Part shown: in pieces, positions 1 to 32,335 of the stretch
Numbering within the stretch: position 1 is the stretch's first letter
How the letters are laid out: each line of letters opens with the position of its first letter
DNA from: Clostridia bacterium
GTDB lineage: Bacteria > Bacillota > Clostridia > Christensenellales > Aristaeellaceae
Assembly (NCBI GenBank): GCA_017541205.1
Contig: JAFXZO010000050.1
Coordinates: 1 to 32,335 of the forward strand
DNA: 32,335 nt
Direction of reading: 5' to 3'
Translations under genes and position numbers: made by a program
The notes under the pieces: generated by a model
Database searches by the model: none
What the model was told of the DNA's origin: nothing
The model's input: the letters and a program-made list of their open reading frames with translations, nothing else

Positions 1-1044
1 ATGTTCGGCAGAATGATGAACAACTACTACTACGGCAAAAGCGGCAAGGGCGATTTCAAAAAGGAAGACCTGCCCCGTACCCGCTGGCAGCTTTTCTGGG
101 AAATGCTGCGCGTGCGCCTTGCCGGGCTGTGCAGGCTGAATCTGATGACGGTGGCGGCCTGGCTGCCCATGATTATCGTGCTGGCCAGCCTGATCACCAA
201 CATCATCAGCGTGGTGAACGTGGAGGCGCAGTACCAGACGTACCTGACCGACGGCGCGCTTACCGAGAGCTTTACCGAAGAGAGCTTGAAGGCCATCGAA
301 AATTTGGGCGTCACCGACGCGGCCAGCATGAGCGCGCTGAGCGCCCAGGCGGTGGCTGATCTCATGATGCGCACGCTCCTGTGGCTGATCCCCTGCATCG
401 CGATCACCGGTCCCGTGCAGGCGGGCCTCGCCTATGTGACGCGGAACTGGAGCCGCGACGAGCACGCCTTCATCTGGGCGGATTTCAAGGATGCCGTCAA
501 GGAAAATTGGAAGCAGGGCCTGGGCGTATCGCTGATTACGTCCGTCCTCCCCCTCGTCATTTACGTCGGCTATCGCTTCTATGGCGAACAGGCGCTGACC
601 AGCGTGGCTTTCATGGTGCCGCAGATGCTGATCCTGATGGTCGGCGTGGTGTGGGCGCTCGCGCTCACGTTCATGTACCCCATGATGGTCTCTTATAAAG
701 TCAGCTTCCGCCAGCTCATCAAAAACAGCGTCATCATGGCGGTCGGCCGCCTGCCGCAGACCGTGGGCATCCGGCTGCTCCTTTTGGTCCCGTGCGCCTT
801 AGGCATCGCCGCATTCGTATTGACGGGCTCGCCCATCGCCCTGCTGGTGCTCGGCGGGTATTACCTGCTGTTTGGCTACGCGTTCGCCCGTTTCGTCTGC
901 GCCAGCTACACCAACGGCGTGTTCGACCGCTACATCAACTCCCACATGGAGGGCGTGCAGGTGAACCGCGGCCTCGCCTCGGATGAAGACGAAGAAGACG
1001 AGGAAGAGGCCCCGGCCGAGGAAACGGACAAAGAAGCCGATTGA
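1..1044 (+). CDS. Polytopic membrane protein, DUF624/YesL-like
   Basis: This 347-residue protein has a short cytoplasmic N-terminal stretch (MFGRMMNNYYYGKSG), then about six hydrophobic segments (roughly residues 47-70, 122-145, 172-192, 200-228, 255-275 and 277-300), and ends in a strongly acidic tail from about residue 326 (runs of D and E). The N-terminal sequence and the W-L-P motif in the first membrane segment resemble Firmicutes DUF624/YesL-type membrane proteins, often found near carbohydrate or transport genes; their biochemical role is unknown. The ATG is the first base of the window, so the true start or an upstream gene cannot be checked. It precedes the spore-protein gene by 49 bases, so read-through into that gene is likely. 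Family assignment is by resemblance only. Confidence 0.7.
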   Translation: MFGRMMNNYYYGKSGKGDFKKEDLPRTRWQLFWEMLRVRLAGLCRLNLMTVAAWLPMIIVLASLITNIISVVNVEAQYQTYLTDGALTESFTEESLKAIENLGVTDAASMSALSAQAVADLMMRTLLWLIPCIAITGPVQAGLAYVTRNWSRDEHAFIWADFKDAVKENWKQGLGVSLITSVLPLVIYVGYRFYGEQALTSVAFMVPQMLILMVGVVWALALTFMYPMMVSYKVSFRQLIKNSVIMAVGRLPQTVGIRLLLLVPCALGIAAFVLTGSPIALLVLGGYYLLFGYAFARFVCASYTNGVFDRYINSHMEGVQVNRGLASDEDEEDEEEAPAEETDKEAD

Positions 1045-1057
1045 TATTTTCTCCTCT

Positions 1058-1102
1058 CATGCGCATACTATCCCTGAAAAGGAGGGGAATGGTATGCGCA
1101 TG
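1058..1102 (+). promoter_or_regulatory. Hairpin burying the SASP ribosome-binding site and start codon
   Basis: CATGCGCATAC (1058-1068) is perfectly complementary to GTATGCGCATG (1092-1102). Three further pairs (1069-1071 with 1089-1091, one of them G-U) lengthen the stem to 14 bp. CCT at 1073-1075 can also pair with GGG at 1085-1087 inside the Shine-Dalgarno sequence. The ATG at 1094 lies inside the 3' arm. In a transcript read through from the upstream gene, the ribosome-binding site and start codon would be occluded. Confidence 0.7.
1064..1070 (+). promoter_or_regulatory. Sigma-G-like -10 element (CATACTA) ahead of the SASP gene
   Basis: CATACTA fits the forespore sigma-G -10 consensus CATnnTA. 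A transcript from it would begin around 1076-1079, just ahead of the AAGGAGG ribosome-binding site (1079-1085). The -35 region (around TTGATA, 1041-1046) matches poorly. The 11-mer GCGCATACTAT here recurs before the DUF1540 gene at 27045-27055. Confidence 0.5.
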
Positions 1103-1261
1103 CTTTCAAGCAAGGAACGGCTGAAATACGAGGCCGCGAAGGAAGCGGGCCTGATCGAAAAGCTAAAGCAGGTCGGCTGGGCGGGCCTTTCGACCGCCGA
1201 AAGCGGAAGGATCGGCGGCATGGTCGGCGCGAAGGTACGCAAAATGACGAAGGAAGAGTGA
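1094..1261 (+). CDS. Small acid-soluble spore protein, alpha/beta type
   Basis: A 55-residue protein with the signature of clostridial alpha/beta-type SASPs: LKYEAAKEAGL, the GPR-protease-like segment, followed by GW..LS..E.GRIGG. These proteins coat forespore DNA, protect it from UV and chemical damage, and are degraded at germination. The start at 1094 is chosen because AAGGAGG at 1079-1085 sits 8 bases upstream; an in-frame ATG at 1100 is also possible. The stop overlaps the GTG of the next gene. A sigma-G-like -10 and a start-codon hairpin lie immediately upstream. The protein is slightly shorter than the usual 60-70 residues, but both conserved blocks are present. Confidence 0.88.
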   Translation: MRMLSSKERLKYEAAKEAGLIEKLKQVGWAGLSTAESGRIGGMVGAKVRKMTKEE

Positions 1262-2013
1262 AAAAACGCATGTACACGTCGTTTGCCCGGGTGTATGACA
1301 GGCTCATGGATACGGTGGATTACGCGGCCTGGGCAGGGCACTATCAGCGCCTGATGGACGCGTGCGGCGTGCCGCGCCAGGGCAAATGCGTGGAATGCGC
1401 CTGCGGCACCGGGAATCTGACCTTGCCCCTCGCCCGGGCGGGCTGCAAGATCACCGGCGTCGATCTTTCGGAGGACATGCTTGCCCTGGCCATGGAAAAG
1501 GCGAGGCGGGCGGGCGTGACGGCGCCCTTCGTCCGGCAGGATATGCGCTCCCTTTTGGTGCCGCGGCGCGTGGACTGCGTGCTGTGCACCTGCGACGGCG
1601 TCAATTACCTAACGGACCGGGCGCAGGCCGCCCAGTTCTTTTCGGCGGCGTATAACGCGCTGCGGCCCGGCGGCGCGCTGATCTTCGATGTTTCCACCCC
1701 GGACAAGCTGCAAAAAACCCTCGGCTGCAACACCCTGTTTTCCGACGACGAGGAAATCGCCTATATCTGGCGGAACCGCTGGGACGAAAGCGCAGCCCTG
1801 GTCACCCTGGAGCTGAGCATTTTCGTCCGGCGCCCGGACGGCGCGTATGACCGCCTCGAAGAACGGCAGACCCAGCGGGCCCATACGAGGCGGGAGCTCC
1901 GGCAATGGCTGCTCGACGCCGGCTTTTCGGACCCGCGCTTCTACGGCAGGCTCCGCATGACCCCGCCCCGCACCGGCGACGACCGCTGGCACGTAACGGC
2001 CAAACGGCCATAG
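1258..2013 (+). CDS. Class I SAM-dependent methyltransferase (substrate unknown)
   Basis: A 251-residue Rossmann-fold methyltransferase. Motif I is V-E-C-A-C-G-T-G-N at about residues 45-53, followed by the acidic V-D-L-S at the end of beta-2 and a D-x-V-x-C-T-C-D motif IV near residue 105. The N-terminus (MYTSFARVYDRLMD) matches the common Firmicutes family annotated only as class I SAM methyltransferase. Acceptor unknown. The GTG at 1258 overlaps the spore-gene stop (GTGA); an ATG at 1270 gives the more family-typical N-terminus and may be the real start, since the nearest GA-rich site (AAGGA, 1250-1254) is too close to the GTG. Lying just downstream of the SASP gene, it may share its transcript, but pyrB follows in the same direction, so a sporulation role is not implied. 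Confidence 0.85.
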   Translation: MKKRMYTSFARVYDRLMDTVDYAAWAGHYQRLMDACGVPRQGKCVECACGTGNLTLPLARAGCKITGVDLSEDMLALAMEKARRAGVTAPFVRQDMRSLLVPRRVDCVLCTCDGVNYLTDRAQAAQFFSAAYNALRPGGALIFDVSTPDKLQKTLGCNTLFSDDEEIAYIWRNRWDESAALVTLELSIFVRRPDGAYDRLEERQTQRAHTRRELRQWLLDAGFSDPRFYGRLRMTPPRTGDDRWHVTAKRP

Positions 2014-2075
2014 GGCAGAGCGCGGCGTTTCCGGCATACGAAAGCCCAAGCGCACCAACGACAAGGAGGCCTCCC

Positions 2076-3176
2076 ATGCGCCATTTACTGAGCATCACGG
2101 ACCTGACGGTGGAAGAACTGGAGGAGCTGCTCTCCTCCGCGGCGGATATCGAGCAATACCCCGAAAAGTACGCCCAGCGAATGGCGGGCAAGATCCTGGC
2201 CACGCTGTTTTTTGAGCCGAGCACCCGCACCCGCCTGTCCTTTGAGGCGGCCATGCTCGAGCTCGGCGGCCATGTGACCGGGTTCGCCGGGGCAAGCAAT
2301 TCTTCCGCCTCCAAGGGCGAATCCGTCCGGGATACCATCCGCACCGTATCCTGCTACGCCAGCATCATCGCCATGCGCCATCCGCTCGAAGGCGCGCCGT
2401 GGGCCGCGGTGCAGAGCGCGCAGGTGCCCGTCATCAACGCGGGCGACGGCGGGCATCATCATCCGACCCAGACCCTGGCGGACCTGATGACCCTCAAAAA
2501 AGAAAAGGGCCGGCTGGACCACCTCAAAATCGGCATGTGCGGCGATCTGCGCTTCGGGCGCACGGTGCATTCGCTGATGGAGGCGCTCAGCCGCTATCCC
2601 GGCAATGAATTTGTGCTCATTTCCCCGCGGGAGCTGCGCGTGCCCGGAAACCTTCTGGTCGATCTGGCCGAGGCGGGCGTTCCGTACAGGGAGGCCGAAT
2701 CCCTGGAGGAGGAGATCGGGGGCCTCGACGCGCTGTATATGACCCGCATCCAGCAGGAGCGGTTTTTCAGCGTGGAGGAATACCTGCGCCTGAAGGACAG
2801 CTATATCCTGGACGAAGAAAAAATGCGCCTCGCGCCCAAGGATATGATCGTGATGCACCCCCTGCCGCGCGTGAACGAAATCGACGTGAAGGTGGATAAC
2901 GACCCGCGGGCCTGCTATTTCAAGCAGGTCATGTACGGCAAGATCATGCGCAAGGCCCTCATCATCAAGCTCCTGTCGGAGACCGCTCTGCCCGCCAAGC
3001 CCGGCCGCGTCCAGATCACCACCGGCAAGCAGTGCAAGAACCCGCGCTGCATTTCCTCGACCGAGCAGGGCCTGGAGCCGCTGTTCTATCCCGTGCACCA
3101 GGTAATGCGCCACGGCCGGCTGACCCGCATCCCCACAAAATACGTCTGCGCTTACTGCGATATGGAGCAAGTGTAA
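2076..3176 (+). CDS. pyrB: Aspartate carbamoyltransferase with fused PyrI-type zinc-ribbon tail
   Basis: Catalyses carbamoyl phosphate + L-aspartate to N-carbamoyl-L-aspartate, the committed step of pyrimidine synthesis. Visible active-site elements are S-T-R-T (residues 49-52), the 80s-loop lysine (K80 in ASKGES), H-P-T-Q (129-132) and H-P-L-P-R (261-265). The 366 residues exceed a typical catalytic chain (about 310) by a C-terminal segment carrying C320-x4-C325 and C358-x2-C361. That is the cysteine pattern of the zinc domain of the regulatory chain PyrI, but no nucleotide-binding allosteric domain is present. The start at 2076 has AAGGAGG six bases upstream; the open frame extends further but lacks a comparable site. 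It lies in a short operon with mnmM rather than with other pyr genes. Confidence 0.95.
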   Translation: MRHLLSITDLTVEELEELLSSAADIEQYPEKYAQRMAGKILATLFFEPSTRTRLSFEAAMLELGGHVTGFAGASNSSASKGESVRDTIRTVSCYASIIAMRHPLEGAPWAAVQSAQVPVINAGDGGHHHPTQTLADLMTLKKEKGRLDHLKIGMCGDLRFGRTVHSLMEALSRYPGNEFVLISPRELRVPGNLLVDLAEAGVPYREAESLEEEIGGLDALYMTRIQQERFFSVEEYLRLKDSYILDEEKMRLAPKDMIVMHPLPRVNEIDVKVDNDPRACYFKQVMYGKIMRKALIIKLLSETALPAKPGRVQITTGKQCKNPRCISSTEQGLEPLFYPVHQVMRHGRLTRIPTKYVCAYCDMEQV

Positions 3177-3179
3177 AAC

Positions 3180-3752
3180 ATGGCTTACGAATTACGATCC
3201 GCGCGCTTCCTGGCCGCGGATATTTTATCCCGCGCCCTGCAGCCCGGCGATACCGCGATCGACGCCACCATGGGCAACGGGCACGACACGCTGTTCCTGT
3301 GCCGGCTGGTCGGCGAAACGGGCAGGGTGTACGCCTTCGACGTGCAGGCGGCGGCCGTGGAAAATACCCGGAAACGCCTTTTGGACGCGGGCGTGCTTTC
3401 CCGCGCGGCGCTCTATTGCCTCGGGCATGAACGGATGGCGGAAAATGTGCGGGGCCCCGTTTCCGCGGCGGTCTTCAACCTGGGCTGGCTCCCGGGCGGC
3501 GATCACGCGGTGACGACCCGCTGGGAAACCACGAAAAAAGCAGTGGAAAGCGCCCTGCGGCTGCTTGGGCCCCTGGGCGTATTGGTGATCTGCGCGTACC
3601 CCGGCCACCCGGAAGGCGACCGCGAGCGCGCCGCCCTGACGGAGTTCCTTTCCGCCCTCCCGCCCCAGCAGTACAACGTGCTCCATCACCGCTTTCTCAA
3701 CGCCGGCCCCGGCGCGCCGGAATGCTTCGTCGCCCAGAAGCAAAAAGGATGA
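3180..3752 (+). CDS. mnmM: tRNA (mnm5s2U34) methyltransferase MnmM (YtqB-like)
   Basis: A 190-residue class I methyltransferase with the YtqB/MnmM hallmarks: D-A-T-M-G-N-G-H-D-T at residues 28-37 (SAM loop with the family-specific G-N-G-H-D-T) and F-N-L-G-W-L-P-G-G-D at about 99-108, followed by the T-T-x-x-x-T-T segment. MnmM of Gram-positives completes 5-methylaminomethyl-2-thiouridine at the tRNA wobble position, replacing the MnmC methylase domain of E. coli. The ATG is three bases after the pyrB stop, so the two are co-translated or at least cotranscribed. A terminator follows about 95 bases downstream. Confidence 0.85.
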   Translation: MAYELRSARFLAADILSRALQPGDTAIDATMGNGHDTLFLCRLVGETGRVYAFDVQAAAVENTRKRLLDAGVLSRAALYCLGHERMAENVRGPVSAAVFNLGWLPGGDHAVTTRWETTKKAVESALRLLGPLGVLVICAYPGHPEGDRERAALTEFLSALPPQQYNVLHHRFLNAGPGAPECFVAQKQKG

Positions 3753-3847
3753 TAGACTGAAACCCAAACGAAAGAAGACATTGTAAAACGATTTGCATTC
3801 TGTCTGCTTTCAAAGCGGGAAAAACGATATGGAAGGCAAGATCAACA

Positions 3848-3892
3848 AAGCCGCGCTTCGGTGTTGAACCAAAGCGCGGCTTCACAGTTTTT
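3848..3892. terminator. Bidirectional intrinsic terminator between mnmM and pfk
   Basis: AAGCCGCGCTT (3848-3858) pairs perfectly with AAGCGCGGCTT (3872-3882) around a 13-base loop. A T-run at 3888-3892 serves the plus strand. The convergent phosphofructokinase gene ends at 3898, so the same stem, with a weaker T-rich tail, can end the minus-strand transcript. Nothing else is seen in 3753-3847. Confidence 0.85.
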
Positions 3893-3897
3893 ATTTG

Positions 3898-4971
3898 TCA
3901 AATGCCGAAGGAGATGCCCATATCGCGGGCAACCTGGACCATCTGGTGATCCGGGGGCACGAGCTTGGGGATGCCGGCGATTTCGCTGAGCTTATTGTGG
4001 GTGATGATATTGCCGGAGAGAGCCACGGTGTAGCCGTACTCCTCCTTGGCGATCAGCTGGGCGGCGTGGACGCCGAACTGGGTGGAGAGCACGCGGTCAT
4101 ACGCGCTGGGCGTGCCGCCGCGCTGCACATGGCCGGGCATGACGGCGCGGGCTTCCACGCCCATTTCGGCGGAAAGCTGTTTGGCCAGCCGGTTGGCGAT
4201 GCCGCTGAAGCCTTCCTCCTGGCGCGCGGCTTCGCGCTCCTTGCGCTTCATCTTTGCTTCCTTCTTGTCCATCGCGCCCTCGGCGACGGCGATGATGGTG
4301 AAGGATTTTTTATTCTTGGCGCGGGTCTCCACGCATTTGATGACTTCCTTGATATCGTAGGGGATCTCCGGCAGCAGCACCACGTCCGCGCCGCCGGCCA
4401 GGCCGGAATAGAGCGTGAGCCAGCCGGCCTTGTTGCCCATGATTTCGATCACCATCACGCGGCCGTGGCTGGCGGCGGTGGTATGGATGCGGTCGATCAC
4501 CTCGGTGGCGATGTCCACGGCGGTATGGAAGCCGAAGGTAAAGTCCGTGCCGTAGATGTCGTTGTCGATGGTCTTGGGCAGGCCGATCACGTTCATGCCC
4601 TCCTCGGAGAGCAGATTGGCGGTTTTATGGGTGCCGTTGCCGCCCAGGGTCACCAGGCAGTCCAGCTTCATGGCCGCGTAATTCTTTTTCATGGCGGACA
4701 CCTTGTCCACGTTGTCATCCTCGATCACGCGCATGTTGCGGAAGGGGGTACGGCTGGTGCCCAGGATGGTGCCGCCCAGGGTGAGGATGCCGGAAAACTG
4801 GCTGCGCTTCATTTCCTGCCATTCGCCCTCGATCAGGCCGCGATAGCCGTCGGCGATGCCCACGATTTCCGTATCGAACATTTCATAGGCCGCGCGGGCG
4901 ACGCCGCGGATGGCGGCGTTCAGGCCGGGGCAGTCTCCCCCGGCGGTCAGGATACCGATTCTGCGTTTCAT
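3898..4971 (-). CDS. pfkA: 6-phosphofructokinase, atypical phosphoryl-donor site
   Basis: A 357-residue phosphofructokinase that phosphorylates fructose 6-phosphate at C1 in glycolysis. Conserved elements: G-I-L-T-A-G-G-D-C-P-G-L-N near the N-terminus, P-K-T-I-D-N-D-I (132-139) with the catalytic T-I-D-N-D, and P-G-H-V-Q-R-G-G-T-P in the C-terminal half. The donor loop reads G-G-N-G-T (110-114) where bacterial ATP-PFKs have GGDGS, and K133 stands where ATP-PFKs have glycine and many PPi-dependent enzymes have lysine. This places it with the mixed-substrate PFK group, so ATP or pyrophosphate could be the donor. An AAGGAGG precedes the ATG. It follows the DUF853 gene by 25 bases, in one operon. 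Confidence 0.92.
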   Translation of the reverse strand: MKRRIGILTAGGDCPGLNAAIRGVARAAYEMFDTEIVGIADGYRGLIEGEWQEMKRSQFSGILTLGGTILGTSRTPFRNMRVIEDDNVDKVSAMKKNYAAMKLDCLVTLGGNGTHKTANLLSEEGMNVIGLPKTIDNDIYGTDFTFGFHTAVDIATEVIDRIHTTAASHGRVMVIEIMGNKAGWLTLYSGLAGGADVVLLPEIPYDIKEVIKCVETRAKNKKSFTIIAVAEGAMDKKEAKMKRKEREAARQEEGFSGIANRLAKQLSAEMGVEARAVMPGHVQRGGTPSAYDRVLSTQFGVHAAQLIAKEEYGYTVALSGNIITHNKLSEIAGIPKLVPPDHQMVQVARDMGISFGI

Positions 4972-4996
4972 ATGACGCCTCCTTTGCCGCGTCCGC

Positions 4997-6778
4997 TTAC
5001 TTTTTCTTGCTCCCGATGCCCAGGATGCCCAACAGCGAACGGCTGATGGAACGGCCGACCTCGCGGCCCGCGCCCGTGGTGGCGGAGGACAGGAAGCTGT
5101 TCAGGTACTTTTCGGCAGTGGTCATTTCGCTGGGCTTCTTGGCCACCTTGCGTTCCTTCTGCTTGGGCTCTTCCGCCGCGGGGACCGCTTCCTGCGCCGT
5201 GGGAACGGGCACGGGATAGGCGGTCGTCTGCTGAACGGGCTGCTGATAAGCTGGCTGCTGATAGGCGGGCTGCTGATATTGCGGTGCCTGCTGGGCGGCG
5301 GGCTGGGGAACCTGCTGCATCATGTTGGGCATCACCTGCTCCTCATACTGGCCGGTGACGGGGTTGAACACCCGGAAGGTCATGGGCGCGTAAACGGGCT
5401 GGGCAGGCTGCGCGTTTTCGGCGGGCCGGGCGGCGTACTGCTCTTCCTGGGCGGGCACGGGGCGCACCACCTGGGTCTGCGTCGCGCCGGTCTGCACGAA
5501 CTGGGCGGAAAGGACCTCATAGGCGCTTTCGCGGTCGAAATACTCGTCGTACTTGGTGCCGATCATATCGGTTTCCATGAACGTGGCGCGCAGTTCATCC
5601 GAAATCATGCCGATCTGGCTCTGCGGCGGCAGGATGGTGGCCTTTTGCACGACGGAGGGCGTGCCGTCCTCCTGCAGGAAGGAAAGCAGCGCTTCGCCGG
5701 TGGCCAGCTGGGTGAGGGCGGCCTCGGTATCGAAGGCGGGGTTCACGCGGAAGGTCTGCGCCACGGCGCGGACGACCTTCTGCTCCTGCGGGGTGAAGGC
5801 GCGCAGCGCGTGCTGCACGCGGCCGGAGAGCTGGCCCAGCACATTGGAGGGCACGTCGGTGGGGCTCTGGGTGATGAAGTACACGCCCACGCCCTTGGAG
5901 CGGATCAGGCGCACGACCTGCTCGATGCGCTCCAAAAGCGTCTTGCTGCAATCGTCAAAAAGCAGATGCGCTTCATCGAAGAAGAACACCATGCGCGGCA
6001 TATCCCTGTCGCCCTGCTCGGGGAGCAGCTCATACAGTTCGCCCAGCATCCACAGCAGGAAGGTGGAATACATGGCGGGCTTGCGGAACAGCTTTTCCGC
6101 GGCCAGGATGTTCACCATGCCGTTGCCGCTGTCGTCCTGGCAGAGCCAATCGCTCAGGTCCAGGGCGGGCTCGCCGAAGAACTGGTCGCCCCCCTGGTCC
6201 TCCAGGATGGCGATGGCGCGCTGGATGGCGCCCACGGTGGCCTTGGCAACATTGCCGTAATCGAGGGTGTAGCGCGCGGCGTTTTCGCCGACATAGGCCA
6301 GCATGGCCTTTACGTCCTTGAGATCCAATAGCAGCATGCCTTCGTCGTCCGCGATGCGGAAAATAATGTGGAGCACGCCGGTCTGCGTTTCGTTCAGGCC
6401 CAGCATACGCGCCAGCAGCAAAGGACCCATTTCGCTGACCGTGGTGCGCACGGGGTGGCCTTTCTCGCCATACACATCCCAGAAGGTGACGGGGCAGGCC
6501 CTAAACGGGAAATGGCTGACGCCGCAGGCTTCCAGCCGGCTGTCGATCTTGGCGCTGCCCTGGCCCGGGCAGCAGATGCCCGCCAGATCGCCCTTCACAT
6601 CCGCCATGAAGACCGGAACGCCCAATTGGGAAAAGCCCTCGGCCAGCACCTGCAGGGTGACCGTTTTCCCCGTGCCCGTTGCCCCGGCGATCAAACCGTG
6701 GCGGTTTGCCATGGAGGGCAGCAGGCTTACCGCGCCCTGATCCGAAGTGCCAAGCCAGATGGTACCGTTGAGAAGCAT
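4997..6778 (-). CDS. DUF853 HerA/FtsK-like ATPase with Gln/Pro-rich tail
   Basis: A 593-residue P-loop ATPase of the DUF853 (YjgR-like) family related to HerA helicases. Visible are N-R-H-G-L-I-A-G-A-T-G-T-G-K-T (Walker A, lysine 38), F-M-A-D-V-K-G-D-L-A near residue 58, and Walker B F-F-F-D-E-A-H (about 265-271). The cellular role of the family is not established. Residues about 455-545 are low-complexity, rich in Q, P, A and Y, with a Y-Q-Q-P-A repeat; the tail then becomes lysine-rich, followed by a conserved-looking end (A-E-K-Y-L-N-S-F, then R-S-L-L-G-I-L-G-I-G). No signal peptide or membrane segment is seen. It lies 111 bases after ispDF and 25 bases before pfk; the 111-base gap holds an AAGGAGG site and no clear promoter. 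Confidence 0.88.
   Translation of the reverse strand: MLLNGTIWLGTSDQGAVSLLPSMANRHGLIAGATGTGKTVTLQVLAEGFSQLGVPVFMADVKGDLAGICCPGQGSAKIDSRLEACGVSHFPFRACPVTFWDVYGEKGHPVRTTVSEMGPLLLARMLGLNETQTGVLHIIFRIADDEGMLLLDLKDVKAMLAYVGENAARYTLDYGNVAKATVGAIQRAIAILEDQGGDQFFGEPALDLSDWLCQDDSGNGMVNILAAEKLFRKPAMYSTFLLWMLGELYELLPEQGDRDMPRMVFFFDEAHLLFDDCSKTLLERIEQVVRLIRSKGVGVYFITQSPTDVPSNVLGQLSGRVQHALRAFTPQEQKVVRAVAQTFRVNPAFDTEAALTQLATGEALLSFLQEDGTPSVVQKATILPPQSQIGMISDELRATFMETDMIGTKYDEYFDRESAYEVLSAQFVQTGATQTQVVRPVPAQEEQYAARPAENAQPAQPVYAPMTFRVFNPVTGQYEEQVMPNMMQQVPQPAAQQAPQYQQPAYQQPAYQQPVQQTTAYPVPVPTAQEAVPAAEEPKQKERKVAKKPSEMTTAEKYLNSFLSSATTGAGREVGRSISRSLLGILGIGSKKK
5239..5283 (-). repeat. Three 15-bp units encoding Y-Q-Q-P-A repeats
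   Basis: Three consecutive plus-strand 15-mers beginning GCTGCTGATA (5239, 5254, 5269) encode tandem Y-Q-Q-P-A units in the DUF853 protein. Repeat-number variation between strains would be expected; the reading frame is preserved because each unit is five codons. Confidence 0.8.
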
Positions 6779-6889
6779 GTGTTTTTCCTCCTTTTTTTCT
6801 GGGGGAGCCCCTGTTTTTCAAAAGCAGGTTTCCCATTGTGTGTGGTGATCTATGGAACGCACAGACGCCGCTATGCGAACACTTCCGTT

Positions 6890-8020
6890 TTATCCCTGGA
6901 ACAGCAGGGCCGAAGCCTGGGCGCTGACGCCCTCGCCGCTGCCCTCGTACCCCATGCGCTCGGTGGTGGTGGCCTTCACGGACACCTGCGACGGCTCGAT
7001 CTGGAGCGCGCCCGCGATGGCCGTGCGCATTTGAGGGATGAAGGGGGCCAGCTTCGGGGCCTGGCAGACAATGGTCACATCCACGTTGCCGATCTGAAAG
7101 CCCGCTTCCCAAAGGCGTTTGCCCACTTCCTCCAGCAGCAGGACGGACGAAATGCCCTTGTATTTTTGATCGCTGTCCGGGAACAGCTTGCCGATATCGC
7201 CCATCGCCGCCGCGCCAAGGAGGGCGTCGATCAGGGCGTGGAGGGCGGCGTCCGCGTCGCTGTGGCCGAGCAGGCCCTTTTCATAGGGGACCAAAACCCC
7301 GCCGAGCCACAGCTCCCGGCCCTCCACGAGCCGATGCGCGTCAAAGCCCGTGCCGACGCGCGGGATCAGCATGCCGCCTGCCATTTTGAGATCCTCCCGT
7401 GAGGTGAGCTTGATATTATCCGGGCTGCCCGGCACCAAGCGCACCGAAAAGCCCGCCGCCTCCATCAGCGCCGCGTCGTCCGTATAGCGGCCGGGCGCCG
7501 TTTCGTGGGCCTTCCGCAGATCCCGGACGAGAAAGCCCTGCGGGGTCTGCATCTGCCAAAGGGTGCTGCGGTCCAGGGTCTCTATCACCCTGCCGTCCGC
7601 GTCCGCGCGCTTTACGGTGTCCCGCGCGGGCACCGCGGCGACGCCGCTGCCGTACGCTTCGATGCTTTCAAGGACCCGCCGGATGATCGCATCCGTCACA
7701 AAGGGCCGGGCCCCGTCATGGATGAGCGCCGCTTCCGCGTCCGGCGGAAGCGCATCAAGCCCGCTTCGGGCTGAAGCCTGGCGGTCTTCCCCGCCCGGCA
7801 CGATGGCCACAGGATGGCAGCCGTAGGCGCTCAGAGTTTCCTGAAACAAGCCTTCCTCGCCCTTTCGCGTCACCAGCACAGCCCCGGCCGTTTCTTTCGC
7901 AAACGCGCGGAAGGCGCGCACGATCGCCGGCACGCCGCCGATCCTGAGCAGCGTTTTGTTGTCCCTGCCGCCCATGCGGGTGCCGCTTCCGCCGCACAGC
8001 AGGATCGCATAGGAAATCAT
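6890..8020 (-). CDS. ispDF: Bifunctional MEP cytidylyltransferase / MECDP synthase
   Basis: A 376-residue fusion for two non-consecutive steps of the non-mevalonate isoprenoid pathway. Residues 1 to about 215 are IspD (CTP + 2-C-methylerythritol 4-phosphate): G-G-S-G-T-R-M-G-G is the CTP loop (10-18), with D-G-A-R-P and Q-T-P-Q-G-F further on. Residues 217-376 are IspF (cyclodiphosphate formation): D-A-H metal ligands at 227-229, G-H-S-D-A-D, and K-A-T-T-T-E near the end. The ATG at 8020 overlaps the TGA of the DUF4364 gene (ATGA), implying translational coupling; the longer open frame starting at 8086 would run 22 codons into that gene and is rejected. Confidence 0.95.
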   Translation of the reverse strand: MISYAILLCGGSGTRMGGRDNKTLLRIGGVPAIVRAFRAFAKETAGAVLVTRKGEEGLFQETLSAYGCHPVAIVPGGEDRQASARSGLDALPPDAEAALIHDGARPFVTDAIIRRVLESIEAYGSGVAAVPARDTVKRADADGRVIETLDRSTLWQMQTPQGFLVRDLRKAHETAPGRYTDDAALMEAAGFSVRLVPGSPDNIKLTSREDLKMAGGMLIPRVGTGFDAHRLVEGRELWLGGVLVPYEKGLLGHSDADAALHALIDALLGAAAMGDIGKLFPDSDQKYKGISSVLLLEEVGKRLWEAGFQIGNVDVTIVCQAPKLAPFIPQMRTAIAGALQIEPSQVSVKATTTERMGYEGSGEGVSAQASALLFQG

Positions 8021-8559
8021 GGCTTTTCGTCCTCCGCCAGCGCCCGGATCACCGCGCCGTAGATCTGGGACGCCCTGCCGGGCCACCGGTTCATCCAGTC
8101 ATAAGCGATCTCGCGGCTGGGCACGCACAGGCTGATCCGCATCATTTCGGCATCTTTCTCGGTCACGGTCAAGGTCAATTCATAATCGCCCCGGGGCGTT
8201 TTGCGGATCTCCTGGCCAAGCTGCGCCTCCGTCTTGAACCGCTGCCGCCACAAAGCGCCCTGCTCGGCGATCACGTTTTTCAGGCTCTGGGGCACCCGCC
8301 CGCCAAACAGCCGCAGCGCCTCGTCCCCCGCCTGGGTAGCCATATAATACGTGCCCGCCCGCCGCTTCTGCCGCGCCGCCTGGCCGCGGTCGCACAGGTC
8401 GTTCAGGGCGAACATCATCTCAAAATAATTGGTCAGGTTTTGCTCCGCCAGGAATTGCAGCAGCTGCGTATCCGTGCAGGGGCCCAAATGCATCAGGCTG
8501 TACAGCACGATCAAACGCTGCTCGTCTTCCGGCGTCCGGCGCGGGGGTTCGATCCGCAT
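8017..8559 (-). CDS. DUF4364 family protein (putative winged-helix regulator)
   Basis: A 180-residue protein resembling DUF4364 of Clostridia. The N-terminal 85 residues look like a winged helix (L-I-V-L-Y-S-L-M-H-L-G-P-C-T-D-T-Q-L, then a helix pair and a Y-Y-M-A-T wing region); the C-terminal part contains the Y-E-L-T-L-T-V strand and a Trp-containing helix. No characterised function is known to me; the fold suggests transcriptional control. The ATG has a GGGAGG site upstream. It is the first gene of the DUF4364-ispDF-DUF853-pfk run. The upstream region 8560-8693 has A+T-rich stretches but no convincing promoter. Confidence 0.8.
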   Translation of the reverse strand: MRIEPPRRTPEDEQRLIVLYSLMHLGPCTDTQLLQFLAEQNLTNYFEMMFALNDLCDRGQAARQKRRAGTYYMATQAGDEALRLFGGRVPQSLKNVIAEQGALWRQRFKTEAQLGQEIRKTPRGDYELTLTVTEKDAEMMRISLCVPSREIAYDWMNRWPGRASQIYGAVIRALAEDEKP

Positions 8560-8693
8560 GTGGTGCCTCCCTAACGTCCATCAATATCCATACAAATGTC
8601 CAACTTTTATTATTCTCAACCCATTTCGGAAAATCCTGCAAAACGGACGCCGGTTTTGAAAAAAATGTCATGGCTCCGCCGCTCGCGGAAATC

Positions 8694-8752
8694 AAAAAGC
8701 CGCCCTGCCTCTCCTCCCGATCGCGCCGGGCGAAAGGAGGGGCGGGGGCGGC
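8694..8752 (-). terminator. Intrinsic terminator of the nucleoside ABC operon
   Basis: On the minus strand GCCGCCC (8752-8746) pairs with GGGCGGC (8705-8699), with an inner CCTCC/GGAGG stem, and the stem is followed by five T residues (8698-8694). It lies 11 bases past the stop codon of the last permease gene. Confidence 0.85.
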
Positions 8753-8763
8753 CATCGAACGGT

Positions 8764-9717
8764 TTACCTGTCTTCCCGGAAATAGGACAGGCCCAGGGAA
8801 GAGGGCGGCTGGTTTTCGCGCTTATTGCGGATGCTGGAAATAATGAGCACCAGCACCGTGACCACGTAGGGCAGCATTTTGAGGAGCGGCTTGGTGGACA
8901 TGGTGACGCGGATCCAGTCGATGTTGGTGATGTAGCTGGAGCAGGAGAAGAGCAGGCCGAACACGGTGGAGCCGATGATCGTCACATGCGGCCGCCACAG
9001 CGCGAAGATGACCAGCGCGATGGAGAGCCAGCCAAACGCCTCCAGGCTCAGATACGCTTCCTGGGAGGCCATGTAGTCGATGATGTAATAGAAACCGCCA
9101 AGGCCCGCGATGCCGCTGCCGATGCAGGTGGCGGCGTACTTATACCGGGATACGTTGATGCCCACCGCGTCCGCGGTCGCGGGGTTTTCGCCGACGGCGC
9201 GCAGATGCAGCCCCACCTTGGTGCGGTAGAGCACCCAGCTGGACGCGATGGCGACGGCGATGGCCAGGAAAAAGAGCACGCCCAGGCATTGCATACTGTC
9301 CTGCCGCCCGGCGAAGGGCCAGCGGTAGAGCGCCTTGGGGCCCACCAGATACACGGTGGCGTCGAGCTTGCTCATGATGACCTTCATCAGGCCCACGCCG
9401 AACGTGGTCAGGGCCAGGCCGGTCACGTTCTGGTTGGCGCGCAGGGTCACGGTCAGGAAGGAATAGATGAGGCCCATCAGCATGGACATCGCCAGGGCAG
9501 AGAGGATGCCCGCCGTCACGATCAGCACCGGCGGCAGGCCGGATTTGCCGATCAGGTTCAGCATCAGGCAGCCGCCCGCGCCGCCCATGCACATGATGCC
9601 GGGGATGCCCAGGTTCAGGTGCCCGGCCTTTTCGGTGAGGATCTCGCCCGTGGAGCCGTACATGAACGTCGCGCCGAAGGCCAGGGAGTCGATCAGGAAA
9701 TTCAGCCAGATATTCAT
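8764..9717 (-). CDS. Nucleoside ABC transporter permease 2 (NupC/YufQ-like)
   Basis: A 317-residue inner-membrane permease of the BPD_transp_2 group with about eight to ten hydrophobic segments. The N-terminal motif Y-G-S-T-G-E-I-L-T-E-K-A-G-H-L-N-L-G-I-P is characteristic of the second permease in BmpA-type nucleoside importers. It forms the transmembrane channel with the product of the gene before it; the start codon overlaps that gene's stop by ATGA (9714-9717). Last gene of the xpt-bmpA-ATPase-permease operon. The substrate is inferred as purine nucleosides from the neighbours, not from residues in the protein. Confidence 0.9.
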   Translation of the reverse strand: MNIWLNFLIDSLAFGATFMYGSTGEILTEKAGHLNLGIPGIMCMGGAGGCLMLNLIGKSGLPPVLIVTAGILSALAMSMLMGLIYSFLTVTLRANQNVTGLALTTFGVGLMKVIMSKLDATVYLVGPKALYRWPFAGRQDSMQCLGVLFFLAIAVAIASSWVLYRTKVGLHLRAVGENPATADAVGINVSRYKYAATCIGSGIAGLGGFYYIIDYMASQEAYLSLEAFGWLSIALVIFALWRPHVTIIGSTVFGLLFSCSSYITNIDWIRVTMSTKPLLKMLPYVVTVLVLIISSIRNKRENQPPSSLGLSYFREDR

Positions 9718-10844
9718 GCCGCTTTCCCTCCTTTGGCGGTCTTCTTCCCGCAGCCGCGGAAATGCACCTGGTAATTGATGAAAAATTCGCTCCCGATGAT
9801 GAAGAACAGGATGATGCCCACGATCACTTCCGGCAGCGCGCCGGACACGTTGAAGTCCTGGCTGATCTGGGCCGCGCCCTGGTTGAGCAGCTGGATGAGG
9901 CCCGAGGTCAGGATCATGAAGATCGGGTTGAATTTGCCAAGCCAGGCCACCATGATCGCCGTAAAGCCCTGCCCGCCCACGGAGTTGGCGGTGATGGACT
10001 GGTCCAGGCCCGCGCCGATCAGGTATCCGGTGAGGCCGCAGAGCATGCCGCTCAGGATCATCGTGCGGATAATGACCTTGCGCACGTTGATGCCCACGTA
10101 CTGCGCCGTGCGCACGCTTTCGCCCACGACGCTGATCTCATACCCCTGCTTGGAAAAATTCATATACACGAACAGCGCCGCATCCAGCGCCAGCACCACC
10201 AGGATGATCAGCAGATAATCATTGCCGCCGACGACGGGCAGCTTGGCCTGCTTCAGCTTGGGCAGCGCGCCGGAGCCGTTGGTGACCCATACCTCCAGGA
10301 AAAAGGAGACCAGGAAGGTGGCCACATAGTTCATCATCAGGGTGAACAGGGTTTCGTTGGTGTTCCATTTGGCCTTGAACAGCGCGGGGATCACCGCCCA
10401 GACCGCGCCCGCCAGCAGGGCGGCCAGGAGCATCAGCGTCAGCAGCGCCCAGGAAGGCAGCCGGTCGCCCGCGTAGAAGGCAACCGCGATCGCCCCCAGC
10501 ACGCCGACCAGCGTTTGCCCCTCCCCGCCGATATTCCAAAACCGCATGCGGAAGGCGGGCGTCAGCCCCAGGGCGATGCACAGCAGAATGGACAGGTTTT
10601 TCAGGAATTTCCACAGCTTGCGGGGTGTGGAGAACGAGCCGCGGATGAACGCGTTATAAAAATCCCAGATCTTTTCCGGCTTCTGCTGGATCTTTTCGAT
10701 CAGCACGAACGCCACGAGCCCGCACACCACCAGGCCCAGCACGATCGCCGCCAGGCGGATGAGCCAGGCCTTCAGCGGCGCAATGGTGTCTCGCTTGCTC
10801 AAATGCACGAGCGGCTCGTGCAGCTTCACGCTCTGCTGGCTCAT
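9714..10844 (-). CDS. Nucleoside ABC transporter permease 1 (NupB/YufP-like)
   Basis: A 376-residue permease. A cytoplasmic N-terminal stretch of about 30 residues precedes the first membrane segment (A-W-L-I-R-L-A-A-I-V-L-G-L-V); further hydrophobic segments follow to about residue 360. The I-G-G-E-G-Q segment near residue 110 and G-I-N-V-R-K (coupling region) are typical of the first permease of BmpA-type systems. The ATG at 10844 overlaps the ATPase stop (ATGA) and has a GGAGGA site upstream; the longer open frame starting at 10970 lies within the ATPase gene and is rejected. It would pair with the downstream permease and the double ATPase. Confidence 0.9.
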   Translation of the reverse strand: MSQQSVKLHEPLVHLSKRDTIAPLKAWLIRLAAIVLGLVVCGLVAFVLIEKIQQKPEKIWDFYNAFIRGSFSTPRKLWKFLKNLSILLCIALGLTPAFRMRFWNIGGEGQTLVGVLGAIAVAFYAGDRLPSWALLTLMLLAALLAGAVWAVIPALFKAKWNTNETLFTLMMNYVATFLVSFFLEVWVTNGSGALPKLKQAKLPVVGGNDYLLIILVVLALDAALFVYMNFSKQGYEISVVGESVRTAQYVGINVRKVIIRTMILSGMLCGLTGYLIGAGLDQSITANSVGGQGFTAIMVAWLGKFNPIFMILTSGLIQLLNQGAAQISQDFNVSGALPEVIVGIILFFIIGSEFFINYQVHFRGCGKKTAKGGKAA

Positions 10845-12547
10845 GGCGCTTCCTCCTTTCGGGCGTCGTCGGTTTTGGTCATGAGCAGGCCGATTTCCTC
10901 TTTGGTGGCCGTGCGCGCGTCCACGATGCCCGTGACCGCGCCGGAGTTGATGACCAGGATCCGGTCGCAAAGCTCCAGCAGCACGTCCAGATCCTCGCCC
11001 ACAAAGATGACGGCCACGCCGTTTTCCTTCTGCATGTTCAGCAGATGATAGATCGTGTAGGAGGAGTTGATGTCCAGGCCGCGCACGGGGTAAGCCGCCA
11101 TGAGCACCTTGGGGGTGAAGGCGATCTCGCGCCCCACCAGCACCTTTTGCACGTTGCCGCCGGACAGGCGGCGCACCGGCGTGTTCACCCCGGGGGTGGA
11201 CACCTCCAGGTCCTGGATGATCTCATCCGCCAGCGCGCGCGGCTTTTTGCGGTCCAGGAAGCCCGCGCGGCCCTTGCGGTAGGAACGCAGCATCATGTTG
11301 TCCGTGATGCCCATGGAGCCCACCAGGCCCATGCCCAGCCGGTCCTCCGGCACGAAGGAAAGCCGGACGCCCAGCTCCCGGATCTGCAGCGGCGTCCTGT
11401 GGCGCAGGTTGATGATTTCATCCTCGTTAAAGAGCACATCCCCGCTTTCCACCCATTTGCGCACCGCGCCGGGCCGCATGCCCTGGAAGGAAACGGGATT
11501 GCCCTTTCCATCGTGGAAGGCGTTTTGCGCGCCCAGCTCCCTGACGCGCTTCATGCTCTTATGGAAGAAGGTGACGGGCTTATTTTTCTTGGGGTTATGG
11601 AAAATGATTTCCCCGGTCACGGCGGGCTGCAGGCCGGAAATGGATTCGAGCAATTCCCGCTGCCCGCTGCCCGCGATGCCCGCGATGCCCAGGATCTCGC
11701 CGCCGCAGGCGGTAAAGCTGACGTCGCGCAGCACGTGCACGCCCTCGGCGTCATACAGGTTCAGGTTTTTCACGAACAGGCGCGGGGCGGCGTTTTTCGG
11801 CTCGGTCCGGTTGATGTTCAGGCTGATTTTTTTGCCCACCATCATTTCGGTCAGTTCGTTTTCGTTGGTGTCCTTCGTTTCCACGGTGGCGATGTGCTCG
11901 CCCCGGCGCAGGATGGCCACCCGGTCGCTGACCTCCAGGACCTCATTGAGCTTATGGGTGATGATGATGATGGATTTGCCGTCCTCCTTCATGCGGCGAA
12001 GCACGGAAAACAGGCGGCTGATCTCCTGCGGCGTCAGCACGGCGGTCGGCTCGTCAAGGATCAGGATATCCGCGCCGCGGTAGAGCACCTTGATGATTTC
12101 CACCGTCTGCTTTTCGGACACGGACATATCGTAGATCTTTTTTTGCGGGTCGATGCGGAAGCCGTACTTTTCCGCGATCTGGGCCACCCGGGCGTTGACG
12201 GCCTTGAGGTTGTATTTTCCCTTCTCCTTCACGCCCAGCACGATGTTTTCCGCGGCGGTAAAAAGATCGACCAGCTTGAAATGCTGGTGGATCATGCCGA
12301 TCCCGTTGGCGAACGCGTCCTTGGGCGAGCGGATGACCACTTCGCGGCCGTCCACGAAAATCTTGCCCTCGTCCGGGAAATAAATGCCGGCGATCATGTT
12401 CATCAGGGTGGTTTTGCCGCAGCCGTTTTCGCCCAGCACAGCCATGATCTCCCCCCGGTAAACATCCAAATCCACCTGCTTATTGGCGATCACGCCGCCA
12501 AAGCGCTTGGTGATCCCGCGCATTTGCAAAGCAAGCTGTTTTTCCAC
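10841..12547 (-). CDS. Nucleoside ABC transporter ATP-binding protein, two NBDs (NupA/YufO-like)
   Basis: A 568-residue protein with two tandem ABC domains that powers import. Domain 1: Walker A G-E-N-G-C-G-K-T (39-46), degenerate signature M-S-V-S-E-K-Q (141-147), Walker B I-L-I-L-D-E-P-T (161-168). Domain 2: degenerate Walker A G-I-A-G-S-G-Q (290-296), canonical signature L-S-G-G-N-V-Q (461-467), and A-A-Y-P-V-R-G-L-D in place of a normal Walker B. This complementary degeneracy is normal for sugar/nucleoside double ATPases. About 60 extra residues sit between the strand following domain-2 Walker A and the R-E-L-G-V helix (roughly 318-385), making it longer than the usual 500-510. I recall the same insert in other clostridial homologues. 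Confidence 0.92.
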   Translation of the reverse strand: MEKQLALQMRGITKRFGGVIANKQVDLDVYRGEIMAVLGENGCGKTTLMNMIAGIYFPDEGKIFVDGREVVIRSPKDAFANGIGMIHQHFKLVDLFTAAENIVLGVKEKGKYNLKAVNARVAQIAEKYGFRIDPQKKIYDMSVSEKQTVEIIKVLYRGADILILDEPTAVLTPQEISRLFSVLRRMKEDGKSIIIITHKLNEVLEVSDRVAILRRGEHIATVETKDTNENELTEMMVGKKISLNINRTEPKNAAPRLFVKNLNLYDAEGVHVLRDVSFTACGGEILGIAGIAGSGQRELLESISGLQPAVTGEIIFHNPKKNKPVTFFHKSMKRVRELGAQNAFHDGKGNPVSFQGMRPGAVRKWVESGDVLFNEDEIINLRHRTPLQIRELGVRLSFVPEDRLGMGLVGSMGITDNMMLRSYRKGRAGFLDRKKPRALADEIIQDLEVSTPGVNTPVRRLSGGNVQKVLVGREIAFTPKVLMAAYPVRGLDINSSYTIYHLLNMQKENGVAVIFVGEDLDVLLELCDRILVINSGAVTGIVDARTATKEEIGLLMTKTDDARKEEAP

Positions 12548-12595
12548 AGGCCGCCCTCCATCCGATCACGCTGACGATTGTAAATAAACGGATAC

Positions 12596-12627
12596 GGACT
12601 GCCGCCTCACCCAAAAGGCGGCAGTCC
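12596..12627 (-). terminator. Hairpin between bmpA and the ATPase gene (partial terminator or stabiliser)
   Basis: GGACTGCCGCC pairs with GGCGGCAGTCC over 11 perfect base pairs with a 10-base loop. On the minus strand it is followed by a mixed sequence (GTATCCGTTTATTT) rather than a clean T-run. It lies 40 bases past the bmpA stop and about 50 before the ATPase start, a typical place for a hairpin that keeps binding-protein mRNA in excess over transporter mRNA. Confidence 0.7.
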
Positions 12628-12667
12628 GGTGCGATGCTTTTGTTTCTGGTTATCCGGCCCTGCGGGA

Positions 12668-13876
12668 TCAGAACTTCTGGTTCAGCTGTTCGATGCCGTC
12701 GATGGTCGCGTCGAAGTAAGGAGCACTGCGGTACAGGGATTCATGGAAGTAGCCGTCGAACACGATCTGGGTGCCTTCCGCGAAAGCGGAGTCGGTGCCC
12801 TCGCCGGGCTTCCAGCTTTCATTCACGGCTTCGCCGTTCACGGTGATGAAGCCTTCCTTGGCGGTGTCGAACACGTGCAGCGTGCCGGCGATCATTTCGG
12901 CCTTGGCGGCGTCGATGGCTTCCTGGGTGCCGGGGGCGGCGACGGCTTCGTTCAGATCGGTCACGACGACGGAGCCGGCTTCCAGGGTGCCCACCCAGTC
13001 GGTCAGGATCGTTTCGCCGTTGATGGCGGCGGTGATGATGTATTCAAAGTAAGGCGCCCAGTTGATGCGGGAGTAGACCAGGTAGGTGTTGGGGCAGCTG
13101 GCCTTGGTGGAAATGTTGTAGCACACGTTGGGGATACCGGCGTTCTCGCACGCGGTGGGAGCGCCCATGGAGTCAGCGTGCTGGCTGATCAGGTCGCAGC
13201 CCGCGGCGATCAGGGCCTCGGCGGCGGCCTTTTCTTCTTTTTCATCGTACCAGGAACCGGTGAACTGCACCTTCATGGTCACATCGGGGCAGACGGACTT
13301 AGCGCCCAGATAGAAGCTGGTGTAGCCGGAAACCACTTCGGCGTAGGTGTAAGCGCCAACGTAGCCCATCAGGGGCGTTTCGCCCTTCAGCTTGCCTTCT
13401 TCCTTCAGCTGGTTGAGCTTCATGCCGGCGGCGATACCGGCCAGGTAGCGGCCTTCATAGATATCGGCGAAGGCGTTGTACAGGTTCGGATAGCCCTTGA
13501 GGTGGGCCAGGTCGCCGGTGGCGTGGAAGAAGAGGACGTTGGGGTTGGCGGCAACCACGTCGTCGGTATAGAACTGATGGCCGTAGCTGTCAAAGAAGAT
13601 CATGTTGCAGCCTTCGTCGATCAGGTCCAGGGCGGCTTCGGCGCACTGGTTGGATTCCGGCTGGTTGCGGGAAATGATCAGCTGGTCTTCGCTCAGGCCC
13701 AGGTTGGCGAACGCTTCGGTGACGCCGTTGATGAAGTTCATGTCGTAGGTGGAATCTTCGTCATGCAGCAGGATCACGCCCATTTTGATGTTTTCTTTGG
13801 CGATGCCTTCCGCCACGGCGGGAACCAGGCCCACGCACAGCGCCAGCGCGATCAGCAGAGCAAGCAGTTTCTTCAT
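12668..13876 (-). CDS. bmpA: BmpA/PnrA-type nucleoside-binding protein
   Basis: A 402-residue extracytoplasmic binding protein of the Bmp (basic membrane protein) family. After the signal peptide the mature chain begins I-K-M-G-V-I-L-L-H-D-E-D-S-T-Y-D, followed by I-F-F-D-S-Y-G-H-Q-F and G-R-Y-L-A-G-I-A-A-G-M-K-L, all typical of the purine-nucleoside-binding group. The signal peptide (residues 1-22, ending A-V-A before E) has a cysteine at 14, but in the context A-L-C-V, which is not a good lipobox, so signal peptidase I cleavage is more likely than lipidation. The start at 13876 is chosen for its AGGAGGA site; the frame extends 25 codons upstream. It lies 46 bases after xpt. Confidence 0.92.
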   Translation of the reverse strand: MKKLLALLIALALCVGLVPAVAEGIAKENIKMGVILLHDEDSTYDMNFINGVTEAFANLGLSEDQLIISRNQPESNQCAEAALDLIDEGCNMIFFDSYGHQFYTDDVVAANPNVLFFHATGDLAHLKGYPNLYNAFADIYEGRYLAGIAAGMKLNQLKEEGKLKGETPLMGYVGAYTYAEVVSGYTSFYLGAKSVCPDVTMKVQFTGSWYDEKEEKAAAEALIAAGCDLISQHADSMGAPTACENAGIPNVCYNISTKASCPNTYLVYSRINWAPYFEYIITAAINGETILTDWVGTLEAGSVVVTDLNEAVAAPGTQEAIDAAKAEMIAGTLHVFDTAKEGFITVNGEAVNESWKPGEGTDSAFAEGTQIVFDGYFHESLYRSAPYFDATIDGIEQLNQKF

Positions 13877-13922
13877 AGATTGTTTCCTCCTCCTGAAATG
13901 TTCTTTCAGAAATATATTTGGA

Positions 13923-14501
13923 TCAATCGTCCGCCAGCAGGATGCGCCCATCCTCGATGCCGGTAACGACTGCCAAAGACGATAGTTTGACGCCCATGGC
14001 GCGCAGGTTTTTGCCGCCGGGCATGAAGCCCTTTTCGATGCCGATGCCGATGCCGATCACCTCGCACCCCGTCTGGGCACACAGGGCCATCATGCCCTGG
14101 CACGCCTGGCCGTCGGCCAGGAAATCGTCCACGATCAGCACCCGGCTGCCCTGGGGCAGATAGCTCTTGTCCACGCGGATCACGTTTTCGCGTTTGTGGG
14201 TGAAGGAGTAAACCTTGGCCTGCGCTACGTCCGGGCTCTGCACCACGGTGGCCGCTTTCTTGGCGAACACCACCGGCAGATCCCCCAGCGCGCGCGCCGT
14301 GGTCATCGCCAGGGCGATGCCGCTGGCTTCCACCGTCAGCACCAGATCCGGCTTGTCCTCCTGAAAACGCGCGGCGAGTTCTTCGCCCATGCGAAACAGA
14401 AGGCCCGTTTCAATGCGGTGGTTCAAAAACATGTCCACCTTGACGATGTCCTGATCGATCCCCCGGCCCAGCCGGATGATCGCATCCTTCAGCTCCTGCA
14501 T
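13923..14501 (-). CDS. xpt: Xanthine phosphoribosyltransferase
   Basis: A 192-residue type I phosphoribosyltransferase, close to the 194 residues of B. subtilis Xpt. It converts xanthine and PRPP to XMP. Diagnostic segments are L-N-H-R-I near residue 28, L-T-V-E-A-S-G-I-A near 58, and the PRPP loop V-L-I-V-D-D-F-L-A-D-G at about 122-132. The ATG at 14501 has GGAGGAGG upstream; the 32-codon extension to 14597 lies upstream of the promoter. It heads the operon with the nucleoside importer. The 5' leader is only about 50 bases, too short for the purine riboswitch that controls xpt in Bacillus. Confidence 0.93.
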   Translation of the reverse strand: MQELKDAIIRLGRGIDQDIVKVDMFLNHRIETGLLFRMGEELAARFQEDKPDLVLTVEASGIALAMTTARALGDLPVVFAKKAATVVQSPDVAQAKVYSFTHKRENVIRVDKSYLPQGSRVLIVDDFLADGQACQGMMALCAQTGCEVIGIGIGIEKGFMPGGKNLRAMGVKLSSLAVVTGIEDGRILLADD

Positions 14502-14556
14502 GGATCGCGCCTCCTCCAATCGTAAAAAACCGAACATTTTGAGGAAATACAGATTT

Positions 14557-14585
14557 ATTGTACAGAAAAAGCGCGAAAAATGCAA
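14557..14585 (-). promoter_or_regulatory. Vegetative promoter of the xpt-bmp operon
   Basis: On the minus strand TTGCAT (14585-14580), 17-base spacer, TACAAT (14562-14557). The predicted start is near 14550, giving a leader of about 50 bases to the xpt ATG with no recognisable riboswitch. Confidence 0.75.
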
Positions 14586-14708
14586 GCCTTTTTTCAAAAT
14601 ATTCCGTTTGATTTTTTAATATGATGGATATGGGCGGTTTTTTTCCGGACGCTTGTCCAAACTGCCTATTTTCAGCGATTTTTCTTCATGGATTCGGGCA
14701 AAGGGCAT

Positions 14709-14737
14709 TTGTTTCCGGCGGGCAAATGTGATATACT
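14709..14737 (+). promoter_or_regulatory. Promoter of the CARF-nuclease gene
   Basis: TTGTTT (14709-14714), 17-base spacer, TATACT (14732-14737), with TG one base before the -10 (extended -10). The predicted start is near 14744, about 30 bases before the chosen ATG. It excludes the longer open frame beginning at 14653. Confidence 0.65.
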
Positions 14738-14775
14738 GGAAAAAACGCTTCCGGGCGAAACCAATGAGGATGGGT

Positions 14776-15933
14776 ATGAAAACACTGATCGAGCTGTACG
14801 ACGAGCAGCCCATTGAAAACGTGCTGGGCGCGGAAATGTTCCGGCCTCAGGAGATGGTGCTCATCTGCCCGCCGGACGTGAAAAAAAACACCGGGCTGCT
14901 CAAAAGCCTGAAAGCCTATTTCAGGCATCGGGGCTGCCCGGTGAAGGTGACCTTTGTTTCCACGAGCCTGCTGGACGCGGTGAAGGTGGAGAACACGCTG
15001 CGCCAGGTGCTGCAAAGCCGCGAGGACTGCGCCATCGATATCAGCGGCGGCAGCGACGCGGCGCTCTTTGCCGCCGGCGCCATCAGCGGACAGACGCCGG
15101 TGTTCACCTACAGCTGGAAAAAGAACACGTTTTTCGAGATCAAAAACGCGCCGTTTGCCCGCGATCTGCCCTGCACCATCCGTCTGAACGCGGAGGCCTG
15201 CTTCCTGATGGCGGGCGGCACGCTGCTTCCCGGGCGCGAGGATAACCGGACGCTCAAAGCCCGCCTGCCGCAAATCGACCGGCTCTTTTCCGTATACTGC
15301 GCGCATCGCCGCGTATGGAACCGCCAGGTGAGCTATTTCCAGAAGCTGGCCGCCGCGGGCGAAAACGGGCTGACCGCCCGGGGCGGCCGCACGGGCAAGG
15401 CCGACCATGGGATGGTCACCGCGGACGAGGGATTGCTCCGGGACCTGGAGGCCGCCGGCCTGATCCGGGCGCTTTCCGTGACGGACGACGAGGTTTCCTT
15501 CCGCTATGCGGACGAAACGGTGCGCTTCTGGCTGCGCGATATGGGCTCCGCGCTCGAGCTCCAGGTCTACCGCGCGTGCCTCGCCGCCGATTGCTTTGAC
15601 GACGTCATCCTCAGCGCGGTGGTCAATTGGAACGCCGACGACGCGCGCCGCAACGCCGTCACCAACGAAATCGACGTGATGGCCGTGCGCGGCATCCAGC
15701 CCGTGTTCATCAGCTGCAAGAGCAGCGAAATCAAAACCGAGGCGCTCAACGAGCTCGCCGTCCTGCGCGATCGCTTCGGCGGCAAGCTCTCCCGCGCTTT
15801 GATCGTCACCTCCGCCTCCCCCGGCAAAAGCCGAAGCGTCATGCGCCGCCGCGCCGCCGAATTGGGCATCGAGGTCGTCGAATGGGACGATCTGCAAACG
15901 GAACGGCTCGCCGAACGGCTGCGGGCGAAATAA
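14776..15933 (+). CDS. Orphan CARF-nuclease, Card1/Can2-like (DUF1887)
   Basis: A 385-residue two-domain protein. Residues 1 to about 125 resemble a CARF domain: strand L-I-E-L-Y, V-L-I-C, V-T-F-V-S-T-S, then I-D-I-S-G-G-S-D-A-A-L-F-A-A (86-99), the glycine-rich ligand loop and following helix. A middle part (about 165-250) looks helical/winged. Residues 255-385 are a PD-(D/E)xK-type nuclease: E261 in L-E-L-Q-V-Y, N-E-I-D300-V-M, then P-V-F-I-S-C-K315. Card1 and Can2 of type III CRISPR systems are activated by cyclic tetra-adenylate and cut DNA and/or RNA. No cas gene or array lies within this window. The start at 14776 follows GAGGA; ATGs at 14764 and 14770 are alternatives. Family call by motif reading. 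Confidence 0.82.
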   Translation: MKTLIELYDEQPIENVLGAEMFRPQEMVLICPPDVKKNTGLLKSLKAYFRHRGCPVKVTFVSTSLLDAVKVENTLRQVLQSREDCAIDISGGSDAALFAAGAISGQTPVFTYSWKKNTFFEIKNAPFARDLPCTIRLNAEACFLMAGGTLLPGREDNRTLKARLPQIDRLFSVYCAHRRVWNRQVSYFQKLAAAGENGLTARGGRTGKADHGMVTADEGLLRDLEAAGLIRALSVTDDEVSFRYADETVRFWLRDMGSALELQVYRACLAADCFDDVILSAVVNWNADDARRNAVTNEIDVMAVRGIQPVFISCKSSEIKTEALNELAVLRDRFGGKLSRALIVTSASPGKSRSVMRRRAAELGIEVVEWDDLQTERLAERLRAK

Positions 15934-15944
15934 CCGTTGAAAAC

Positions 15945-15980
15945 GCCGCGGCGGGCGATGCTGTCCGCCGCGGCTTCCTT
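15945..15980 (+). terminator. Intrinsic terminator after the CARF-nuclease gene
   Basis: GCCGCGGCGG (15945-15954) pairs perfectly with CCGCCGCGGC (15965-15974) around a 10-base loop, followed by TTCCTT. It begins 12 bases after the stop codon. The T-tract is weak, but the stem is very stable. Confidence 0.7.
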
Positions 15981-16091
15981 ATGCCGTATCATCCTCTTTC
16001 TCTTCTAACACGATTGAATGAAATAGATCGGGGCAGCTCCTTCCCTGGGCGTTCAGGACAGGGCTGCCGCCCGGCCTGCACTCCACGCCCG

Positions 16092-16183
16092 TTCAGGATG
16101 ACATGCCGGGGTTCTGTCATTCTGAGCCAGCGGAGCGCCGCGTTCGCTTGCGCCCGCCGCAGACGGGTAGAATCTCCCAACAG
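16092..16183. repeat. Remnant of the GTCATTCTGAG...GAATCTC dispersed repeat family
   Basis: TTCAGGATGACA (16092-16103) and TGTCATTCTGAG (16115-16126) form an imperfect inverted repeat (10 of 12). The second arm continues through a GC-rich stretch to GTAGAATCTCCC near 16168-16179. This arrangement resembles the noncoding, MITE-like intergenic repeats with GTCATTCTGAG and GAATCTC ends found in many bacterial genomes. The open frames on the minus strand across it are not genes. The rest of 15981-16230 holds nothing else I can support. Confidence 0.55.
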
Positions 16184-16230
16184 ATTTACCATTCAAGATT
16201 TTAGAGAAGAAACAGTATCCAAAGCGCCCG

Positions 16231-16461
16231 TCACGCGGCCTGGTCCTTCCTGGCAAACAGGGCGTCCAGGCTCATCCCGCAGTCCAGCACCTCCTGGATG
16301 CGGCGCGCTTCCTCCAGATACAAGGGGGAAAGGCCCCGCAGCTTCCTGCGCACGGAGGTATAGGTCAGCCCCGTTTTTTCCGCCAGCGTCCTGCTGTCCC
16401 AGCCCCGCAGATACATCTGTACCAACACCTGCAAATAAACACAGTCGCCACGCATTTTCAT
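16231..16461 (-). CDS. Small HTH DNA-binding protein (phage-repressor-like)
   Basis: A 76-residue protein with a helix-turn-helix: M-Y-L-R-G-W-D-S-R-T-L-A-E-K-T-G-L-T-Y-T (about 16-35), then S-V-R-R-K-L-R-G as recognition helix, and L-E-E-A-R-R-I-Q-E-V-L, the pattern of small XRE-type or Cro-like repressors. The start at 16461 is set by GAGGAGGG nine bases upstream; the frame continues to 16494, but those codons lie over the ribosome-binding site. The gene has a consensus promoter and a palindromic operator at its transcription start, so it is probably regulated tightly, by itself or by LexA. It stands alone, convergent with the CARF-nuclease gene. Confidence 0.72.
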   Translation of the reverse strand: MKMRGDCVYLQVLVQMYLRGWDSRTLAEKTGLTYTSVRRKLRGLSPLYLEEARRIQEVLDCGMSLDALFARKDQAA

Positions 16462-16488
16462 GATTTGAACCCTCCTCATGCTTAATAA

Positions 16489-16500
16489 GAACATTTGTTC
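16489..16500. promoter_or_regulatory. LexA-like operator GAAC-N4-GTTC
   Basis: On the minus strand GAACAAATGTTC fits the core of the Gram-positive SOS box CGAACRNRYGTTYC; only the two outermost bases differ. It lies 14 bases beyond the -10 of the HTH-gene promoter, about +8 to +20, where bound protein would block transcription. It could equally be the operator of the HTH protein itself. Confidence 0.55.
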
Positions 16501-16514
16501 TCTTTTTCGATGAC

Positions 16515-16543
16515 AGTATACCGCTTTTTTCCGTCCCTGTCAA
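16515..16543 (-). promoter_or_regulatory. Consensus vegetative promoter of the HTH gene
   Basis: On the minus strand TTGACA (16543-16538), 17-base spacer, TATACT (16520-16515): a near-perfect sigma-A promoter whose predicted start is next to the LexA-like palindrome. Confidence 0.85.
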
Positions 16544-16715
16544 CCACCGTCCTGAAAAAGACAGTCATTTATTCCCATCATGCGTTCTTTTTGCTTTTCA
16601 CGCGCAAATCCATACGCTGCGAAAAGAGGCCGGCCCAAACGGCGGCGTTTTTTCGCTTTCGGTTCCGCTTTGCCGAAAACATAAAATTTTTGCTTCTGTG
16701 CGGGAAAAATGCGCC
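16544..16715. other. Intergenic region between divergent HTH and DUF6273 genes
   Basis: The gap between the two divergent starts (16462-16809) holds the promoters listed separately. The remainder contains A+T-rich runs, an imperfect TTTCGG/CCGAAA hairpin near 16657-16679, and no open frame or RNA gene I can support. Confidence 0.5.
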
Positions 16716-16744
16716 TTGACGGCGCTTGTCGAATGGGATATACT
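16716..16744 (+). promoter_or_regulatory. Promoter of the DUF6273 gene
   Basis: TTGACG (16716-16721), 17-base spacer, TATACT (16739-16744). The predicted start is near 16751, leaving a leader of about 60 bases. Confidence 0.75.
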
Positions 16745-16809
16745 TTGCGTGTCAGGTTTTCGTTTCGCGATCAGAAAACAAGATATGAAGAAGAGGGGGA
16801 AGAATCCAC

Positions 16810-17562
16810 ATGAAAAAAACGCTTGTTTGTCTGCTGATCGCCGTGCTGGCGCTTTCCACGGCCCTGCCCGCGCTGTCGGAAATCAAGAGCGGCGACGTCA
16901 TCACGTTCGGAACCTTTGAACAGAATAACAATTCCAAGGACGGCAAAGAGCCGATCGAATGGCTGGTGCTGGAGACGGATGGCAGCCAGGCGTTCCTGCT
17001 CAGCCGCTATGTGCTGACATGCAGGAAATTCAACGGCAGCAAGTCGATGAACCTGTCCTGGAGCAGCTCCTCCATCAGAAAATGGCTGAACGACAAGTTC
17101 CTCGACGGGTTTTCCAAGAAGGAGCAGGCGGCCATCGTAACAACGACGGTGGACAACAGCGCCGCGCAGTCGGAAACCGGCGCCTGCAGCGGCGGGAAGG
17201 AAACCAAGGACAAGGTGTTCCTGCTGAGCTACGCTGAATTGAATACGTATTTCCCCGAGCGGGCGGACAAGCGGGCGGTCTATACCGACAGCGCGATCAA
17301 AGCGGTCAACGACGGATCGATGACCTTTGCCAAGCTGAAAAAATTCTTAACGGAATCTTACGACGGGTGCTATCTTTGGTATCTGCGTTCTTTTAAGGAA
17401 GACATGTTTACCGGCGCGCCTTTCCCGGAACTGATCCATGAGGACGGGGACACCAGCTTTATCGGCTGCAGCCCCATCCTGGTCTATGGCATCCGTCCCG
17501 CGCTGGTGCTGGACCTGGACAAGGGCGAAAAGTACATCCAGGTGGTCGAACCCGCGGACTGA
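16810..17562 (+). CDS. Secreted DUF6273-domain protein
   Basis: A 250-residue exported protein. The signal peptide spans residues 1-23 (M-K-K-T, hydrophobic core, A-L-S before E). The rest matches the DUF6273 layout seen in many gut Clostridia: I-T-F-G-T-F-E-Q near the start, P-I-E-W-L-V-L-E-T-D-G, L-L-S-R-Y-V-L, S-S-I-R-K-W-L-N, and the closing Y-G-I-R-P-A-L-V-L-D-L. Function unknown; a C-type-lectin/formylglycine-like fold with a possible surface or carbohydrate-binding role has been suggested for such domains, but nothing here proves it. No cell-wall anchor is seen. AGGGGGA precedes the ATG. Udk follows after 80 bases, probably on the same transcript. Confidence 0.82.
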   Translation: MKKTLVCLLIAVLALSTALPALSEIKSGDVITFGTFEQNNNSKDGKEPIEWLVLETDGSQAFLLSRYVLTCRKFNGSKSMNLSWSSSSIRKWLNDKFLDGFSKKEQAAIVTTTVDNSAAQSETGACSGGKETKDKVFLLSYAELNTYFPERADKRAVYTDSAIKAVNDGSMTFAKLKKFLTESYDGCYLWYLRSFKEDMFTGAPFPELIHEDGDTSFIGCSPILVYGIRPALVLDLDKGEKYIQVVEPAD

Positions 17563-17642
17563 TCCGCATGCGCGCGGAAGGGGATCCCCGCCCGCCGCGC
17601 TTAGCGGTATGCTGAAAAAAATCCACGTAAGGAAGCGATCAC

Positions 17643-18257
17643 ATGCTGTTTATCGGTATCTGCGGCGCGAGCGGGTCCGGCAAAACCACGCTGGCCTGGG
17701 AATTGGTTCGGGATATGGGCGTGGAGAGCGTGGTCCTCAACCAGGACGCCTACTATACGGATCATTCCGATCTCACGTTTGAGGAAAGGACGCATCTCAA
17801 CTACGACGAGCCGGGCATCTTCGACCACGACCTGCTCTATCAGGACGTGTGCGATCTGATGGCCGGCAGGCCCATCACCCGCAAGGCCTACGATTTTACG
17901 GAGCACCGCCGCTGCGATACCACGCAGATCATTTACCCCGCCCCCGTGCTGATCCTGGAGGGCATCCACGCGTTTTATGACGATCGGCTGCGTGAAAAAA
18001 TGTTCCTCAAGCTCTATATCAACGTGGAGCCGGACATTTGCCTCCTGCGCCGCATCAGCCGCGATATCAAGGACCGCGGCCGCCAGATCGACAACATCGC
18101 CGAGCAGTACCTTTCCACCGTCAAGCCCATGTACGACCGCTGGATCCGCAATTATATCCACCACGCGGACGTCGTGGTGATGAAGGGCGGCAAGGATACG
18201 CGCATCGTGCCCATCCTGGCCGGGTATCTGCAAAGCACGCTGGGAGAAAAGCAATAA
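17643..18257 (+). CDS. udk: Uridine kinase
   Basis: A 204-residue nucleoside kinase that phosphorylates uridine and cytidine to UMP and CMP for pyrimidine salvage. It shows Walker A G-A-S-G-S-G-K-T (8-15), the substrate segment L-N-Q-D-A-Y-Y (about 32-38), N-Y-D-E-P-G-I-F-D-H and Y-D-F-T-E-H-R-R, and the lid R-R-I-S-R-D-I-K-D-R-G-R. Length and motif order are normal. AAGGAAG lies upstream of the ATG. It sits after the DUF6273 gene and ends at a strong terminator. Confidence 0.94.
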   Translation: MLFIGICGASGSGKTTLAWELVRDMGVESVVLNQDAYYTDHSDLTFEERTHLNYDEPGIFDHDLLYQDVCDLMAGRPITRKAYDFTEHRRCDTTQIIYPAPVLILEGIHAFYDDRLREKMFLKLYINVEPDICLLRRISRDIKDRGRQIDNIAEQYLSTVKPMYDRWIRNYIHHADVVVMKGGKDTRIVPILAGYLQSTLGEKQ

Positions 18258-18269
18258 ACACAAAGAAGA

Positions 18270-18305
18270 ACAGCGAGGGCGTTTGAAGCGCTCCCGCTGT
18301 TTTTT
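18270..18305. terminator. Bidirectional intrinsic terminator between udk and the C39-like gene
   Basis: ACAGCG pairs with CGCTGT, and after one A-C mismatch GGGCG pairs with CGCTC; six T residues (18300-18305) follow on the plus strand. The minus-strand reading also ends in a T-rich tract, so it can end the peptide-transport operon as well. Confidence 0.85.
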
Positions 18306-18312
18306 GCTGCGC

Positions 18313-18915
18313 TCACGGTTTTTCTTCCTGTTCCCCGCGCCAAAGGAGCAGGTTTTCCCGTTTGTCCAAAGGGCCCATGGCATAGTCCGATTCATCCGTG
18401 AGGTTGAGCAGCGGGCAGCGGACCGCGCGGTTGTATGCCTTCGGATGGCCTTCGACCACGCGGCGGCCCGGCGCCTTGAAGTCCGGCTCCTCCCAGTAGG
18501 GATCGAAAAGCGCGATTTCCTCTTCATTCAGGATGGCGGTCAAAAGCACGTAATGCGGAATGCCGCCCGCCGTGCAGCGCATCACGGCGCAGCCGCCGCG
18601 CCGGAGGCATTGCCAGGTTTGGGTGCCGGGCGCGATTTTAGCATCCTGATCGTCCAGGAATTTTGCCCTGATCGGGAAGCCGCAGCCCTTGCCATACCCA
18701 TTGAACCAATCGGCCATATAGCGCATGGCGGCCTTGCTGGTGCCACGGCAGCCCAGATGCCCCTTTTCGCAGTAAGTATCGTTGCCCATCACCCAGATCT
18801 GCTTGAGGATGCCGGGCTGGATCTCCTCGCGCTCAAACAGGAACCGGATGGCGTTGGTCATGCACGTCGGCCCGCAGTCGTATTCCGACGATTGATAGAT
18901 CAGATCGTTCTTCAA
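18313..18915 (-). CDS. Cytoplasmic C39-like cysteine peptidase
   Basis: A 200-residue protein with the papain-like C39 arrangement: catalytic C14 in Y-D-C-G-P-T-C, H121 in P-H-Y-V-L-L-T-A-I, and D138 in L-F-D-P-Y-W, in the expected order and spacing. C39 domains usually trim double-glycine leaders within ABC exporters; this is a free-standing domain with no signal peptide and no transporter part. It begins with a TTG at 18915 behind AGAGGGGAG and lies 56 bases after oppC in the same direction, so it is the last gene of the peptide-uptake operon. It may cleave or transfer imported peptides or an amide. Extra cysteines (C49, C56, C78) are notable. Confidence 0.75.
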   Translation of the reverse strand: MKNDLIYQSSEYDCGPTCMTNAIRFLFEREEIQPGILKQIWVMGNDTYCEKGHLGCRGTSKAAMRYMADWFNGYGKGCGFPIRAKFLDDQDAKIAPGTQTWQCLRRGGCAVMRCTAGGIPHYVLLTAILNEEEIALFDPYWEEPDFKAPGRRVVEGHPKAYNRAVRCPLLNLTDESDYAMGPLDKRENLLLWRGEQEEKP

Positions 18916-18971
18916 AATGCTCCCCTCTTTTTCAGCAGTCGCTTGCTAAATGATAAAATCGCTTTCCCCCG

Positions 18972-19835
18972 TTACCCCTCCGCGTTCCTCGGATCCAGGG
19001 CGTCGCGGAGGGCGTCGCCCACGAAGTTGATGCAGACCACCAGGAGCACGATCACCGTGCCCGCGGGCACCCAGAGCCAAGGCTTATCGGTGAGCACGGA
19101 GAGCGATTCCGCGCCCTGGAGGATATTGCCCAGGGACGGTGTGGGCTTTTGCACGCCCATCCCGAGGAAGGAAAGCGCGGCCTCGTCCAGGATGGAGAGG
19201 GCGAACACGCTGGTCGCGTAGACCAAAACCGGCGCGATGGTATTGGGCAGGATCTCGGAAAACAGGATGTACCGCCCCGGCATGCCGGAAGCCAGGTCAT
19301 TCTTGACGAAGTTCGTTTCGCGAAGCGAGAGCACGTTCCCCCGCACCAGCCTGGCGACCCCGGGCCAATCCACAAACCCCAAAATCAGCACGATCGACCA
19401 CATGCCCGGCTGAAAAATGGCCGCGGCGACCAGCACCAAAAGGATGTAAGGAAAGCTCATCACCATATCGGTAAAGCCCATGATCGCCTTGTCGATCGCG
19501 CCGCCGAAATAGCCGCTGACGAGGCCCAGCGCCACGCCGATCAGCGTCGAAATCAGGGTGGCGAGCAGGCCCACCAGCAGGCTCACCCGCATGCCGTACA
19601 GGATGCGGGAAAACATGTCGCGGCCGATCTTGTCCGTTCCCAAAATATGCTCCGCGGTGGGCGGCTGTGAAAACGCGCCGGTCGGCTTGGTCGGCTCGTA
19701 CGGGGTGATCCACGGGGCCAGCAGCGCCATGAGGATCAGCGCGGTCAGCACAAAAAGGCAGACCACCGCCGCCTTGTGCCGGACAAAGCGCCGAAGCAGG
19801 GGCCCGTATTTGCCGGAGAGATCCTTCTTTCGCAT
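18972..19835 (-). CDS. oppC: Oligopeptide ABC transporter permease OppC
   Basis: A 287-residue permease with the OppC/DppC N-terminal domain (residues 20-60, one membrane segment followed by the P-T-A-E-H-I-L-G-T-D-K-I-G-R-D-M-F-S-R motif) and a five-segment BPD_transp_1 core. The coupling loop E-x-x-x-x-x-x-x-x-A-S-G appears near residue 177 (F-V-K-N-D-L-A-S-G-M). The last 30 residues carry F-V-G-D-A-L-R-D-A-L-D-P-R, the standard C-terminal signature. It follows oppB by 13 bases. Substrate is inferred to be peptides or acylated amino acids from the operon. Confidence 0.93.
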   Translation of the reverse strand: MRKKDLSGKYGPLLRRFVRHKAAVVCLFVLTALILMALLAPWITPYEPTKPTGAFSQPPTAEHILGTDKIGRDMFSRILYGMRVSLLVGLLATLISTLIGVALGLVSGYFGGAIDKAIMGFTDMVMSFPYILLVLVAAAIFQPGMWSIVLILGFVDWPGVARLVRGNVLSLRETNFVKNDLASGMPGRYILFSEILPNTIAPVLVYATSVFALSILDEAALSFLGMGVQKPTPSLGNILQGAESLSVLTDKPWLWVPAGTVIVLLVVCINFVGDALRDALDPRNAEG

Positions 19836-19848
19836 CCTGACCCTCCCC

Positions 19849-20793
19849 TCAGTATTTGATGGTGGGATCGGCCAGCGCGTAGAGGATGTCCGTCATCAGG
19901 TTGGACAGGAGCACCCCCACGGCGGACAGCAGACACACGCCCATGATGACCGGATAATTGCGGGTGAGCACCGCGTCCCACGTCACCTGCCCCAGGCCCG
20001 GCCAGGAAAAGAGCTGCTCCACGATCACCGCGCCGCCAAAGAGCGTGGGGATCTGCATGCCGATCACCGTGATGATGGGCAGGAGCGCGTTGCGCAGCGC
20101 GTGCTTTCGGATGACGATCCGGCGGCCCAGCCCCTTGGCCTTCGCCGTGCGCAGATAGTCCATTTCCAGGATCTCCAGCACGGCGGAGCGGATGTAGCGG
20201 ATGTTGCCGCCCGCGACGCCGGTGGCGAGCACGAGCGAGGGCATGATAAGGTGCCTCGCCACATCCCACGCGTCGCCTCCGGTGCCCGGGGTATACATGC
20301 CGCTGGAGGGCAGAAGATGCAGCTTCACCGTAAAAAAGTACACAAAGATCAGCGACAGGAAAAAGCCCGGGACGCTCGAAAACAGGAACGACGCGGACAC
20401 CACCGCGTAGTCCCGCTTCTGATAGCGGTGCACGGCGCTGTAAATGCCCGCCGGAATGGCGATCAAAAGCCCCAGCGCCATGGAAACGCCCATGAGCAAA
20501 AGCGTCGGGCCCAAATGGCTCCCGATGATCTCGGAGACCGGCTGGCCGCTCTTATAGGCAAAGCCGAGGTTGCCATGCAGCACTTCCGTCAGCCAGTTCC
20601 AATACTGCACCCAGATCGGCTGGTTCAGCCCCCACTGCGCCGCGCGCGCGGCAATCGCGCCTTCGGTGACGCGCGGGCCGGTCATCATGTCCAGGGGGCT
20701 TCCGGCCAGGGACATGATGAGATAATCGATCACCGTGATCCCCAGCAGCACGGGAAGGACGAGCAGCAGCTTTTTGAGCACATATTTCCACAT
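19849..20793 (-). CDS. oppB: Oligopeptide ABC transporter permease OppB
   Basis: A 314-residue permease with six membrane segments. The N-terminus (K-K-L-L-L-V-L-P-V-L-L-G-I-T-V) and G-L-N-Q-P-I-W-V-Q-Y are typical of OppB/DppB, and the coupling loop Y-L-R-T-A-K-A-K-G-L (EAA motif) is clear. The C-terminus ends L-A-D-P-T-I-K-Y. The start at 20793 is set by GGGAGGGA; the longer frame to 20988 lies inside oppF. Four bases separate it from oppF. Confidence 0.93.
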   Translation of the reverse strand: MWKYVLKKLLLVLPVLLGITVIDYLIMSLAGSPLDMMTGPRVTEGAIAARAAQWGLNQPIWVQYWNWLTEVLHGNLGFAYKSGQPVSEIIGSHLGPTLLLMGVSMALGLLIAIPAGIYSAVHRYQKRDYAVVSASFLFSSVPGFFLSLIFVYFFTVKLHLLPSSGMYTPGTGGDAWDVARHLIMPSLVLATGVAGGNIRYIRSAVLEILEMDYLRTAKAKGLGRRIVIRKHALRNALLPIITVIGMQIPTLFGGAVIVEQLFSWPGLGQVTWDAVLTRNYPVIMGVCLLSAVGVLLSNLMTDILYALADPTIKY

Positions 20794-20797
20794 CCGT

Positions 20798-21778
20798 TCA
20801 TCCCTCCCATGCCCTGTCGCAGCAGGTAATGTGCGCGCTTTGCCCGGGCAAAGGCTTCGTCTCGGCCCGATAGGACAGGCACTTTTCCTGCGCGTACGGG
20901 CAGCGGTGATAAAGCGGGCACGCGTCCCGGGGCGGATGATCGTCCATTTCGCCCCGGAGCGAGATCCTGCTGCGGCCGCGCTGCGCAATATCCGCGCTGG
21001 GCGCGGCGTCCAGCAGGGCGCGGGTATAGGGATGCGCCGGATGATCGAACAGCGCGTCCGACGGGCCCGCTTCCACCACCTGCCCCATGTACATGACGGC
21101 GATCCGGTGGCTCACGTAATGCACCGCGCCCAGCCCATGGCCGATAAAAAGATAGGTCAGGTTCATCTGCTCCTGCAGGGCGCGAAGGAGATTGAGGATC
21201 TGCGCCTGAACGGACACATCCAGCGCGCTCACCGGCTCGTCCAGCACGATCAGATCGGGGTTCAGGCTCAGCGCCTTGGCGATGCACACGCGCTGGCGCT
21301 GGCCTCCGGAAAACTCGTGCGGATAGCGGTTTTTCATTTCCGGGTTCAGGCCCACCATGGAAAGCAGCTCTTCCGCGCGTTTTTCGGCCTGCCTGCCCTT
21401 GGCGATGCCGTGATAGGCCATGGGTTCGCCAAGGATGTCCAGGACGCGCTTCCTGGGATTGAGGGACGAGCCGGAATCCTGAAACACCATCTGGAACCGC
21501 GGCCGAAGAAACCGTCTGCGGCCCTCGGGCAGATCATCCACCCGTTCGCCCCGGAAATACACCTCGCCCTTCGTGGGCTTTTCCAGGCACATCAAAAGCC
21601 TCGCCACCGTGGATTTTCCGCATCCGCTTTCGCCCACGATGCCGAAGGTCTCGCCGGGAAAGATCTGAAAGCTCACGTCCCGCACCGCGGAGAACGTGCG
21701 GGAAAAGAGGGCGTTTTCGCCCGTGATCCTGTACTCCTTGCACAGCGAGCGCACCTCGGCGACCGGCGTTTCAGGCAT
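20798..21778 (-). CDS. oppF: Oligopeptide ABC transporter ATPase OppF
   Basis: A 326-residue ATPase: Walker A G-E-S-G-C-G-K-S-T, Q-loop V-F-Q-D-S, signature F-S-G-G-Q-R-Q-R, Walker B L-I-V-L-D-E-P-V-S-A-L-D. The switch-region histidine lies in F-I-G-H-G-L, where most homologues read SHDL. The C-terminal oligopeptide domain carries H-P-Y-T-R-A-L and a cysteine set (C-P-L-Y-H-R-C-P-Y-A, then C) that in relatives of this family binds an iron-sulfur cluster. The ATG at 21778, behind GGAGG, overlaps oppD by eight bases. Confidence 0.93.
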   Translation of the reverse strand: MPETPVAEVRSLCKEYRITGENALFSRTFSAVRDVSFQIFPGETFGIVGESGCGKSTVARLLMCLEKPTKGEVYFRGERVDDLPEGRRRFLRPRFQMVFQDSGSSLNPRKRVLDILGEPMAYHGIAKGRQAEKRAEELLSMVGLNPEMKNRYPHEFSGGQRQRVCIAKALSLNPDLIVLDEPVSALDVSVQAQILNLLRALQEQMNLTYLFIGHGLGAVHYVSHRIAVMYMGQVVEAGPSDALFDHPAHPYTRALLDAAPSADIAQRGRSRISLRGEMDDHPPRDACPLYHRCPYAQEKCLSYRAETKPLPGQSAHITCCDRAWEG

Positions 21779-22754
21779 GATCTTCACCTCCAAGCGCCCT
21801 GGGGCAGCGGCACAGGCGTCCCGGGGCCGGGGAAATGAGCCGGTCCTTTTCCTTGTCCGGGCAGTTTTCGCCCCACGGGCAGCGGGGCGCAAAGCGGCAG
21901 CCCGTCATCAGGCCGTATTGCTCCGGCACGCGGCCGGGAATGGCGTAGAGCAGGACGCTCCGATCGTCATGCAAGCCCGGCACCGCGCGCATCAGGGCCC
22001 GGGTATAGGGGTGCGCCGGGCGGGAAAGCAGGGTTTCCGCGTCCGCCTCCTCCACGCACTGGCCCGCGTACATCACCACCACCCGATCCGCGATCTCCGC
22101 CACCACGCCGATATCGTGCGTGATGAGCAGCACCGCCATGCCCTCCTCGTCCCGAAGGGATTTGAGCAGCTGGATGATCTGGTACTGGATGGTCACGTCC
22201 AGGGCGGTGGTCGGCTCGTCCGCGATGAGGAGCCTCGGCTTGCAGGACAGCGCCATGGCGATCATCACCCGCTGGCGCATGCCGCCGGAGAGCATGTGGG
22301 GGTATTTTTTCATCACCTGCTCCGCGTCCCGGATGCCGGTGCGGGATAGCAGGCGCTTTCCCTCGCGCCAGGCCTCCTCCCCGGATACGCCCAGGTGGCG
22401 GCGCATGCCCTCGGTCAATTGGCTGCCGATGGTGAAGACGGGGTTCAGGCTGTACATGATGTCCTGGAAGATCATGGCGATCTCTTTGCCCCGGATCCTG
22501 TCCAGCTCCGTTTCGGAAAGCGCGGCCAGGTTTTTCCCGTCAAACAGGATCTGGCCGCCCTGCACCTTCCCCTGGCGCGAAAGCAAGCCGAGCACCGAGA
22601 GCGCGGTCACGCTTTTCCCGCTGCCGCTTTCCCCGACCAGCGAAACGATTTCCCCCGCGTTCACATCAAAAGAAACGCCGCTGACGGCGGGCATCAGCCG
22701 CTTCCCCTGGCGGAAGGATATTTCCAAATCACGGATGCTCAGCAGCGCGGGCAT
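21771..22754 (-). CDS. oppD: Oligopeptide ABC transporter ATPase OppD
   Basis: A 327-residue ATPase: Walker A G-E-S-G-S-G-K-S-V, signature L-S-G-G-M-R-Q-R, Walker B L-L-I-A-D-E-P-T-T-A-L-D, H-loop T-H-D-I-G-V-V-A. The C-terminal segment has H-P-Y-T-R-A-L-M and C-R-F-A-P-R-C-P-W followed by further cysteines, as in OppD/DppD. The ATG at 22754 has only a weak GA-rich site (AAAGAGGT) 13 bases after the preceding gene. It forms the ATPase heterodimer with OppF. Confidence 0.93.
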   Translation of the reverse strand: MPALLSIRDLEISFRQGKRLMPAVSGVSFDVNAGEIVSLVGESGSGKSVTALSVLGLLSRQGKVQGGQILFDGKNLAALSETELDRIRGKEIAMIFQDIMYSLNPVFTIGSQLTEGMRRHLGVSGEEAWREGKRLLSRTGIRDAEQVMKKYPHMLSGGMRQRVMIAMALSCKPRLLIADEPTTALDVTIQYQIIQLLKSLRDEEGMAVLLITHDIGVVAEIADRVVVMYAGQCVEEADAETLLSRPAHPYTRALMRAVPGLHDDRSVLLYAIPGRVPEQYGLMTGCRFAPRCPWGENCPDKEKDRLISPAPGRLCRCPRALGGEDHA

Positions 22755-22767
22755 AAAAGGACCTCTT

Positions 22768-23286
22768 TCATCGGCGGGACGCGTTCGCATCGTTCAGCGC
22801 GACGGACGCGATTTCCCGCGTGGGCCAGAAAGCGCAAAGATGCAGCCGGTCAACGCGGGCGGTAAAGGGCGCGAAGGACTTTAGCAGGATGGGCAGCGCC
22901 GCGCAGACCGCGTCCGCTTCCTCCATCAGCACGGTTACGTGGGGCGTCCAGGGGTATTTCTGCGGGTATTGGCCGCAGGCGGCGTGCAGCGCGTCCAGCC
23001 CCGGGTTCCTTTCCGGCGCGCAGAAAAGCACCCTGCCGCCCGCGAACACGCCGATATGGCTAAAATGGACCTGCACCGGAGAAAACTCCGCGCAGGCCTT
23101 CCGCGTCAGCGCTTCGGCCTCCTTTTCCTTATCCGGCGGGAACGAGGCCAGGCTGATATGGTAAGGCAGCCCCGGCGTCTGCGCGCCGAGAAAGCCCGCT
23201 TCCCGCAGGGCCCCGTACCACGCGGACAGGCGGGCCTGGGCGTCGCTATCCAGATCCGCCATCAGCGTCAAAAACTGTTCCGCCAT
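22768..23286 (-). CDS. 2H phosphoesterase (2'-5' RNA ligase/LigT-like)
   Basis: A 172-residue two-histidine phosphoesterase with H43-I-S45 in P-Y-H-I-S-L-A-S-F and H116-V-T118 in T-P-H-V-T-V-L, the paired HxT/S motifs that form the active site. Relatives hydrolyse 2',3'-cyclic or 2',5'-linked phosphodiesters. The substrate here is unknown, and its position between oppA and oppD is unexpected for a nucleotide enzyme. The ATG at 23286 has AAGGAGAAG upstream; the frame extends to 23349 without a better site. Confidence 0.83.
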   Translation of the reverse strand: MAEQFLTLMADLDSDAQARLSAWYGALREAGFLGAQTPGLPYHISLASFPPDKEKEAEALTRKACAEFSPVQVHFSHIGVFAGGRVLFCAPERNPGLDALHAACGQYPQKYPWTPHVTVLMEEADAVCAALPILLKSFAPFTARVDRLHLCAFWPTREIASVALNDANASRR

Positions 23287-23304
23287 CTTCTTCTCCTTGC
23301 GCGC

Positions 23305-23339
23305 GCAGGGGCCGCGCAAATACCGGCGGCGGCCCCTGC
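23305..23339 (-). promoter_or_regulatory. Intercistronic hairpin after oppA
   Basis: GCAGGGGCCGC pairs with GCGGCCCCTGC over 11 perfect base pairs with a 13-base loop, just past the oppA stop. No T-run follows, so it is more likely to protect the oppA 3' end or set mRNA segment levels than to terminate. Confidence 0.7.
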
Positions 23340-23351
23340 ATGCGGACACGT

Positions 23352-24926
23352 TTATTGAATATCCCAGTCTACCACGTTCAAGAAGGTGCCGTACACGTTC
23401 GGCGCGGCGTTCAGCAGGCGGTTGCTTTTAACGCCCAGCGTGCCCAGCACCCAGCCGGAAATCATCGCCACGTCGCGCTGCATGATCCGGTCCACGATCA
23501 GGTACTGCGCGATGATCGCGTCCACGTCGGTCAGCGCCTGGCTCAGGGCCAGGGCTTCGCCCACCTCGTCGTTGCCGTAATTCGTCCAGCTGCCTTCGCC
23601 GCCCAGCAGCCAGGCCACGTCGGTGTAGGGATCCACGGGCTCATAGGTGTATTCCACGCTCAAAATATCGTGCTCGCAGTTGTTGGCGACCTCGATCAGG
23701 TTATCCAGGTTCACGGTGCGGATCTCGATCTTAAGGCCGATTTCCTCAAACATCGCCGCGAAGTATTCCACAGCCTGGCCCCAGGTGGTTTCATTGGCGT
23801 TCACGTACCAGACAAGGTCCGTCCTTGCGCCGTCGGCCTTCGCTTCCGCGATCAGGGCCGCGGCCTTTTCGGGATCGTAGGGCGTAAGGCCCAGGTCCTT
23901 GCTGAAATAGGGGGAGGCGGGCACGAGGAAGCCGTCCACCAATTCGCCGTTGCCCTGGAGCAGCGCGTCAAACATGGTCTGGCGGTCCATGCCGTACAAA
24001 AGCGCCTGGCGGATCCGGAGATCAACGTTCGCGGTATTGATGAAAATGGATTCATTGGTGATGGGCGTGCTGTCCACGGTGGTCACATTGGTCAGGGCGC
24101 GCACGGCGCCGTAATCCTCCACGGGGATGGAGCCCATGGTCGGCTGCACCAGGTCGATTTCGCCGCTTTTGAGGCCGGAAAGCATCTGCGCCGCGTTGAC
24201 CACGTTAAAGTTCAGGTACTTGATCTTGGCTTCGCCCAGGAAGCAGTTGGGGTTGGCCTGGTAATGCACGTAATGCTGGAGGTCCGCTTCCGTGATAAAG
24301 TACGGGCCGTTAATCACGTCGGCCTTGCTGAGCCAGGCGTAGGTGAGCAGGTCTTCCCGCGGCACGTCCTTGAGCACGTGCTCGGGCACGGTGAACAGGT
24401 AGCGGCCAAAGTTGTTTTCAAAGGTATAGAGGGCGGTGGGCCATTTGGTGGTGACGGTGAGCGTCTTTTCGTCGATCACCTTGACGCCGCTGATTTCCTT
24501 TTCGCCGGAGGCGATAAAGCCGTCGTCGTCCGTGCCTTCCACGGCGTAAAGGGGCAGCGCGATGTTGGCGGACACGGGATCGGCGCCGATGGCGAGGGTA
24601 AAGGCCACGTCGGACGCGGTCACGGGCTCGCCGTCGCTCCAGCACGCGTTATCCTGCAGGGTGATGGTAAAGGTCAGGTTGTCTTCGGTGGTGATGGACT
24701 TGGCCAGCTGGGGCACGAATTCCAGCTCGGCGTTCAGCTCCACCAGCGGCAGGAATACCAGGGAAACGGCGTATTTGACCACGATCGTATTGTCCACGGC
24801 CAGGGGATTCAGGGTGGTCAGGGTGCTGGTGACGCCGATATTGACGGATTTATCCTCCGCAACGGCCGCCCCGAGCACGGACAGCGCGAGCGCCAGCGCC
24901 AGCAGCAGAGAAAGCAGCTTCTTCAT
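23352..24926 (-). CDS. oppA: Peptide-binding protein OppA (family 5)
   Basis: A 524-residue extracytoplasmic solute-binding protein of family 5. The mature N-terminus V-N-I-G-V-T-S-T-L-T-T-L-N-P-L, the S-D-G-E-P-V-T-A-S-D-V segment and L-R-I-R-Q-A-L-L-Y-G-M-D-R are family landmarks. The signal peptide (1-23, ending A-V-A before E-D) has no cysteine at all, so the protein is not a lipoprotein. The start at 24926 follows AAGGAGG by 11 bases. It delivers substrate to OppBCDF. Peptide specificity cannot be read from the sequence. Confidence 0.92.
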   Translation of the reverse strand: MKKLLSLLLALALALSVLGAAVAEDKSVNIGVTSTLTTLNPLAVDNTIVVKYAVSLVFLPLVELNAELEFVPQLAKSITTEDNLTFTITLQDNACWSDGEPVTASDVAFTLAIGADPVSANIALPLYAVEGTDDDGFIASGEKEISGVKVIDEKTLTVTTKWPTALYTFENNFGRYLFTVPEHVLKDVPREDLLTYAWLSKADVINGPYFITEADLQHYVHYQANPNCFLGEAKIKYLNFNVVNAAQMLSGLKSGEIDLVQPTMGSIPVEDYGAVRALTNVTTVDSTPITNESIFINTANVDLRIRQALLYGMDRQTMFDALLQGNGELVDGFLVPASPYFSKDLGLTPYDPEKAAALIAEAKADGARTDLVWYVNANETTWGQAVEYFAAMFEEIGLKIEIRTVNLDNLIEVANNCEHDILSVEYTYEPVDPYTDVAWLLGGEGSWTNYGNDEVGEALALSQALTDVDAIIAQYLIVDRIMQRDVAMISGWVLGTLGVKSNRLLNAAPNVYGTFLNVVDWDIQ

Positions 24927-24993
24927 GTTTCTTTCGTTCCTCCTTATCATTTTTATATCCTCATGCCGGAAAACCCGGCAGGAAAAACGTCTT

Positions 24994-26118
24994 TCAGGGC
25001 TGCGCCGCGCGCCGGATGGCCAGCTCCGCAAAGAAGCGGGCGGCGGGATAGAGGGCGTTTTCGTCCACCCGGAACAGGGGATGATGGTTGGCGTACTCCC
25101 CGCCCGTGCCCACGCGGATGAACGCGCCGGGCCGGTTTTTCAGGTACTCGCTGAAATCCTCGCCGCCCATGGTGTTGGCCTGCTGCCGGACGGAAAAGCC
25201 CATGTCCAGGGCGATTTTTTTCGCCTCCTCGCACAGCGCCGCGTCGTTGACGACCGGGCCCGGGCCTTTCTCCCAGGCGATCTCGCCCTCGCAGCCGTGC
25301 GCCTGCGCGATGGAGGAAACGAGGGTGTCCAGCCGGGCGATCGTATCCCGCCTGAGGTCTTCGTTCAGGGTGCGCAGCGTGCCCTGGATCTCCACCTTTT
25401 CCGGCACGATGTTCCAGGTGGAGCCCGCCCGGATATGGCAGAAGGAGAGGACCGCCGGCTCAAACGCGTCCTTGCGCCTCGTCAAAAGGGTTTGGGCCGA
25501 AAGGATCAGCGCGGCCATGGCGGGAACGGGATCGACGCCCTGGTGCGGGTTGCCCGCGTGCGCGCCCTTGCCCAGGATGCGGATGGTGAAGGCGTCCGGC
25601 GCGGCCATCACCGGGCCGGGCTTGATGCCCAGCACGCCGGATGGAAAGGCCGGGTAGGTATGGCAGGCGTAAAACTCCGCCGCGTCCTTAAGGAGCGGGC
25701 TTGCCGCCGCGACGCGGCCTCCCCGGGAAATTTCCTCCGCGGGCTGGAACACGATCTTGACCGTGCCGCGCAGCGCAGCCTGCCTCTCCTTGATCAGCAG
25801 CGCCGCGCCCAGCATGCAGGACGTGTGGAAATCGTGGCCGCAGGCGTGCATGACGCCCGGCGTCCCGGAGCGGTAGGGCACGTCCGCCTCCTCCTGGATG
25901 GGCAGGGCGTCCATATCCGCCCTTAGGCCGATCACGCGGCCCGGCTGTTTTCCTTCGATCACCGCGATCATACCCGTTTCAAGGCCAGCGGGGTAATACG
26001 GAATGCCCGCCTGATCCAGCATTTCCTTGAGTTTTTGCGTGGTGCGCGTTTCCTGCAGGCCCAATTCGGGATGGCTGTGCAGATCCTCAAAAAACGCGAT
26101 CAATTCCTGCTGTGTCAC
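24994..26118 (-). CDS. M20 family amidohydrolase (aminoacylase/hippurate-hydrolase type)
   Basis: A 374-residue metallo-amidohydrolase that removes acyl groups from N-acyl amino acids or similar amides. Visible: D-L-H-S-H-P-E-L-G (13-20), G-L-R-A-D-M-D-A-L-P-I (about 64-73), metal site H91-A-C93-G-H95-D, F-Q-P-A-E128-E129, dimerisation domain with G-K-G-A-H-A-G-N-P-H-Q-G-V-D-P, and T-M-G-G-E-D-F. The usual cysteine ligand is present. A GTG at 26118, after GGGGGAAAG, is chosen because it starts the family's first helix; an ATG at 26253 would run across the upstream terminator. It is the first structural gene of the peptide operon, with a leader ORF and terminator ahead of it. Confidence 0.88.
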   Translation of the reverse strand: MTQQELIAFFEDLHSHPELGLQETRTTQKLKEMLDQAGIPYYPAGLETGMIAVIEGKQPGRVIGLRADMDALPIQEEADVPYRSGTPGVMHACGHDFHTSCMLGAALLIKERQAALRGTVKIVFQPAEEISRGGRVAAASPLLKDAAEFYACHTYPAFPSGVLGIKPGPVMAAPDAFTIRILGKGAHAGNPHQGVDPVPAMAALILSAQTLLTRRKDAFEPAVLSFCHIRAGSTWNIVPEKVEIQGTLRTLNEDLRRDTIARLDTLVSSIAQAHGCEGEIAWEKGPGPVVNDAALCEEAKKIALDMGFSVRQQANTMGGEDFSEYLKNRPGAFIRVGTGGEYANHHPLFRVDENALYPAARFFAELAIRRAAQP

Positions 26119-26140
26119 TGCGCTTTCCCCCTGACGAATG

Positions 26141-26171
26141 AAAAAACGGGGCCCCGCGTGCGTGTGCCCCG
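26141..26171 (-). terminator. Intrinsic terminator in the leader of the peptide operon (attenuator candidate)
   Basis: On the minus strand CGGGGC (26171-26166) pairs with GCCCCG (26152-26147), followed by six T residues (26146-26141). It stands 28 bases past the leader-ORF stop and about 22 before the amidohydrolase start, between the only good promoter and the structural genes. Confidence 0.7.
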
Positions 26172-26198
26172 ATGGTTTTCGGTCCTGGGCCTGATCGA

Positions 26199-26285
26199 TT
26201 ACGCCCGGCAGTCGCACCGCGAAACAGGCTGCGTTTCGCAGCCGGGCATACACATACGCAAAAGCCGATCATAGCTTTTTTTCAC
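26199..26285 (-). CDS. Candidate 28-residue leader peptide with four cysteines
   Basis: A GTG at 26285 stands eight bases after AAGGAGG (26300-26294), about 24 bases downstream of the predicted transcription start. It opens a 28-codon frame with cysteines at positions 12, 16, 24 and 26. The coding region is highly structured: GGCTGCG/CGCAGCC (26227-26243) and the alternative GCCCGGC/GCCGGGC (26203-26247) overlap and exclude one another. A terminator follows. This is the layout of a transcription attenuator, with cysteine (or the ribosome's progress) as the likely signal. The peptide itself resembles nothing I know; a chance frame with a good ribosome site cannot be excluded. Confidence 0.5.
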   Translation of the reverse strand: MKKSYDRLLRMCMPGCETQPVSRCDCRA

Positions 26286-26315
26286 GGCGGCTGCCTCCTT
26301 TCTGAAATTGTCTGC

Positions 26316-26344
26316 ATCATATCATGATTTGCCCCGTTCGTCAA
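26316..26344 (-). promoter_or_regulatory. Vegetative promoter of the amidohydrolase-opp operon
   Basis: On the minus strand TTGACG (26344-26339), 17-base spacer, TATGAT (26321-26316), with TG one base before the -10. The predicted start is near 26309, giving a leader of about 190 bases to the amidohydrolase. Confidence 0.8.
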
Positions 26345-26369
26345 GAAATACTATGTTTCTTTGCTGTGC

Positions 26370-26402
26370 AAAAAAGCGGAAGAGGTTCGTCGCCTCTCCC
26401 GC
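26370..26402 (-). terminator. Intrinsic terminator of queT
   Basis: On the minus strand GCGGGAGAGG (26402-26393) pairs with CCTCTTCCGC (26385-26376), ten pairs with one G-U, followed by six T residues. It begins eight bases after the queT stop. Confidence 0.9.
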
Positions 26403-26409
26403 AAAAGCA

Positions 26410-26895
26410 TCACTGGAACACCTTGGGCGCTTTGGCCAGGGACTTGTACAGTATCAGGCCCAGCACGCCGCAGGCGATCACTTCGCCCGCGCCCACGGTC
26501 AGCATCAGATACCACCAGGCGTCAGGCACGCCGTACACCTTTTGCAGCACGAAGGGCACGATGACGGCGTTGCTGAGCACCGGGGGGATCCAGGCCAGCA
26601 GCGGTTTCCTGCGCAGCAGCAGCGTGCCCACGGCCCCGATCAGGGTCGCAAGGCTGCCGAACACCACGTCCCACGGGGCGCAGCCGGTGATGAGGTTTGC
26701 CAGCACGCATCCCACCGTCAGCCCCGGAACCGCCGAGGAAGTAAAGCAGGGCAGGATCGTGAGCGCCTCGGACAGGCGCACCTGGATGGCGCCGCTGGCC
26801 AGGCCGAAGGCGTTCGCCAGCATCGTGAGCACAACGTAGAGCGCGGCGATGGCGCCGCCCATGCTCAGGGTTTTGACATTGAAAGACTGTTTCAT
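26410..26895 (-). CDS. queT: QueT family transporter (queuosine-precursor ECF S component)
   Basis: A 161-residue membrane protein with about five hydrophobic segments. The diagnostic stretch is G-A-I-Q-V-R-L-S-E-A-L-T-I-L-P followed by P-G-L-T-V-G-C-V-L-A-N and D-V-V-F-G-S-L-A-T-L, the QueT signature. QueT is thought to be the substrate-binding (S) subunit of an energy-coupling-factor importer for preQ1 or related queuosine precursors, used for the tRNA wobble base. The ECF ATPases and T subunit are not in the window, as is usual for group II ECF systems. AGGAGGAG precedes the ATG, within a structured leader. Confidence 0.9.
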   Translation of the reverse strand: MKQSFNVKTLSMGGAIAALYVVLTMLANAFGLASGAIQVRLSEALTILPCFTSSAVPGLTVGCVLANLITGCAPWDVVFGSLATLIGAVGTLLLRRKPLLAWIPPVLSNAVIVPFVLQKVYGVPDAWWYLMLTVGAGEVIACGVLGLILYKSLAKAPKVFQ

Positions 26896-26976
26896 GCCAA
26901 TTCTCCTCCTATAAGGACGCGCGGCGGGCGCATCCTGTTTTTTCCGGATGGGTGGCGCAGCGGGTACGCATCATCC
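26896..26976 (-). promoter_or_regulatory. Structured queT leader, possible metabolite-sensing RNA
   Basis: On the minus strand GGATG (26976-26972), CATCC (26950-26946) and GGATG (26935-26931) occur in order, so the central CATCC can pair with either neighbour. An A6 run (26944-26939) lies between the last two. The ribosome-binding site lies in a small hairpin, TCC-TTATA-GGA. QueT genes are often controlled by preQ1 riboswitches, but I do not recognise the class I or II consensus here. Confidence 0.4.
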
Positions 26977-27024
26977 GACGCCGATCAACAGTCGGCAATC
27001 AGGAATGTTACCATATTTTTTGCC

Positions 27025-27053
27025 GTATGGCAAGCAAAAAACGGCGCATACTA
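27025..27053 (+). promoter_or_regulatory. Sigma-G-like promoter of the DUF1540 gene
   Basis: GTATG (27025-27029), 17-base spacer, CATACTA (27047-27053) fits the forespore consensus GHATR-N17/18-CATnnTA exactly. It shares GCGCATACTAT with the spore-protein gene at 1062-1072. The predicted start is near 27060, about 30 bases before the ATG. Confidence 0.65.
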
Positions 27054-27090
27054 TGGGCGGACCCCATCAACACGAAAAGGAGACAAAAAA

Positions 27091-27261
27091 ATGGCTGAGA
27101 AAAAGAACCAGTGCATCCATTGCTCGGTGGAATCCTGCCGGCACCTGAAGGAAGAACAGGGCGTTTGCGGTCTGGAGAGCGTGCAGATCGCCCCCACGCC
27201 CATGGCCTTTTCCGGCGATCCCGCCGATGAAAGCATGTGCAAGAGCTATGAAACGAAATAA
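27091..27261 (+). CDS. DUF1540 domain protein
   Basis: A 56-residue cysteine-rich protein with C8, C11, C16, C26 and C50; the pattern I-H-C-S-V-E-S-C-R-H-L followed by G-V-C-G-L-E-S-V-Q-I is that of DUF1540, probably a small metal-binding fold. No function is established. AAAAGGAGA lies eight bases before the ATG. The sigma-G-like promoter suggests forespore expression, which would fit a spore-core protein. The end overlaps the start of another small frame. Confidence 0.82.
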   Translation: MAEKKNQCIHCSVESCRHLKEEQGVCGLESVQIAPTPMAFSGDPADESMCKSYETK

Positions 27262-27427
27262 ACCCGTTCCGCCGCAGATACGGCCCGACCCCATGCAGGC
27301 CGCGTCCATGACCGAGTGCACCGGCATCCTGCCCGCGCAGATCGAAACGGACGACGAGGGCGAAAGCATCGCCGCCCTGCAAAGCATCCCGCCGGTCATC
27401 GCGCCTCACGGCAAAGACAAACGCTGA
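27248..27427 (+). CDS. Small hypothetical protein overlapping the DUF1540 gene
   Basis: A possible 59-residue protein beginning inside the last codons of the DUF1540 gene (14-base overlap). It has a basic, proline-rich N-terminus (M-K-R-N-K-P-V-P-P-Q) and a segment M-T-E-C-T-G-I-L-P-A followed by acidic residues; similar E-C-T-G-L-I-P segments occur, as far as I recall, in small proteins of other Clostridia. The ribosome site is weak (GCAAGAG), so translation would depend on coupling to the gene before it. Function unknown; possibly a forespore partner of DUF1540 on the same transcript. Confidence 0.5.
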   Translation: MKRNKPVPPQIRPDPMQAASMTECTGILPAQIETDDEGESIAALQSIPPVIAPHGKDKR

Positions 27428-27460
27428 AAAAAACGCCCCTCCGGTTCCGCCGGAAGGGCG
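27427..27460 (-). terminator. Intrinsic terminator of the LRR gene
   Basis: On the minus strand CGCCCTTCCGG (27460-27450) pairs with CCGGAGGGGCG (27444-27434), followed by seven T residues (27433-27427). The hairpin also lies just past the small plus-strand genes, but without a T-run in that direction. Confidence 0.88.
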
Positions 27461-27476
27461 CTTCCTATGAAGGCCG

Positions 27477-28496
27477 TCAATCGAGGGTGGTAAACGGGAT
27501 GTACTCCGTGCCCCAGAACATGGCGTAGATGGTATCGTAGCGGGGATGGGTGCGCCAGGCCCCGCTGGCGGCGGAGGTCTCGTTATCGATTTTGCACAGG
27601 GGCAGGGCGTTGCGCAGCTGCGCGATCACGCTGCGGGGCACTTCGCCCTTGCCGGAGCGCGCGTTGCAGCTGCACAGGAACAGGCGGCGCAGGCTGGTCA
27701 GCCCCATCAGGGGGGTCAGATCGTTGATGCGGTCGTTGCAGATGTTCAGGTCCACCAGATGGGTGCAGTTGGCCAGGGGCGATATATCGCTCACGTTGGT
27801 GGAGAAAAGCTCCAGGTATTCCAGGTCCTTCAGGCTTCCGATGGGGGTGATGTCCTGGAGGTTATTGTTCCGCCCCAGGATCAGTACGCGCAGCTTGGGC
27901 AGGTCGTAAAGGAAGCTCAGGTCCGTCACGTCGTTGTGCCCGATGTCCAGCGCCATCAGGTTTTTGCAGTAGCGCAGCATGGACAGTTCATCGTTGGTAT
28001 GGTTGGTGCACTGGTTGTTGTGCAATGTGGAAAAGGCGGTGATGTCCGTGCGGAATCTGTGGGGCGTGCGCTCCGGATGGGTGGGATTGTTGCAGGGGAT
28101 GGTGATGGTCCAGCCGAAGAACACGTCCGGGTACCGCGCGGCCATTTCGCGCATCTGGGCGCGGGTGAGGGAGCAGGAATACATGTTCACGGTTTTCAGG
28201 TTCGGAAGCTGGTCCAGGAAGCTTTCAAACTTGGAAAACGCGCCTTCCGGCAGCGCCTTGGCGCCCAGATCGACCGTATCCGTATCCTTGCGCACGGTCA
28301 GTTCCACCTTGCCCGCGGAAAACGATACCGTTTCATCGCTGACAAAGCGCGTTTCGTCCGCGGCCGTTTGCTCCGCGGGCGCCTGCGTCGGTTCGGCGGT
28401 CGGCGCGATCTTGATCAGCAGCGTTTCCCCCGTCGCCCCGCAAAAAGGCAGGCACAGCAGCGACAGCGTCAGGATGGCTGATAACAGCTTTTTCAT
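27477..28496 (-). CDS. Secreted leucine-rich-repeat protein
   Basis: A 339-residue exported protein: signal peptide of about 23 residues (M-K-K-L-L-S), a T/A/P/E-rich linker (about 30-50), a beta-rich segment, then leucine-rich repeats of about 22 residues from about residue 105 and especially 185-290 (L-M-A-L-D-I-G-H-N-D-V-T-D-L-S-F-L, L-R-V-L-I-L-G-R-N-N-N-L-Q-D-I-T-P-I, L-E-Y-L-E-L-F-S-T-N-V-S-D-I). The repeat form (D-I-T/S-P-L) is that of bacterial internalin-like LRRs, which mediate protein binding. No LPxTG or membrane anchor is visible. The start at 28496 is set by AAAGGAG; the 40-codon upstream extension crosses the promoter. Host- or surface-protein interaction is inference. Confidence 0.85.
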   Translation of the reverse strand: MKKLLSAILTLSLLCLPFCGATGETLLIKIAPTAEPTQAPAEQTAADETRFVSDETVSFSAGKVELTVRKDTDTVDLGAKALPEGAFSKFESFLDQLPNLKTVNMYSCSLTRAQMREMAARYPDVFFGWTITIPCNNPTHPERTPHRFRTDITAFSTLHNNQCTNHTNDELSMLRYCKNLMALDIGHNDVTDLSFLYDLPKLRVLILGRNNNLQDITPIGSLKDLEYLELFSTNVSDISPLANCTHLVDLNICNDRINDLTPLMGLTSLRRLFLCSCNARSGKGEVPRSVIAQLRNALPLCKIDNETSAASGAWRTHPRYDTIYAMFWGTEYIPFTTLD

Positions 28497-28527
28497 GGCA
28501 GTCTCCTTTGCTTGATAGATTGCTTTC

Positions 28528-28556
28528 ATTATAACACGCTTCCCTCGGAAAAGCGA
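28528..28556 (-). promoter_or_regulatory. Promoter of the LRR gene
   Basis: On the minus strand TATAAT (28533-28528) with a weak TCGCTT 17 bases upstream (28556-28551). The perfect -10 lies between the rpsT terminator and the LRR start. Confidence 0.5.
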
Positions 28557-28582
28557 CAGCGGAGGGAAATTTTTGCGAAAAG

Positions 28583-28606
28583 AAAAAACCCGCCACAAAG
28601 CGGGTT
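28583..28606 (-). terminator. Intrinsic terminator of rpsT
   Basis: On the minus strand AACCCGC pairs with GCGGGTT around TTTGTG; the stem runs into a T-run ending at 28583. It lies about 14 bases past the rpsT stop. Confidence 0.9.
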
Positions 28607-28620
28607 GTGCTGGCAAGCAA

Positions 28621-28884
28621 TCAGGCGTTGACTTTGTTCAAAGCCTTGGCCAGACGAGCCTTTTTCCGGTTCGCGGTATTCTTGTGCATAACGCCCTTGG
28701 AAACCGCTTTATCGATAGCGGAGGTGGTGGCGCTCAGCTGCGCGCTGGCGGGGGCCACGCCCTCGTTCAGGGCGACCTGAAACTTCTTAACAGCGGTCTT
28801 GACGCCCGTTTTCACCATACGATTCCGCAGGTTCTTCGTTTTGCTCACCTTCACGCGCTTCATGGCGGACTTAATGTTTGGCAA
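28621..28884 (-). CDS. rpsT: 30S ribosomal protein S20
   Basis: An 87-residue basic protein with the S20 pattern: P-N-I-K-S-A-M-K-R-V-K-V-S-K-T-K-N-L-R-N at the N-terminus, and H-K-N-T-A-N-R-K-K-A-R-L near the C-terminus. It binds 16S rRNA early in 30S assembly. The TTG at 28884 is chosen because it gives the normal start (M-P-N-I-K) and is nine bases after GGGAGG; another TTG two codons upstream is too close to that site. Non-ATG starts are common for rpsT and match its low initiation efficiency and autogenous control in E. coli. Monocistronic, with its own promoter and terminator. Confidence 0.95.
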   Translation of the reverse strand: MPNIKSAMKRVKVSKTKNLRNRMVKTGVKTAVKKFQVALNEGVAPASAQLSATTSAIDKAVSKGVMHKNTANRKKARLAKALNKVNA

Positions 28885-28910
28885 CCTCAATCACCTCCCG
28901 TAAAAGACTG

Positions 28911-28925
28911 TGCTGATAATCAGCA
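28911..28925. promoter_or_regulatory. Palindrome in the rpsT leader
   Basis: TGCTGAT-A-ATCAGCA is a perfect 15-base inverted repeat in the untranslated leader, between the promoter and ribosome-binding site. It may be an operator or a short RNA hairpin with too small a loop to close fully. Function unknown. Confidence 0.45.
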
Positions 28926-28931
28926 TCGGTT

Positions 28932-28960
28932 ATTCTATCACAAGAAAAAGAAAAGCGCAA
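28932..28960 (-). promoter_or_regulatory. Promoter of rpsT
   Basis: On the minus strand TTGCGC (28960-28955), 17-base spacer, TAGAAT (28937-28932), with TG one base before the -10 (extended -10). Confidence 0.75.
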
Positions 28961-29043
28961 GTATTTTTTTTCTTTTTCAAAAAGGTTTTCGGGGATTTGT
29001 GCGCAATGGCGGGGTATCTTCCCGAAAAACACCCCTCGCCGCC

Positions 29044-29868
29044 TCATTGGCCTTTTCTCACCAGCGGCAGGATGTACAGATCGCCCACCCTTTCGCTGTC
29101 CCCTTCTTCGTCGCCGTACATCAGTTCATAGCCGTCCGGCAGGCTGACGACCTGGATGTGGTAAACCTGGGGCGTGCCCGTGAAAACGGCGAGGCCCGTT
29201 TCATCGGAAACGGCCAGGGTGCATTCCATGTCCGTGCAGAAGGTGGCGGAGCAGCCCGCGACGCCCTCCATCGTTTCCGAGTCGTAAAAGAAAATGGCAT
29301 AGTGATCCTGCGGCACGGTCACTTCGCGCTCAATCACCTTGGTTTCCGTATAATCGTCGCCCAGGAACTGATCGAACAGCACGGTGAACAGCACGGGATC
29401 CAGCATGCTTCCCACGCCGACATACGCGATCCTGCCAAACCGATCCACCGCCATGGTCGTGGGGATGCTTTCCAGCCAGAACATCGTGCCCAGCTTTTTT
29501 TCATCCTGGGCGACATAAAAGGTGATCCCGCGTTCCTGGGCGAAGGCGCGCAGGGTGTCCAGATCGTCCGTGGGCTCAACGGACATGGCGATCACGGCCA
29601 CCCGATCCTGGTATTCCGCGTACGCCTTCTGCATGAACGGGAATTCCATCCGGCAGGGCGGGCACCAGGTGGCCCAGAAATTCACAAGCACCAGATCCTT
29701 TTCCTTAAGGATCTCGGACAGGGTGACCACGGTCCCGTCCACGGCCGTTACGGAAAAATCGGGCATTTCCTGGCCCAGGAAATCGGAAGGGGCCGCCAGC
29801 GCGGCCGGCGCGGCGCCGGCAAGCAAAAGCAGCGCCAGAAAAACGGAAAGCACTTTTTTGTTCAGCAT
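29044..29868 (-). CDS. Exported TlpA/ResA-like thioredoxin with C-terminal Cna-B-like domain
   Basis: A 274-residue protein. The signal peptide covers residues 1-26 (A-L-A before A-P) with no lipobox. Residues about 35-160 are a TlpA/AhpC-TSA thioredoxin fold: P-D-F-S-V-T-A-V-D-G, N-F-W-A-T-W-C-P-P-C-R-M-E-F-P with the C-P-P-C redox pair, and cis-proline in S-I-P-T-T. After a linker, a beta-rich C-terminal part (about 200-270) contains F-C-T-D-M-E-C, V-S-D-E-T-G-L-A-V-F-T-G-T-P and Y-H-I-Q-V-V-S-L-P-D-G-Y, resembling a Cna-B/prealbumin repeat. It probably reduces extracytoplasmic disulfides or handles metal-loaded thiols. Divergent from csoR-copA. After its stop only weak hairpins (about 28980-29043) are seen. 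Confidence 0.87.
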   Translation of the reverse strand: MLNKKVLSVFLALLLLAGAAPAALAAPSDFLGQEMPDFSVTAVDGTVVTLSEILKEKDLVLVNFWATWCPPCRMEFPFMQKAYAEYQDRVAVIAMSVEPTDDLDTLRAFAQERGITFYVAQDEKKLGTMFWLESIPTTMAVDRFGRIAYVGVGSMLDPVLFTVLFDQFLGDDYTETKVIEREVTVPQDHYAIFFYDSETMEGVAGCSATFCTDMECTLAVSDETGLAVFTGTPQVYHIQVVSLPDGYELMYGDEEGDSERVGDLYILPLVRKGQ

Positions 29869-29900
29869 GGTTCTTCCTCCTCGCAATGGATTCCTTCTTC

Positions 29901-29930
29901 ATTATACCGAAACACCGCGCGGGAAGGCAA
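29901..29930 (-). promoter_or_regulatory. Promoter of the TlpA-like gene
   Basis: On the minus strand TTGCCT (29930-29925), 18-base spacer, TATAAT (29906-29901), giving a leader of about 30 bases. The promoter lies back-to-back with that of csoR. Confidence 0.75.
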
Positions 29931-29970
29931 GCTCTTTTTTCGGCGCGATTGTAAATCTTTGTCCGCCGCC

Positions 29971-29999
29971 TTGACAAATACCCCATGGGGGTATATAAT
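29971..29999 (+). promoter_or_regulatory. csoR-copA promoter
   Basis: TTGACA (29971-29976), 17-base spacer, TATAAT (29994-29999): a perfect consensus promoter whose spacer is filled by the CsoR-type operator. Confidence 0.92.
29978..29994. promoter_or_regulatory. CsoR operator
   Basis: ATACCCC-ATG-GGGGTAT, seven-base arms around a three-base centre. It has the TACCCC/GGGGTA form of known CsoR boxes and sits between the -35 and -10, so binding of apo-CsoR would block the polymerase until Cu(I) releases it. Confidence 0.85.
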
Positions 30000-30035
30000 C
30001 CTCATGCCGATACGGGAACCGGGGGAGGATGAACC

Positions 30036-30356
30036 GTGGAAAACGAGGGAAACGAAGAAGGAAAATGCCCCGCCTGCGAAAAAAAGACGGCGCGGACGGA
30101 GGAGCAGAAAAAAAAGCTGCTGAACCGCCTGAACCGCATAGAAGGCCAGGTGCGCGGCATCAAAAAAATGATCGAAAACGACGCGTACTGCGGCGATGTG
30201 CTGACGCAGGCGGCGGCGGTTTCGGCGGCAATGGACGCGTTCAACCGGGAGGTGCTGCGCGCCCATGTCCGCGCGTGCGTGGTAAGGGATATCCGCGCGG
30301 GCAGGGACGACGCCCCGGACGAGCTGATGGACATTTTGGAAAAGCTGATGAGGTGA
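30036..30356 (+). CDS. csoR: Copper-sensing transcriptional repressor CsoR
   Basis: A 106-residue four-helix repressor of the CsoR/RcnR family ([14 protein letters not shown] at 29-42). The Cu(I) ligands of CsoR are present in order: C52 (D-A-Y-C), H77 and C81 (A-H-V-R-A-C). This distinguishes it from nickel/cobalt (RcnR) and sulfur-sensing (CstR) relatives. An added N-terminal C11-P-A-C14 could be a second metal or redox site. GTG start behind GGGGGAGGA. It is the first gene of the operon with copA, four bases before the copA ATG, and is preceded by its own operator. Confidence 0.94.
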
Positions 30357-30360
30357 GGGC

Positions 30361-32335
30361 ATGGATCAGTATAACGTCACGGGCATGAGCTGCGCGGCGT
30401 GCAGCGCCCGGGTGGAAAAGGCGGTCCGCGCGGTGCCGGGGGTGGAAAGCTGCTCGGTGAGCCTGCTCACAAATTCCATGGGCGTAACGGGCACGGCCCC
30501 GGCGCAGGCGATCATACAGGCCGTGGAGCAGGCGGGGTACGGCGCTTCACGAAAAGGCGCGGGAAAGGCGAATCCTTCCTCCGTTTCCCAGGAGGAGGAA
30601 GCGCTGACCGACCGGGAAACGCCCAAGCTCAAAAAGCGGCTGATCGCGTCGCTCGGGTTTTTGCTGGCGCTGATGTACTTCTCGATGGGCCACATGATGT
30701 GGGGCTTTCCGCTGCCCGCGTTTTTCGACGGCAACCACGCGGCGATGGGCCTGGTCCAGATGATCCTGGCCGCGATCGTGATGGTGATCAACCAGCGGTT
30801 CTTCATTTCCGGGTTCAAGGCCCTGTGGCATCGCGCCCCGAACATGGATACGCTGGTGGCCCTCGGCTCCGCCGCGTCCTTCGTATGGAGCGTGTACGCG
30901 CTCTTTCTGGCCACGGATGCCGCCGTCCGGGGCGATCACGCCGCCGCGGCCGCTTCTATGAACGAATTCTATTTTGAATCGGCCGCCATGATCCTCACGC
31001 TCATCACCGTTGGCAAGATGCTGGAAGCGCGCGCCAAGGGCAAAACCACGGACGCGCTCAAAAGCCTGATGAAGCTGGCCCCCAAGACCGCGCAGGTGCT
31101 CGTCGGCGGCCGGGAAACCACCGTGCCCATCGGGCAGGTGGCGAAGGACGATCTATTCGTCGTGCGCCCGGGCGAAAACATCCCCGTGGACGGCGTGGTG
31201 GTGAGCGGCGAAAGCGCGGTGGACGAAAGCGCCCTGACCGGCGAAAGCGTGCCCGTGGATAAGCAGGCCGGGGATCGGGTATCCGCCGCGACGGTGAACC
31301 GCTCCGGCTTCCTGACCTGCCGCGCCACGCGCGTGGGCGAGGATACCACGCTCTCCCAGATCATCAAAATGGTTTCCGACGCCGCGGCGACCAAGGCCCC
31401 CATCGCCAAGATCGCCGATCAGGTGAGCGGCGTGTTCGTTCCGGCCGTCATTTCCGTCGCTGTGATCACCCTGGCGGTCTGGCTGCTGCTTGGCAGGGAG
31501 TTTTCCTTCGCCCTGGCCCGGGGCATTTCCGTGCTGGTCATCTCCTGCCCCTGCGCGCTGGGGCTTGCGACGCCGGTCGCCATCATGGTGGGCAGCGGCC
31601 TGGGCGCGAAGAACGGCATCCTGTTCAAGACCGCCGTATCGTTGGAGGAAACAGGCAAGGCGCAATTGATCGCCCTGGACAAAACCGGCACCCTCACCGC
31701 CGGCCGTCCCCAGGTGACGGATCTGCTCCCCGCGCGGGGCGTCACGGAAGAAGAGCTGCTCTCCCAAGCGTTTGCCCTGGAAACGCTGTCCGAGCATCCC
31801 CTGGCCCGCGCCGTCGTGGAAAAAGCGAAGGAAACGGGGCTTATGCCCGCCGCGGCGGAGGGCTTTTCGGCGCTTCCCGGCAACGGCCTGACCGCCACCG
31901 TGGCGGGAAAGAGGCTGACCGGCGGAAGCCTTGCCTATCTTTCCGGGCTGATCAGCCTGCCGGAGGAAATGAAGCAACAGGCCCAGGCCCTGTCCTCCCA
32001 GGGCAAAACGCCGCTGCTATTCGCGCGGGAGGATCAGCCGCTGGGCATCATCGCGGTGGCGGACGTCCTCAAGGAGGACAGCCCGAGGGCCGTCGGGGAG
32101 CTAAGGAAAATGGGCATCCGCGTGGTGATGCTGACCGGCGACAACGAGCGCACGGCGCGGGCCATCGGCGCGCAGGCCGGGGTGGACGAGGTGATCGCCG
32201 GGGTGCTGCCGGAGGGCAAGGAAAGCGTGATCCGCAGCCTCAAGGAATTGGGCCGGGTCATCATGGTCGGCGACGGCATCAACGACGCGCACGCCCTGAC
32301 CCGCGCGGACATCGGCATGGCCATCGGCGCGGGCA
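30361..32335 (+). CDS. copA: Copper-exporting P1B-type ATPase (3' end outside window)
   Basis: The first 658 codons of a Cu(I)-transporting P-type ATPase. An N-terminal heavy-metal domain has G-M-S-C11-A-A-C14. Transmembrane segments follow from about residue 95. Then come the actuator domain (T-G-E-S-V-P), the channel motif S-C396-P-C398-A-L-G, the phosphorylation site D440-K-T-G-T-L-T, S-E-H-P-L-A in the nucleotide domain, M-L-T-G-D-N, and G-D638-G-I-N-D-A-H644-A-L. The last motif normally reads GDGINDAPAL; here proline is replaced by histidine (codon CAC). The frame is open at the window edge, so the final membrane segments are not visible. Cotranscribed with csoR. Confidence 0.95.

Follow-up and report, generated by a model that had tools for sequence, protein, structure and literature searches.

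Can2 and Card1 (PDB 7BDV and 6XL1) and Cdn1 (9U49) are nucleases of type III CRISPR systems that are activated by cyclic tetra-adenylate (cA4). Ser19, Thr42, Lys99 and Tyr118 of Can2 are the cA4 contacts common to Can1 and Can2 (excerpts of PMC7969007), and the corresponding contacts are said to be conserved throughout the Card1/Can2 clades (excerpts of PMC12825302). Orphan proteins of PF09002 (DUF1887) have been noted since 2014 (excerpts of PMC4012209), and one of them, the orphan VC1899 of Vibrio cholerae, is reported to be nearly inactive and may be a relic (excerpts of PMC7969007). A branch of type III-B systems (Cas10-CorA-DEDD/NrN) uses SAM-AMP: the SAM-AMP synthase of Bacteroides fragilis carries D70 and E151 at the positions of an Asn and an Arg in canonical Cas10 (Chi et al. 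2023, excerpts of PMC10600005), and CorA, the sensor known for SAM-AMP, is not a CARF nuclease (excerpts of PMC10600005 and PMC12669027).

Here we describe a Card1-like gene in a stretch of 32,335 nucleotides of clostridial DNA; "the window" denotes this whole stretch. Judged from its alignments, the encoded protein is a member of a large acidic-pocket CARF4-PD-(D/E)xK group of Clostridia, a class name that we presume from record titles.

The window gene and its product

The gene (14776..15933, plus strand) encodes a protein of 385 aa, which the first-pass annotation had described as a nuclease of Card1/Can2-like architecture. Domain and structure comparison bore this out: PADLOC assigned the protein to CARF4, its C-terminal part is a Card1_endonuc domain, and comparison with VC1899, Can2 and Card1 placed the N-terminal domain in the CARF fold and not outside it. 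The closest structure is that of VC1899 (PDB 1XMX; 17% identity), and a search of NCBIfam with the window protein returned 0 families. Chance resemblance to CARF nucleases was rejected on the basis of the PADLOC assignment and the structure comparison. The protein was modelled as a monomer, and pocket geometry is read from the alignment. Residue numbers refer to P0001, which starts two codons upstream of the open reading frame, at 14770.

The N-terminal CARF domain of the PF09002/DUF1887 superfamily comprises residues 3-128 (14776..15153, plus strand). The PD-(D/E)xK nuclease core (15541..15921, plus strand) holds E263, E300-x-D302, S315-C316-K317 and E328. E300 and D302 align with E291 and D293 of VC1899 and with E276 and D278 of Can2 (Can2 names from excerpts of PMC7969007). 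Together with K317 they are present in 40 of 40 rows of the family and 80 of 80 named rows (the two sets overlap) and in all 35 acidic rows of the class, while the 10 Cas10-linked rows have E300 in 9, D302 in 10 and K317 in 8 cases. The acid position of the ExK motif is occupied by Ser315 in the window protein, and E328 is conserved instead, as in several Cas10-linked members. This part of the core lies at window:15712-15753. In 19 rows of the phylum, Ser315 was accompanied by Glu328 in 15 of 15 cases; the other four rows (two of them one protein) have Glu315, with Lys or His at 328. This swap looks like a catalytic acid that has migrated. We also considered a PP-loop ATPase, of which we take an SGG-x-D-like motif to be a signature; this identity was rejected because the motif follows strand 4 of the CARF fold.

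No cas gene or CRISPR array was seen near 14776-15933, in agreement with the orphan status proposed earlier, and no defence island was seen around the gene. A terminator-like hairpin of 13 pairs (11 of them G-C) lies at 15945..15974 on the plus strand, starting 12 bases past the last base of the stop codon, although the count of such sites was not above that of shuffled sequences. A search for a sigma-70 promoter of the Card1-like gene gave no result. The gene diverges from a phosphoribosyltransferase gene (xpt-like, named by eye; 13923..14597, minus strand), which is the first gene of a nucleoside-uptake operon. At a distance of 8 kb from the nuclease gene, window:4997-6778 encodes a HerA-type helicase (HerA_C, E 5.6e-206) with weak matches to PADLOC HerA models, one of them labelled "Type III coevolved".

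Residues of the predicted ligand pocket

In the profile alignment with Can2, D11 of the window protein corresponds to Ser19, P34 to Thr42, D96 to Lys99 and T113 to Tyr118. Thus none of the four contacts that Can1 and Can2 both make with cA4 is retained; Asp, Pro, Asp and Thr stand in their place, and the protein falls outside Card1/Can2 in the strict sense; E12 aligns with Asp20 of Can2, as read from the alignment. The replacement was a point absent from the first-pass annotation, and it supports the suggestion made there that the protein may answer to another signal. Within the strand-1 loop of the predicted pocket (E8-N17; 14791..14820, plus strand) E8, D11, P14 and N17 do not vary among the 25 rows of alignment A1. 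The strand-4 loop (residues 90-97, D-I-S-G-G-S-D-A; 15037..15060, plus strand) contributes D90, G93, G94 and D96, and an acid, D or E, occupies position 96 in all 40 family rows and all 80 named rows (overlapping sets). Pocket residues of the window type are nearly invariant within the family rows.

Outside the family, the 35 rows of the acidic group that other families of the class contribute (a tally that leaves out L299-L302 and L305) have E8 in 35, D11 in 32, D/E at 90 in 34 and D/E at 96 in 27 cases; in the remaining 8 rows position 96 is not acidic. The 10 Cas10-linked rows, a tally that leaves out the acidic row of G467, have E8 in none, N90 in all, K96 in 9 and Y113 in all. A further 10 rows of the basic side, counted as non-Cas10-linked, show D/E at 11 in 5 and D90 in 6 cases but neither E8 nor D/E at 96 in any. 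Acids at positions 11 and 90 are therefore not unique to the acidic group, and according to these alignments the pocket acids are kept widely, not universally, among the relatives. In a tree of 70 rows a well-supported branch (17 rows, 100/97) sets off the Cas10-linked basic members together with their R/P-type relatives, and another (88/98) divides the window family from the remaining labelled groups; midpoint rooting and long branches limit finer claims. This tree leaves out L233, L305, L172, L175, L166, L178 and L173 (the last is the same protein as L206); L166 is without the CARF part, and L177 is without a profile match. Another orphan branch of PF09002 (L160, L162, L165 and L169, family f88) has Pro at the Lys99 position, and its four genomes showed no Cas10 match above 28.4 bits.

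The replaced residues argue against cA4, and by extension against ordinary cyclic oligoadenylates, as ligand. Since the acidic group has other residues at the positions by which Can2 holds cA4, cA4 made by Cas10 is very unlikely to be the signal of the window protein. The ligand may be positively charged or metal-bridged. A pocket of this kind could also belong to a sensor of an RNA end or a tRNA-related ligand, with a role in nucleic-acid repair or tRNA quality control. The CARF domains of RtcR likewise mostly lack a basic residue after strand 4 and are predicted to bind other ligands (excerpts of PMC4012209), and in L291:6576-9059 (G1002) a relative of the acidic group shares one frame, 827 aa from its ATG, with a CCA-adding tRNA nucleotidyltransferase, which suggests a possible functional link to tRNA ends. 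This fusion is, however, a single case. Among 178 loci the only other matches to the CCA enzyme were in L299 and L300, which come from one genus, encode basic-side proteins and have the match at least 2.5 kb away, and no RNA-repair gene was recognised among the ten proteins of the window neighbourhood. We therefore regard an RNA-end sensor as quite improbable.

Occurrence with and without Cas10

The genome that contains the window (3.0 Mb in 121 contigs, 84.9% complete) matches the Card1-like gene in full once and weakly twice. The first-pass annotation had offered service to a distant type III system as one possibility and had proposed a genome-wide search for cas10 and for other synthases. 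This search found no match to Cas10, mCpol or SMODS over the cut-off. The single match to the Cas10 palm model, at 22.3 bits, is below the threshold and may come from a GGDEF protein, so that no cyclase-type Cas10 was found in this genome, whose 84.9% completeness means that the search can miss one; likewise no Cas10 with an acceptor site of the D70/E151 type was found over the cut-off. A Cas1 match led to an 8.7-kb contig that was read as cas3-cse1-cse2-cas7e-cas5e-cas6e-cas1-cas2. This type I-E locus (L204, on contig C21) has three repeats ending CCCCACACGCGTGGGGATGAACCG, 61 bases apart, at the contig end; Cas3e and Cas7e were named by PADLOC, and cse1, cse2, cas5e, cas6e and cas2 by eye. 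Type I-E systems make no cyclic oligoadenylate. In the model searches mCpol and SMODS were each found in 0 of 150 genomes of the family, the window's genome included. The Cas10 model found four Cas10s of the family at 111-122 bits, but a PF09002 search of the phylum failed to return the window's own gene, and the absence of Cas10 is therefore strong, not absolute. An assembly gap as sole cause of the missing Cas10 was rejected because two genomes of the same genus, G094 and G134 (95% and 91% complete), which carry the gene at 73-74% identity, are also without a Cas10 match.

Of the 150 family genomes 48 carry a Card1-like gene, among them 20 of the 85 that are of high quality. The match spans nearly the whole protein in 44 of the 48, the exceptions being G105, G045 and, with apparently split reading frames of the gene, G002 and G011. 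Values of dN/dS between 0.06 and 0.24 in six pairs, two of which include the window gene, indicate that the gene is under purifying selection. A protein that has lost its function, as the closeness to the little-active VC1899, the lost cA4 site and the apparently split frames of G002 and G011 might suggest, is unlikely in view of the near-complete matches in 44 carriers, the dN/dS values, the catalytic residues that are invariant in the family rows and the nearly invariant new pocket residues. Cas10 exceeded the cut-off in 8 of 150 family genomes and 100 bits in 4. The Card1-like gene and Cas10 are not associated in the family (strong Cas10 in 1 of 48 carriers; Fisher p 1), and G060 combines the gene with a borderline Cas10 match. 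Cas1 was found in 48 of 150 genomes, eight of which also have the Card1-like gene (one of the eight below the cut-off), and this overlap is below expectation (Fisher p 0.008, kinship ignored). The orphan state is lineage-wide in the family. A divergent second protein type, 29-30% identical to that of the window, was found at L074 (G115) and L075 (G118); in G115 it is the only type found, and G118 has both.

The protein could nevertheless be an ordinary accessory effector that acts in trans with a type III Cas10 encoded at another site of the genome or by related strains. Both Card1 and Can2 are type III accessory effectors, and PADLOC puts the window protein in CARF4. One family genome, G101, has the gene and a strong Cas10 on different contigs, the Cas10 locus containing Csm-like genes (type III-A by eye), and in G852, a genome of the class, an acidic member is found on another contig from a Cas10 with cmr genes that carries the same HDR motif as the SAM-AMP-like Cas10s described below, along with an LEL motif assigned by eye. 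Against this stand the loss of the cA4-contacting residues, the type I-E nature of the CRISPR locus that the window's genome yielded, the lack of a link to Cas10 in the family and the negative link to Cas1 (8 shared of 48 and 48, kinship ignored); moreover, G101 is only 86% complete and has 6% contamination. Taken together with the two genomes of the same genus that gave no Cas10 match, these data do not bear out the proposed service to a distant type III system, which we consider unlikely.

The neighbourhoods of close homologues, another comparison proposed at the outset, gave no partner either: 39 of 41 loci held the anchor, and no cluster of neighbour genes was shared by more than four genera. 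Seven clusters recur at most four genes away in at least two genera and are of common types, by eye an ABC ATPase in four genera, a response regulator in three, and in two genera each two membrane proteins and proteins that resemble a phosphatase, an oxidoreductase and a patatin; the ORF picking used in this comparison was crude, with wrong-strand frames in places.

Outside the family the picture is the opposite. PF09002 matches (E up to 0.001) were obtained in 19 of 398 phylum genomes; 15 of the 19 have Cas10 over the cut-off and 12 have one that reaches at least 33 bits. Ten of these 12 genomes have a Cas10 match no more than about 8 kb away from the Card1-like gene. A search of the class found relatives in 49 of 391 genomes, the own one included. 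Cas10 was searched in 47 relative-bearing genomes and three from the order of G467 (n=50), G508 and the own genome being tested separately; it exceeded the cut-off in 10 of the 50 and reached at least 80 bits in 5. Only in G554 and G720 was an over-cut-off Cas10 located on the contig of the Card1-like gene. Mobile elements gave no confirmed relative: none of 69 pattern stretches on viral contigs was confirmed as an acidic relative, and neither a plasmid search with the L206 protein nor a phage search with the window protein returned any. L234:4079-6706 (G605) and L235:464-4063 (G644) are long frames of 876 and 1200 aa that end in Card1_endonuc, the longer one with a weak kinase-like stretch below the cut-off, and further long frames with a Card1_endonuc match occur in the same genus.

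Acidic members in type III-B operons

The only operon-linked acidic members that we found are those of three III-B operons, in G467, G554 and G720, all from one other family. L206 and L231 comprise cmr1, cas10, cmr3-6, CorA (PADLOC 2.3e-79 in L206) and a DEDD-like protein (weak PADLOC DEDDh match, E 0.007; motif by eye), and the acidic nuclease adjoins CorA. L232 has III-B genes and the acidic nuclease, with CorA on another contig of that genome. Of 189 genomes in the order of G467, which was the scope of the CorA search, 12 match the acidic profile, three of them at full length; the others are nuclease-domain matches in longer frames or broken pieces. CorA is present in 4 of the 189, including all three full-length acidic cases (Fisher 3.6e-6, kinship ignored).

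In an alignment of N-terminal parts, the Cas10s of G467, G554 and G720 keep both acids of the SAM-AMP signature, and that of G852 does so as read by eye. The Cas10s of G279, G295, G315, G322 and G449 have PN[KR] at this site, and their Card1-like partners have K96 (T96 in G315). The Cas10 acceptor site and the CARF pocket thus appear to change charge together, in five versus four genomes that are not independent by descent. This comparison covers only part of the Cas10s, since 13 of 24 scanned frames have neither HDR nor PN[KR]; among these are G298, G412, G317, G444 and G447, where the Card1-like proteins have K96. Two genomes were left out of the support for SAM-AMP: G873, whose Cas10-like frame (PF22335, 38.8 bits) is without a GGDD, GGED or GGEE match, and G946, which has a Cas10 match but a Card1-like protein on the basic side of the tree. 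The palm of the SAM-AMP-like Cas10 at L206:7638-9278 reads GGED instead of the GGDD of its relatives in L231 and L232.

The charge inversion and the link to III-B operons make a SAM-derived molecule the leading candidate for the ligand, albeit one that we put forward tentatively. Between the acidic protein of G467 and ten family rows identity is 20-27%, with 24% for the window protein, and the three CRISPR-linked acidic proteins occupy a different branch of the tree, to which long-branch warnings apply; as they come from one family, they may reflect one event. Given this distance and the lack of a Cas10 match, the orphan's own ligand may differ.

Working model and comparison with known systems

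We consider it fairly probable that the window protein is a stand-alone, ligand-gated nuclease whose signal is not cA4. The CARF domain, probably a dimer as in Can2 and Card1, would bind a small molecule, and in the ligand-bound state it would license the metal-dependent PD-(D/E)xK domain, whose activity is predicted from its motif. Once licensed, the nuclease would cleave nucleic acid, with slowed growth or death of the cell as the result. The protein probably serves as a one-gene defence or stress effector, the role in defence being suggested by its family. A wider reading, which is conceivable but doubtful, would make the acidic-pocket group a second signalling class of CARF nucleases, one that responds to molecules based on SAM. 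Members in III-B operons with a SAM-AMP-synthase-like Cas10 would be activated by SAM-AMP, as a second effector beside CorA; members in Cas10-free Clostridia such as the present one would use the same pocket to read SAM or a derivative, for example a collapse of SAM caused by SAM-degrading enzymes of phages.

To our knowledge, the ligands of CARF domains beyond cyclic-oligoadenylate signalling are mostly not known. The window family combines a conserved pocket whose charge is inverted with an intact nuclease motif, and it has CRISPR-linked relatives next to a cyclase of SAM-AMP type. It thereby gives a specific ligand prediction that is testable with one purified protein and that, if true, would explain the survival of effectors without Cas10.

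The window protein shares with Can2, Card1 and Cdn1 the combination of CARF and PD-(D/E)xK domains and the catalytic E-x-D and K. In contrast to these cA4-activated type III nucleases, with Ser/Thr, Thr, Lys and Tyr as cA4 contacts (excerpts of PMC7969007 and PMC12825302), it has Asp, Pro, Asp and Thr, and its genome is without a Cas10 over the cut-off. The SAM-AMP branch of type III-B (excerpts of PMC10600005) is comparable in that such operons (L206 and L231) hold acidic Card1-like relatives, as does the III-B operon L232 in a genome with CorA, and in these relatives acids replace the canonical residues in the acceptor site of Cas10 as well as in the CARF pocket; this branch has Cas10, whereas none was found in the genome of the window. 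No SAM-AMP-activated CARF nuclease is named in the titles and abstract openings of the open-licence papers that searches on SAM-AMP returned, and the literature searches brought up neither the acidic-pocket group nor its spread in Clostridia nor the link to SAM-AMP operons. As far as these sources go, orphan PF09002 proteins were already known from VC1899, and the acidic-pocket group, its spread and the link to SAM-AMP-type operons are apparently new. Like VC1899, the window protein is a PF09002 protein without a type III locus and without a cA4 site (comparison values from excerpts of PMC7969007). At the Lys99 position VC1899 has Arg and the window protein Asp, and, set beside the possible relic VC1899, the window gene is widespread and under purifying selection across its whole family.
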